Part shown: positions 1-64,000 of the stretch, piece by piece
Numbering within the stretch: the stretch's first letter is position 1
Layout of the letters: each line of letters opens with the position of its first letter
DNA from: Gamsiella multidivaricata
Taxonomy: Eukaryota > Mortierellomycota > Mortierellomycetes > Mortierellales > Mortierellaceae
Length of the DNA stretch: 64,000 bases
Reading direction: 5' to 3'
Assembly (NCBI RefSeq): GCF_025024155.1
Contig: NW_026251762.1
Location: 186,001 to 250,000 of the forward strand
Position numbers and translations under genes: made by a program
The notes under the pieces: generated by a model
The model's database searches: none
Told to the model about the DNA's origin: nothing
The model's input: the letters and a program-made list of their open reading frames with translations, nothing else

Positions 1-1625
1 AGAGTACGATGGAGATTTTGAACAACTCGGAAACGCAGAGAAGTTCTATCGTGAGGTATAACCCTGAGCTGCGAAGATGTCATGCCCTCCGTTAGCATTG
101 CATAGCAAGATGTCTGACATGTCTCCCATATATTATGATGCGCATAAATTAGATCATGGATATTCCTCGGCTCTCTGAACGCGTGTCCGCCATGATTTTC
201 AGGCGACGGCTTGAAATCGAAGTTGGGGAATTGAAGCCGGTACGTAGATATTTTGTTTTTTCGAGTATTCAGATGAACGAGAACGTAGGTTTCGGTTGAA
301 ATAAGTGGACTAATATGCTGCTGCTATCATCAAACTTTCATACTTTTGGTTAGGAAATGGATGTGCTTCGTTTGACCATCGAGGAGCTACAAAGTTCCAG
401 GCGACTAAAGAGTCTTCTCAAAGTAAGATATTAACATGGTGGGACACGTATAATCAAATGGAAAGAAATTTAATCGGATATTGTCGTACTAAACAGTAAC
501 TCCGTGCTATATAATAGACTGTCCTGCTGATGGGCAACCACTTGAACGCGACAAGCTTCCGCGGAAATGCGTATGGATTCCAGCTGGACGCACTACTCAA
601 GGTAGGCTATACGAGGTCGTTTGAGTATTTGTTTCGCTATATTGAATTGCATTTGTTAACGTCTTTTTCCCATTGGAAATACCAGATCCGTGATACGAAG
701 GGCGTTGAGGGTGTCAAGCCTGGCTCGAATACTCTGCTCCACTACCTGGCGAAATCGATCAGTGCCAATGATCCAAATTTGATCAAATTCCTAGAAGAGG
801 TGCCACATCTGGAGGCCGCGGCTAGAATTTCGGTGCAAACCCTGATGAACTCCATCAACAGCCTCGTGGCGGGTATGAACCAGATCCGGGAAGAAGTCCG
901 TGTTCTCCGCAGGATCAGGATCTCTCCGCCTAATGACTTCTTCATTGAGGTTATGGAGGTACAAATACTCAACAGCACCTGTTTCCCTTGCAAATAGCTA
1001 TTCAGCATTCTTGCTTACATTTCTTGATGTTCATGATTTTTATTGGTTTTGCTGGCCCCATATAGAAATTCGTGGATGCAAATGAGGAAGGCATTCAAAA
1101 GATTGTGGAGGTCGGCCAAGGCTTGGAGCAGGATTTGAGACAACTTTTATTGTTCTATGGCGAAGACCCTGCCAATATGAAGCCCGAGGACTTTTTCGGC
1201 ATGCTGGTTTCGTTTTCGACAATGCTCCAGAAATCGCAGTTGGAGAACGAGGCTCTGGCCAAGAGACTGACCAAGAGCCAAAAGCAGCCCCCCAACAAGG
1301 TGAGCGACTAGAACGAACGAAAAAAAAAATATGACTGAAGCGATGAATCCACGTTCTAACACTATTTTTTCCCATATCTGCCTAACCCGTTTAGAACTGT
1401 CGCCCATCCGAGGCTGCAGGTCAGTTGTCAGTAGCGGCTATCCGCGATGGTCACTTGGACGACGCTATCCGTGGACTGAGGTCCGGATTGCGGCGGAACA
1501 GACGCGATCGACCCATGTCCCATCTTTATGCTGAGCTCAGTATGGAGGCCTTAGATGCCATTAATTCTGGTGTACCTCGAGCTGGTGCTTTGGCGCATTC
1601 ACGTCAAAGCAGTCGTCATCAGTAA
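1..1625 (+). CDS. Formin, C-terminal part of FH2 domain plus DAD-like tail (5' end outside window)
   Basis: Actin-nucleating formin; the FH2 domain nucleates and processively elongates unbranched actin filaments for polarised growth and cytokinesis. Seven exons are visible: 1-55, 153-239, 354-422, 518-601, 686-958, 1066-1299 and 1395-1625, with GT-AG introns of about 80-115 nt. The spliced frame carries the FH2 hallmark GNHLNATSFRGNAYGF, then the LRDTKG-type and LLHYLA blocks and the helical post region. The last exon holds a DAD-like signature, LDDAIRGLRSG followed by the basic cluster RRNRRDR, which in Diaphanous-type formins binds the N-terminal inhibitory domain. Stop TAA at 1623. The N-terminal GBD/FH3 and FH1 regions lie left of the window. 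Family assignment is firm; which paralogue (Bni1/SepA class) cannot be told. Confidence 0.93.
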
Positions 1626-1649
1626 TCTAATAAATAATTTATAATAGCC

Positions 1650-2260
1650 ATCGAAAAATGCTTCATAGAGGCTACCGGTGACGAAGAAAGAAAGAAAGAA
1701 AACAAGCAGGGCATATATAATTGTTATTACCTTCAGGACCGCTCTACTTGTCCAAGCACAAGATATAGTAAGGCTCGTTAATTCTGTCCGCCAGCTTGCA
1801 TTCGTCCTGCAGCATCACCAACATCTTGCAGCCATGCTCAGACGCGATCCCGTTCCAACCAAGACGACGCCGTTCTGCTTCAAATGCTCATAATCATCAT
1901 TTACATAGCGTGATAAGACCCTGAATCTTCTGTCGAGAGTCTTTTCTGTGTGAAGTTCCTTAAAGACAGGGTCCAGGGTCGGCTAGAGACGATTCCAGAA
2001 GATATAATCGACCATTGTCTTCGAGTCGAGAGCGGAGTGGAGATCATTGCGATGGACATTGACCTTGAGATCACTCATAGGAAAGTTCCTGCAGGTGATG
2101 GCAACAATATCCGGGTTGATACCAATTCCAAAGACCCTGGATCCCGCTCGGGTGGCCCGGAGAAAGATGATATCGGAGCCGACGTTGGTTTTCAAAAAAT
2201 CTCTGCCCTAGACGATATTCTTGGTTGTTCGGTATACCAGGAGGATTCAGGGAAGTGCTT
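1650..2260 (-). pseudogene. Decayed class I SAM-methyltransferase-like gene
   Basis: On the minus strand a broken reading frame resembles the Rossmann core of class I methyltransferases. A segment at about 2195-1985 reads GSDIIFL..TRAGSRVFGIGINPD (motif I and the acidic end of strand 2), then VNVHRNDLHSAL (motif II-like) and VDYIFWNRL, where a TAG stop interrupts. Frame-shifted continuation (DPVFKELH, then a GIASEHGCKMLV-like stretch) runs to about 1770. No intact start, no single open frame and no convincing splice sites restore it. It lies directly downstream of the formin on the opposite strand. The methyltransferase reading is an inference from motif order only. Confidence 0.4.
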
Positions 2261-3021
2261 TAGAAAATAGTCGTTTGGATGGAAGGCGACGGTGTTGATC
2301 TCAGAGAAAAGGCTGCGTTAGTGATACTCGCTTTTACTCCAAAGGAAACGAACCAAGATGTCAGGAATACAATGGAGGCAATAGATTCACTAATAAAGAC
2401 CTTCAAGAACCGTATTTTGACTTGGATAGTAATTCTTCACTGTATAGGTTATATAGGTATCTATATAAGAGATTCTTTCAAAATGCACACTAATCGCGCT
2501 TCCTTGCGCATGCAAGATGGTGGGTGACCTTTTCATTCTAGGCCAAGCTAATCAAAATGTAGGAGTATGTGTTGGTTGCGAGCAGAAGGTTACATCTTTG
2601 CTGTTGACCCGTCTTCTTCTCTGCTGAGGGCGCCTGCGCCTAGACACAACGTAACCGAACGCACACCGTGATCGTGTTTATATTCACAACCACTCTTCAG
2701 GGGATCGTTCAGCTTAGAAAGGGCATGAGAACTACGAGTTCATCCAAAATGCATAGGGCTGTGGAGAAAAAGAAACAGAGCTGTGGTCCGTGCCAATATT
2801 TGTCAACGCGAATAATTCATCTCCTTTCACCCTGATCGCTTCAATCAAAACTATAACCGCCCGTCGCAGCGTTGTCTGGTTAGTTTTTTTTTTCATGATA
2901 ATATCGGACTTATATTTTGCAAGGCAATCTTCAGCAGATAAAGATTGCATGATTGTGTCCGTTTCTCTTTGTATTTCCCAAAGATTCATGTATTTTATTA
3001 CGAGCAATTGTGGTTGTTGCC
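2261..3021. other. Intergenic region, no supported gene
   Basis: Between the decayed methyltransferase and the uL2 stop codon only short overlapping frames without recognisable domains are present. The part next to 3022 is the 3' flank of the uL2 gene. Confidence 0.5.
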
Positions 3022-4505
3022 TTACTCCTTGAGCTTCTTGGAACCACGGAGCAAACCAGTGCGGCGGGCAGCAATGAGACCAGACTTCTGACCGGGGACA
3101 GCATCGCGGGCAATAGTCGAGGCGTGACCAATGTGCTGATGGTTTCCTCCTCCTGTTTTCCACAAAATCAAGAAAAAAGGAAAAGAACAGAAACGGCGTG
3201 AGTACGTTTTCTTTCAGCCATACTTGTTCCTCAAACACTGGTTGCCAACAAAAACAAAACATACCGTGAGGATGGTCGACGCTGTATCAAGATGTAATCC
3301 ATGTTGCAGTTGAAAAGAGAGAGACATCGATAGATATTGATTAGTGGAACTGAGCCTTCATATAGCGAACACCAACATCAATATGCAGATCTAATCCAAA
3401 GACAATAACGTACGGGTTCATAGCAACACCACGAGTCTTGGGCCACGAGTTGCGCTTGACGCGGTACTTGTGGTAAGCACGACCGGCCTTCAAGAGGGGC
3501 TTGTCAATACGACCACCTCCAGCAACAATACCAACGGTGGCACGGGCAGTTGAGAAGACGACCTTCTTGGCACCGGAGGGGAGCTTGATGCGGGTCTTGC
3601 CATCATCGGTGTTGTGGCCAATGACGGTGGCATAACCACCGGAGGTGCGGGCAAGAGCACCACGATCACCAACGGTCTCCTCGACGTTGCAGACAACGGT
3701 ACCCTCGGGCATGGAGCCCAAAGGAAGGACGTTACCGATGTTCAAGGCAGCCTTCTTACCGCAGTAGATGAACTGACCAGTGTAGGTACCCTCTGTAAGC
3801 AGGCAGATAGACGTTAATACCAAGTCGCTAGGACAACAATGGGCTTGAACGACATGGGGATATGACAGAGCACTCACCAGTGGCAATGAAAGTCTCGGTG
3901 CGCATCTTGTATCTAGGAGGTTATAGATAGACCAAACCGTGGCGGGGCGTTGAGTTGCTACACTCTTCATATATCGTGTTGGCGCCATTGAGTCAGCAGA
4001 GCTGTATTATATCCTAAATGCTCGTCGCCAGTCCCAGTTGATTGCTGGACAAAGCTTTGTCGTTGTAGATAGTCGTTACCAATAGATCCCGTTGCTGATA
4101 AATTAAAAGGTCTACATGGTCGTAAAGGTCGTCGGCTCAATGTAGGAATGATGGGCTGGCGTACCCAGCGACTTTGATGTCCTTACTCCTAGTAATAGTC
4201 ATCCTTCCCACGCCTGTTGACACTGTAGAACTCAGTTGCTGGCTCTTGGTATGGCGTTCTGCTCCTGCTGTGCCCAGGAATAAAATGGTCCTCGACTATT
4301 ACCTGTAGGGGTCACGGAACTGGACCTTGGCAAGGGGGGCACCGCGACCGGGGTCGTGAATAACCTCCTTGACGATTCCACGAATGTAGCCGGTACGCTC
4401 GGCGAAATCGAGGGAGCGCAACTTGGCAGCACCCTTGCGCAGGCGAGTGTGCGACTTGAAGATTCCTCCGGGACCCTTACGCTGAGCACGAATGACACGA
4501 CCCAT
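3022..4505 (-). CDS. RPL2: 60S ribosomal protein uL2 (L2/L8)
   Basis: Large-subunit ribosomal protein uL2, which supports the peptidyl-transferase centre and subunit joining. Five exons on the minus strand: 4303-4505, 3878-3912, 3414-3792, 3265-3281 (only 17 nt) and 3022-3152; together 765 nt, 254 residues, the usual length. The protein starts [16 protein letters not shown], contains [40 protein letters not shown], and ends with the conserved [17 protein letters not shown] loop followed by [19 protein letters not shown]. The VDHPH residues are supplied by the 17-nt exon. The gene is divergent from the GNAT gene at 5630, with about 1.1 kb between. The long first intron (about 390 nt) is typical of fungal ribosomal protein genes. 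Confidence 0.97.
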
Positions 4506-5629
4506 TTTCTATTTTTGATAGTGATTGTCGAAGGGCGTTAGTCGATTGGTCCTTTGTTAAGGTGATCCTGACAGTGTGAGGCGTGTCCTATAGAGGATCA
4601 GAGGTTCTTCCTGAGCTCAACGAGATTCTGACATAAGACTGTTGAATCACAAGTGCCCGCTTGCTTTACACTTGTTGCTGACGCCGTAACGATACACACT
4701 TCAGCTGTTGGTGTTTCCAGACGAGATTGGCGAGGTCTTTTTGTAGTTGTTCAGTTGTTCCGTACAAAGAGTCATTGCCGTCCATGTCTTGGTCGATCGT
4801 CAGTGATCAGTTGCATCGCAATCGTCAGCTCTCCGTCCTAATCTTCTTTCAAGTGTTAGACAGATAAGCTGCCTCTGTCCGCTTTTCGAATCGCTTCTCG
4901 AGATGGGTTGTGTAGTGTTGATGATTGCGATCACAGAGCTGATCTCTTCGATCGGTCCAATGACTCTGATATTCTGTTGAATAATTCGCTCCAGGGCAGT
5001 TTCGTAGAATGGGTGATGGTGCATTGGATGGATAGATGTCCGGATGTCGATCGATGGATAGTATGTCTGTGTGCAGTTCCCCAATCGGATTTCACTCACA
5101 ATTAAAGATAATCGTGGAAAGAGAGAGGCTGCTTGTGGAAGGAAGCTTCGCCTATGAAATGCCTGACCACTGAGATCGAAAAAAATTGTGTACATCACAT
5201 GATATCAAAGGCGTTTTCTGTCTGCGCGTCTGAGGGATCTGGCGTAACCTGTGGCACGCCTGCACGCCTGGGGGGACCTGGCGTCAATAAAAAAAAAAAA
5301 AAATGAGGGATCTGGCGTAACAATGCAGCCTGTGGCACGCCTGCACGTCTGGGGGGATCTGGTATCTGAGGGACCTGGTGTCAATAACAATATACATAAA
5401 AAAAAGCGTCGTCAGTGCGCCAAGAGTACGGTATTAGACAGCTTCATGCAGGGATTGGCGGCTGATTGCTTGGGATGACCTTCCACGCAATATCTTTTTG
5501 TACGTTTGCATAAATAGCGCTGGCGGATGGTTGAATCTCTTTCTCTCTTCTCTTTCCTTAGTGCTCCTACGCAACACTGCCGCCGTTCCTTGCTGAGACC
5601 GAATGGAAACCTAAGGACTACACTACAAG
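4506..5629. promoter_or_regulatory. Divergent intergenic region between uL2 and the GNAT gene
   Basis: About 1.1 kb separates the uL2 start codon (minus strand) from the GNAT start codon (plus strand), so both promoters must lie here. No convincing coding frame is present. It contains a tandem duplication with an A-run (listed separately). No TATA box or ribosomal-protein motif could be assigned with confidence. Confidence 0.45.
5228..5394. repeat. Two-copy tandem repeat with A-run in the uL2/GNAT intergenic region
   Basis: Unit beginning GAGGGATCTGGCGTAAC and continuing through GTGGCACGCCTGCACG, CTGGGGGG and CCTGGCGTCAATAA occurs at about 5231-5289 and again, diverged, at about 5304-5394. 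A run of 14-15 A residues separates the copies. Seen directly; function unknown. Confidence 0.65.
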
Positions 5630-7607
5630 ATGAACAATCTGCATATTCAGACCAAGTATCGCAGGATTATCAGTATTGGCAACGGCCTCATCATGCGATG
5701 GTCCACCAAGGCTGATACAGACAATGTTATCAATCTCGTTGGCGAGGCTTTCAAGGCATGTTCAAGCTGAGGCGTCGTTCTATCTATATCTGTTCATGAT
5801 ACCTCGCTCTACTGACGAAGTTCCTCTTTCTTTCTCATTATAGTGGATGCGAATGCCCTTGGGAGACCCTCTTCCAGAAGACAGCGTCCCAGGACCAAAT
5901 GAATTCATGAAAGCTGGCGCTGTAAGCCCTCTTGGGCTGCCCGTTGTAATATATCCCAGAAACAGAACCCTCATATTCACTCCCATACTCACTACTACAT
6001 CAAATAGAGACGACTTTTGAGCGGAAAGAATGCGGCAATGAGCGAGTACGACTATGCATTGGTCGAGGATACAAGATGCCCAGAGGAAAAGAATCCGATT
6101 ATCGCATGCGTTAGCCTTCATCGATACGTGGCGTATTATGGATCCGTCGATATTCACATTGGCAAACCAGAGTTGATCGCAACCAATCCAGTATGTGAAA
6201 GACTACGATACCGTCGAGATCAACATGGCTGCGGATCACAGAAGTATATATTGATGGTCTTGTTCTTCACTTAGGAGTATCGCAGCCAGGGGTTTGTTCG
6301 AAGACTACTTATGGAGATGGTCCATCCCGAGTCAGAGGCTAGAGGAGATGTTCTTCAGTTTATTGGAGGCATTGAGAACTTCTACCGGTATGTTCAAATG
6401 ACTTTACGGTCGAGCTCTGATGCATTGCTTTCATTATTTGACACACTATATGTCTATTCATTATCTTCATGGTAGACAATTCGGGTACGAGTACGCTTTG
6501 TATATGACCCCTGCCGGCTTGATTGAGAGTCCAGATGTTGTCCCTGCGCTCGCCAAAGGCAATGCTGAGCCATATATTCTTCGTATGGCGACTGAGGAGG
6601 ATCTGCCTTTCTTGAACCGTCTGGGTGTTCCTGGAATGCTGCATTTGAACGCTCAGGTAGGCATCCATTACACGCCCGAGTACTGGCGATGGACGGTCCA
6701 CGATGCTTATCAGGACAAGCGGAGTCGGTTCGATACTGATCGAGATACGAGGATCATTGTCGAGGCCGCTTCGGGTAAAGCCGTAGGATTTACAGTCGTT
6801 TCGCGTGTCTTCATGGGTCCGCAGCTTGAACTAATGGCGCTCGAGGACGATGCTACCTATCTTGATGTCTACGAACCCGTTCTCCGTCAACTCTTTGTGC
6901 ACGCGAAGGAGCGCCAGGACCTCGCGGACAGAGAGCGCGAGGCGTTCATGAAAAAGAGCCAGCCGCCAAAGGAACCTGCAACTACAACGACCTTGCAGAC
7001 CACTGCCACAACCGTGGATGCCACAACCAACACGACCGCCTCCACAGAAAAGCCAGAATCAACCCCATTCCAGTTTTATTTTGCACTTCATGAGCGCCAT
7101 CCAGTGACAATACTTCTCGGGACCAAAATCAAGTACGAGCCCAAAAACGTACCCGGCTGGAGTTTCTATACACGCATCCCAAGCTATCCAATCTTCATCA
7201 AGAAGGTTGCGCCTGAACTTGAGAAGCGTCTTGCCAAGTCTGCCCTCGCAGGTTTCACTGGTCGTCTTCGTCTCGATTTTTTCCGTTATGTCGAGGGATG
7301 CAGCGGGAAGGGATTGGAGATCTTCTTCGAAAAGGGCAGGATCACGGATGCAACAGAGTGGGTAAAACCGTCGCCTGAGAAGCAATTTGAGGAGAAGCTG
7401 GCATGGAAGAAGGAGGGCAAGAAGCCTGTGATCCATTTCGCGACGTTTCCTCCTCTCACATTCTCCTTGCTTTTGATGGGCAAGCAGTCGCTGAAGAATC
7501 TCGAGTGGGCCTATGGCGATGTCTCTTTGAAGGACGATAGTACGCGCCTGCTGCTAAACATTCTATTCCCTAAGACGCACCACCACATTGACGTGTATTC
7601 CTGGTAG
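5630..7607 (+). CDS. GNAT-fold N-acetyltransferase domain protein
   Basis: Five exons: 5630-5755, 5844-5921, 6008-6190, 6275-6387 and 6476-7607 (543 residues). An N-terminal segment IMRWSTKADTDNVINLVGEAF is followed by the acetyl-CoA-binding motif A, EYRSQGFVRRLLMEMV, where the pyrophosphate loop R-x-x-G-x-x-R is recognisable. A second GNAT-like half follows (YILRMATEEDLPFLNRL; GKAVGFTVVSRVF). A Thr/Pro-rich low-complexity linker lies near residues 360-390. Substrate is unknown. The first intron uses a GC donor (AAG|GCATGT): the neighbouring GT shifts the frame into a stop, so the GC-AG reading is the only open one. Exon sums close exactly. Confidence 0.85.
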
Positions 7608-7826
7608 ACAGACCGCATATGCATACATAGGCTCAATACTTCTTTACAGTCTTCCTTGCGAGGCAATCGCACAATGTATCCAGGAGAAGTTGTACGACCA
7701 ACAGTTCGTATTTTATTGTTGCAGGTCAGCTAGGTCTAGACGAATAAAGAGAAAAAGGAGAGTGAAGATGGCGTTGCAGTGAGGCGGTGTATACGTTATC
7801 CAAGACAATGGTGAAATAAAGGCAGC

Positions 7827-9057
7827 TTAGGCCTTGGGGGCTTCGGGTTCAGGGAGAGCGGGCTTGTCATCACGACCAGTTCTATAAAGCAAATAAAGAA
7901 GAAAAATGATGAGTTCCATGGCGCCGCCATTGATAAAATTTCCCTGGCTCCAAAGCATGCCGTCGCTACAAATACGTACCCAACTTGCTCCCAAGGAGAA
8001 GAAGCGCCTTCGAAGTTACGGAAGGCCTGTGCAAGCTCGACGGGTTCGACAACAACACGCTTCTTCTCGTCGTCGTATCTGACCTCAACATAGCCAGTCA
8101 AGGGGAAGTCTTTCCTAAGAGGATGACCCTCGAATCCATAATCGGTCAAGATGCGGCGGAGATCAGGGTGTCCAGTGAAGAAAATGCCGTACATATCCCA
8201 GGCCTCACGTTCGAACCAGTTGACGCTGTTGAACAATCCAGTGAGAGATGGAACGGGCGAGACCTCGTTGGCATAGGTCTTGACACGGATGCGTCCGTTG
8301 AAGCGGATTGAAAGGCAGTTGTAGACGACTTCGAAGCGGTTGGCGCGCGAGGGGAAGTCGACTCCGCATACATCCATGACCTGCTTGAACTGAGAGTTGG
8401 TGTGGTCGCGCAAGAACTCCATGACAGGCAAGAGCGCGTTGGGTGCGACGTAGATGGTGAGCTCGTCCTTGTAGACCGAGAACTGCTGAATGTATTTGGG
8501 AAGAATGGAGGTCAAGTATTTGCCGTACTCGTGCATTTCTGTAACAGTCGTTTTGATGTTGGGGTTGGCCTTCTCTTGGATCCTTGGTCCAGAGGGGGCT
8601 ATAATGGTCGGAGGATAGAGTAGAGAGTGAAGTGATATGGTTAAGCACATCTGAGGCGTAGATATTCGTGCAACTGCGTGCGCCCAGATTAGTGTTAATG
8701 AAGAGGAGACCCTCCTTACTGTTGTTGGTCACGGCAGAGGAGTGGAAAGCGGAGCGGGCCATCATGGCGGCAGGGATCCTGGCAGGGATTGCTACAAGGT
8801 CGAAATGAGAGAATAAAGGGGCGATTAGAAACAGGCGCACATGTGGAAAGAGTATTTGGAGACGCGTCCGGTGTCTAGCAAGAAGTGTCGTTGGTGCGTC
8901 TAGAGCTGATCCGACATGAGTCTCGGAGCCATGTCCGAGCTGCAATATATCGCGCCTGCAAGTAGTGATTCTTTCCGAGGTGGTTTTGGGATGTTGAAGC
9001 AATACCTCTTGCCGAAGCGACACGAAGGGCGGGCGAGGCGATGCGCAAGGCCATCAT
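7827..9057 (-). CDS. NDUFS3: NADH:ubiquinone oxidoreductase 30 kDa subunit (NDUFS3)
   Basis: Core subunit of the peripheral arm of mitochondrial complex I. Four exons on the minus strand: 9006-9057, 8720-8791, 7980-8598 and 7827-7881 (265 residues). The N-terminus [18 protein letters not shown] is a mitochondrial presequence (Arg/Ala-rich, no acidic residues). The mature part has the Complex1_30kDa signature: [18 protein letters not shown], then ERE(A)[16 protein letters not shown], then [18 protein letters not shown], all intact. The product ends [14 protein letters not shown]. Length and motifs match the family. It is divergent from PNKP with about 0.4 kb between start codons. Confidence 0.96.
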
Positions 9058-9453
9058 GATGAGTCTGGCGAGAGAAGAGGAGGGAATGAGCGAGATTAGA
9101 TTTCGGGAATCCGATCATCCTTTGCCCATTGCAACGGCGTCAGTGGCTTGAAACAACTCTGTGACTTTGTCCGACCTTGAACACAAAGATGGCGGCAATG
9201 GTGGCAAAACTACTCATTCGCCACCGACCACTATAAATACCTCTTGTTCATGCCAATCTTCATCACCTCCACCTTTACTCACCTTTCATTCTACCCCCGT
9301 CGCATTCTTGGCCTTCATCTCGCCGCCATATCACACTCAATCGCCGTACCTACAACCCTACCCTTTGCTCATACCCAACTGCGTTCACTGCAATATTCGC
9401 GCTTATTATTCGCCCAACACAAACGCTCGACTATCAAACGAACCAAAGATACC
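9058..9453. promoter_or_regulatory. Shared promoter region of NDUFS3 and PNKP
   Basis: The start codons of NDUFS3 (minus) and PNKP (plus, Kozak ATG at 9454) are 396 bp apart, so the promoters overlap or abut. The right half, from ATG 9250 to 9453, is open in frame with PNKP and could encode an N-terminal extension (see findings). No TATA box is obvious. Confidence 0.55.
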
Positions 9454-11425
9454 ATGGCTGATGCCAAATCTTCAAAGACTGCACGACGACTAAGCAAGTC
9501 CGAGGAGGCGTTGAATTCCGCACCACCAGCAAAGAAAGCTATGTTCTCCATTTTCGAAAAGAAATCTGGCGTGGAATGTGCGCCTGCAGATATCCATTGG
9601 ACGACACATGGAACGAGTTTTATCGTGGGCGAAGCATTCGCCCCCAAGTCTGGGCGAAAGGTTGCAGCGTTCGATCTGGTACATTCCTCCAGTAAATTCA
9701 GAGTATAACATATTGCCTCGCTGGATCCTATACAGGAAGTGTTGACGTGATATTGCATGGTGGTTTTTGTAGGATCAAACTCTTATCAAGGTCAATGGCA
9801 GACATAAATGGCCGAAGAACGCAGACGACTGGGTCTGGTGGGCTCCTGGTGTCCCTGACCACTTGAAGCAAGTTGCGGATTCAGGGTAGGACTAAGAATC
9901 ACCTTATTGTCCCGTACAACGAATGGTATCACTAAAAAGCCTTCCACTGATTACTTCCTATCATACTCAGGCACACAATTGTGGTCATCACAAACCAGGC
10001 CGGTCTTGACGGGAACAAGAGAAAACAGGATGAGATGCGCTTGAAATTCGAAAAGATCTGTGCTCAGCTGCGCTTGCCCATATGGATCCTGATTAGCATG
10101 CAAAAAGATCACAACAGGAAGCCAATGACAGGTCTTTGGCATTGGCTTGAAGCAAGGTTCTTGGAAGACAACGTTGAAATCGGTAATAATCGCTCTCGTA
10201 CACATTGGCCATTTGTCTCAATTGATCGTTTTGAAGCAAGCGCTCCAAGTACTCATTTTTATTACATGGTCCTTGTTGTCCACAGATCGCGCGGAGAGTT
10301 ACTACGTCGGAGATGCAGCTGGGCGACACGATGGATGGAAGGTTGGCGCCGTCAAGGACTTCAATAACACCGATCGGTAAGGCTATTGATGCCAATGGGT
10401 TGCTTTTGTTAATGTCATGGAGATACCTTATTGATTTCAACTCTCTCTCATTTTCTTGCATATGCGGATCAAATTCGACAGCAAGTTTGCAGGCAGTCTG
10501 AATATACAATTTCAAACTCCCGAGCATTTCTTTCTGAACCAAGTCTGTCCCGACGAAATGTGGTCCTTCGGTTCCTTTGATCCCAAGACCTGGCCCAAGG
10601 ATGGTACACTCAATGCTAAATGATGGTCGATCTGTGGTATGACCTTTCCCCTTTCCCCCCCTACTCGAACGCCGACCAAGACGATTAACCGCCTTCAATG
10701 GCCTCTTCGAAATAGCGCCCTTATTTTCGCCTTCGTCTACGCCATTGTTGCCGACTCCTGGCGCCTGTGAGGTGATCGTCTTTTGTGGATATCCAGCATC
10801 AGGCAAGAGCTCTTTTGCGCAGAAACACATCATTTCGACCGGACAGTACGACTATGTTAATCAGGATATACTCAAGACTAAGGAAAAGTGCCTGAAAACG
10901 GTCGAGGAGAGTCTGCGGAACAAAAGAGCAGTAGTCGTGGACAATACCAACCCTGACGCACCCACCAGGGCGCCTTATATTGCACTGGCTAAGAAGTACA
11001 ATGTCCCTGTAAGATGCTTCCTATTTGTGGCAAACAAGGATCTGGCGACGCACAATAATTATTTTAGAGCGTTCCATCGCGCTCTGGTCGAGGCTGCTGA
11101 GAGAGCAAACCCCAAAGCAATAAAAACAATGGTAGAGGTAGCCGGCGCCTCGACCTCGACCACCACAGCATCCTCAAAGGACGGATCAGCGTCCACCTTG
11201 ATTTCGACCTCGACCTCGACCTCGACCTCGATCTCAGCCAACACCTCCTTGGCGACAAAAGTGCGTGATGAACCTGCTCGGGAGCGCCTTTCTGAAATGG
11301 TATTTGCGATGTATGCAAAGAAATATCAGGAGCCGACCCTTCAAGAGGGGTTCAGTGAGATCAAGAAGATCAACTTTGTGCCGGACGAGGATATCCTTGG
11401 CACTTGGCAGCGGTGGTACTTTTAA
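9454..11425 (+). CDS. PNKP: Polynucleotide kinase 3'-phosphatase (PNKP/Pnk1)
   Basis: Bifunctional DNA end-repair enzyme: the HAD-type phosphatase removes 3'-phosphate and the P-loop kinase phosphorylates 5'-OH, preparing breaks for ligation. Six exons: 9454-9678, 9773-9885, 9971-10182, 10286-10376, 10482-10603, 10716-11425 (490 residues). The phosphatase has the HAD nucleophile motif AFDLDQTLIK (residues about 72-81), motif II VVITNQAG and the late motif YYVGDAAGR. The kinase has Walker A CGYPASGKSS, then VNQDIL, and VVVDNTNPD. There is no FHA domain, as in fission yeast Pnk1. A Ser/Thr-rich insert, encoded by repeated TCGACC units (about 11150-11240), sits inside the kinase domain. The chosen ATG has a perfect ACCATGG context. 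Confidence 0.95.
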
Positions 11426-11559
11426 CGAGTATTGGTGCCCAAAATAAAGTTTCCAGTGTCCTCGTTGACCAATGAAATACTTGAACCATACTAGCCTGTG
11501 TATCTTTGGAGGCATTCATTCTCGAGCTCCTACATCGCATTCACGCACGTAAGGATTCA

Positions 11560-14500
11560 ATGACTTTCAGACAGCAGAGGATCCAACGGCAGCCAGCCAC
11601 CCCTCAGGATCTTCAGAGGGCTCCACATTCAGTGCCTGCTCACGACCAACATCCTTCACGGGACTGTAGACGACCCAAGCTGATTCATGGCTCAAGCATC
11701 GACTACCAGGAACGCCATAAGCGGATCCGACTTCTGCCACCTGATCCATCTCCCGCTCTAAACCCATTCAATGCCCCGGTAGTCAACGCGCTTGAGGGAA
11801 TGTTTGAGCGCGTCATGGCGCTGGCAAACGCTTCCACAGCGCGAGCTTCTACACCCTCAATATTAAGAAGACCCATGCATACGCAGCACCGCCAACATGT
11901 GCGAGATATCATCAAGCCAGAGGTTCAGGATACCATTGCTTCCCAGTCAGCCAGCAATGTTGAATCGAAAGGACCTAGGGCGACGACTTTAAATGCCATT
12001 GATGTGGGTCGCGGCCACTATGGACCCGTCTCAATATGGTCGACGCTTTCACCAGAGGACACTTCAGGAAAGGTCCGAACACAAGCTGGTTCATATCGGT
12101 TTATGCTCCCGCCTCTGGATGTTAGCTCTACTGAGGAGACTTTGGAAAGGCCACAAGAGCCATTTTATGAGAGTAAATATACAATTACAGTTACATCGAT
12201 TTCGCAGCAGTCTGGATTCCATATTGCAGGAGCATTAACGCTAATGTTGGTCATTTATATGCCTTTCTCTTAGTGGATGATAGGGCTCAAGTTGACGATG
12301 ACGTTGTCGAGCTGCTGTCATCAGAAGATGAAGGCGAGGCTGAGAAGGTCGACACTGGGCATGAGGGTGAGGTTGATTACGAAGACGGAGAGGACTTTGA
12401 GGAGTATAGCTATGACGAGGAAGAGGAGCACCATGACGACTACGAAGATGAGCGAGAAGAGCAAGGCCAGACAGACCTGGAGGATAAAACGGATAGACCG
12501 TTGCGTTCGAATGTGTCTATGAAGCCTGCTCAGCAACAGTATGCCGAAGTCGTTGAACTGGATGACAGCGAGGATGAGGATGATCAGGACGGGTACGAGG
12601 TCGAAGAAGAAGAAGACGAGGAGGAAGCGGAGGAGGACGACGAGGATAAGGAGAACAGGGTGAATCCAGAGGACCTCCTTCGCTGGCAACAAAATGCGAA
12701 GAACACTCTACTCCATGGCTCGATGGGTATGTCTCAGCCGAGAGCGTTCGGCTTCAATCTCTCACAGCACTTTGAACAAGACTTCGCAGCTCGCGAGAAA
12801 GACTACTCTCAGGGCGAAGAAGGTTACTCTCAGGGCGAAGAAGATTACTCTCAGGGCGATGAGATCCACGCTGATGTGGTGGAGGAAGAGGACAGCATGG
12901 ACGCAGTCGACGAAGGCGCATTAGAGATAGAACAGGAAATGGACGACGACAAGGAGCTTCAGGATTACCACTCTGATTCGGTGAATATGCCTTCCGACGC
13001 AGAGTCAGAGGGCCAACAAATTGATGAGCAGGCTGACCCTCGATCCTCGCCTGGCGCCTCTAGAGACGGCGTTGTGTTGCTTCGCGACGACAATGACGAG
13101 TACGCGGAACATGGCAAAGCAGAAAGCGATCAAAAAAGTGAAATAGACGACTTGGAAGGCCAGGAGGAGGAGCAAGAAGAGGGCGAGGAGTACCAACTAT
13201 TGTCAGGGGGCGTGGAGCAGGTTAGCAGTGGCATCGTACTCGGTTCGGATCAACTGGTGATGGATTCTGAAAGCGGGGACGGAAGCATGGCGCCAGTAGA
13301 CCATGAAGCTGGTGAGCTCGACGACTATGAGAGCAGAGTAGCATTGTTGATAGAGCCGTCCTCTGCTCAGAACCCAGGGTATGATATAGCCGGAGAGATG
13401 GAAGTGTTGGCTGAGCCAGTCTCAGAGCGCTCCGAATGTGGATCGTCGAGTGTTCTTATTATGCAAGCTCCTGAAATGTATGATCGCATTGACTCGGCAG
13501 GATCATCATTGGCGTCTCAACTCTTGTCGAGCGACAGCGATATCGAGGCGGACACGGCGCACGTCTCAAGCGATCTGGGATCAATAGAGGAAGCCATGGA
13601 CTCGAGCGACCCGCTTTACAGCGACGACACGGTCGAGATGACAGAAGCGCCGCCCTTGGTGCTCTTCTCTGATAACCATTTGTCGACGGAGCCCTATATG
13701 GTCCTTCAGCAGACCACTGAGATGGTCCAGGAATTCACCAATATTAACAATATCGACTCGGCTGTCCCTCTTTCCTTTCTTCCTGTCAGTATCGAGTCAG
13801 TTGCCTCCTCAGAACACCCAGCGGGGAAAGATCGAATTCAGGCCCCTGCGCAGTTTACAACCTTCGAAGATGATACCACCGATCATGCACCTCAGCTTTT
13901 AACAGAGTTCAGCGCCGATCACGTATCTTTGCTGGAGCGTCTACGTGCTGTGGCCCAGGAGGAGCATATACCGCTTTCAGAACCTAACTCGTCTTCAACT
14001 CTGGATCGCACAGAACCGCCATCAACTATTCTTCCCTCGATTGACACCGGCGCACTGGTGGCAGCCTCTCCCAAGCAACCTGATATTTTGGAGTCTCCAT
14101 CATCAACCAAATCTCCTTTGATGATGGCGAGCGACGATCTTGCGTTGGATTTGTCGCCTTCGCTGCCACGTCGAGCCAGGATGGCGAGGACATCAACTAT
14201 TGTACAGACGGTCCGGGACGGGAAGGCCTTTATTGAACACACGGCGACGAAATCGAGTTCTGACAGTAAGACTAAACATCGCCTTCAGCAGCAGCACTCA
14301 GAGTCGTCGGAGATGGTCACTTCCGAGTCTTTGGGTGACAGCACTTCAACGCCAGTCAACACCCCTGTGGTATCGGGATTGGCGGAGTCAGCGCATGTGG
14401 CAAGATATAGAGGTGATAGAGGTGGGATGAAACTGTTGGTGGAGGAGGCAAGAGCGTTCTGTAGCGGTGTACCTGTGTCTGTACGTACAGGATCTAGCAG

Positions 14501-15521
14501 CAACGCATCATTCGGTGCGACTGCACCGTCCTCATTGTCATCTTTAGGATCTCTGGTCGTCGATACACTGAGCCCCTCGTTACCTCGGGCACAAAGTTCT
14601 GGATCTTCGCCATCGAGACTCACTGGAATCGCACGACGGAGGATCAGTCTTGAGAATGGAGTGGATCCACCGGCGGAACTTGATCACACGACGGGAGTTT
14701 CGACCGCAGAGGCAACTACATCGCATCAACATTTGGGCGTTGTTGATTTGGTCGCAGAAAAGGTTATCCAGAGTACTGTTGTTGGGAGCCATGCATTGCG
14801 GCCATTTATTACTTCACCAGCGTCCATCGGACAGGTGGGCACGAGTGTTATATCAGGAAGTGGCAGCGGCAGTGGACAGACGGGCTCGCGATCGAATAGT
14901 CAGGAGCCCCATGTAGCGTCTCCGAAAACATCACACTCGCACATGTCGCCGTCGCATCTCGGCATGTCGGTATTTTCGTTCGGACAACAGGCTCCATTTG
15001 GTAACCGGCTTGGATCTCCAAGTGTCGGGTTCGGATTCGGATCGTCTTTTGTGTCCATACCGAGAGAATCCTCCGTTGGAGGTTCGCCGTCTTCTAGAAA
15101 AGCGGTTATGATTCCTCACCATCAACAACATGAGGAGCCGTCGTTACCTGCTCCAGGACTTTCGGAGACGGTGGTGGAGCAAGCGCAGGTGAATCAGGAA
15201 GGCGGATACCATGAGGAGGACGTGAGTGAAGAGGATGTGGGTGAGGATGAAGAAGTGGAAGCAGAGGATATCGACCAGAACAACGCCCACACTCCGTTGC
15301 AAGCCGATTCATTGGTCAACAGCACTAACGAGAGCCAAAACGGTGGCGGCAGCGGCATTATGGTCCGGGCACCAAAGAAGAAGCGGACACAATCACAGAT
15401 CAAGACGAAGAACAAGCAGCGCAGAGAGGCTGCGAAGCGACAAAAGCTGCAGCAACAATATCACGGCATCCCGCCAGGCAACGGCAACAACAGTCAATCA
15501 TCATCAGATCCACCAGCTTGA
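11560..15521 (+). CDS. Large acidic, Ser-rich protein with basic C-terminal tail, unknown function
   Basis: Two exons, 11560-12172 and 12274-15521, give 1286 residues. I do not recognise the family. The first exon encodes a Pro/Arg-rich segment. The second starts with a very acidic stretch (long Asp/Glu runs, with DEEEEHHDD and DEEEAEEDDEDKEN among them), has three YSQGEE-type repeats near 12800-12860, then a long Ser-rich, low-complexity middle. A more conserved-looking patch near 14150-14470 reads PSLPRRARMARTSTIVQTV and GGMKLLVEEARAFCSGV. The C-terminus is strongly basic (KKKRTQSQIKTKNKQRR), a probable nuclear localisation signal. A nuclear or chromatin-associated role is only a guess from composition. 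Convergent with the gene at 15731. Confidence 0.8.
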
Positions 15522-15730
15522 AATGCGTATGTTCACATCCCGTTCTCCCTCCCTTCCCTTTTTACCCCTCGTCTTTTTCTTTTTCTTTTTTTTTTTTGCA
15601 GAAAAGGTCGATTTCACATTCATTCGTTTGACAATTAAAAAAAATCGCCTTTCCACCTTTTGTTTTTATTAAGTGCTAATACGCATCAATCAAAAGATAT
15701 CCTGATCCTTTTCTTCTAAAGCACTGTGGT

Positions 15731-18365
15731 CTATCCAGAAGAATGCATCGAGTTCACGGATCCTGAAGACGCGTTCGTAGATCTCCGCCACTCCTTGACA
15801 GCATCACTCAATCGCGACCTCTTTTCATCCAGCCCCGACTGGATCATCACAGAAGAGTATCCAGCATGATAAGTCGACATCGACGCAGGCGTGAACATGG
15901 GTGTCGTCGGCGAGGGGACCGTCGAAGAAGCTCTAGAAGACGACGCAATTGAGATCGAGAACGAGTTCGAAAACGAAGGGGTCCTTCCCCAACCTGTCAT
16001 TGACGACGATGACAAGGACGAGAAGGACGAGGCCGAAGGCGATGATGGCCATCCTGTCGACAACATCGGTGGTGGATGTGGCCGCGCCTTCTTCTTGTGG
16101 AGGACCGAGTTCAGGAAGAAGTCGTCGTCGCAGCTCTCGTCGATGATGTAAGGAGAATCATGGTGGCCATCCGCTTCCTGATCGTCTTCGTTGTCGTTGT
16201 CGTTGTCGTTGTTGTTGTCGTTGTTGTCGTTGTTGTCGTTGTTGTCGTTGTTGTCGTTGTTGTCGTTGTTGTCGTTGTTGTCGTTGTTGTTAAAGTGTTC
16301 ATAGTGTGAAAAGGCCGGGTGACCTTGGTACGATCCTTGAGCACTTTCCTCGTGTTGTTGAATCTCGACCTTGTATGGACTCGTAGATCGCTCTTCGGTA
16401 ATGAGTGTCGAAGACCGTTCAGCTAACATAAAGTTTTCAGCTCCTGCTGAGTGCTGCGAGGTCCGAGATGAGTACAATGTCGTACGCGTAGGTGGCACTG
16501 GCGCTAAGGGCACCATGATATTTTGGACAGCCACGTCCGCAGCGGCTGACTTTGCTGGAAGCATTGAACTGCTGCTTATACCGCTAGCGTTGCTAGAACT
16601 AGGGCTCTCCAACCAATCCTCGTCCGCCTTTAATACCGAATCCGGAATCTCGGGCAACTGCGGCAGCGCACGCATCGAATTTACAGGTAAAGCCGGCAGG
16701 GCATTCTCAGTCTTCATCGCCATCATCGGGCTCGATGCACCTCCCGCAAAGCTTGCCGACCGACCCTGACGTGACCCCACCACAGAAAGCTGAGACGGCG
16801 AAGCCGAAGCCGCATTCGGAGACCGTGGCGAAGAACCGCCGCCGCTCGAAGGTCCATGAGAAGAAGTCTGCAGGAACTTTGGTACCAATTTACCAAACAG
16901 TTTCGAGGTCCTCTTTGTTCCCTTGGTTGGAGTTGCATTTGTGCTGACGGGAGATAGGGTCTGACTCGGAGGCATGAAGGTTGTCATCGTAGGTGTCAAC
17001 AAACTGTCGGCATTCTGGTCCTTGGGCGACTCCGGAGCAGTGGTCTCGGAAGCATGCATGATGGCCGCAACAGGGTCCACAGTAGTTTCTTCAGTGATAG
17101 TGAACGAGGTTTCTATCCTTGGGGCTGTTGGGGACACTGCATCCTGACTGGCCTAGTTCCACGACAATGAGATTGTTCATAGACAAACGTGTTAGGACAA
17201 TATCAAATCAGATAAGGGAAACCCTAAAGCACAAAGCGCGCGTCCCTGTTGGGTATCTCTCTCCAGGAACAACTTTTGTTCGGCTTAACAATCATCAACC
17301 ATTGCAACAAACAAACAAACAAACAAACAAACAGACGATGGCTAGATAAAAAAACGCGCTGTATGATGTAGTCTTTACCTGTTCATGCAAGGGCGCCGAT
17401 ATCGTCACACGAAAGGGTGCTGGCGGCGTCGACTCTGCTCTCGTCCTCTGCACAGTCTTGTGCAAGGCGGGCGGCACTAGTACCTGGGTGACAATGGGAG
17501 CAGCATTCGCACTAACACCATATCCAGAAAATGAAGGCGCTGAATGCGAATGGCTTTCATCACTGTCACGCAAGATCTCGAGAGCGCCAAGCACGCGCCC
17601 ACTGCTGGTAGTGGTGGTGATACTGTCGCTATAGTATTTGCGATGGGTATCTAATGCATGTTGATGATGCAGCAAGGACATGGGACCGGCAGAAAGGGGT
17701 GCATTTGTGTTCTCTCGAAGTTCCTGAATGGATTCCAGGGACAGGGCTCTCGGACTTGTTGTGATCGTGAGAGAGTGCCTCGTCATAGGGGATGATGATG
17801 TGGTGGGACAAGCCGAGGGAGAGGTTTGTGCGCCATTGTCCTCGTCGTCTATAGTGTTGTTGATGCCGCTGTTGTTATTGTCGTTGCTTTGCGGGGATGG
17901 GGGGGGAGAGTCGCCCGTCAAGAGCAAGGACAAGGGCAAGGGCTTAACGGCCGATTCCTGGTGTTCCTGTTGCCCCTGCTGATCCTGCTGATCTGCGGTA
18001 TTATTATCGGTCGATAAGGAGCTGTTGGTTTTTACCGAGAGAGAGGTGGCAGAGGATGAAGACGACCGTTTCTGGTAGGAAGAGCGCTTGCGGCCATGGT
18101 CTCGGATGTGGTCGTTGAAGGAGTTCCGGTGGAGCTGGTGAAGGGAAGCGGTGGAGGGAGGGAGACAGAGGGAGTGTGATTTTAAGGGGGATGAAGAAGA
18201 GAGTGCACTGAAGTCTTCGCCCTCGGCAAAGGCTGTCGGTACGGGCGAGGATGCAGCAGCTCGAGAGCGCTCGTATGCGTTGCTGGAGAGTAGCCTTGCT
18301 TTACTCAGAAGGGCCTCTGCTGCATGTGGAGAGGTAGAAGACGTAGTTGTGGAGAGGGCGAACAT
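15731..18365 (-). CDS. Ser-rich protein with Asn/Asp repeat, unknown function
   Basis: Two exons on the minus strand, 17379-18365 and 15731-17143 (799 residues), joined at LHEQ|DAVSP across a 235-nt intron that contains a CAAA tandem repeat. No known domain is seen. The N-terminus is Ser/Ala-rich with a basic cluster [11 protein letters not shown]; a second basic patch [17 protein letters not shown] lies in the second exon; an Asn-Asn-Asp repeat of about 30 residues follows; the end is [14 protein letters not shown]. Composition suggests an intrinsically disordered, phosphorylated cytoplasmic or cell-cortex protein, but that is inference. It is divergent from NRK1. Confidence 0.78.
16183..16290 (-). 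repeat. Coding microsatellite (Asn-Asn-Asp repeat)
   Basis: GTTGTCGTT on the plus strand repeats about ten times with few interruptions; on the coding (minus) strand it reads NND repeats within the Ser-rich protein. Length variation here would change the protein without a frameshift because the unit is a multiple of three. Confidence 0.85.
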
Positions 18366-19299
18366 GATTGTGCCTGAGAATAGGAAATGAAGAATGAGGC
18401 GAGAGAAAAGAGTGCAACTGTTTGTTGAAGAAGGAAGGGGTGGGAGTGGGACTGAGGGAGTATTAAAGAGAAATTGAAGAGCAAGAATGAGGAGGGGGTA
18501 GTTGAGAAAAAGGCTCGGAAGGGAGTGGAAGGGTGGAGAGAAGAAAAAAGACGGCGAAGACGAAGCTAAAAAAGAAGTTGAAGTTAAAGGAGAAGAAACA
18601 TCCCATTCCGGTCAGTGTGCGTACTTCTGCATCTGCATCTTATTTTATCGAACCATCTATCAAAGTCCAGGTTCAGGTCCAGATCCCATGGTCGCACAAG
18701 CAGCCCCATTCCAATTCGAGTCCATCTCCTATTCCCCCTTTTACAAACCCACTTTCAATTGAATTGTACGTGCTGAGGAGGCAGTCAGACAAATGAATAA
18801 ATGATAAATGATAAATGATAAATGATAAATGATAAATGATAAATGATAAATGGGCACAGCGTTAAAAGACACCAGGACAAAAGGAAGGACATGGGGACAG
18901 AGAAAGTTAGGAACATGAAGACATGATGGATGCAGTGTGCATGGGTTGCTCCGATAGGTTCGTCTTTAAACAGACAGACAGACAGGACAAACAATCGGTG
19001 TAAGAATAGCCCATGGCTCACAACACTCACTTCGCGAACCCCATTCCTCCCGCGCAGCAGCCCCTTTCTCGAATAGGAACGGCAATCCTGGGAAGCAGTC
19101 GACCATCTCAGACCGTGTCTGTTTGTCTGTGTGTACCTGGAATGCTTAGCATAGTCGTGGCCCACCCTCCATCCTACACAAAATTGTTCTAGGCGCACGT
19201 TCCTTCTTTCCCAATCGGCTTTCCGCATCCCTCTTCTTTGATCATTCCAGGCCCCCGTCATCTCTACCTGCATTCACATTCACATTCACATCCACGCAG
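18366..19299. promoter_or_regulatory. Divergent intergenic region of the Ser-rich protein gene and NRK1
   Basis: About 930 bp between two divergent start codons, so both promoters should be here. It contains a heptamer tandem repeat (listed separately) and no recognisable coding frame. Confidence 0.5.
18791..18852. repeat. Heptanucleotide tandem repeat (ATAAATG)n
   Basis: About eight perfect copies of ATAAATG in a row, within the intergenic region upstream of NRK1. Confidence 0.9.
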
Positions 19300-20506
19300 A
19301 TGCCATCGCACCACAGCGCCGCCAACAGCAGACCTTGGGTCATCACTATCGGACTCAGGTATTTTTTTTTTTTTTTTTTTTTTGCTCAGCTATTGGGTGT
19401 TGTCATTGCGCCTCTGAAGGAAGACACGAGCATCGCCAGAAGACTATAAGAAACGCATATTGATAGGTAAATTGCTTTGCTCTCTCGGCGCCAATGCCAT
19501 CTTTGTAATAGTGGTCCATCCTCTGGCGGCAAAACGGTAAACAGCCAATTGCTGAGGATCGTCATCCTCATTTCGCGCGTGCAAAAATGTCACCTCCAAA
19601 ATGGCACTGTCAAATGCTAATCAAATAACTGGTATCTCTTTTGCATTACTGCAGACGACAGCTCGCTATCTGAGATCCATCCTTCCCAACAGCACTATCG
19701 TCCATCAGGACGACTTTTACAAACCAGAGGACCAGCTTCCTATCGATTCAAGGACAGGGCTCGCCAACTGGGATTGCCCTGAAGCCATTGACTTTGAGAC
19801 CATGATCTCCACTTTAACCCATGTCAAGGACCATGGCCAATTTCCAGAACGATTCAATTCTTTGGAAGACAAGAACCCAGTGGGATCTATCACACCCTCG
19901 GACCCAATTTCAGATCATATCTTAGACGGACTGAGAGAAAGGATTATCAGTCAGATCCCTTCCTATGACAGGACCAACGTCAAATTCTTGATATTGGACG
20001 GATTCATACTCTATGTAGACAACCAACTGCGGAATGCGATCGACATCAAATTTTATCTCACGGCACCATATCAGGTTCTCAAGGAAAGGCGAGAGTCCAG
20101 GAAGGGATATGCCACATTGGAAGGTAGAGCTCTATGCTCAACTCAACATCTGCGGTATCATGTCAATTGCACTCGTGCGCCAACTTCAAAAACAATTGAT
20201 CCGTATTTTTTTTTTTTTTTTTTTCGTTCTGCAGGTTACTGGGTGGATCCACCTGGTTACTTTGATAACATTGTGTGGCCAAATTACTTAACCTGCAACG
20301 AGCCCTTTATCAAGTTGACAGAGGCGATGGAGGCCGGCACGGAAAGCGGGATCTACGATGCAGAAAGGGAATTCTTGCGGCAAAATCCAATGACACAAAA
20401 GGTCGACGTTGTGTCCTCCGCAGACTCTTCCATCCAGTCCATGGTTGAGTCCGTTGCAGATTTACTTGCCAAGCGTCTCTCTGCGCTGTCTACAGTTTCA
20501 TCGTAA
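19300..20506 (+). CDS. NRK1: Nicotinamide riboside kinase
   Basis: Phosphorylates nicotinamide riboside to NMN with ATP in the NAD+ salvage pathway. Four exons: 19300-19358, 19512-19536 (25 nt), 19655-20123 and 20235-20506 (274 residues). The Walker A loop, GLSGPSSGGKTT, is assembled across the first three exons, with the 25-nt exon supplying most of it. Further family motifs: VHQDDFYKPEDQLP, NWDCPEAIDF, LILDGFILY, and after the last intron WVDPPGYFDNIVWPNYL. Order and spacing match human NRK1 closely. Introns 1 and 3 contain long T-runs before the acceptor. Convergent with RPB4 (151 bp between stop codons). Confidence 0.94.
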
Positions 20507-20657
20507 TACTCGGTCGTTGGAATCAAAGAGATTTACCCATATGAGGACGGAAGTAATGTACATTTAATAATGAAAGAGATAGGAGCCTCTTCTTCTCAAC
20601 TTATTATGCTATAATTGCTGTGAAATCTAAGCGAGCCTTTGCATTTTTTTGGCATGT

Positions 20658-21526
20658 TTAAGATTGGAACTTCTTGAGATCTAAAGTCTGGTTCAAAAAG
20701 TTCTGCAACGTCTCGTCGTCGATCTTGTTGGCAAGACTATTAAACAAAGCAACAAGCCGAAAGTCAATCAGAAAAAGATCCTTTTGGTGAATTGTACGGA
20801 CCTCCACTACTACTATTTCTCACGTTGTTGATTACCTGGGGATCAATGCCTTGGCTTCCTCTGCCTCCTCGCAGCAGAGATTAGCGAGCTGCGCCAATTC
20901 GAATCCTGTCAAAAGCGAATGGATCGGTTCCTCGTTCATGCCACTAAAAAAGATACAGCAGATCCACAGCATATGTGGAAAATAACGATTAACAGCTCTT
21001 CTTTCCTTGCAGTTCCGATTCTAATTGCAAAGGCTTCCAGATATCAAGCCTTACGCTCTGACTTCGCGAACAACATCGGGGTTGGTGAATCGATTGAACT
21101 GGGTAACATAGTTGAGCGACTTTTGATAGACCCTAAATATGGAGGCAGGTTTCGATGCAATATATCGAGTTGTTAAAACACTGTTCCTTTTTTTTAAACA
21201 TCCATTTGCTTTTAGCTGTTTCACAATCCACTCTGATTACTCGGACGTGTTGGGGCGTTGGGAAGCATCCAACAAAATCTTGACCTCTGACACGAACAAG
21301 CAGTGAGCGTCCTGGAAATCTGTCCAAAGGTAATTGAAAGAACATCATCGCAAAGGTCAGTTGTTGCTTGCTGTCGCCCGTCATTACTCTGACTTTTGCA
21401 GGAAACTGCATCCTTGGTCGCTTCGGCACGATCAGGATGTCGTTGTAAGACTGATGATATCGTACCTGCTCCAAGCTTCAAGGTGGACGCATCCTCTTCC
21501 TCAATGACTCCTCTGTGTGGTCGCAT
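20658..21526 (-). CDS. RPB4: RNA polymerase II subunit RPB4
   Basis: Stalk subunit that pairs with RPB7 on RNA polymerase II and links transcription to mRNA export and decay. Five exons on the minus strand: 21466-21526, 21241-21319, 21055-21132, 20836-20943 and 20658-20736; 405 nt, 134 residues. The protein reads MRPHRGVIEEEDASTLKLGA, then FVSEVKILLDAS, SLNYVTQFNRFTNPDVVRE, GFELAQLANLCCEEAEEAK and ends SLANKIDDETLQNFLNQTL, which is the RPB4 HRDC-like fold. An upstream in-frame codon at 21583 is not ATG, so the ATG at 21526 was chosen. All phases close. Confidence 0.93.
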
Positions 21527-21879
21527 CCTGCTGTTCCTGTGAATGGTTCGGCGTTGGTTGAGTCGATGGCTCTCATCGCACAACCCAGATGCAAGTGTGT
21601 ATGAAAACAGGACTATCTAGGCGCTATCTACGTCATCGTAAATTCATCAACGCCCCCTGTAACGCGTGTGTGTGTGGCCGTACACACAAAATGCTAAAGT
21701 TCCATCTTTCTTCTTTTTTTGCGATTAGTGGCGCTGGTTCCAACAATAGCCCCTTCGGCCATCTCTTGCCCTGGACTTCTTGACTCCATTCATGGGTATC
21801 TACCATCTGCCGTGACGGGGTGAAGATAGAGTGGTCGTTCCTGGTGCAATAGGTACTCTCGGGCAATGTTGGACATGTT

Positions 21880-22830
21880 TTCGGCCGTTATCACATCTCT
21901 GTGGCGATACCGTCCACAGTGGGGGCAGAAGAGTTCTCGAAGGGTGACTTGGGCCACAAACCGGTGGCAATCCGGACATTTCTTTGACGTATAAAACTCG
22001 TTGAGACCCACCACATTGTATCTGAGAGACCGAGCCTAAATAAAATAACAAAATATGTTATTCATTGGCACTCACTCCTCCCGATGGTACATGGTGAAGA
22101 GTTTGCTTACCAATGGGATGAAATACGACAAAAATGAAGAGTGCAGAGATGACAGTTGGCTGGAGCTTCCGAACTGACCGAGACCCACGCCGATCAACAC
22201 AGGATTGTCATCCTTGCAGCGCTCACCGATGCTGCCACCAACAATCCGGAGTAGGCTGTTGGCAATAGCCTGGTACTCGATGTGCTTGGCTCGCTTCATA
22301 TCCCAAGTGTGTTTGTTGAACCGATTATTGTTACCATTATGAAAGTCCAACAGTCGATCCTCGACTTGTTCAAGCATCTCGATGTAATTGGTGACGCTCG
22401 CCTCTGGACCTCGAATAGGAGGAAGACAGGACTCGATGTCCGCGATGGAGTCTGACTGACCCGCTGGAATCAACTGCTTCTCATCCTCAAGCCACCGTCT
22501 GTATCGGAACACAGGCTTTTTGGTTGACAGCAAGATTATGGTGGTGGGCTTTCGTGAGCTCTATGGCTTTCGTGAGCCCTATCATTGTTGGTGGCGTGGT
22601 GGTCGCTTGTTGTTCCAAAGTGAGTCTCTGCATAACATCCTGTGGTGTTGTTGTCGAGGAAGAGGTAATAGGGAATAAGCCTTTGAAGGACGGAGGGGCT
22701 CCTTGCACTGGATCCTTGTCTTTGCCCGATTGTGGAAGATGTGCGTATGCTCCGACGACAAAATCTTGTCCTGCATCAAGGGTGAGAATCTTGATATCTT
22801 TAGGATCGACACTAGGCCAAAGTCTCGCCA
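21880..22830 (-). other. RuvC-like and zinc-ribbon region of the fusion gene
   Basis: ILTLDAGQDFVVGAY gives a Dxx-type RuvC-I strand; NPVLIGVGLGQFGSSSQLSS stands where RuvC-II would be; the ribbon has CPDC and CPHC pairs 14 residues apart between TSKK and HRDV. The TSKxCxxC...CxxC...RD pattern is that of OrfB/TnpB zinc ribbons and especially Fanzor proteins. Confidence 0.7.
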
Positions 22831-25059
22831 CATCGTCTTTGGTTCGGACAACGTTTCGGATCTCCGTCAAAAAAATCACTGGTACCGTGAAGTGTTGAAG
22901 TCAATCGAGGAGGTAGGCGATCGTCGGGCAACCGTTTGTATTTGACTGACAGAAGTTCCCTGACTTTGGAACACAGGAGCTGCATAGTGAATCCGTCAGT
23001 TCGTAAAGACCCCCTGAGAAAATATCCTTTGCGGGCATAGGTCTCCGATCTGAACTCTGGATCGTCCAGCATCTGCAAGTGGGTCTCGAGATCATCAAGT
23101 GATAACAACTTGATCGCAGCGCGGTGTCCAGCCTTGCCTCTCTGGCGACTGGTCAGGTCTTCGGGATCGGTATCGACGATGAGTGCTTGATGAGAAAGCC
23201 TGGTTCTTTTCCTCCTATCCACTCCTCAACATCCTGCATGGATGTGCAGACGGTACCGACCAGTTCCTGAACCCGTGCCCTCAGTGCGCCTCCGTGGTTG
23301 AAAAAGAACATGGCTAGTTGTCGCTCCGTGAAACTGACAAAAGGTTGCTTCGCCGTCGACATGGGGATGATCCTACAAGGGTTTGGACTTAATTTGTTGA
23401 TCGCGAGGTAGTTTTCGATAGCAGATACCTCCTCTTGGATCTCCACGTTAACATCGGACCCCAGCAGCCCCTTCTTTTTTCTTTTCTGGAGCTATAATTG
23501 AGATAATAAATGAGAGGCATGATAGGTATCGGTTTGATGTACATTAAGATGGCCAGTAGTGCCCTCAACTCATACCTTATTATGCAGCTCACAGGTCCCA
23601 TTACGGTACATTTTTTTGAGTTCGACCTTGAGCTGCAACGCCACCGATAGGAGTAACTCTGTTGGTGAGAAGGGAGTTGTCTCGTTGAGAGCGGCCCGAG
23701 GACGTGGTGGGGCGTACAGTCCGAGATCCTTGAGGCGATCAATGAAATCGTTGACCTTCTGACCGGTACCACTTTTTCGTGGGTAATTCCCAGAGTAGAG
23801 GTATGACAGAAAGCTCTGGAGGAACAAGAACTGCTCAGAGCCTTTGCCATCCTTGGATTTCTGGTCCATGTCATCACCATCCTCATCGTCGTCCTCTACA
23901 GCGCAACCGTCATCCAGCTTTTTCGCGTCCTTTATGGAGACTCGAGGGCAAAGAAAATTCATGAATCGACGATCGTTGGGACCCGGTCCATGCTTGTTTA
24001 CATGCTCGACAAACTTTCCAATTACTCGTTGACCTTGTCGTCTGATCCTGGCAGCCTCGCGCACAGCGTTTCGGATACAGAGGGCAACTTCCTGTTGAAC
24101 GGTACCGTCGTTTGGCAGAGCTCGTCTGAGGTTAGCGGATAGAGTACCGACGTTCAAAGTAGACGTTGGGTGCTGGTATTGTAATAACCGTGTAATAGCG
24201 AGCTTGCGGGTGGCTGCACTCGAATCGGACAACGTTTTGAGTTTGGTCTTGGGCTCGTCGCTGGAGGGCTCAAGCTCGTCTTTTGCTTCAGACTCCTTGT
24301 AAGGCTCGAACTTGTAGAGCTTCATCTTGACTGGGGGTGGGGGGTTTGTTGCCCCTGTCCTCGTCTTGAATGAGTAACGATGGCGATTTCGAGGGAGTTG
24401 CGTCCTTGGAAGTGGCGGGTGACCGTTTGACTCCTGAGACGGTAATGTGGTCGGAGGGTCATCCTACAGATTCGGTGCAGGTTGTTGTGGTTGTGCTGAG
24501 GATGGTTGCGGTGATGGCGGCTGTGGTAAGCGCGACCCAAGGCCAGGCTTCAACATAGCTGGAGACTCAACTGTCCTATATTGAATGGAAGAATGCGAGG
24601 AGCGGAGGCGGATGATATGATCTTTGCGAGTACTATTGACATCAAAACAATAAGTAAGGTGAGCTGTGAGACGATTGCCGATGCCAAGTCCTAAATGCCG
24701 TGCAATATTGAACAGAAATATAGCATACCTTGGTTGCAGTTGTGCGCGAAAATCCTTGTTCTCCTGGTACATGGCACAAAGATCCTTGAGTCGTTTGTAA
24801 AGCTCACTGTAGGACGAGACGTTGGACAAAGGACGAGGATCACTGACAGGCGTCTGTTGGAGATCAACAAAGACTCTGAGTGCAAGTTCAAGTGTTCTGT
24901 TGTCTGTGTTTTTTAAAACGACCTTGGAGTCTTCCAAATATGCATTCACCGTCTGTCGCACATCTGCAAAAATAGGGTAAAAAAAAGTAGAAAAAAAATT
25001 ATATATTAGTTAAATGGTTCAGCCTCGCTCCTTAATACTTTGATCATTGATATTTACCT

Positions 25060-25825
25060 TGTTTCTTGATCGTCTTGATAATCGAAAAGTTGGTCGCCGG
25101 TCCAAGAGAGTAGATATTTTTTCCGTAATCGTTGTTGGAGGCAACAGCGAGGGCTGTGAGTTGGATCCCGGACACACCGAGAACCTCACAGATATCCGAT
25201 ATCTTGTAGATCAGAATCAGGTTCTTTGAAATCGGGCGCCACAGGGTTGACACGGATGGTACGCGAGCATATCGCTGTCCGCAGACACGACAATATCGTC
25301 AGGTCTGCAATCTCGAGCGATCACAACATTAGCTTCCGTCTCGCATCGTTGAATGTTCCACCCCTCGTCCTGCATATACTTGACAGATGCATCACGGAGG
25401 GGCAGGGACCAATAGAAGGAGGACGCAAGGCTGGTCCAGGCATCGGCAAAGTGTCGCTTACGGACCTTGAGGTTGTTATCGGTCCGTCTTTGTAGTTCAT
25501 CCACACTTTCTTTGCATCGCTTAGTGGTCTTCTCCCGAGCTTCTCGGTGGATCTGAGCAGTGAACTCCTTCTCCTCTGCCTGGACTCCGTCGACGTAGAT
25601 AACGATGTTTTCCTTGGTCCCGAACCGCATGACATTCAGCTCTAGGATCGTATGGGCCACCTCGATGGAGTTTCGTGTATAAGCATTCCTGATGACTGAA
25701 AAGCGAGAGAGAAGGTCGATTCTTCTGGTGGCGGTGCTCGAGGTTGTTGACGCGGCTGATGAGTAAAGTACAGAGGGTTGGTAACCCTTCTTACGGAGAA
25801 AGGCGTACCAGCCTTTAAGACCCAT
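25060..25825 (-). other. XPG/FEN1-like PIN nuclease domain region of the fusion gene
   Basis: Motif order compared with FEN1: N-terminal MGLKGW; first Asp in RRIDLLS; second Asp in IYVDG; Glu pair in CETEANVVIA; Asp pair in SADSDMLAY; last Asp in SNNDYG, followed by the helix-two-turn-helix block SLGPATNFSIIK. All positions that bind metal in FEN1 have an acidic counterpart, although a one-base frameshift splits the domain near 25255. Confidence 0.75.
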
Positions 25826-26329
25826 CACTTCCTGTACGTCGAGTGGTGCGATGAGAGAGCTGCTGTCGAATGTGTAGTGTTTAGCTGAAGTAATGTGATC
25901 GATTCAATGGAAAAGAGGTCGGATGTCGGGAATCTGCAAAGACGATGAGGTTATGAGGTTTAAAGTAACGAGTGATCAGTGCTGTAACGCGTGGGTTCAT
26001 GCCAGAGTTTAACTCTGATTGGTATTGTCATGTGACGCTAGACGCGTCTAAGATTGGATCAACGTCGCCCTCATCACAGAAAGCTCCATGATGTAAAGAT
26101 GAGCAAAGGCAGCACCGAAACGTCTCATATACTCACAATTGTCTTCACACATTCGTCTTTGATCACTCACCTTGTTCACTCGTCTCCCCTCGTTTTCACC
26201 TCGTTGTTCCTCGCTCACCCACAAGTCTTACATATGATGTCCGTACAGACGAATAATTCGCCATCATTGCTGCCTATCGCTGCAACTAGTATGCTCAACA
26301 TCAGGCGCCGTGCAAACATATGTATTTAA
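25826..26329. other. Region between the fusion pseudogene and the coiled-coil remnant, no supported gene
   Basis: The minus-strand frame stays open a little upstream of the chosen start (to an AG at about 25888), so a 5' exon of the fusion gene could lie here. No other domain is seen. Confidence 0.35.
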
Positions 26330-26760
26330 CCGCAAAGGTCTATAAGGACATGGAGATTTTTATCAAGGAGAGCCTTACGAAGTTGACTACTTACAAGTAC
26401 AGGCCGACCAGAATGATTTTGATCCTTCACCTGATTCAACACTTCCACCGTCTTTGGAGCAAACCTTTCCACCAGCAAACCTTCTTCTACTTCATAGGCA
26501 AAGGGCAGAAAAGGCGGAACAGAACAAGAGCAGGAGCTTCAGGATCTTGAGGCCGATCTGAAAAACATGAAATCGGAGATCGTCATTGCCGCTGGCTCAA
26601 CAAAGAAGAGGAAATGTACGCTCGAGTACTTCCAGACTACAATTGCAGGAGTAAGGAAGACCTTGCTTGAGGTGAAGGGCCTCAATACTGTCCAGGCGGG
26701 ACAAAGATGTCAGTTAACCGTTGTCAAACAGGCACAAGGAATTGAGTCTGATTGACGGTC
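26330..26760 (+). pseudogene. Frameshifted remnant encoding a charged coiled-coil segment
   Basis: Plus-strand frames join across a frameshift near 26525: VDYLQVQADQNDFDPSPDS and ANLLLLHRQRAEKAEQ, then EQELQDLEADLKNMKSEIV and TTIAGVRKTLLEVKGLNTVQ. The Gln/Glu-rich part would form a coiled coil. No start or full frame. The family was not recognised; it looks like a piece of a multi-copy lineage-specific ORF. Confidence 0.35.
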
Positions 26761-26976
26761 AGAAGATTGTGTTCCAAAATAGGATGGTCCTTATTACCCC
26801 CCTTAAAAAACTTATTTCCTCCCATATGTATGAGTGACGTAGCCTACACATTCGAAAGTGCAGTCACCGAAATGCAGCAAGGCTTGTCGCTGCTACACCT
26901 TCGCCCAAGCAGGACCGACCAACCACACGAATACTGGCCAGGTGAGAAACGGAGAGACTATCATCAGCACGCCGCC

Positions 26977-28604
26977 ATGGACCGCAAGAATCAAAGGGCT
27001 GGAGGGACGGTTGGTATGGTGCCAGCCGCAGCTGCAGCTCTCCCAGGAGACGACGCTCAGGATGAGGCTGTCATCTGGAAACGGACCTTGGCGGACCTCC
27101 AACGGTTGTCAGAGATCATCGACGCAAGCGACGACATTGTTTCTGCGTTGGACAAAGTGCCTGAAGGTCCGTGTCGATATCGTCTAAGCATGCATCATTC
27201 TTCCTCTCTTTGCTGTTGCTCCAGACTGAGCTTGGATTTTAATTGAATTTTCTACTGAATATGCAATTTCTAGGACGACCAAATCGATCTGCTCTTCTTT
27301 GTCAGGATGCCGCTGAGAAGGCCCGTGAGGAACAGGAGTAGGTGCCTGTTTAGGAACATGTACAACTGCGTGTACTTTTTTCAGAGTCGTCGTAGCGCTA
27401 ATTTAAAGATTACATCACGACTTAATGTGTAGCACTATTCAACGGGCATTGGAGGGTATTAATCTTCTGTTGGCCCTTCGTGACGGAGACTTGGTCAATG
27501 GTACATGGCATAGAGCACAGCATTGGAAGGCATCAACGGGGTCATGAAGGCGATAATAGAAGACTGACCGCTCCGCCACCTATCTTTTTGTTCGCGCTTT
27601 AAAGTTGACAATAGCCCAGAGGGCAAAAGGAAGAAGCGTAAAATTGAGTCCGAAGGACTTGTCTCCAATTCGAAGAAAATCAGACGGTAAGTGTCCTGGA
27701 AGACACATTTTCAGTATTGTATGTACAAGTTCAACGTTATCATCTCAGCTAACATCTTACCGGCATATGGTGCATAGATATTCGTCCACAGACTCAAATG
27801 GAGTTATACCTGTTGGTCACCAGGTCAGGATACATACTCTATGGATTTGGCGTACCCATTGCACTTGTTGCGGAAGAAAACATGGAAGATATGCAAGCAT
27901 CCTAATTTTCGTATTTTCCGGCTCTTTTTAGGTAGCAGCACGGACACCAAAGGATAAGAACAAACCCGAAGAATGGATTCTTGCAAGGGTACTGTCGTAC
28001 TCTGCAGAAAAGAACAAGTAATATGAACAAACTTTGAGATGCTAAGCGTACTGCAAGGGCATGTCAAATGGCTTCATTGACTAATCCTATAATTCTGTTT
28101 TCTATTGCAGGTACCATATCGAGGATGATGAAGCAGACGAATACGGCAAAAAAATGTATGTAACATGAAGGCTAATGTATTTGTGCACTTTTACAAAAAA
28201 CTCACTCACACCTCATGTTTCATTGGATATCGTTAGGACATATTCATTAAATGCAAGGAGTGTAATTATGATTGCGGATGATCAGGACGATATCCCGGAG
28301 TTTCCTGCTGGGCACACCGTCCTGGCTCTCTATCCGCTAACTACCTGCTTCTACAAGGCAATCGTTGTACAACCTCCATCAAAGGTAATCTGGCGTAGAG
28401 TTTCTTCACTTTGCGCTTCACATTAGTCCAGTCCTTGAGGGGCCATTGAGAATCTCACACATTATTATTCATATCATACACTACTACATGCGACAGAATA
28501 AGGACAATCCATCGCCACTCTACCGGATCAAATTCGATGATGACGAAGGCAACGAACGGACAGCTCCTCCAAAAATGGTACTGGATATGCCCAAATTGAA
28601 GTAA
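26977..28604 (+). CDS. SGF29: SAGA-associated factor 29 (SGF29), tandem Tudor protein
   Basis: Subunit of the SAGA histone acetyltransferase module; its tandem Tudor domain reads H3K4me2/3. Nine exons: 26977-27166, 27274-27337, 27433-27500, 27605-27686, 27778-27823, 27932-28017, 28111-28155, 28237-28384 and 28497-28604; 837 nt, 278 residues, all phases closing. The start has a perfect GCCGCCATGG context. The N-terminal half is helical, followed by the basic run KRKKRKIESEG. The SGF29 C-terminal domain follows: VGHQVAAR, EEWILARVLSYSAEKNKYHI, DDEADEYGKKMTYSL, FPAGHTVLALYPLTTCFYKA and YRIKFDDDEGNERTAPPKMV. Its divergent neighbour is the fusion pseudogene. Confidence 0.92.
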
Positions 28605-29011
28605 TGACCTAGTAGCACGGATGTATCATACACCACTCGACCATGTGGCAACATCCTTTAATCGAGTGTAATAATAGACGAGTAAAAGTAACCGCCTCCC
28701 AACCAGTTTTGCCGCAACATCACGGAAAAGCGAAACAGCTTGCCATCATTCAACTTGAAATAAAGAGACTGTATTTTTATCAAGTTTTGGCAGTGAGTTC
28801 AAGGGTCTGCATGGCCTGTATTCTAGCCCAAATACCTCACCGGATGATATCTGAGTAAGACTAAGTATGTTTACTCCACATAAATGCCTTCGTCTACTCC
28901 TGAGGAGTCGATCCACTCTAATGGTGCTTGTCGCTTGACCTCATCATATCCAGCACAACTCTAGTGGCCTTTGTTACTGCTGTCCACTGAGCGAGAACTT
29001 TCAGCTTGCAT
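28605..29011. other. Intergenic, no supported gene
   Basis: Short frames only; no domain or repeat recognised. This is the 3' flank of SGF29 and the 3' flank of the next remnant. Confidence 0.45.
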
Positions 29012-29130
29012 TCATGGGTAGTTCCCAAGGATATCTCTGGGCTGGAGGGACAGGGGTCGCTGCTGATTAATCAGATGGCGACGGACTGCATTGCTGATGT
29101 TGTGGCCGGCCATGATATTGCTGTCACGGA
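29012..29130 (-). pseudogene. 3'-end remnant of the XPG-TnpB-like family (copy B)
   Basis: Minus-strand frame reads RDSNIMAGHNISNAVRRHL then NQQRPLSLQP and GNYP followed by TGA at 29012. This matches the end of the 21.7-kb gene (RDVITAENMSNIAREYL, QERPLYLHP, GRYP, TGA). The zinc-ribbon cysteines upstream are not recognisable, so the copy is truncated on its 5' side. Confidence 0.6.
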
Positions 29131-29816
29131 CAGTCTCCGGCGGAGTTATGATGGCACCCCACGCGTCGCGTCGAATAGCTCCGCCACTGCGCCCTGTACT
29201 TGTCATCCGGCTCCGACTTTATAGTCCCGACTACGTACTTCAAGACGTATCTAGCAGTCTGCCAGATTATTGGTAACTCGTGATCGCTCAGAGAACATAC
29301 ATTTATAACGTGAGCGCGTCCGCAAGTTCGTTTATGCCACCGTAACGTAAGGAAGTCCTTGCAAAGTAGCTGGTCTCAAGGGTTGCGCAGAATAAATGAA
29401 GAGTTGTCAGCAGAGACAGAGTGTATAACCAGGCGCACAAACAATATAATAACCGTATACAAAAAAGATCAGAAACGTACCGTAATCGCGACAACACTGC
29501 TAACGCTCATATTCGTTTAGGTTCCCATCGGACTATTATAGCCATGGCAGCGGTATGATTTTGCTGAAGACTTTTGGTGGCGTTACGGAGAAAACTTTGC
29601 ATCGAGCAAGTCGGAGGGAGAAACCAAGGCTGGGTGAAGGGCGGATGGGGTGGGGTGATGTGTGAGAAGTGTTGGATGTGGAACTCTCACGACATACAGT
29701 CTCTAGGCATATGAGTATTGCTCAAGAAAGGATTAGTTAGTTCATATCTTGAAACTTAACCACGAGCGCGTCATTCACGAAACGTCTTTTAACTCTTTCT
29801 TCGTCAGAGACAAGTT
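29131..29816. other. No supported gene
   Basis: No domain, terminal repeat or long frame was recognised in this stretch between remnant copy B and the direct repeat. Confidence 0.4.
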
Positions 29817-30078
29817 GAAGTCAAGGGAAAAATGAGCCGTGCTCAGCTCTTCCTCAATCTACCATCCCCCATGGTCAATAGGGTTTGAAATAGGTGAGAA
29901 TGAATATCACCAGGGGTACCAAGAGCCCAAGATGATATTATAGCTGAGATTAACCCCCCGTGCCAGCCCACATTCGTCGGAATTACCAGACACGACTGTG
30001 CGTACATCGGTCTCCTCAACGGCCTGCACACCCAACCTTTGCTGACCAACTCGCAAAGCCAAGTGTGATTCGTCGCAA
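29817..30078. repeat. 262-bp direct repeat, copy 1
   Basis: Starts GAAGTCAAGGGAAAAAT and ends near GTGATTCGTCGCA. It is repeated with only a few substitutions 284 bp further on. Confidence 0.92.
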
Positions 30079-30100
30079 CTGTCTCCGTTCTAGGAATGCT

Positions 30101-30362
30101 GAAGTCAAGGGAAAAATAAGCCGTGCTCAGCTCTTCCTCAGTCTACCATCCCCCATGGTCAATAGGGTTTGAAATAGGTGAGAATGAATATCACCAGGGG
30201 TACCAAGAGCCCAAGATGATATTATAGCTGAGATTAACCCCCCGTGCCAGCCCACATTCGTCGGAATTACCAGACACGACTGTGCGTACATCGGTCTCCT
30301 CAACGGCCTGCACACCCAACCTTTGCTGACTAACTCGCAAAGTCAGGCGTGATTCGTCACAG
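30101..30362. repeat. 262-bp direct repeat, copy 2
   Basis: Near-identical to 29817-30078 (offset 284 bp) with a 22-bp spacer between copies. A minus-strand 68-codon frame is identical in both but has no recognisable domain. Confidence 0.92.
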
Positions 30363-30610
30363 CATTCCTATACGAACTCAAAGTGGAAAAGAACTTACTC
30401 TTGGTTGCCTGGGAAGAAGAATGATGTTAGAACTAAATGGCAGCCCTCTGAATATAAGATTCTCTCAGCGGACATCCGCGCATCGGACTACGATGATGTC
30501 ACCGAAGTAGGCAACAGCTCGGTCTGCGCAGCTATCTAAATCCACCCAAAGGTGGACAAAGGTGCTTTCGAACACCTCAAAATGAAAAATAGGAAAGAAA
30601 AAAAGCTAGT

Positions 30611-31260
30611 CTAACTATCGAACTGCATGGCGTTTGCCTTGCCCTTGGGTGTCTTCGCCTTTCGCTTGGCCATGGTTGCCTTGGTGCGCTTGCCACACTT
30701 CTTGTCAGCATTGCTATCCCCCTCTGCCTGGCGCTTGCGACCAGCGCGACAAGCATGATCACCACTGCTGCTTGCCTGCTGCGACCGACCTGAGGCATCC
30801 TTGGGTCGGGCCGCACTCTTGCCTTCAGGCTTCAGCCAGGGGTAGTGGCCGTCCATGTCGACCGGATGCAGATAGATTGGCCGCTGCTGCTGCTCGACAT
30901 GACTGCGCAAAATGTTGACGATGTTGTGTCCTGGCCCTTGCCCTAACGCGCTACTGCTGCCGCTACTCCTGCTGCTGCTGCCCCATCTTCTGTGTGCAGT
31001 CTTGCATCTTGCATCCAAGGGTAATGCCTGCCCTTATCTACTGGCTGAAGAGAGAGCGGTCGCTGTTGCATGAGTAAATGGCTGCGAACGACGTTTACAA
31101 ATGTTATGATATATCGCGGTGCATGGAAGTGTTGCAGGCTGAGCAGTATAGCCTGAGAATCTCGACCTGGCCGACAAACTTCTCGCACGTTGGACATTTC
31201 TTGGACGTATAGTATTCATTTGCACCAACCACGATGTAGCCTAGGGACCTGGCCTATGGG
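30611..31260 (-). pseudogene. 3'-end remnant of the XPG-TnpB-like family with internal duplication (copies C and D)
   Basis: From the right: an intron-acceptor-like CCATAG precedes ARSLGYIVVGANEYYTSKK, CPTC, then CSAC and MHRDI, i.e. a four-Cys zinc ribbon as at 21.9 kb. After a one-base frameshift comes VNVVRSHLLMQQRPLSLQPV and HYPWMQD. A second version of the same block follows at about 30940-30840 (HNIVNILRSHVEQQQRPIYL, HPVDMDGHYPW), then a Lys/Arg-rich tail (KRTKATMAKRKAKTPKGK) ending in TAG at 30611. Here the Trp after HYP is intact, unlike the copies at 21.8 and 29.0 kb. The rest of the gene upstream is missing. Confidence 0.68.
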
Positions 31261-31704
31261 ACACCAAGACGAAGTCAGTATAATATATGGAGCGATTTTA
31301 CACAACTTGGAAAACTCTGGATGCCAACGCACCACTTCCCGTCTACGTTCAAAAGTATTATAACGGAAAATGAGGCCGACCACGCGGATTCGATTGGTCA
31401 GTGAAACATGTATGCAGACATGGGACTCCAAGAAAACACTTTCCAGTGGCCGTGACTCTGTCGGTCAACGGTGTCCAGTCCATATCCGAATCTGCAAAAG
31501 GGCGAACCAAGACCGAGTAGACATCGAGTACCTTTGGCGTTATAAGGACAGCAGCTCCCTTGCAATAAGCAAAAAATTCCCTCGGGGGCTAAACAATCGG
31601 AATTGGTATAGAGAGAAGATCTCGGAAGTATAACTGGAAAGGGATCCAGAAGCTTTTAAGACCTCGCCAAGGCAGCCTTGATATGGTCTGTTGACTTGAC
31701 TGTA
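31261..31704. other. No supported gene; flank of Tc1 element
   Basis: No homology to the exon that precedes the zinc ribbon in the 22-kb copy was found, so the remnant stops at or near the intron. No other domain seen. Confidence 0.35.
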
Positions 31705-31816
31705 CAGTCACCTAACAAAACTAATTAGCGAATCATAATTTTCAAGCCATGAGCATCTTTTCTTCAACACGACTTTTCTTCTCCAAGCACAGTCGACAGC
31801 AGCTTGAGTAGCTACC

Positions 31817-33001
31817 ATGCCGAAACAGTTATCCATGGAAGAAAAAGGTGTTATCATTGGAATGAGTCTAGCGGGGATGAGCCATACGGAAATTGCAGCG
31901 AAGTGTAACACACCCAGGCCCATGATGACTGCGAAGTATATATGAACCAGAAGTCAATGAGAACAAGAGAGGGATCTTTAATATTAATCCACCGAGAACA
32001 TTATATGTTACTCGGTGGCTTAAGTAAATTGATAGGACTCGCTGGATCTAATTAAATACACGCGGTGGCAGCATGTAATATGGCTATATGCCACAATGAC
32101 CAATATTATTCACATCTACCATCAAAGAGGCACCACTGCACACGCCCCAGTTCCTGGACGGCCAAGAGCGCTCAGTGAGAGAGACATTAGGAGTATGATA
32201 CGCAATACAAAGCTTGAAAGACGTGTCACTCTACAGGATATCACCAACATGGTACCCCATGAAGTGAGCGAAGGCACCGTTCGGAGAGCGCTCCATTCAG
32301 CTGGCATTTTCAGCCGGGTAGCCGCAAAGAAACCCTATCTCAGCGACGTTCACAAGGACAAGCGACTCGCATTTATGCGGAGGTACAGCAAATGGACAAC
32401 GGAGCAATGGTCAAGGGTAGTATGGACTGATGAGTCAACATTCGAGGTTGGAGAGAATTTTCGCCAGATTCGAGTTTGGCGAACAGCGGAGGAGAAGTAC
32501 GATGACAATTGCCTCGCACCCACATTCAAGAGCGGTAGGACCTCCCTCATGGTCTGGGGCGCATTTACAGCTACTAAGAAGTCCAGGCTGGTTGTTTTTG
32601 AGCGAGGACGTCGCGACGGACAGTGCTTCGTGGAGGATGTGTATGAGGGTGAATTGCTTAGGTTTATGACGGAGGTACAGGATGGAATCCTCATGGAAGA
32701 TGGTGTCCCAGTGCACAGCTGCGCGCTGTCAAAGAGTTGGCGCCAAGTGCACGGCTTTCGCAAGATAGAGGACTGGCCAGCCAATTCCCCAGATTTGAAC
32801 CCCATCGAGCATGTTTGGTCCCTCCTTGGTACTGCCCTCAATCGACGACGAAGTCAAACTCGGGACATTGCAACCCTGATGAGAGCTCTAGTGGAGGAGT
32901 GGAATGCTTTACCACAAGAACAGCTGGCAAGGCTAGTCGACACGATGCCCCAGAGACTGGAATTCGTGAAAAAGCACAGAGGTGGTAATGGCAGATATTG
33001 A
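31817..33001 (+). pseudogene. Tc1-type transposase, interrupted by a 166-bp insertion
   Basis: N-terminal HTH starts MPKQLSMEEKGVIIG at 31817 and is cut after codon ATGAC at 31929; the frame resumes at 32096-32101 (TNIIHIYHQRG). The DDE catalytic core follows: WTDEST, MEDGVPVH, and WPANSPDLNPIEHVW. Removing the insert and one copy of the ATGAC duplication leaves a 1014-nt frame of 337 residues, the same size as the 339-residue transposase at 40827. With the insert in place, a TGA ends translation after about 42 residues. All three catalytic acids are present. Confidence 0.88.
31930..32095. mobile_element. Nested 166-bp TG...CA insert with 5-bp target duplication (solo-LTR/TRIM candidate)
   Basis: Begins TGCGAAG and ends GCCACA, is flanked by ATGAC at 31925-31929 and 32096-32100, and sits inside the transposase frame. 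TG...CA ends with a 5-bp duplication are the hallmark of LTR-retroelement insertion. An internal palindrome CCACCGAG...CTCGGTGG lies near 31990-32019. No second copy was seen in the window. Confidence 0.7.
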
Positions 33002-33203
33002 GCGAGCCACAACCCTCTCCTTCAGCATAAACCACCCTGATATTCACCAAAGATGTTCCCCCAGAGCCCTTCGATAGACATGAAGAATTTCATAGCGACT
33101 GCATAACTCTTTAGGTGTGTTGTATATAGGTAATTTGAAAAAGAATGCGCAAAAGCATAGGTAAAAGTTATGATTCACTAATTAGTTTTGTTAGGTGACT
33201 GTA

Positions 33204-33539
33204 CATTCGTGGTTTCTGTCATCCGCGGCAATATGCCTAGCTCTCCTCACGAAATTGATTGATTGCTTCGTATATCTTATTGTAGTTGGAGCAGGAAAAA
33301 GAGAACCTCCCTCTCGGGTTTCTTATCAAGTACGTTTATATTAGGGGAGTCATTCATCGAGCGCGTATAAAGACTTCTCAAAAACTAAGGATGTTATAAA
33401 GAGCGTGGAGGAATGGATCAAACGAATCGGAAAAGGCAAAGACAAAGGAATATTCTTGGATACCATTGACAACGAGCCACAGTAATTCATAATCCCCTGG
33501 TACTCAGCTTTTCTCTTGCTCTCTCGGTACTTTTTTATC
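33204..33539. other. No supported gene
   Basis: Spacer between Tc1 element 1 and the MULE remnant; no domain recognised. Confidence 0.35.
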
Positions 33540-34780
33540 CATCTGTCTACGTCTCTGTTGCTGCTACTTATTCTCCCTTCAACAGAATATGAATGAGAAT
33601 AGGCTGATAGTTTGCATGGGCTCCACACATAAGGCTGTTAAATCTCTGAGGCCTATCGAGGACGAGTCGCCTGGAAACTCTCCTGTATACACGTCTGTAT
33701 ATCTATTTACGATCCTTGTAAAAGACTGCCAAGTCCATCGAGGGATCCCTATTGCATATATGATTACCAGCTCTGAATCAAAATATGGTCATTCGTTGAG
33801 TATGTTTATTTATGAATAGTCTTTATGAGAAAATAGTTCATGATAGACTATTCAGTAGTCTAATCCTAGGCGCTGAAGGCAGTGTTTCTTAATTCATCGA
33901 TATATTATTGCCACTTCCATCCCGGCCAACTTTGGGGACACCGTCTCCGCAAATCTACCAGTGTATGTAACACGAAACCAAGATTTCATTTTGTTGCACT
34001 GCATGCAAGACACTGAACCGTGCGAAACCTTGTTCGCATCGTTAGGTGAAGGAATGTGATGAGACGCGCTGGATGCGACCTTTGCTGAACAAGGTTCACG
34101 CTTCAGAGTCCAAGGAAAAACTGCTCGAGCTACGGAATGAGTTCAAGGGCCAGCATGCGCAAAAAGTCATCTTAATTCGTTATATCGAGAGGAAATGGAT
34201 GAACGGTGAATCTATGCCAACCTGGGTGAATTTTGCTCCTTTTTGACGTTATCTTCAGAATTATCAGCATGTGGACACGAATAACTTGGTGGAAAGCTGG
34301 CATAAAACGCCCAAGAAAGTTCATCTGGGCAACGAGCGCAATGTTTGCGCAGATTATCTTATCTTCTTGCTATACAATATCATAAAGACTGACTTTCGAG
34401 TCACCTACCTCAAGACCAGGAAGGGACTATTGCCTGTGGAGCTGTCAGCGTATGACAAAATGAAGAAGGCCAAGGCGATGAATTTGGAACTCTCTCTTGC
34501 GAAGGATATGATTACAGAAAAGATGGACGAGTTTAAGGTGCGTACTCTTCGTGTGATAGATCTGATATTCTTCCCTGCGGTTCTAATTCTTTCTCTTCTA
34601 CATATCTGCAGCTTGAGGTGAAATCATTTACTTCAACTGAAGTTCAATACTCCGTTGTCGCCGACATGGAAAGAAGTTTTCTTCTTTCTTGTTCCTGTGA
34701 CGATTACGAAAAGCATAGGATCCCTTGTATTTATATTTGGTGAAAAGGATATACAACGTCTTCGAAATCAACTACGACTC
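33540..34780 (+). pseudogene. Mutator-like (MULE) transposase remnant with SWIM zinc finger
   Basis: Fragments in order on the plus strand: NRLIVCMGSTHKAVKSL and HRGIPIAYMITSSESKYGHS (start of the MULE catalytic domain, with Gly where the usual D of the DSTHKT motif stands), VKECDETRWMRPLLNKV, HVDTNNLVESWHKTPKKVHL, LLPVELSAYDKMKKAK, and finally SCSCDDYEKHRIPCIYIW, a degenerate SWIM CxCx(n)PCx(H)xW finger in which Tyr replaces His. Frameshifts and gaps separate them and no terminal repeats were found. Confidence 0.7.
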
Positions 34781-35063
34781 TATGCTTTCGCCTAAGCCAG
34801 CCCATCACACTACGGACAACATGGAAAGTATGGATGAGTTTGGTCCTCCCCTGCAACAGTCTATTTCCCAACACTTAACTTACAAGCGTCAAGGATTAGC
34901 CCACGTCAATTCAAAATCTGATGTTACCGTCGCCACATTTTCCTTTCGAGGCAGCCGAGACACCTTCCATATTGGGAAAACTGGCCACTCCAAACGAGAC
35001 GGGCAACATCAGCAATCGCATCAGCAATCGCATCAGCGTGCCACTGCTTACCACCAGTACAAC

Positions 35064-37560
35064 ATGACGATCATCGTACCTCCCAAAGATTCCGCCTATG
35101 CATCTTACATAGTTGGTCGAAACCTCAACGATTTCTCCGCCATCAGCTTCTTTAAATTCCTAAACTTTCCATCAGATCGCCGACAGGTCGCGAGCAAAGT
35201 GTGGTTTGAAGTCATCGCCCTCGTTGGCGAGCAATGCCCAAAGAAAGCTAAAGGACTACGGCACCAGTGGAGCACTACCAAAGAGAAGAGGAAATCTTAT
35301 TGGAGCAACAAGGAAGACATGGAGAAGAAGGTGGTTATGTTTTTGCGCTTGAAATTGTAGCTGGACAAAATTAATGAACGAAGGCTTAATATCCCATTAT
35401 TCCATTATGCTTTCACTCAAATAGGTCAAACATTTAGCAGCTTTGGAGGACTATGCCCGGCATCAAATTTTGGTTGCAGCACGGAAAGTGGATGTCGACA
35501 CTGAGATCCTCGTCCACAACTTCATCGCAGGTATGCGCGCCTGATATACCATAATTGAAAAATAAAGAATCACCAATCTTATTCTTCTATTAATAGCCCC
35601 ATCACCTAGCGCCAGAAAGCTCGACTCGCGTCGTCAATCTTTGTCTGCAGCGGAAAGCCATGTGGAGAATCGTGTAGCAGGTGTGCGGTCATCTACACCG
35701 GTTGTTGGGCTGTCTTGAAGCTGAAGAATCTCCGTCTTACTCTGAATGCCTATTTCTCTTTCTCTATCCAATAGCTCCCTTGGGGTCACCACGTTTATCT
35801 GTGAGGAAACGGAGCAGGACGTCATTCAGTGCTGGTTCCCAAACTGTCGCTTCTAAGCGAAGGCTTAGTGAGCCCTGCCATTCCATAATCGAGTCTGCCA
35901 TCCACATGGTAGGCAACTTGTTTTCTGCCTCATTGCATTAATGGATATGGGTATCTGTCACACTAATGTATTCTAGGCTCTGTTTCATAGTACTCAGGGT
36001 GGGATGTGGAGTTGCCCATACTGAACGAGTCATATTCTGAGGAGATCGGTAGTAAAAACAAAGAGATGCTATTCAAGATTGCATTGAAGAACCTCCATGA
36101 TGTCCAGCGTATGAACAGGATCCCCTCTTTCGATAAAGGTCGATGTCTGCAGTACAAGGACGCGTTGTAAGCTATCAGTTTATGTTTGTCTCTCTCCTTT
36201 TCGTTCATCACTACTTATATCATTCCTTCGTATAATTATAATAGCGTGGCTCTGTCCGGAATTTGGAATTTATTTTCCCAAAATGCCAGCGACCATTTTG
36301 ACCCTGCACAGTCAAAGGAAGCTCAAGATCTGTGCTTACTCCCGCATCTGGATGCGAAGATTCCTGGAATAGATCTCATTGTTCAGCCGCTAATAGACAA
36401 GCTCAACGACGGGTCATCCCTGCAGGAACTGTTGGAGCACACCTATAAGTTGCAGTACGAACTCCCCGCTCAGAGACTCAATCTTCGTGTGCTTCAGACA
36501 ATGTATGACTTCCGGATAATGTCGGTGACATGTCGGTGTTCTTTTGCTTCTGCTATTAACCCCTCCCTCGCTGAGAAAGCCTCATGCATGTCATTAGGCC
36601 TCTAACTGGACCTAAGGCGCTATCTGAGGCGGACGCATTGCTCCTCTGGGCATCGGTATTCAAAGACGGTTTGCCTTTGGACACTGCATTGAGCTTGCAC
36701 CTGTATGTTACTACATATACACTTTATATTCGCACTCGGGAGTTGGACAATGTCGGGTTTCCAGGTTCCCATATTTTCTTTAATCAACTATCTTTGTAGT
36801 GGTGACCAAGGCTGCGCCGCAACCACGTTGTCCAAGTCAGCACTTGCAGAGGCCTTTGATACTGACAACGCTACACGGAAGTGCGACTGCATCCTTGCTG
36901 TAGACGGCCTGGAGGTCGGCAATTTTGAGGCAAAACGTGAGAGTTCCAGCTCCATTGACATCGCTATTCAGATGCGAAAGAATGCCAAAATCAACAAGAG
37001 TATCTTGCTGGAACTCGAGAAGTACGGGTTAGAATGTCCTCCCATTTTGAACATTCAAGGTATGGTTAGTATTGAAAATACAAGGACGAAGTAAGAAAAT
37101 AATAGTATCTAACGTCTCTTTAATCTTGATAACTTCTTGGTAGGTATGACAGCGACAGTGTCCAAAATAACTAGATACCAAGACATATGGGTGCTTGGAA
37201 TGGCATGCCCCACACTTGCACTGCCAAGAACAGGCGCACACGTCCGCTTCTTTCTAGAGAAAGATGTTTACGTGTTGTTCAGATTGCTGGTAAAAATCAT
37301 GGAGTGTATTTGCTTAGTGTTTCATTGCTGAGAGGATGCGTACTAAGCCCTTGTTCGTTTATTCCACAACGTAGAATAACTATCATTCGTATGCACAGAA
37401 TGCATTCCTCGCAAAGCAGCGGTATGAATACCACAATCAGACATTGGCACAGGAGGCAGCAGAGTCCGCCTATCCGAAAGAGGGCCTAGCAACAATGGAG
37501 TGGGAGAGAGTAGTTCTGCACTCCCCATCCAAGCCCGTCACGGCGAAGGAGAACGGATGA
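35064..37560 (+). CDS. PD-(D/E)XK nuclease-like protein, 10 exons, otherwise unknown
   Basis: Ten exons: 35064-35330, 35425-35530, 35597-35680, 35775-35908, 35991-36166, 36245-36520, 36598-36702, 36800-37059, 37144-37289, 37375-37560; 1473 nt, 490 residues, every phase closing and no stop. It starts MTIIVPPKDSAYASYIVGR. A Lys/Arg-rich, disordered part (residues about 125-200) precedes a helical region. The C-terminal third has KCDCILAVDGLEVGNFEAKR: an Asp, then Glu-x-Lys 14 residues on, fits the PD-(D/E)XK nuclease core, followed by ALQMRKN-like helix residues and LELEKYGLECPPILNIQG. Activity is unproven. It stands alone in transposon debris, starting 0.3 kb after the MULE remnant, and is one of the few intact genes there. 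It may belong to a lineage-specific multi-copy family. Confidence 0.75.
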
Positions 37561-37884
37561 GGAGGCATAAGTCTGCACCCATTTGCTCCATAACGTCAAT
37601 ATACATACATAGCCAAGATGTTCATGTAAAGCTCTTTATTCGTCTGACCCATCCTCGACTTCCGAAACGCCCTTACCTGTTCGTATGATCAGTGTTAATG
37701 CGGATTTATTTCCTTGGCCGACAAGAACTGTCTTCACCGTCAGCGGTCGAATTTCTTTTCGTCGTGTTGCAACAAATGCCTTTGAAGGGGCTCCAGAGGA
37801 TGGTCCTCCATAATCGGCATCCGATGTACCTCCATCACCACTCAACTCAATACAATACTCGAAACCTGATATGCCTCCATTATC

Positions 37885-38770
37885 GCTCAACTCATTACCA
37901 TAATTATCATCTGCATTGTAATTCTACGCACAACAACATAAGGACCTTCATACTCGGGCGTCAATTTGTCACCCAAGATAGGATCGAGAGTCATAACCTT
38001 GGCTTTATCAGGGAACTCGTTGTGCAGTACCGTTCTGTTGAATCGTTCAATCATTCTCTTCAGAGTGGCACGCGACTTAGCGCTTACAGCTGGGAAAACA
38101 ACTTCGGTGATGTATTGAAGTCGCTCCAAGAGTACACTATGGGGCAATCGTTCATCCTTGTCATTTGAAAAAATTATAGAAACCGTTGAAACGTCTGGCA
38201 AAAAATAACGAGAAGGGTGAAGAGTTGTGCAATGCAACAATCCTCGTACCCATGTTTAACTGGGCATGGTGATATGTCTGTCCCAACTTCGTTTCTTCAT
38301 TTTGATCTCTTTACGGATAATATTGACAGCTGTCTTGGCGTGGTTCTCGGCTACGCCGTTAGCTCATGGATGGTAAGGAGTGACCAACCGATGTTGTACA
38401 CCTATCTCTGTGATCATTTCCGTTGTCCGACTGCAAAATGCGAGGAAAACCAATGATGGTAAATATCTTAAATAGTCTGTGCGCTACGGTTGCTGCTGTC
38501 TTATTCTTCATGAGTACGAGAAATTCGAACCAAGTGCAGATATCTACTACCATGAGCAACATGGTGTTCCCTTTGGCACTTTCTGGGGAAGGCCCCTGCC
38601 TTGATCTCTTTCCGAAACTCTGTCCAACGATCTGGAAAAAAGAGGAAGAGTCAATAGCCTTGGAGACTTTGGAGACGATTGGGAGGCTGCAGAAGAAGGT
38701 TAAGCTATTGTAGAGCCAGATCAGACAATTGCGAACGGCCTCGCCTTCCAGCAATACGTTTTTCAATCAA
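37885..38770 (-). pseudogene. Ty3/gypsy-type integrase fragment
   Basis: Minus strand: PSPESAKGNTMLLMVVDICT and KTAATVAHRLFKIFTIIGFP then RILQSDNG (two of the DDE acids of the integrase core), followed by a gap where the catalytic Glu region should be, then TRIVALHNSSPFSLFFARRF and, after a frameshift, RATLKRMIERFNRTVLHNEF and KLTPEYEGPYVVVRR (integrase C-terminal, chromodomain-proximal region). No LTRs were identified next to it. Confidence 0.82.
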
Positions 38771-38794
38771 ACAACATAAACAGCTTTTAGAAAA

Positions 38795-39335
38795 AAGGTG
38801 TCTGTCGAGGAGCGTAGAGCAGTACTTCATTGCTACGAGTTTTGCAATGGAGAAAAAGAGAACGCGAAACTTGTTACGACATCGGATCCTTTTTTACGAA
38901 CGGCTTATTACATGAGATTCTCACTCAATACCGTCAAGAGTATCGTGTTGAGAAAGGATAGCGGAGACGTTCGAGGCAAGCATCCACGCTGCAATCACAC
39001 TCTATCGTTTGCTTCAGGCCTTTGACGAATCCCAACGGAAATGAACATCAAGGGACGCTGTTAACCTTCGAGTCTATTTCAGCAGTATCAAGATGCTATT
39101 CGCGGATCAGGTCAATTTTCCAAGCAAGGAAACGATTCGCTTGTTGATGAAGAAAATAGATTTCCGTTATCAGGATGTCGGAAACACTAGGAATTTTGTC
39201 GAGACCGGGGATATCAAGGCCAAAAGGCGGCGCTACCTTCAATAGCGACGCTCCGACAAGTATAAGGATGCCGTGTTTGTGTATATGGACGAATTCTACT
39301 GTAACCAAAACCATAGAGGTTGGCTATTTTGAGCG
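38795..39335 (+). pseudogene. DDE transposase remnant (unplaced family)
   Basis: Plus-strand fragments in several frames: SVEERRAVLHCYEFCNGEKE (HTH-like start), FPSKETIRLLMKKIDFRYQD, GDIKAKRRRYLQ and KDAVFVYMDEFYCNQNHRGW, in which MDEFYCN looks like the first catalytic Asp of an IS630/Tc-type transposase. Frameshifts and stops break it and the C-terminal half is missing. Confidence 0.6.
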
Positions 39336-39430
39336 ATCCATTCCTTTGTCGATCTCTCGGTTCAGAAGATAATGCAACGGAGACAGAAGACGCGTCAAAC
39401 TGATTGCTCCGCAGGGTTTATTCTGTGTGC

Positions 39431-40489
39431 ACGAATAAAAGATTTGACGCGAGCTAGCCTCAATCATAGACGGAGATATATGAGCTATCAACCACACCCT
39501 GTCCTCTTATTTCCCCGCATCTATCAAGGCCCGTCGAAACATAAGGCTTCGCGTTCTTGGTAGTGCATGCATGCGTAAATGCCTATAAAATCCGTGCCTT
39601 TTGGCAACTCTCCACCCCTTCATTTCGCCGAAGCACACCTTTGACTTTATCAGTCCTTCACCTTCACATTCCCACTTTCTCCTACAGAACCATGCTGCAA
39701 TGCAAAGCCTGAGTTTTATCCCTGATCTCGGGTGGCATACGAAAGCCTTGAATGTCCTACAGGCCCTGGCCCAACACGCCCAGTCCGCACTTTTTTTCTA
39801 AGCTATCCCCCATCCTAGTGCCGCCAGCACCGCTATCACCGCCAGTCAACAAGCACTGAAGTCATCTTCAAGCTCTCGACATCCGAGAACGATGCCCCGG
39901 AGGCTCCCAAAGTGAAATGATTATGGTAAGATGAAGACGAATATGGAAAGGTTGTTTCAGTGCTCTGGTATTTTATTCTATATAGGTTAAAGGACTGAAT
40001 TAAAAACTGCCGCCTTTCAGCTATCGCTACCATCAAATAAATTGGCCATGCTGAACCCATTGGTTTTATTAATGACGTGCTACTGTTTGGCGCGAAGATG
40101 TTCTCACAATGGTGTCTGGGCCCTGAATTCTATATTCTATATAATCATTTCACATCGCAACAACCACAGCGGGTGCTTAGTCTAAGGTATGATGGATGAT
40201 AACCGTGGTGATTCGATGACTTAGACGGGTTGATTTGGGGGATTACCACAGCGGAAGCCGATCTATAATGTGTCACTTCTTTTCTTTATTTTCTGCACCG
40301 AAAATTCAAAGCAAATAGACAAAGGAAATAAAGAAAAACGAAGACAAAACTACTCGCATGCTCTGAATACACCTCATCATCTTTTCTTTCGCACCGGAAC
40401 TCATCCTGCTATACGAACAGAATTTCGACACACTGCAGTGTAGGGGGTCTACTAACGGGTTCTTTAACTTCTACCATTGGTTCTATTTA
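39431..40489. other. No supported gene
   Basis: A TATA-like TATAAAATCC at about 39585 precedes a 66-codon frame from 39601 with no domain. I could not support a gene. The right end abuts Tc1 element 2. Confidence 0.35.
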
Positions 40490-40708
40490 CAGTGCGCAAC
40501 AAAAAGTTCATGTGTTTTTTTTTTTTGCAAAATTCGAGTTTTCTCTTTATAACTCCGCGTTCGTGCATTTGATTGCTCTATAAGTTCGGAGAACTATACC
40601 CTGGTATTACATCCAGCACTGTGTGAGTTTCGAAAAGGATCTGATTACACTATGGATTTCTATGCGATTTTAAAGTCTCATGTCCATATGAACTTTATTT
40701 TCTGGATA
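40490..40708. repeat. Left terminal inverted repeat of Tc1 element 2
   Basis: Pairs with 41892-42106. Shared landmarks include GCGCAACAAAAAGTTCAT, CTTTATAACTCCGCGTTCG and ATGGATTTCTATGCGATTTT. Confidence 0.88.
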
Positions 40709-40826
40709 TAAGAACTCCATCCTCCATGGTTCCGTTCTCTAAACTTTACACCTCCAATCTTCGATTGAACACTACTACAACACTTCACTCCCCTTCATAT
40801 TCACTCTCACCAACTTACTCCTGAAC

Positions 40827-41846
40827 ATGAAGTCCCTGCCGGAATCAACCAAAGTGAAAGCATTTGCGCTCCTCAAACAAGGAAAAACCGTTCGTGAGAT
40901 TTCCCAAACCCTCCGTATATCGATCGGAATGGTATCCAAGATTAGGGGACTATACAAGTACTACATTCCCATCAAGAAAAGAGGCAGGCCTTCAAAGGTT
41001 TCCAAAACCACGAAGACTCTTTTAGCCCGAAAAATGTCAACCGGAAAACTTTTAACTCCACATGACGGTCAGGAACTTGTCCTTTCGACACAAGGTGTTC
41101 AGGTCCATGTACAGACCATCCGGAGCTATCTTAGACAGCAAGGGTTGAAAGGATACGTCAAGCCTAAGAAGCCTGATATGACGGACGATCAAATCGAGAA
41201 TCGGTACAAATTCGCTCGCGACCATTTACATTGGACTGCCGAGCAATGGCGTGATATAATGTTCTCAGGCGAAAGCATAATTAGCAAGATAGGGTCCTTG
41301 GGAAGTGAGTTCTACTACAAAAAGCCCGAAGACAAAACGCTCAGGACATTTCAAACCAACAAAACCAAGCAAAGTGGCGGTGGCAAAATGATGATCTGGA
41401 GTTGCATCACCTATTACGGCGTAGGGGATACCTGTTGGACCCGGGGCAGGATCACCGCTGAGGCGTACGTGGATGTCCTCAATTCCTATGTTCTCCAATC
41501 CAGGGATTGGTATGACATGGATCCGACAAAATTTGCTTTTCAGCATGACAATGCCAAGGTCCATATCGCAAAAGCCGTCAAGAAGTTCCTTTCCAAGGCC
41601 AAGATCAAAATCCTGCAGTGGCCTGCCAACTCAGCAGACCTTAATCCGGTCGAGCATGTGTGGACGCATATTAAACGCAAGATCGGACATTACCCAAAGG
41701 CACCAGCGAACATGGAGGAGTTATGGGAGAGAGTGCAGGACATATGGACAAATATTCCCATAGACTTTATCCATAAACTGTACGACAGCATGCCTCAGCG
41801 CATCGCGATGGTCTACAGAAGTAAAGGAGGCCCTATCGAGCATTAA
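40827..41846 (+). CDS. Tc1-type transposase, first catalytic Asp replaced by Gly
   Basis: Full-length 339-residue intronless ORF. N-terminal HTH (FALLKQGKTVREISQTLRIS), an AT-hook-like KKRGRPSKV, then the DDE core: IMFSGESIISKIGS, where family members have FSDES; FAFQHDNAKVHIAK; WPANSADLNPVEHVW. The ORF is intact end to end, yet the first metal-binding Asp is Gly (GGC for GAC), so the enzyme is predicted to be dead unless the change is recent or a sequencing error. Confidence 0.9.
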   Translation: MKSLPESTKVKAFALLKQGKTVREISQTLRISIGMVSKIRGLYKYYIPIKKRGRPSKVSKTTKTLLARKMSTGKLLTPHDGQELVLSTQGVQVHVQTIRSYLRQQGLKGYVKPKKPDMTDDQIENRYKFARDHLHWTAEQWRDIMFSGESIISKIGSLGSEFYYKKPEDKTLRTFQTNKTKQSGGGKMMIWSCITYYGVGDTCWTRGRITAEAYVDVLNSYVLQSRDWYDMDPTKFAFQHDNAKVHIAKAVKKFLSKAKIKILQWPANSADLNPVEHVWTHIKRKIGHYPKAPANMEELWERVQDIWTNIPIDFIHKLYDSMPQRIAMVYRSKGGPIEH

Positions 41847-41891
41847 AGGAAGAAAGATCGGGGATATCAATAAAGGAATTGACAATCAACA

Positions 41892-42106
41892 TTTATCCAA
41901 AAAATAAAGTTCATATGGACATGCGACTTTAAAATCGCATAGAAATCCATAGTGTAAGCAGATCCTTTTCGCAACTCACACAGTGATGGATGTAATACCA
42001 AGGTATAGTTCTCCGAAGTTCTGGAGCAATCAAATGTACGAACGCGGAGTTATAAAGAAAAAACTCGAATTTTGCAAAAAACATATGAACTTTTTGTTGC
42101 GCACAG
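41892..42106. repeat. Right terminal inverted repeat of Tc1 element 2
   Basis: Reverse complement of 40490-40708 with scattered substitutions and a shorter T/A-run near the end. Confidence 0.88.
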
Positions 42107-42339
42107 TAGTTCTTTTACAGTTGTATGGAGTAAGGAAACTCCCAGTCTGAATACAAGGGTCTAACGCACAACTACGCAAACTGGATAATAAATTGCCTGT
42201 TGCGATGTTTTTTAATCCTTCTATGGTGGTTCTTTCTACTACCAAACGTTGGATTTAAAGGAGACCAGTGTTGATCTTTATTCAAGGGTTAAAACGTAGC
42301 TATGCCTAGATAACTCTCAGGCCTTTGATTTGAACGGCT

Positions 42340-42663
42340 TTAACACAAATTGTGTCCCGGGATGCATTCAGCCCGAGCAGTACACTGGCAGTCGGCAGCT
42401 GGAGGTGTTTTGTCAGTGGAGCAGTGTGTGCTTGGCACACCCTTATAGGTGCCATCTGGGAGATATACCGGACATATTAATCTTCCATTGTTTTGATTAC
42501 AGGAACAAGCATGTCTGCAAGCATAGCCGAGGGGACCGTCGGAGCAGAATAGGTCATATACCACTGCTACGTCTATCCCAATATCGGTGGAATTAATCGG
42601 GCGCCCTCTTGCAACGCAAACGCACGCGGCTAATAAGACGTTGACCAATAGAGGTAATTGCAT
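42340..42663 (-). CDS. Small secreted cysteine-rich protein
   Basis: Minus-strand ORF of 107 residues from the ATG at 42663 to the TAA at 42340. It starts with a typical signal peptide (MQLPLLVNVLLAACVCVARG), and the rest has ten cysteines, enough for five disulphides, including CRHACSCNQNNGRLIC, STHCSTDK and ADCQCTARAEC. No known family was recognised. Secreted Cys-rich proteins of this size are effector or antimicrobial candidates in fungi, but function here is inference. It lies 0.2 kb right of Tc1 element 2. Confidence 0.6.
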   Translation of the reverse strand: MQLPLLVNVLLAACVCVARGRPINSTDIGIDVAVVYDLFCSDGPLGYACRHACSCNQNNGRLICPVYLPDGTYKGVPSTHCSTDKTPPAADCQCTARAECIPGHNLC

Positions 42664-42719
42664 TGTACTGTAAAGTAACCTACATGAAGATGTAGAAGAC
42701 CATACCAATAAGTTTAACT

Positions 42720-45041
42720 CCCATCATTACTGGCGCTTCATCTTAGAATGTGAATGTTATATCTGTTATATGGAGTCCTGGTGACTGAGAACAAAAAAGT
42801 GAAGCCGCGTGAGGTGTGGAAACGAAGAATGAAAAAAGCGTACCGCCCGCGTGAGTAACGACTTTTATGCCCTCAATCCTCGGCAAAGCTATGATTTAAG
42901 TACAATCTCTCCCAGTTGTATGCTTGATCGTACTGCACATTCCGTTCAAATTTGGTATCTTATCCTCGGATTTGGTCAACCTTCATTCCCAAGAACGATT
43001 CCACGAGCCAATTTTTTGAGAAAATATCCAAGGACATGGAAGTTTTTAAGTTTTTAGGTTATGACTCGGAACTACATCCGAAGAAGGAGAGCATGCATGA
43101 TCTCACTGCTGTGCTGCAGGACTTCGTATCCAAATGGCACGACTCAAAATCAAGGGAAGATAAAAAAATATAAATTTTATGCATAGGATTCATGCCGACC
43201 TCCACAAATGCAAACACAAAATGCACAGAAGAAATTTTTATTTGAATCGAGCCAATGTCGCACAGCACACCACAGCACAGCAGTGAGATCATGCATGCAA
43301 ATCGGATACCGTCGCGTTAAAATGTAACTTAAAATCAATTACGTGCAGTATGCACCCAGGCGTGACATAGTCCACTAGGCGAGGAAAGAAAGAGGGCGAG
43401 GGGAAAAAACCTGTTTTGCTATTTCAGCTGAGGAACGTGCAGCATACCATTGGATAGTCTATATTTGCTAATCCATGATCTGGAGCAAGTTCCTAGGTGA
43501 GATAGTAAATAAAATGATAAGCTACATGCTGGTACTCGTGTTCTGAGCAATTGTGACATCCTATCGCATTCACATGGCCATAACCCTACCGTTGATTGAA
43601 CTCAGACAGATGGCGTGTTTGTTTCCATCGCGCCCTGCCTGCCCGCCGCAATGTCTTCCCTTCGACCTCTTTCTCTTCCATGCATCCTTTTTCCCCTTCA
43701 TGTCCTCAAGTGACGAACGTTGTTGCAAGAATCGGCTGTTGCGAAGTAAATTTTTTTTGTGATTCGCCAAGAGTCAACCCGGAAGCGATCTTTGTGGCAC
43801 CAAATTCAACGGATAAGTTGCATGTGCTGCTAATCGGATTCGTTCCGAGTTAGCTCGCCACTAATTATCCAGGACAAAGTTGTACGTCTCTACACCAATC
43901 AAACACCAAGTAGTTCTCACGTCTATCAGAGCGAAGGCTCGCGAATGGTTGATTCGACAATTGGGACTTTTTGGTTTGTGCTAGCGAGAAATTGCTAGGT
44001 CATAGTTTGTGCACAAGGTCACTGCTGTGTCTGTCAAAGCGAAGACTCGGAACGTTGGATTCGATATTAAACTTTTGGCTGTAATGTCAACAAAAACGCA
44101 GCAGTTTTCCCAGGCAAACCTGTAAGTCTCTACAACGTACAGCTTGAAGGCGAGCCACTTTCAAAAGGTCGCTCGCTCAGCAGGGGCTAGTGAACGGGCG
44201 CGTTTGCTCGTCTTCAGGCCCAATTTCTGGTAACCAGGATCTATTCGACCACAGACCAAACACCATTCGCACAAACTCCATGAAAGAGGAGCGAACTGTA
44301 GGTGCAGGTAAAGCTCAAGAAGAGTGCTCGCCCGGGCCGGTTGGGCAACTCAACCTTCACCTGACTTTCTCACCCCTTCAATTCCATCTTTCTGTCGGAA
44401 TCAGACCCGAGAGCATGACTTTGTTCGAAAGGATAAAATAGACTAAGGAGTAATCCCACTTCAAACTCAATTTTCAGGGGGGCATTGAAATGCCTTTTTC
44501 CGGGGATGAAGGGAGCGAGGTAAGAGAGCGTTGAATGTGCTTTTTTTTATTACGCCACATCCCCCCCTTGCGCATGCCGGCTCTGAAAGCTGCAATGCGC
44601 AAACAAAGGCGCAAGGTCAGGAGAAAATGGGGGCGATGTTGAAATATAAAAGGCGGGGGACTTGGAAAGAAAATATACCCTATCTCCACCTCCTACATTC
44701 TAACAACACTATCAAACTGGAGTTCATACTAGTAAACACATACGCGGAAACACCCGTACGTCTGTGCCGATATACCCAAGAAGCCAGGCACGAGGAACTC
44801 AAGGCAGCCATCGTAGCAGAATTCCAAAGACGAGGAGACCCCCCACTCTTTTGCGAGACCGGTGGCGATGTTACAGTAATAGTCTTCCAATCAGTCAACG
44901 AGAATTGGCTTCAGATTGCCAGAGCCGTGAGAAGTGCAGTTAATACCCATCCTTAGTCTTATTGGAACAGGCGGGATGCTTGCGAGAAGTATCCCCACCA
45001 ACGCGACACAAGTTCATCCAAATGTCAAGTTCTAATACGAC
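42720..45041. other. Long stretch without a supported gene
   Basis: Only short frames without recognisable domains. Two loosely similar segments (CGAAGGCTCG/CGAAGACTCG contexts near 43931 and 44041; GTCTCTACAA contexts near 43885 and 44132) hint at old duplications. A 141-codon frame ending at 44956 has no recognisable domain and was not accepted as a gene. Confidence 0.4.
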
Positions 45042-45212
45042 ATGGATTGCATTGGCGACTACGACCTGTGGGGAAGATGTAACCTCACTTACGGATACAT
45101 TTGCGATAGCCATGGACAGATTCAGTATCGCATATACAACACTGTCTGTACCCAGTGGTGCGATTGTGAGGTCACTGGGTGTATCGGAACTCCCAAGGAG
45201 TTTGATAGCTAA
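45042..45212 (+). CDS. Possible 56-residue cysteine-rich ORF or exon
   Basis: ATG at 45042 opens MDCIGDYDLWGRCNLTYGY and the frame closes at TAA 45210 with seven cysteines in 56 residues (ICDSHG, VCTQWCDCEVTGC). An in-frame TAA lies just upstream at 45033 and no signal-peptide exon was found, so it may be the 3' exon of a small secreted protein or a chance frame. Confidence 0.3.
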   Translation: MDCIGDYDLWGRCNLTYGYICDSHGQIQYRIYNTVCTQWCDCEVTGCIGTPKEFDS

Positions 45213-45828
45213 GGACACCCTGCCAGCAGTTATGGCTGAGAAAAGGCTGCATCAAGGTGCCTACGCCAGTTGTTACTGTTGCGCCATTTATGACCGACCT
45301 CACATGTTGCTATTTTACTATTTTCAATGCCACGGCTTTCAGTCTAGCACCTTTACTGCTTCCTCCTCTTTTTTACATAACTGTTATCAAATACTTAAAT
45401 ACCTTCAATTCTTTCAATAAACCTCGGTCAACCCCAACAGAAAATACAACTTCCTCTCGAGAAAACCCGACTTACTAGCCAAACTCTCTCTCACCAGCGT
45501 ATCAGGTGCATATATCACGCCATATAAACTCGCCACCGCCAATGATGACAATTCGACCATGGTGCTAGGTTTCGAACAACTTGTCCTCTAGCATAACCAG
45601 AGAAATCCATTCATGAGAAGTGACATTAATAAAATCACCCAGAGTGCCTCTGCAAACAGGTACAACAGTTTATTCGAGCATGATATCATAGTCATAACCA
45701 TGCTGCGTCCAGTTTCTAGAGCATTCCAGCACAACTGTGCCTAGCCACATCCTTCGTATATAAGAGCTCTTCAAACGTAGGATTAGATAACAATCAATAA
45801 TCGAATAAACCTCTGATTCCACCCTAGA

Positions 45829-46022
45829 ACCCCTCCGACCACTGACTGTTTGCAACCTCCCATAGGAATCAAGAAGTCTTTGGCCTCGTTCATCGTCGCA
45901 CTGTTGGTGTCAGGACCCCATTCTGCATCCCAAAGCTTGGTATTCGCAGTCTCCTCTGGAGACGCCATCTGGCGGATCAAATCCCAGGCGATTCCGTTGC
46001 CTTTGGCGGTGAAGGCACTCCA
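45829..46022 (-). pseudogene. Possible orphan exon
   Basis: Between an acceptor-like TTTAACAG (46023) and a donor-like GTGGAAT (45828) the minus strand is open and reads WSAFTAKGNGIAWDLIRQMA, ANTKLWDAEWGPDT and FLIPMGGCKQSVVGGVLG. Codon use looks protein-like, but no partner exons or family were recognised. Confidence 0.3.
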
Positions 46023-46656
46023 CTGTTAAAAGACAAGGAATGACATCTGAACGTCAGCTTTTGTATGCATTCATGGAGGAGATCCATTTTCACATAACCA
46101 GCATTTTGCCACCTACACTAAATTCGTTGCAGACGACTTTAATTGAACGGGATATTGTAAGCAGTAGAGTAGCCTTGTTGCTACGATCTGCTGAGATTAA
46201 GCCCATTGTTCTATAGATTTGTTCGAAAGAACAACATCTCCCTTCTTTTTTTCTCTCTTTCCATGCAAGGGGTTAAGGGGCGCGAGAGTGGGAGTGTGGA
46301 GAGGATGGGCACTGGGGAGGTTGAGAGAGGCGTGGGTCAAAAACACACCTGCGTCTGTGCCTGTGTGTGTGCGAAGGACAACGAATGGTGTGCCTCCAAT
46401 GGGGAACTAAGTTCTAAACATATTAGGGTTCTCTTGGGAAATGTTCACAGATAGTTGATCCAGATCGGCAAGTAAGATGGAGTGTATCAAATGTTGTCCG
46501 CTGCGCTGCTACTGCTTCGCCCCCAGGCTCTTTGAGCATGAGCTCATTTCGACACATGTCTATTTAAGAGGCCAATATCTTGTCACCTCCCACATTTCCC
46601 TGCACTGCCTATCTCGCTTTCGTCCTTTGCACACAACTCACACCTCATATATCACC

Positions 46657-46866
46657 ATGACAGCCAACGCCTGTATTATCACCACTTTCAACATTCCTGA
46701 GCTGGCCGACCACACCGTACAGTATCTCGATCCGCACGACATTTTCAATTGCCTATGTACCTGCAAGGTGCTAGCCCACCATCTCAAGCCTTTTCTGTGG
46801 CGTAACTTCCGCATGTGGAGAAGCATCGACAGTACAACAGTAACACAAGTCAGGAAGTCAGGGTAG
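46657..46866 (+). pseudogene. Truncated F-box-like protein start
   Basis: From ATG 46657: FNIPELADHTVQYLDPHDIF, CLCTCKVLAHHLKPFLWRNF, a pattern like the N-terminal F-box of fungal F-box/LRR proteins. The frame stops (TAG) at 46866 and the LRR part is absent; retroelement sequence follows, so the gene appears cut by an insertion. Confidence 0.4.
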
Positions 46867-47037
46867 GAACGAATGTCTGTATTAAGGTGGCTGTGGTGTT
46901 TTATGTACCTGAGTGTGAGTCAAGGAGACAAAAGAGCGTGTGTGTTTATTATACTCCCGGTAGGGGTTTTTATAGCCCCATCTGGGGCTTGGAGTATTAG
47001 ATAGCTTAATAGTTTCATGAATAAAAAAGGAAGTGGC

Positions 47038-47455
47038 CTAAATGTGAAGGTTCACTCCCAGTACAGTCCCAATTTGGGTCTGGACGGAACAGTATGTCCA
47101 CCATGTTGCCGCTTTGTCGGATAAGAGGAGCGCGGCAATGGTGGTCCATTCGGTCTGTTTGACCTTAGCGACGGAGAAATAAAGCTCGATCATTTTTAAC
47201 CAGCAGAGCGCCTTGGTTGCATTTCTTTCTCCGCGGTAAGGCCCTGGGGATGGTGCGTGGACACGAGCAAGTGCGGGCGCAGTGGATTGGGCTTCAACGA
47301 GTGGACGCAGACGGCCTTGGGCAAACTGCAGACCGGAGGGGTGGGTGAGGTCAAGTTGTGCGAAATCTTGGAGAAGCGTTTCAAGCGCTATGAGGATGAC
47401 AGGGTTGGTGGACGTTGGCTGGGACATGGTGGAGTGACTTTCCTTTGCTACCAAT
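47038..47455 (-). pseudogene. Retrotransposon gag fragment
   Basis: Minus strand from about 47454: a gag-like block PYRGERNATKALCWLKMIEL, SVAKVKQTEWTTIAALLL, SDKAATWWTY, as in Ty3/gypsy capsid proteins. A TGGTAGC primer-site-like sequence stands just upstream near 47445 (minus sense). The polyprotein ends at a stop near 47038; pol is missing. To its left, 46870-47037 carries a TATA-like GCTATAAAAACCCC in the same orientation and may be LTR. Confidence 0.6.
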
Positions 47456-47549
47456 GTAACAAGACGAAGGGAGTAGAGAAAAGAACTATTCTTACTAATA
47501 TTTGCAGTGCACGGATATATATACTATATGACTATTGTTGCACTTCAAG

Positions 47550-47850
47550 AACCGAACGGCGCTTATTCCGCACATACCTCTCATGACCCTGGACGACGGA
47601 TTTACACCAATCAAGTTCATTAGGCGCCAGTTTCCTGTCAAGCCTGCATTTGCCATGACCATTAACAAGGCGCAAGGACAAACACTTGACCACGTTGGTG
47701 TTTATCTTCCTCAGAACGTCTTTGGTGCTAGGCAATTGTATGTCGGCTTCTCGCGTTGCAAACACCGAGACAACCTCAAGGTTCTGGTCGAAAATGGTGC
47801 CATAGATGGAAAGAAGGGCGAAATATCGTCCAATAAAGCTATTTTAATTT
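47550..47850 (+). pseudogene. Helitron/PIF1-type helicase C-terminal fragment
   Basis: Plus strand: FIRRQFPVKPAFAMTINKAQ, GQTLDHVGVYLPQNVF, ARQLYVGFSRCKHRDNLKVL, i.e. motifs V-VI of PIF1-like helicases as found at the end of Helitron Rep/Hel proteins. Only the last part of the helicase is present. Confidence 0.68.
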
Positions 47851-47999
47851 TTGTATGCCGCGGGCAGTTCTACTTTTCGACGACTGCTGGTCTGCTAGTC
47901 ACATGGAGCGTGGGAGTTTCCGGATACTCTTAGCCAGGACCTGATCTTCCCTCATTCCAACTTTCAAGATTCCTCATCACTTTCTCACACTTGATTACC

Positions 48000-48864
48000 A
48001 TGGCTGCCCTGAACCGCGTCAAGAGAGTTTGGTATGAGATGACACTGGGTGGATATCTTCGCAATGACAAAATGACAGCGGTTTTTTGACGGATCTTTCA
48101 ATTGTTAGGACCAATTACGTGCAGCAAGACGGATTCGATGCCCATGCTCTTTCCGGTGTAAGTGGCTCGCTCTGCAGCTCCCATCTGGCAATCCCACATA
48201 CCCATACTAATGCATTATACGCCAATAACGCAACCGTAGCTCAAGCTTATCTCTGCTGGAAAGGGCACTTGCCATGCTGAACTCAAGATTACTCCCCAGC
48301 ACTTGGTATGTATTTAATCCGATTTTGAAAACATGATCAAAATGCTCATTTCATTGGAAACTCATACTGAGTTAAATTGTTCGTCCTTATAGAATCGACT
48401 GGGTGGATGCCATGGAGGTCTTCTCAGCACTATTGTCGATGTTGGTGGATCATTAGCAATTGCCGCAGATGACATGCTCGCCACCGGTATGTCAACAGGT
48501 AAAGTTCAGCAAGCTTGCGATGGATGATAAATGGTGAACTAAATCTGGCGAAGTTACTGACCGAAATGGTCATAGACATTAGCGTGTCCTTTGTGTCTGC
48601 GGCTCAGCTGGATGACACATTGTCCATTGTAAGATGATACTAGGTTGTTTATTGTTTGATGTTGGTGTATATGCGCGTCCTAAGAGTGATTTCTGCTGTC
48701 CTGCTCCTTAGAACTCTCGTTGTCTCAAAATTGGGGGCTCTCTCGCCTTTACGGATGTAGAGATTACCACCAGAGACAGAGTTGTTGCTCTTGGGCGTCA
48801 CACCAAATTCGTGCGCCTTGCCCACAAAGCAAATGCAGAGAAAAAGCTGGATGGAGAGACATAA
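48000..48864 (+). CDS. ACOT13/THEM2-like hotdog thioesterase
   Basis: Hydrolyses acyl-CoA to fatty acid and CoA; mitochondrial or cytosolic in relatives. Six exons: 48000-48031, 48109-48157, 48240-48305, 48393-48498, 48576-48628 and 48712-48864; 152 residues. The hotdog signature is intact: LNRLGGCHGGLLSTIVDVGG (the HGG motif and the catalytic Asp on the central helix), then GMSTDISVSFVSAA and LGRHTKF. Its 3' end is only 44 bp from the convergent translin stop codon. Confidence 0.91.
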
Positions 48865-48908
48865 AGCGTTGTGGCTACCTCCTCTCAGCCGCTGGCCAAC
48901 GGCACATC

Positions 48909-50100
48909 CTATGCGCGCAGTTCCGTTCCAACATGATCTACTCCCTGCGCTGGCTCTGTGGAGGCCATGACAAGCTTCCGTACTGTCAAGTCGTAAATGA
49001 TTTCCTCCACTTTCTTGATGTCATACTAGACGAAAATATAGACATAGATTTAGATCATCGAAATATAATGTAAGTATTGTAGCCGAATAATGCTGTGCCA
49101 GGTGCCTTACCTTGATACCGTCGAATCTTTTGCGAAGCGTATCATTCTTCAGGTTTAGCAGCTGGAAACCGCTATAAAGTTCCTTGAGAAACTTGCCAAT
49201 GCGTACTGGACGCGCGAAATCTCCTGCCGTCACAGCGTTCACAGCCAACCGCGACTACATAGAAAGGGTGTTGCTGTGTTAGTAGTAGTCCAATTTCGAT
49301 ACAAAAGTGCCGATCCATGTAGCATTTGGTTGCATGCTGTTCACCCACCAGCTCACCGGTCAAAGACACAATGCCGTGCAAAAACTCCTCGATCGATATC
49401 TGGAATTCCGTCATGTCGTTGTTAAGATCGACCTTAACTATCGGTTCATGCATGAGAACAGAATAGCAAATGTGAGTTATCATTTAAGAGCGGACAATGT
49501 GGGCAGATCCGGAACCATAAAGTAAGCGCCGACCTACCAGCGAAAAATCCCTCCAGTTCCTCGACTGTAATCAATCGCTCATGTTCCAGATATATGATCA
49601 ACGTTGCGAGAAAGCACGCCTGCTGCATTGGGCCCGACCAGAGATTATTGTATTTGTAGTAATGGTTGGTGGGGACAATCTTGGCCACTGCTTGGATGTG
49701 TCCCTGTATTTCTCCAAAATGGATGCGGGCTTGGGCGCATAAAGCGAGCACTATCTCGAGATAGGCAAAGAGAACAGTTAGTGTGGGCCATTGTGCTTCG
49801 ACATGAGCTCGTTTCTTATTAAAGAAAAAGCAACTGACATTCACGGGTAGACTTACCTTGTTCCATGGGACTAGAATGGACTCTGTTCAATACTGCGGTG
49901 ATGTTTCTGTTCGTCCGGTCAAGCTCTCGAACGGCAGCGCGGATATTGTCCTTGGCAGTCTGTTGAAAACATGTTCAAGTCCAGAGTCAAAAACATATTT
50001 AAAGCGATTGTGTTGCAAGTAACGAGAATTGTCCTACTGTTTCCGCCTCCATTGAAGCCTGGATGGCATCGAAGAATCCCAGATCCACGACGTTTGACAT
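48909..50100 (-). CDS. TSN: Translin
   Basis: ssDNA/RNA-binding protein that with TRAX forms the C3PO endoribonuclease. Six exons on the minus strand: 50038-50100, 49857-49959, 49538-49750, 49349-49437, 49111-49254 and 48909-49025; 242 residues. Motifs: VDLGFFDAIQASMEAE, RAAVRELDRTNRNITAVLNR, YKYNNLWSGPMQQACFLATL, YLEHERLITVEELEGF, AVNAVTAGDFARP, KFLKELYSGFQLLNLKNDTL and KKVEEIIYDLTVRKL. All phases close. It shares a 170-bp divergent region with the BRCT gene. Confidence 0.95.
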
Positions 50101-50270
50101 GCTTGGCTGATTTTGAAGCTGTACATCAGGACAATGGTGGATGCGTAAGATTAGCCTTTGTACCCAAGTGGTGACTGTCCCAATGAAGCCGTTGCCACCG
50201 AATTACAGTTCACTTCCGGTACTCCTGTAGCATCTCCTCCATCGATTTGCACCCGCGCATCACCACCATA
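50101..50270. promoter_or_regulatory. 170-bp bidirectional region between translin and the BRCT gene
   Basis: The two start codons (minus 50100, plus 50271) are only 170 bp apart. No TATA box seen. Shared control of two nucleic-acid-metabolism genes is possible. Confidence 0.55.
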
Positions 50271-52031
50271 ATGTTCCGTAATTTCAACGCATGGTTTGCG
50301 CCAGAACTGGACGCGTACAAGGCTACCTGGAGTAAGAGGACCGAAACACTAGTCGCACTGTCACACGTTCAAACTGCAATAAGCGCGTTGTGGGCGTGTT
50401 TATTAATAATATCCTGTTTTTTTGAAGCCAAGAACGGTGGCGAGGAACAGGCACTCGAAAAGGCCGATATTGCCTTTGTCACCGATCGTACACCCTCCAG
50501 TTCAGACAGGTGCATCGTCGCTTCTTCTTCAAATGTTGCTCGCTGTCTACTCCTTTTGAGATAGTACGCTGACGCATTGACTCTTGATCTCCGTATCCGG
50601 TACGCCACAGGCTAAAGCCCACCATGAAGATCCTACGGCCAGACTGGATTGAAGGTAAAACATTATCCATGGAGTCATTGGGGCGTATTATATTTCCTTA
50701 CATTTGAGGGCATGGTTTTTACTGCTATGACACTCATACCCTGCCTTCGCTATGGCTTTACTTTTTTTCGCTGACTTCACAGATTCTGTCCGTGGCGGCA
50801 GACGTTTATCCCTACAGCGATATAAAGGAGCCTTTCCTGGACTTCGGAGGCTGGGTATGATATGCGCATAGTTGGACTGAAGATGTACCCATTGTTTCCT
50901 CCGCAAACCTGATGCCAGATGACCATTCAATCTTGATAGATTCCAGTCAGTTTGAGGGCCACTTGGCTGTTGGTTTGGATGCGCTTGCGAGTACCAACAT
51001 TTTATCGCTCACACCAGCTTCCGATCATCTACATCAGCCAGAGACAGGAATTGAAGAACTGTCATATTCAGATGGCAGCGCTGCCTACTTCAACCCTTCA
51101 GCAACAATGGGACGTACCATCGATACATCTGGAAGAGGCACGAGTCTGCCCGAACTGCCTCAGGAATCGACTCTAGGGACATCGACGCAATTCATGGGCC
51201 ACTGCCAAACTTCGCATCTATCTTCTAGCCAAAAAGAAAAAGAAGAACGGGATGAGCAGGAAAAGCATGTTGGAACACCACGGGAGAGCTCAGGTACATA
51301 CGAATACGCAATGGACAGCCAGTTAGATAAAGAGCAAAAGCGAACCTTTGTCGAACGGACAACGAGGCCATTACCGCATCCAGAAGTCATTGTTGTCGGC
51401 GCTAGCTCGACGGCAGGCACATTGCCTTCAGTAGAAATTCAGCCGACAGCTACGAGGAAGAGGCAGCTCCCCGAAACGGTGATAAGGCGCAAAAGGTACG
51501 ATCGATTGTTCTGTACACTGGCATCGACTGGAAAGTAGTTCGTATTTTCTAATACTGTACATCGTGGCATTATTGTTTGCAGAGTATCTCCAGCTGTACG
51601 TGACATGCGGAACGACAAAAGCTTTTTCGACGATAGGTAAGATCCTTTATCTATGATTGAACGCGACACTAGTCTATGGGTGCTTTAACTATGTTGTTTA
51701 TTGTTCAATTTTGTACAGTAGTCCTGAAAGAGAAGTAATTCAGCAGTATCAACGAGGTCCGGACGAGCGACTAAGGCAAGTGGATGATGGGGAAAACATG
51801 CGAAGCATAGAGACAGAGTCCCTACCATCTTTAAGAGATCCTGTACCTGATATAGCGAGTCCTCTGGAAAGGGTCATTGCGCGGCAGAGAGCAGAGGAGT
51901 ACCTGAAGAACACTATGGGACGTCTAAACAAAGATACAAACGGCCCTTACTCAGGCAAAGATCCGCAGTTATATATAATCGACATCCCTTCGACTGATAT
52001 CTCGTTACAGCTAAAATATAAGGGCAAATAA
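50271..52031 (+). CDS. BRCT-domain protein, unknown orthology
   Basis: Seven exons: 50271-50331, 50428-50509, 50611-50654, 50783-50854, 50919-51495, 51583-51636 and 51719-52031; 400 residues, phases closing. The first four exons build one BRCT domain: MFRNFNAWFAPELDAYKATW, KNGGEEQALEKADIAFVTD, then MKILRPDWIEDSVRGGRRLS with the invariant Trp of the W-x-x-x-(S/C) motif, and LQRYKGAF. The remainder is Ser/Glu-rich and looks disordered, with basic TRKRQLPETVIRRKR and a C-terminal LERVIARQRAEEYLKNTMGR helix. BRCT domains bind phosphoproteins in DNA repair or telomere complexes; which one this serves is not visible (a Rap1-like N-terminus is one option). Confidence 0.77.
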
Positions 52032-52339
52032 AGGATACCAATACTACTGGCTTTCCAATCCATTCTTCAACAACAGCGTCGCGCATACCGCGTAGGCTTG
52101 CACATGAAAAGTGGCAAGTGGCTTTGGCAACGTCTTACCCGCGTGTGCTTGCCTTCCCATTCGTTCGAGCGGTAAATAAAAAGGTTGAGCGCTGTTGTGT
52201 TTCGCTTTTCTCTTCATCGGTTCCTTCAGTCCCCTAACACGACTCCAACAGACCGGCTCCCCTATTCTCTCTTACCCCACCACACACACACACTCACTCA
52301 CTCACACACCTCCTCCAATCTTTTTAATCCTTTATCAAC

Positions 52340-54356
<2,017 letters not shown>

Positions 54357-54559
54357 GCGGTTTTCGCATCTGATAACTGCTGTTGGAATTTTTGCAAATA
54401 CGAAGTGAAGCTTGCACATCACCATATCCTATTTGCATCAATTGTGTGGATCAAATAAATACCAGAGAGAATAAAGGACGCTTGTCCACGAAAACAAACA
54501 TGATGCAGTCAAGTGTGTGTGTGACACAAGGATGTTTTATTATATTCCTGGCGGACCCT

Positions 54560-57500
54560 CTAGTTCTGTGTGGCAGCCGCGAGTAACCCCTCGTAGGGCT
54601 GCGTGTTGGCCTCCAGATCCAGATATGGCTGGAACTTGTTCGGATTGATAGCAAACTTGGTCAGCTACGGAGGCACGATGTAACGGTTTAGGATGTAAGC
54701 AAAAGTAGGCCAAGTCCGCTCCGTGTTCATGCTTGTTCCGGAGGAATAACTGTAAAATCTTTAACTTACCTCCGTCTTGTAACACTTGACATCAAGCATG
54801 CATTGCAATCTCAGCTTGTCGTTTGTCGACATATTGGTCTCAGTATCCAGTGATGCTGAGGACGAGAACGCATTGGGTAACATGGGCGCGGCTCTTGACA
54901 AAAGACCACCGGCTCTCGACTTCGCAGCAGCAGCCTTCAGCTTATTGGTCCTCTCCTCAGTTATCTTGGTATCTAGCAGTCGTTCTGCCAGAATGGTGTT
55001 GTATTGGTTCGTCGTTGCGGTGATCACCTCCAGAGCCCACCGGTCCCTAGCCTCGCTTTTCAGAACCGATCCTGATCCAGAAATGTACTTTGCGAGCGGT
55101 GCAAGGATCAACGGCACGAACTGTGAGGGCTCCCTGGGCGGACCCTCGCTTGCTCGTGCGGTTAGGTTCTTAACATGATTCAGCGTCTCAACACAATGCT
55201 TTGTGAGAAGATCTGTGATCCGCTGCTGCACCGCCGGCACATCCTGACGGATTGCATTCAAGTTCTGTTCAAAAGACTCTATCACAACGGGTTCGTTTGC
55301 GATCGCTGGCGGTAGTCGTGGTTGGATCTGCTGGTCAAAGATTTCTTGAATTTGTGTAGTGACATGGTCGACGTCATTCACAACCATTGAAAGCTGCTGA
55401 AGTATCATATCCTCCAGTGATGCTCGGCCAGCGGGTCCGGTTGAGCGGAGTGGGCCGCCAGGTGCGGGCGTGGAACGGCCTTGTTGACGTCCGATGCTAC
55501 CGGTAGCTCCAGGCGCAGGAGACGATGACCTTGACTGTGGACGATATAGAGAAATAAAATTAGCATCAATGCTTGCTATGTATGGTCCAGCGAACTCAGA
55601 TTAAATAAACCGGTGTCGTCTTTCTTTACTTGAGCAGATCTTTCCTTAGGCAGGTCTAAATCCTTGGCAAGATTGGTCGAAATCCAGAACGAATACCTTG
55701 CCATGAGTTGCAGGGTGAACTTCCAAAAGCTGTAGGCGATTCCATAGATAAACACATCTGGGGCCCAGCACCTCTCAATTGCCCGAATAAGAGCCATACT
55801 CGCTGGCAGACGTACTAAAACAGTCGTCCGAGGGAATGAAACCATGTCAGTCTTGGCCGTTGTAGCGCGATCGGCAGCAAGCCAAATATCTTCTTTGAAA
55901 GCCTCAGTTCATACCATCTGCGCTTGGCAATTTTTGGCTGACATCGATATTCATCTGGAATGCGTCCTCGACCGAGAGAGAGATATCCCTAAATCTCAAC
56001 TGGAAGTATGCCGGTAGCTGCCACCGCTTCATGAACGCCTGGTAACTCGCCTGCGATCTTAACCGCATCAACGACTTGCGCGATCCGCAAAGTTCCTCGA
56101 TGTTTGAGATAAATTCCATCGTATCCATATAATTCCGATGAAAGTCATCCGGGATTCCAGGCGTGAGAATCTGGGGTATATTTTTCAAGACCGTCTGGCT
56201 GGTGATGCCCCAGATGCAGTTCACGGGTATGTCAAAATTAGTACCCTTGAGTTCCTTTTGCGTCACATTGATCAGGGCACCACAGTGAGTATCGATAAAC
56301 ACAAGGACATGGTTGTATATAATGGCGAGCGGTGTCTGCTGGTCCTGTCCGCTGTTGAAGTGGGTGTGCGACCGATCTGAAAGCGCTGACCGTGTAATTG
56401 TCTATTCAGGAGCCGATGACAGTAGAGTATAAGAAAGCAGATACGCAGAGAAGCTCCCTATATGATTATCCTGGGCATTTCTGTGATAGATACTTACTTT
56501 GTTGATGAATGGGGCGAGGAGGTCATCGGTGATCACTTTTTCAGCCTCTGTTGTCTGGTCGATCAATGCATATGTCCTCAGACACTGCGAAAGAGAATCC
56601 TTGTTGGCTGATGAATCGCCTTCGATCTGTTGTGGCGGGAGGATGCACGAGCGAAGGACAGTCGATAAATTCTCACTCATAGTCTCCTTGATCCTGATCA
56701 GGCGCTAGTAGGTCCACCGTTGAGTAAAAAACGTGAATGTGGTCAATAAACTGATAGGCAATTGAGAAGGGACCCTCCAAATTGTCAAGAACTCACCCAG
56801 TCAATAGTAGCGACGAATGGAAGATTGGCACCCTTACTGACAAGGTATTGCATCTGATTGTATTCGATCGCCACGCGTTCAAGTCGCTTTGCAACGCTTA
56901 TGCTATGGCCGAATAAAACGAGTGTTTAAATGAGCGCTAAAAAGATATTCGGCAGCCTTGAACATTTTCTGCGCATCGCAGCAAATACCATACACTTGCT
57001 CGTACCTTTCACTGGTATCTCTCAGTCCTGTAGGTGCTTCCGAAGTGCTGGAGATCTGCAACAGCCCCTCGACCTTAGCTACCGATTCCGAGATGTTGAG
57101 GAGCAATTGCAAGCTGGCCTTCTTTTCCCGAATCTCGGCGCGATGTTGCAGCTTTTGCTCTAGACTATTAACAAGCGACTGAAGATTCGCTTTCACCGCC
57201 TAGCATTGTAGTAACTGTCAGCATTAGACCTCTCTATCCGCAGAAAAAAAAAGCCAAATTCGCCTGGCATTAACAAACCAAAACAAAACGTACAATCGCG
57301 TCGTCCTTCATCCTGTCCAACGGTTTCCGGAGATCCTCCATCGTGCGATCCACGCCGTTGAGATTGGTCGAGAGATTGATAAAGTCAGCGTAATCGCTAT
57401 TGATTAGCTCCACGAGCTCCGTCTTGAGCTCCTTCATATGTGAAATGAGCTGCGAACCCGTCCCATATCATAGAGCAGTGGCCAACAATGCGAAAAGACG

Positions 57501-57939
57501 TTAGTCACTATGCCCACGAACACTTTTTGATGAGCATGCAATCTATTCTCGTGTCCACGCTCCCCACCTGAGATTTGAGTTCCTCTAAAGGCAAGTGTCG
57601 TCGTGCCGACAAAAACTCATCCGTGTTAAAGTCGGGCGCAATGAGCGCTGCCCTGTCAATACCGATCGCCAGTGGGAAATCATTCTCAGAGACAGACGAC
57701 GCGTCCTGACTTTGATTCTGAGTATGGCGCTGATGGTATTGGCTATTGGCAGCAATTTGAAGTTGTGAGTTGAGTGTGTGGAGAAATGCAGAATTGGCGG
57801 TCTTGGAGTCGATGCTCAGATGAGACGGTTTCCGACTATGAGAGGAGGCGTTTGTAGGCCCTATTCCTGCCCCAATAGCGGTCGCGGCCGCGGCCTGATC
57901 ATTTCTGGCGCTGTCGATTTCTCCTGAGGATGCCACCAT
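54560..57939 (-). CDS. COG2: Conserved oligomeric Golgi complex subunit 2
   Basis: Lobe A subunit of the COG tethering complex acting in retrograde intra-Golgi traffic. Nine exons on the minus strand: 57568-57939, 57294-57449, 57006-57199, 56797-56902, 56498-56704, 55915-56401, 55630-55814, 54770-55534 and 54560-54664; 858 residues. The COG2 N-terminal block is clear: MKELKTELVELINSDYADFI, NLSTNLNGVDRTMEDLRKPL, then a coiled coil and SLQLLLNISESVAKVEGLL. The C-terminal part has WQLPAYFQLRFRDIS, ALIRAIERCWAPDVFIYGIA and YLDLEANTQPYEGLLAAA. The chosen ATG (57939) is the first Met in the frame. Its 5' end follows PPE1 head-to-tail with 196 bp between. Confidence 0.92.
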
Positions 57940-58135
57940 CTGTCGAGGTCTGCTTCTGTTTGTGTCCTGATATAAGAAAGCGGAAAGCAAAACGCTCTTA
58001 GGCAGCGGGCACAGGCGAATCCCTCGTCTGTGTGGCAGTCACCTGAAGTAATTGCGTCAATTGGGCTTTGCACTCTCGAGAATAAAAGGCACTGCAATAA
58101 ACGCGGCTCATATGCCCATGCTTTATTCTGTTCTC

Positions 58136-59664
58136 TTAGGCAGAATGGTCAGGGAGGAAGGGACGCGGTGGAAGAACAAGTCGCTCATTCCTCTTCCAGA
58201 ACGAGACTAATTCTCGCGCCATTCTATCGGGCTCATCCTCCTGAACCGCATGTCCCGAGTTTGGAAAGACCAACAACTGGAACTTGCCCTGCATCTGTGC
58301 GATCGTCATATCCTTGTCCAGTCGATCCGTCCCAGCAAGGACCAATAGTTTGCCTGCCTTCGCAGACAGGAATCTCTGTGTCAAGCCCGTGAACCATTCC
58401 TTCCAGTACTGCTCCGATGAGGCCAGGTCCGTACGCCAAATATAACTAGGATCCTCGATCGTTGAATCTTTAGAGAGGACCACTAAGGGTGGAAATGATA
58501 CCCGTGCCGATTCTAAATTTCGAACCGTTCCTGACTTTACTCTGAAAGAAGGAAATGATAATGAGGCATGTTAGATCGAACTCAAGATCAAGTTGCCAGT
58601 TAAGGTTTCTTGAAGAACGATATTGGCGAATAAAAATGTTAACATACCCCCACTGAACGACTTTGTCGAGGGAGCGAAAGATATTAGGGCGTCGTTGCAG
58701 CCATCCATTCATTTTCGCCAGTGCCTCGATCGCCACACCTACAGGTTCAAGGAGGGAGAATATAAGCAACGTATCCCTGGATAAGCACAATAGCCCTTCA
58801 TCTGAATGATCAGGCGCCTCACCTTCAACAATATCCAGGACAGCGACTCCGACGAGGTTGGAGATCATTCCACGCGATGCCGCTTCCGATACCACGGCTC
58901 CGCCCATACTGAATGAAGTCAAAGAAAGAACGCATGCTGAGTCGCCTGTAGAATAATATCTGTCCCTACAGCTGCTCCTGTCCATGCCCAGTGAGGCTCC
59001 TTACCTGTGTCCGACCAGAATGATCTCAGGAAGTTGCTTGCCGTAAACCGCATGGATAACATTCTTCAAGTCCCTTGTCAATCGGTCCAGTGACAGGTTA
59101 TTTTCATCGCCTGACGTTGTCTCTCCTGTGTTCATAAAGAGGAAGAGGACAGAGCCGTGGTCAATGTGGGAACAAACTTACAGAACAGCCCGATTTTTCT
59201 TTTCAAATGGCAATAATTCCTTTACCATGTCCTCGACAATCAAAGCTCATAATGCTTGCATCCTGTCCAACAATCTTTTTAATCTCCCTGGCGGTTAATG
59301 CGAATGACAGTGCACATAGTCCAGCGCCATGGTGCATCACAAACAACGGTGCCCCAGGTTTTCCATGCGTTTCGAATACATTGAACGTGATCTCGGACTC
59401 GCCTTCGTTTTCGCCAGGCACCGTCACCAGTCGTTTCTCGTCAAAATAGGCATTCCATTCTAGAGGTGCATACCGGCTCGATACGCTGAAGATGGACGGG
59501 CCCCCTCCAAGTTTGGATGGATGTATTGCAGGCGACGGAGATCGAGAGTCAAAAGAGCCACTGGTCTCGTTGTCGCCGTTGTCGTCCTCGCTCTCGTCGC
59601 CAAAGTGTGGTGGCAATGGTGGTGGCCTTGCCTTGTACATATTCCTAAGCATTTCGCTCGTCAT
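58136..59664 (-). CDS. PPE1: Protein phosphatase 2A methylesterase
   Basis: Alpha/beta hydrolase that removes the C-terminal methyl ester from the PP2A catalytic subunit. Five exons on the minus strand: 59226-59664, 59005-59125, 58823-58908, 58648-58738 and 58136-58541; 380 residues. Motifs: LFVMHHGAGLCALSFAL, MSFDCRGHGE, ILVGHSMGGAVVSEAAS with the nucleophile Ser split across an intron, VAVLDIVEGVAIEALAKMN with the catalytic Asp, and FPNSGHAVQEDEPDRMA with the catalytic His. An acidic Ser-rich N-terminal segment precedes the fold, as in other fungi. Divergent from the gene at 59916. Confidence 0.95.
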
Positions 59665-59915
59665 ACTAAAGTGCGTATACCTATATATCGATTACTTTAG
59701 TCCTATTTATGTTGCGTTGAGATAGTTGGTTTATTCCTGTAAGGGTGTATTGCGGTGCAGTAAGCTGTGATGGGGAGTCGCTCGTCAGAAGAAATGGTTT
59801 CCCATGTTTCCTCCACGAAGTAACGACAAACCCAGTTTACGAAACAGTCACCCGCAGCTCCACCGCACAAAAAGGCTAGGAGCCTTACTCCGGTTACTTC
59901 AACCCAAACCATGGG
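59665..59915. promoter_or_regulatory. 251-bp bidirectional region between PPE1 and the unknown gene
   Basis: Start codons on opposite strands are 251 bp apart; a second ATG in another frame at 59911 is not extended. No clear core promoter element. Confidence 0.45.
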
Positions 59916-60672
59916 ATGGAACGTCATGAGGACACGGGTATAAACGAGCAAGATCCAGGATCATCCGCCTCCGATGCATCAACTATCTCTTGCCCAAACT
60001 CGCCTACACGAAGTTCCCGTGGAGCAGGCATCGCTGACAAGGGCTCCATAGAAGAGTTAGCCGAGATCCAGGAGGAGCTCCAGAACGTGCTTGAATATGT
60101 CGACCACGGGATGATTCTCAAGAGTTTCGAGGCCCTCAGTAGGCTGACCGATATTGCTGTCGCCAATTGCGAAAATCTCGGTACTTTACTATAATGCGTC
60201 CTTTGCTTTAATCAATGGCTTTCTGTATTCACACACATTGCACCAGAGCATTAACCAATCGTCTTATACCATAACATTGACGTTGTCGGTAATAACAACG
60301 GCAACACACAATGGAAAATAACCAGGGCTGGCCTCGGATAGTGCTTCAATCGGCCAAAAGGCAGGGTTCTGGACTGGGCTCAACAACTGCTGGCTCTTTG
60401 CTATTTCGCATTACGGAAATGCGAGGTCTGAGGACCAACGTTTACAAGAACCACATCTGCATCATCTCTACAACAGCGTCAAGACCTGGGCTGATGCTCT
60501 CGAAAAGTATGGCCTTGTCAATTATGAGCTCGGTTTTTGGGAGCAGGATATTCTCGAAACCATTGAGGTTTGTTTGATCAACGCGATCGTCGATGTTCCA
60601 CCCATTGCGGTCATGGATCCGGATGAAGACGAGGAAGACGACGACGGGGATCAAGATAAAGACGAAAAATAA
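59916..60672 (+). CDS. Small acidic-tailed protein, unknown function
   Basis: Two exons, 59916-60180 and 60326-60672 (203 residues, phases closing). Family not recognised. The N-terminus is Ser-rich; a helical part reads ELAEIQEELQNVLEYVDHGM and ILKSFEALSRLTDIAVANCE; the second exon gives GQKAGFWTGLNNCWLFAISH and ALEKYGLVNYELGFWEQDIL; the tail is almost pure Asp/Glu. It resembles a small adaptor subunit, but no role can be assigned. Convergent with the ZIP gene (196 bp between). Confidence 0.72.
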
Positions 60673-60868
60673 AAAAAAAGCAGCTCACGAGCATATTTAG
60701 GGAATTGTTGCTTGAAAGACTTAGCATTGGATTATTTTTATTTTCTAGCGATAACGAGGACAGATGGCAATAGGTATCGTATACAGCGAAAGGACGTTCA
60801 TGCAAATAGTGATAGAAGATGGAGGTATAAGATGGGCAGAAATAACATGGAGATGGATAAAAAGATGA

Positions 60869-62424
60869 TTATGCAAAGCGACCAATGATGGCCATGACAG
60901 CGGCGCCGAACCAGAGGGCAAGAAAGCACATCGACTTGACCTTCTTGGACTCTTTCTTCAGTCCTACGTTCAGATTAAACTCGATTGCCAACAGATTGAC
61001 GTAGCCCATGTACAGCAAGATCCCTGTGGAGATAGAATCAAAGATACCCTCTACCAGCAAGGATGACTTTGAGTTGGCGCTGTACGTGTTCGAGATACCA
61101 ATGCCGATGGCTGCACCGATTGGTGTGGTCAATGAAAAGATGAAGGCGAGGACGTAGTGGGTATATGTCGTATCAAAAGCGAGATCTGCGATCCTTGCTC
61201 CCAAAGCAAATCCTAAGGACATAAGCAAAAGATTAAAGTTGGGGTGAGATGTCCGTTTCTTTTCCTTTACAGCATGCGTCACGTAGATCGCTATCAGTTT
61301 GAAATCATAATGATCATAATGACAAGCTAGATACGCACCTTCAAAGAACTGGTGGAAAATCAAGGCAATCAAAAGTCCTGTAAACTCGGACCCGGTCGAC
61401 ACTCCAAGAGAGACGCCAATAATGACAGAATGGAACGCAATGCCTGCTTCCAGTATGTATGTGGAAATGCGACGCTGGGACTCGTCCAGAAACGACAGAC
61501 CATGTGCGTGAGAATGACCGACTTCGTGCGTATGGTGATGATGACTACTCTCGGTGTTGCTCTTAGCCTTCTTCTCGTGTGCATGGCCATGGCAATGGCC
61601 ATGTTCATGATCGTGGGACTGAGAATGCTGTGCAGCCTGGGATATATTCGAGTCGTTCTTGGTGATAGAGGATCCTGAGGAACTGGCGACGACCGAGTGC
61701 GATGTCTCCTGAACTGGATGGTCGATATCACACGAAGTGCCTGAAGAACAAGTGTCGTAGCATGGTGCCTCCTCGACGATGGTGATGCTGTGTCCAGGAC
61801 AGGGTACAGCCGCGACTCCAGTGGCACCCAAACCGCCCAGATCAATGTTGAGGTCCTCAACCCCTTTGCTAGCAGCGGCTTCGCGCATCCTGCGCTCATT
61901 GTGCTCCACCGCGATGAACTCTACCCAGTGCATGAACAGTGAGGACATTAAAATGAAGAGTCCCCCGAATGCGGTGTAGTTTTCTGAAAAAATCGGTCCC
62001 AAGCACGGTGATGAGAGGTTTGACATCGCTGTTGGCATCATATGGATAAAGGCCGTTGCAAGAATAACACCTGTGCCAAACTGCTTTCCAAGGAGCAATA
62101 CTCTCTCCGAGATACGAAGAAATTGAACCTTGGAGGCAATTACTGGCATGAACACACCGGCAGTACTGGCCACGAGGATGATGAAGATGCTGGCGATATG
62201 CAGGCCGTTGTTGTATTCAAGTCTCCCTTCGGCATCTACCGAACACTCCTCAAGCGACTCTATTGGAATAAAAAGAAAATCTGTGAGACTGACTGAAATG
62301 TATTTGGGACTGGAAAGAACCATGGAGATGCTGAGTAGCCACTATGTCGTAGATTTTGACAAGTCATTCACTCACCTGGATCGTCGCGACGAGTGAAGGT
62401 CCATGATGATGGTGCTCCTGCCAT
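60869..62424 (-). CDS. ZIP-family zinc transporter (ZRT-like)
   Basis: Imports Zn2+ (or Fe2+) across the plasma membrane. Three exons on the minus strand: 62376-62424, 61339-62259 and 60869-61212; 437 residues. Eight membrane segments: three before the long loop (GLHIASIFIILVAST..., GTGVILATAFIHMMPTAM, FGGLFILMSSLFMHWVEFIA) and five after. The cytosolic variable loop is very His-rich (HDHEHGHCHGHAHEKK; HHHHTHEVGHSHAHG). The transport-site helix is present: AFHSVIIGVSLGVS with His and Ser, and ALIFHQFFEG. The end is ALWFGAAVMAIIGRFA. The first exon codes only 16 residues. Confidence 0.94.
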
Positions 62425-62584
62425 TTTGAAGCGCGATGTAGCGTACGGATGAAAGGGCGTAGGAAATAAAGGAGTATTGTTTACACACAGCGAAACGAGC
62501 AAAAGAATGGGTGTCGATGCAAGGGACGGGTGATTCAACGGTGGAGAATCAACGCAGAGTGAAACGTAACAGTCGAGATCGAAA

Positions 62585-62655
62585 TTCAGGATCAGATTCA
62601 GAACTAGGATTGGGATCAGGATCAGAATCAGGATCAGAACCAGGATCAGGAGGGT
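62585..62655. repeat. Hexamer-like (GGATCA)n repeat in ZIP upstream region
   Basis: Repeated GGATCAG/GAATCAG units, about ten in a row with single-base changes, 160-230 bp upstream of the ZIP start codon. Confidence 0.75.
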
Positions 62656-62818
62656 GTGGAGACAAGGAGGGAGATGCAAACAGCAAACTCTGAAAACCCC
62701 TGAGAGGTACTCGTTTATTGGCCAGTAAGGTACTCATTTCGCAGGGCCTGGATCATGTCGACTTTGCCACTGAAACAATTGCATTATTTATTGTCATTGT
62801 CATGGGAAAAAAGGGATA

Positions 62819-62973
62819 GTGATTGTAACTCGAGTTAACTCGAGTTAACTCTTCGATGACCTTACTGAATGTATTGTCAATTATAGTCTTTTTACTTAAG
62901 ACATTATTGCTAATTGACAATGCAATCAGCGATGTCATCAAATTTTTCAGTTGAGTTAACTCGTTACAATCAC
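62819..62973. mobile_element. 155-bp palindromic MITE, TA-flanked
   Basis: Ends are inverted repeats GTGATTGTAACTCGAGTTAA (left) and TTGAGTTAACTCGTTACAATCAC (right, 20 of these bases pair) flanked by TA at 62817-62818 and 62974-62975. A second inverted pair ATTGTCAATTA / TAATTGACAAT lies inside. Left TIR has an extra CGAGTTAACT unit. TA duplication suggests Tc1/mariner mobilisation, but the ends differ from both Tc1 elements here. Confidence 0.72.
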
Positions 62974-62975
62974 TA

Positions 62976-63118
62976 AAAAGGGGTCTAGCTCACTCAGGCC
63001 CGCCGCTGTATGCGTATGAAAGATGTGTATTGCGTATGATAGATGTGTATTGGTACAAAAACAATGCGGAAAATGTATAATGAATATGATCCATCCAAGT
63101 ATCTATGTTCTCTATGCT
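62976..63118. other. 3' flank of ARB1
   Basis: Contains a short tandem GCGTATGAnAGATGTGTATT duplication (about 63010-63052); no gene. Confidence 0.4.
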
Positions 63119-64000
63119 CTAATTGATAAGACCAGCGTTCTCTCGTGACTTCTTCTGCAAAATCTTCTTGTACTCAAGAATAGTTCCGTTAAAGACAGAC
63201 ACGCCCTTATCAACAACAATGATGTGGTCTGCGACCTCCTTCAACAGACGGAAGTCGTGAGAAACAAGGACAACTCCTCCAGTGAACGTCTTGATGGCCT
63301 CTGCCAACGCATCAATCGACTCCATATCCAAGTGATTGGTAGGCTCGTCCAATAAAAGCATGTGAGGACGAGACAGGGCCAACTCTGCAAAGACCAAGCG
63401 TGTCTGAAGACCGTGCGACAGGTGGCCGATGGGTGAGGTCTGGTGGGATCCCGTAAGACCGTACTTGCCGAGGGTCTGACGCCAATGGTCAGTGTCCTGC
63501 GGCAGGTCAGGAAAGCGCTTGCGCATGTAATCGATGGGCGAGAGGTCCATGTCGAGCTGATCGGCAGAGTGCTGGCTGTACTTGCCGAGCTTGAGCTGCA
63601 TATGACGCTGGACACGACCCTGGGTAGCGCTCAGGTCACCAGTCATCAGTTTGAGGAGAGTCGACTTTCCGGCTCCGTTTGGTCCGACAAGAGCGACACG
63701 CGAATCCATGTCAATTCCGAGATTGACGCCTCGATAGAGGGAATCCTTCATGTCGCCAGAGTAAGCAAAGGCAACCTCATCGAAGGCCAAAACTGGAGGG
63801 GGCAGCTTGTCAGTGTCTGAGAACTTGAATTTGAAGAGCAGTGGTGGGTCGACCTTCTCAATAAGACCAGCAGCCTCCATCTTGTCGATAATCTTCTGCT
63901 TGGACTTGGCCTGTCTGACCAAATTGGCATAGGTACCGGCCGAGGCGATGAACTTCTTGATGTGAGCAATCTCCTCCTGCTGCTTAACATAGGCCTTCAT
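63119..64000 (-). CDS. ARB1: ABC-F ATPase ARB1/ABCF2, C-terminal part (5' end outside window)
   Basis: Cytosolic, membrane-free ABC-F protein needed for 40S/60S biogenesis and ribosome-associated quality control. The visible 293 residues, one uninterrupted exon on the minus strand, hold the inter-domain linker (VRQAKSKQKIIDKMEAAGLI) and the second ABC domain: Walker A GPNGAGKST, signature LSHGLQTRLVF (the degenerate form seen in ABCF2/Arb1), Walker B MLLLDEPTNHLD, and the switch His in LVSHDFRLLKEV. The stop is TAA at 63119-63121. The Met codon at 64000 is internal; the first ABC domain lies to the right of the window. Confidence 0.94.
   Translation of the reverse strand: MKAYVKQQEEIAHIKKFIASAGTYANLVRQAKSKQKIIDKMEAAGLIEKVDPPLLFKFKFSDTDKLPPPVLAFDEVAFAYSGDMKDSLYRGVNLGIDMDSRVALVGPNGAGKSTLLKLMTGDLSATQGRVQRHMQLKLGKYSQHSADQLDMDLSPIDYMRKRFPDLPQDTDHWRQTLGKYGLTGSHQTSPIGHLSHGLQTRLVFAELALSRPHMLLLDEPTNHLDMESIDALAEAIKTFTGGVVLVSHDFRLLKEVADHIIVVDKGVSVFNGTILEYKKILQKKSRENAGLIN

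Follow-up and report, generated by a model that had tools for sequence, protein, structure and literature searches.

A fused XPG/FEN1-type and TnpB/Fanzor-type nuclease gene associated with Mutator-like transposons in Mortierellaceae

Nucleases of the XPG family cut at junctions between single and double strands, and XPG and FEN1 act on flaps and bubbles without RNA. TnpB/Fanzor proteins, for their part, are already known from fungal Mutator-type transposons. Fanzor1 elements of the MuDr type whose target duplications measure 9 bp, namely ROr-4, PBl-3 and MCi-4, have been described from Rhizopus, Phycomyces and Mucor, together with a Fanzor/TnpB motif of the form D-X(125,275)-[TS][TS]XX-C4-X(5,50)-RD (Bao and Jurka, 2013; PMC3627910). 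The Mortierellaceae elements reported here resemble these families in the probable type of transposon, the 9-bp duplication of one copy and the TnpB/Fanzor protein, while differing from them in that ROr-4, PBl-3 and MCi-4, according to that paper, encode no MuDR transposase. Its passages on these families describe no XPG domain, and flap, FEN, fused, fusion and Mortierella do not occur as words in its main text. The presence of Fanzors in elements of MuDr type is established; a fusion of XPG to Fanzor was not found in the portions of the literature searched.

The window, by which we mean the whole 64,000-nucleotide stretch of Gamsiella multidivaricata DNA that was analysed, holds a minus-strand gene in which an XPG/FEN1-family domain is followed by a long middle region and then by a RuvC and zinc ribbon of TnpB/Fanzor type. 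Its coding span runs from an ATG at 25825 to 21694, the stop position common to sister copies, and is predicted to comprise four exons (Table 1) separated by GT-AG introns, read from the sequence, at 25057-24964, 23575-23492 and 22110-22036. The initial annotation had described a single collinear but decayed gene beginning like XPG/FEN1 and ending like TnpB/Fanzor, and this description holds, as the motifs are in place and the two halves are matched by profile to the two families. Apparent gaps are due in part to the ordinary introns and in part to damage, which comprises an in-frame stop in exon 2, frame changes near 25260 in exon 1 and near 23170, 22870 and 22510 in exon 3, and a frame in exon 4 that ends early at 21790. 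Elsewhere exon 1 is open throughout in copy C118, exon 3 is open in C97 (though C97 reads TLDARQ), and exon 4 has a longer open frame in C111. Furthermore, the window copy has Asn for the Asp of its relatives in ETEAD, which removes one XPG catalytic acid, and His for their Arg at D+14. Judged by its stop, its frame breaks and the lost acid, the window copy is dead.

Table 1. Features of the fused-nuclease gene and its surroundings (positions in the window)
Feature	Position	Strand	Remarks
Exon 1, XPG/FEN1-family nuclease domain	25058..25825	-	MGLKGW start, RID, YVDG, ETEA, SADSD, NNDY, SLGPA; profile matches
Exon 2, linker and conserved middle region	23576..24963	-	Open in copy C126; in-frame stop here near 24465
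Exon 3, conserved middle region and RuvC-I (TLDAGQ) up to the GxGLGQF block	22111..23491	-	
Exon 4, LNEFYTSKKCPDC...CPHC...HRDV zinc ribbon and last RuvC Asp	21694..22035	-	PF07282 match
Hairpin (TGTGTGT/ACACACA) directly after the common stop position	21669..21688	-	Putative RNA region
Element right end, with a TGACGT motif and a stem able to fold; ends sharply after ...GTCCTGTTTTCA	21602..21660	-	Copies diverge here
LTR-like insertion (TG...CA), shortened here	26000..26232	-	About 335 bp, solo elsewhere
Probable remnant of the SWIM-type tail of the divergent transposase	26233..26819	+	Catalytic part absent in window copy

The first half is placed in the XPG/FEN1 superfamily by profile similarity and catalytic acids combined. 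Compared with PDB chains, a profile of this half built from 10 intact relatives matched XPG/FEN1 chain 6vbh at E 4.1e-8, Rad2 at 2.8e-7, FEN1 at 3.6e-6 and EXO1 at 2.2e-4, and the host's own XPG/FEN1 genes were matched at E 5.4e-7. Matches to the fen_arch profile reached 2.2e-6, far under the whole-protein cut-off of that profile. Comparison of the two halves with each other, as a control, gave only E 0.39; together with the profile statistics for both halves, this rules out a chance resemblance of motifs. In Pfam, XPG_I was matched at E 0.01 or better in 23/36 first halves, with many members under the Pfam cut-off, and five of the nine XPG_I matches in the genome are weaker members of the fused-gene family (25.5-26.6 bits, cut-off 24.9). 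The XPG half of the window copy is absent from these nine matches, its sole Pfam match being Pox_G5 at E 0.0011 (18.6 bits, under the 27-bit cut-off). A viral gene, which that match might suggest, was rejected, since cellular XPG/FEN1 proteins are what the family profile matches, and copies of the gene turn up repeatedly in transposons of fungi.

Residues of the active site are likewise retained. Nine active-site or gateway positions are invariant in all 10 chosen relatives, and over all 36 rows, gaps aside, six XPG positions are kept in 33/34, 34/35, 35/35, 33/35, 34/35 and 34/34. The family shares with XPG, Rad2, FEN1 and EXO1 the catalytic acids and, in FEN1 numbering, a Lys and an Arg at D+7 and D+14; the C-terminal helical block of FEN1/XPG also aligns. 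The Mortierellaceae version differs from these nucleases in its setting, as one section of a protein that a transposon carries and that continues into a nuclease of TnpB type.

By profile, the second half is of TnpB/Fanzor type, with a predicted RuvC and a zinc ribbon. In the window copy the zinc ribbon of exon 4 matches PF07282 at E 1.7e-10 (41.4 bits, Pfam cut-off 26.3), and the same family was found above cut-off in 5/7 relatives scanned, the remaining two models being without that part. Profile searches with the C-terminal half of relatives, a search on which the initial annotation had staked its TnpB assignment, returned TnpB/Fanzor/Cas12 proteins: a profile of six sequences matched LaTranC at 1.6e-4, the TnpB-like L79 at 0.002 and SpuFz1, over part of its length, at E 0.016. 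Wherever relatives have a residue at the position, the RuvC catalytic residues are D in 20/20, E in 13/14 and D in 14/14, with the zinc-ribbon Cys kept. The motif D-X(125,275)-[TS][TS]XX-C4-RD, scripted with fixed CxxC pairs and 3-50 residues allowed before RD, occurs in 17/18 proteins holding both anchors. Fanzors (SpuFz1, GtFz1 and PpFz1; PMC11423790) and TnpB/TranC/Cas12 proteins share with the family the RuvC Asp, the last Asp, the C4 zinc ribbon and a Glu located after the last strand and ahead of that ribbon. The fused protein differs from Fanzor, TnpB and Cas12 in its distant sequence, as the SpuFz1 value indicates, and in its N-terminal XPG domain.

Among 170 fetched Mortierellaceae proteins, 20 carry both halves in one predicted model, with XPG first in 20/20 and both matches exceeding 150 residues in 15 of them (hand count), so that intact relatives in which the halves are always separate, as the initial annotation would have it checked, are not what is found. 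It is very improbable that two adjoining element genes were merged by automated annotation, a reading that can draw on the three predicted introns and on the many database models with one half only (N half matched in 43, C half in 146). One-half models are expected, however, since the search was restricted to short proteins and numerous entries carry a partial label. Against separate genes stand also the exon 1/2 border, with good splice signals and conserved protein directly after it, and the lack of any between-halves Met kept in more than 8/12 relatives (13 full-length ones inspected). Regular order and spacing in the genome argue against them as well: 62/121 zinc-ribbon matches have an XPG half no more than 6 kb upstream in the same orientation, at a median spacing of 2.97 kb, whereas the order is reversed in 4 cases and the strands are opposite in 5. 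Recurrence of the pair at 62 zinc-ribbon matches also rules out a host XPG gene with an inserted transposable element. For 59/121 zinc-ribbon matches no XPG half was detected within 6 kb upstream; at one such match, C131:129409, a pogo/Tigger-like transposase frame lies upstream instead. The two-nuclease architecture is kept under purifying selection, with dN/dS of 0.13-0.20 in exons 2-4 (0.20 for exon 2 between subfamilies) and pN/pS of 0.30 in exon 1. A single mRNA across both halves is predicted from automated gene models and splice signals.

The gene is probably carried by Mutator-like (MULE) DNA transposons of Mortierellaceae, of which the window holds a shortened, dead copy; this judgement is made jointly with the whole explanation given below. 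In copy C93 the gene is accompanied by a divergent MULE-type transposase (PF10551, E 3.6e-5, 24.6 bits, under the cut-off of 27.6) whose SWIM match is also under the Pfam cut-off. A homologous transposase lies divergently upstream in C101, C122, C124, C159, C166, C47 and C94, with the tail only in C134; an initial Pfam scan of transposase pieces from subfamily 2 yielded little beyond SWIM at E 0.038. Of 23 SWIM matches, 8 were placed divergently upstream within 7 kb of a zinc-ribbon match, 1 on the same strand and 0 convergently, about 1 being expected. An exact 9-bp target duplication flanks C93, one of three copies examined; it is absent in C145, C109 is without a left end, and none was found in the window copy. 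Candidate terminal inverted repeats of about 22 bp coincide exactly with the termini of C93 and C145 but did not outscore shuffles (12 v 14, 15 v 17), and simple terminal inverted repeats were rejected for the first two subfamilies, where C118 alone exceeded shuffles.

In the window itself, 26135-26819 shares 90% identity with copy C134, the corresponding part of which matches the transposase tail at E 1.6e-4. Searched directly, the window gave no match to this tail at E 0.01 and no Pfam SWIM in its frames. The common left part of the element starts at 26819, and left ends differ among copies, a constant 3' part with variable 5' ends being known from the Mucor family MCi-2 (PMC3627910). These variable ends, with an LTR at the left, had suggested a retro-type element, which was rejected because the LTR occurs alone elsewhere (four solo copies read, L039-L042). 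That the fused nuclease moves its own element, with the MULE gene a passenger or independent neighbour, is improbable. Copies of the window's subfamily were read without the catalytic part of the transposase, yet near-identical copies exist, as self-mobilisation would have it; non-autonomous MULEs moved in trans are, however, ordinary, and the exact duplication in C93 is of MULE type. Carriage by MULEs, which we prefer, agrees with the mobile nature proposed in the initial annotation, borne out by element copies, and with its expectation of fungal relatives.

Directly beyond the gene, the right end may form hairpins where an omega-RNA would lie; RNA guidance is something we infer, as did the initial annotation. 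Across three subfamilies, right ends of 110 bases fold better than shuffles (z -4.65, -3.24, -3.81, -2.43 and -1.98), and folding is weaker in the window's subfamily (z -0.56 to -2.13). Taken alone, the window right end folds weakly, at z -1.48 over 110 bases and -0.52 over 150. A known RNA family was rejected, the one Rfam match being below threshold and located in an intron region.

Architecture, purifying selection, active-site residues, copy number and the link to a MULE gene can all be read from the genomic sequence, and the best explanation, which we consider fairly probable, is a MULE-borne two-nuclease gene whose product would cut under RNA guidance in the service of the element. Here the N-terminal half would be an XPG/FEN1-family 5'-flap or bubble nuclease, joined via the long middle to the RuvC/zinc-ribbon nuclease. 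The C-terminal half would bind an RNA derived from the structured right end and would open an R-loop at the donor site that the element has vacated or at alleles that lack it. Both nuclease sites, RuvC and XPG, would then break the target together, and repair from a remaining copy would restore or spread the element. More tentatively, we suggest that the Fanzor-type half supplies the R-loop and a RuvC cut while the XPG half cuts where single and double strands meet in that R-loop, leaving a defined break, staggered or gapped, to the benefit of the MULE; nature would in that case have fused a flap nuclease of repair type to a nuclease guided by RNA.

It appears rather unlikely that the fused protein assists transposition or repair with no guide RNA. 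In that role XPG would trim flaps or hairpins that arise as a MULE is excised and the site repaired, as the RNA-independent action of XPG/FEN1 enzymes would allow, and the TnpB end would serve as a DNA-binding module or as a RuvC nuclease that protein contacts would direct, for instance to the hairpin ends of the element itself; the foldable right-end stem could indeed be recognised as DNA by a structure-specific nuclease. Against this, the three catalytic residues of RuvC are retained along with the zinc-ribbon Cys, a pattern that an active nuclease of Fanzor type would show, and the long conserved middle region sits, by position, where TnpB/Fanzor proteins hold their guide-binding domains.

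If the RNA-guided mechanism is true, a nuclease that forms R-loops would be paired with an enzyme family that acts on the flaps and bubbles of an R-loop, which would bear on how Fanzors help transposons and on tools for defined staggered cuts. The fused nuclease is open to ordinary protein biochemistry. Even without RNA guidance, the capture, fusion and amplification of a conserved repair-type nuclease by fungal Mutator-like transposons would be unexpected.

The fused gene is collinear on the minus strand between 25825 and 21694, as the initial annotation had proposed, with XPG-type motifs first, then a RuvC-I-like TLDAGQ, and then the zinc ribbon and HRDV. Exon limits are predicted, from GT-AG signals and relatives. 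The decay described there is likewise borne out: the reading frame meets an in-frame stop near 24465, shifts near 25260, 23170, 22870 and 22510, and ends early in exon 4; Asn also stands where the ETEAD motif has its conserved Asp. In sister copies of the same genome, named here by contig, single exons are open: C118 preserves exon 1, C126 exon 2, C111 exon 4 and C97, with one RuvC-I change, exon 3. None of the copies read in the genome is fully open.

Features of the window, with predicted exons and element parts
Feature	Position	Strand	Remarks
Exon 1	25825-25058	minus	MGLKGW start, XPG-type motifs
Exon 2	24963-23576	minus	with exon 3: linker, conserved middle region, RuvC-I-like TLDAGQ
Exon 3	23491-22111	minus	with exon 2, as in the row before
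Exon 4	22035-21694	minus	zinc ribbon, HRDV
Element right end	21602		
LTR-like insertion	26232-26000		TG...CA repeat, ~335 bp when alone
Probable transposase remnant	26819-26233		
Second broken element	30471-34234		C93 subfamily; right end at 30471
Zinc ribbon of second element	31253-31110	minus	C93 subfamily
MULE transposase pieces of second element	33595-34234	plus	
Tc1/mariner transposase-like open frame	32036-33001		321 residues, by eye; inverted repeats seen ~31700 and ~33200
Frame presumed nicotinamide riboside or uridine kinase-like	19556-20506	plus	by eye

Ten of 36 aligned sequences went into a profile of the XPG half, whose best match is the XPG/FEN1 chimera 6vbh (E 4.1e-8), with further matches to Rad2 (2.8e-7), archaeal FEN1 (3.6e-6), EXO1 (2.2e-4) and, in profile comparison, the host XPG/FEN1 genes (5.4e-7); as a control, the two halves of the fused protein give E 0.39 against each other. 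All 10 profile sequences agree at nine active-site and gateway positions that have counterparts in FEN1. The C-terminal profile matches LaTranC (E 1.6e-4), TnpB-like L79 (0.002) and SpuFz1 (0.016), with Cas-phi (0.22) and Cas12f (0.58) not significant, and NCBIfam guided_TnpB is matched at up to E 9.6e-11, under its whole-protein cut-off. Among sequences with a residue at the position, 20 of 20 keep the RuvC Asp, 13 of 14 the Glu ahead of the zinc ribbon and 14 of 14 the final Asp, an order shared with Fanzor (PMC11423790). Both halves were, as judged from sequence comparison, maintained by selection. Between two subfamilies dN/dS is 0.20 (exon 2), 0.15 (exon 3) and 0.13 (exon 4), and exon 1, where synonymous change is saturated, gives pN/pS 0.30.

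The 37.5-Mb host genome holds close copies of the gene region at 94–96% DNA identity (C97, C118, C126, C111, C146 and the shorter C50), together with C19 (89%) and C134 (95% and 81% over two parts). Six copies that are 95–99% alike form a second subfamily, with ~67% identity to the window. Independent probing of the genome with an XPG half from Dissophora gives 127 matches and with the Pfam zinc ribbon 121; a second XPG probe gives 118. At 62 of the 121 zinc-ribbon matches, an XPG match precedes on the same strand at a distance of up to 6 kb (median gap 2,966 bp); 4 have the wrong order, and at 5 the XPG match is on the other strand. The other 59 have no XPG match within 6 kb upstream, which at some of them is probably due to contig ends and decay.

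Further arrangements were observed. At L080 (host genome G000, C131:132300-133900) a transposase frame, which we take to be pogo/Tigger-like, occupies the expected XPG position upstream of zinc-ribbon copy C131:129409 on its strand. One zinc-ribbon subfamily has copies mostly 93–99% identical and a sharp right end; at six of its loci (L052, L058, L060-L063; C98:64208, C111:360067, C105:273202, C33:67847, C62:31093, C88:13230) two XPG probes detect no XPG half within 6 kb upstream; near-relatives in C93 and C140 have one. The same two probes find no XPG half in the second element of the window, into which the Tc1/mariner-like frame has apparently inserted.

Protein searches for relatives yielded 16, 41 and, in the largest, 159 matches, of which 120 were listed. 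Across the 170 compared, counts shaped by the largest search returning short proteins alone, 43 carry a match to the XPG profile, 146 to that of the C-terminal half and 20 to both. The XPG half comes first in all 20, and both matches exceed 150 residues in 15 by hand count. Two-half proteins occur in Gryganskiella, Entomortierella, Podila, Linnemannia, Haplosporangium, Benniella and Mortierella. Named hosts among the matches listed are, we take it, all Mortierellaceae bar one, Apophysomyces, the label of the 1.3-kb contig of predicted protein P0116; the remainder are metagenome proteins. The parts of the fusion are already known to databases, under names like 'XPG-I domain-containing' and 'Cas12f1-like TNB domain-containing'. 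The main texts of open papers searched hold no Fanzor together with XPG or with Mortierella; an earlier report may exist elsewhere. TnpB stands beside XPG there in work on Cas12a, and beside flap endonuclease in work on a phage and on gene therapy. A word search of three main Fanzor papers (PMC3627910, PMC10711439, PMC10432273) finds neither Mortierella nor flap.

As to the carrier, C93 belongs to a third subfamily; a divergent gene left of its fused gene resembles a MULE domain (PF10551, E 3.6e-5, 24.6 bits where the cut-off is 27.6) and a SWIM finger (E 0.0035, 17.3 where it is 19.6), both below threshold, and identical nine bases, CCGACGTTG, stand at both borders. Nine bases is the duplication size of MULEs. 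The duplication is absent in C145 and the left end in C109. Terminal repeats are not above shuffles (12 vs 14 in C93, 15 vs 17 in C145), their weight being their location exactly at the element ends. Pieces of C93-type transposase lie divergently upstream in C101, C122, C124, C159, C166, C47 and C94; the catalytic part is matched at E 8e-29 at best and the N part, in C159, at 5e-106. The transposase tail is matched in C134, a member of the window's subfamily (E 1.6e-4), and the remnant in the window itself gives no match. Of 23 genome SWIM matches, 8 are in divergent orientation up to 7 kb upstream of a zinc-ribbon match, against ~1 expected by space; a single one shares the strand and none is convergent. 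From these observations the window element reads as a shortened MULE, composed of remnant, LTR-like insertion, fused gene and right end. The LTR-like repeat, which sits within the left portion of elements of the window's subfamily and occurs solo at several other genome places (L039-L042), is possibly a promoter for the fused gene. Fanzor1 proteins occur in MuDr-type elements with 9-bp duplications in Rhizopus, Phycomyces and Mucor, which have no transposase gene (PMC3627910).

Directly past the stop codon, the right ends compared carry a hairpin or hairpin-capable sequence (GTGTGT/ACACAC, GGTGC/GCACC or ATGTG/CACAT), preceded in three subfamilies by GACTAGYTTTT. In five of six subfamilies a longer stem is formed by the last 50–70 bases, and a TGACGT-like motif stands close to the end; the sixth (C98, C105) has short stems alone, and the best fold lacks the first hairpin in C134 and the C93 subfamily. 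Over 110 bases, folding z is -4.65 (C93), -3.24 (C145), -3.81 (C122), -2.43 (C94) and -1.98 (C47); five copies from the window's subfamily range from -0.56 to -2.13. At 150 bases every right end is weaker (-0.09 to -3.67), and 2 of 40 coding controls of that length fall below -2 (-2.07, -2.55). Rfam finds nothing relevant. Since the guide RNA of TnpB and Fanzor originates at this place, the structured right end is a candidate guide-RNA source by analogy; the same hairpins may equally well have a DNA-level role in transposition.

One predicted protein joins two nuclease active sites; its gene is linked to MULEs and is present in many copies. We lean towards a joint working of the two halves, with most doubt in the RNA step: the RuvC half would form RNA-guided R-loops and cut at donor sites or empty alleles, and the XPG half would cut strand junctions.
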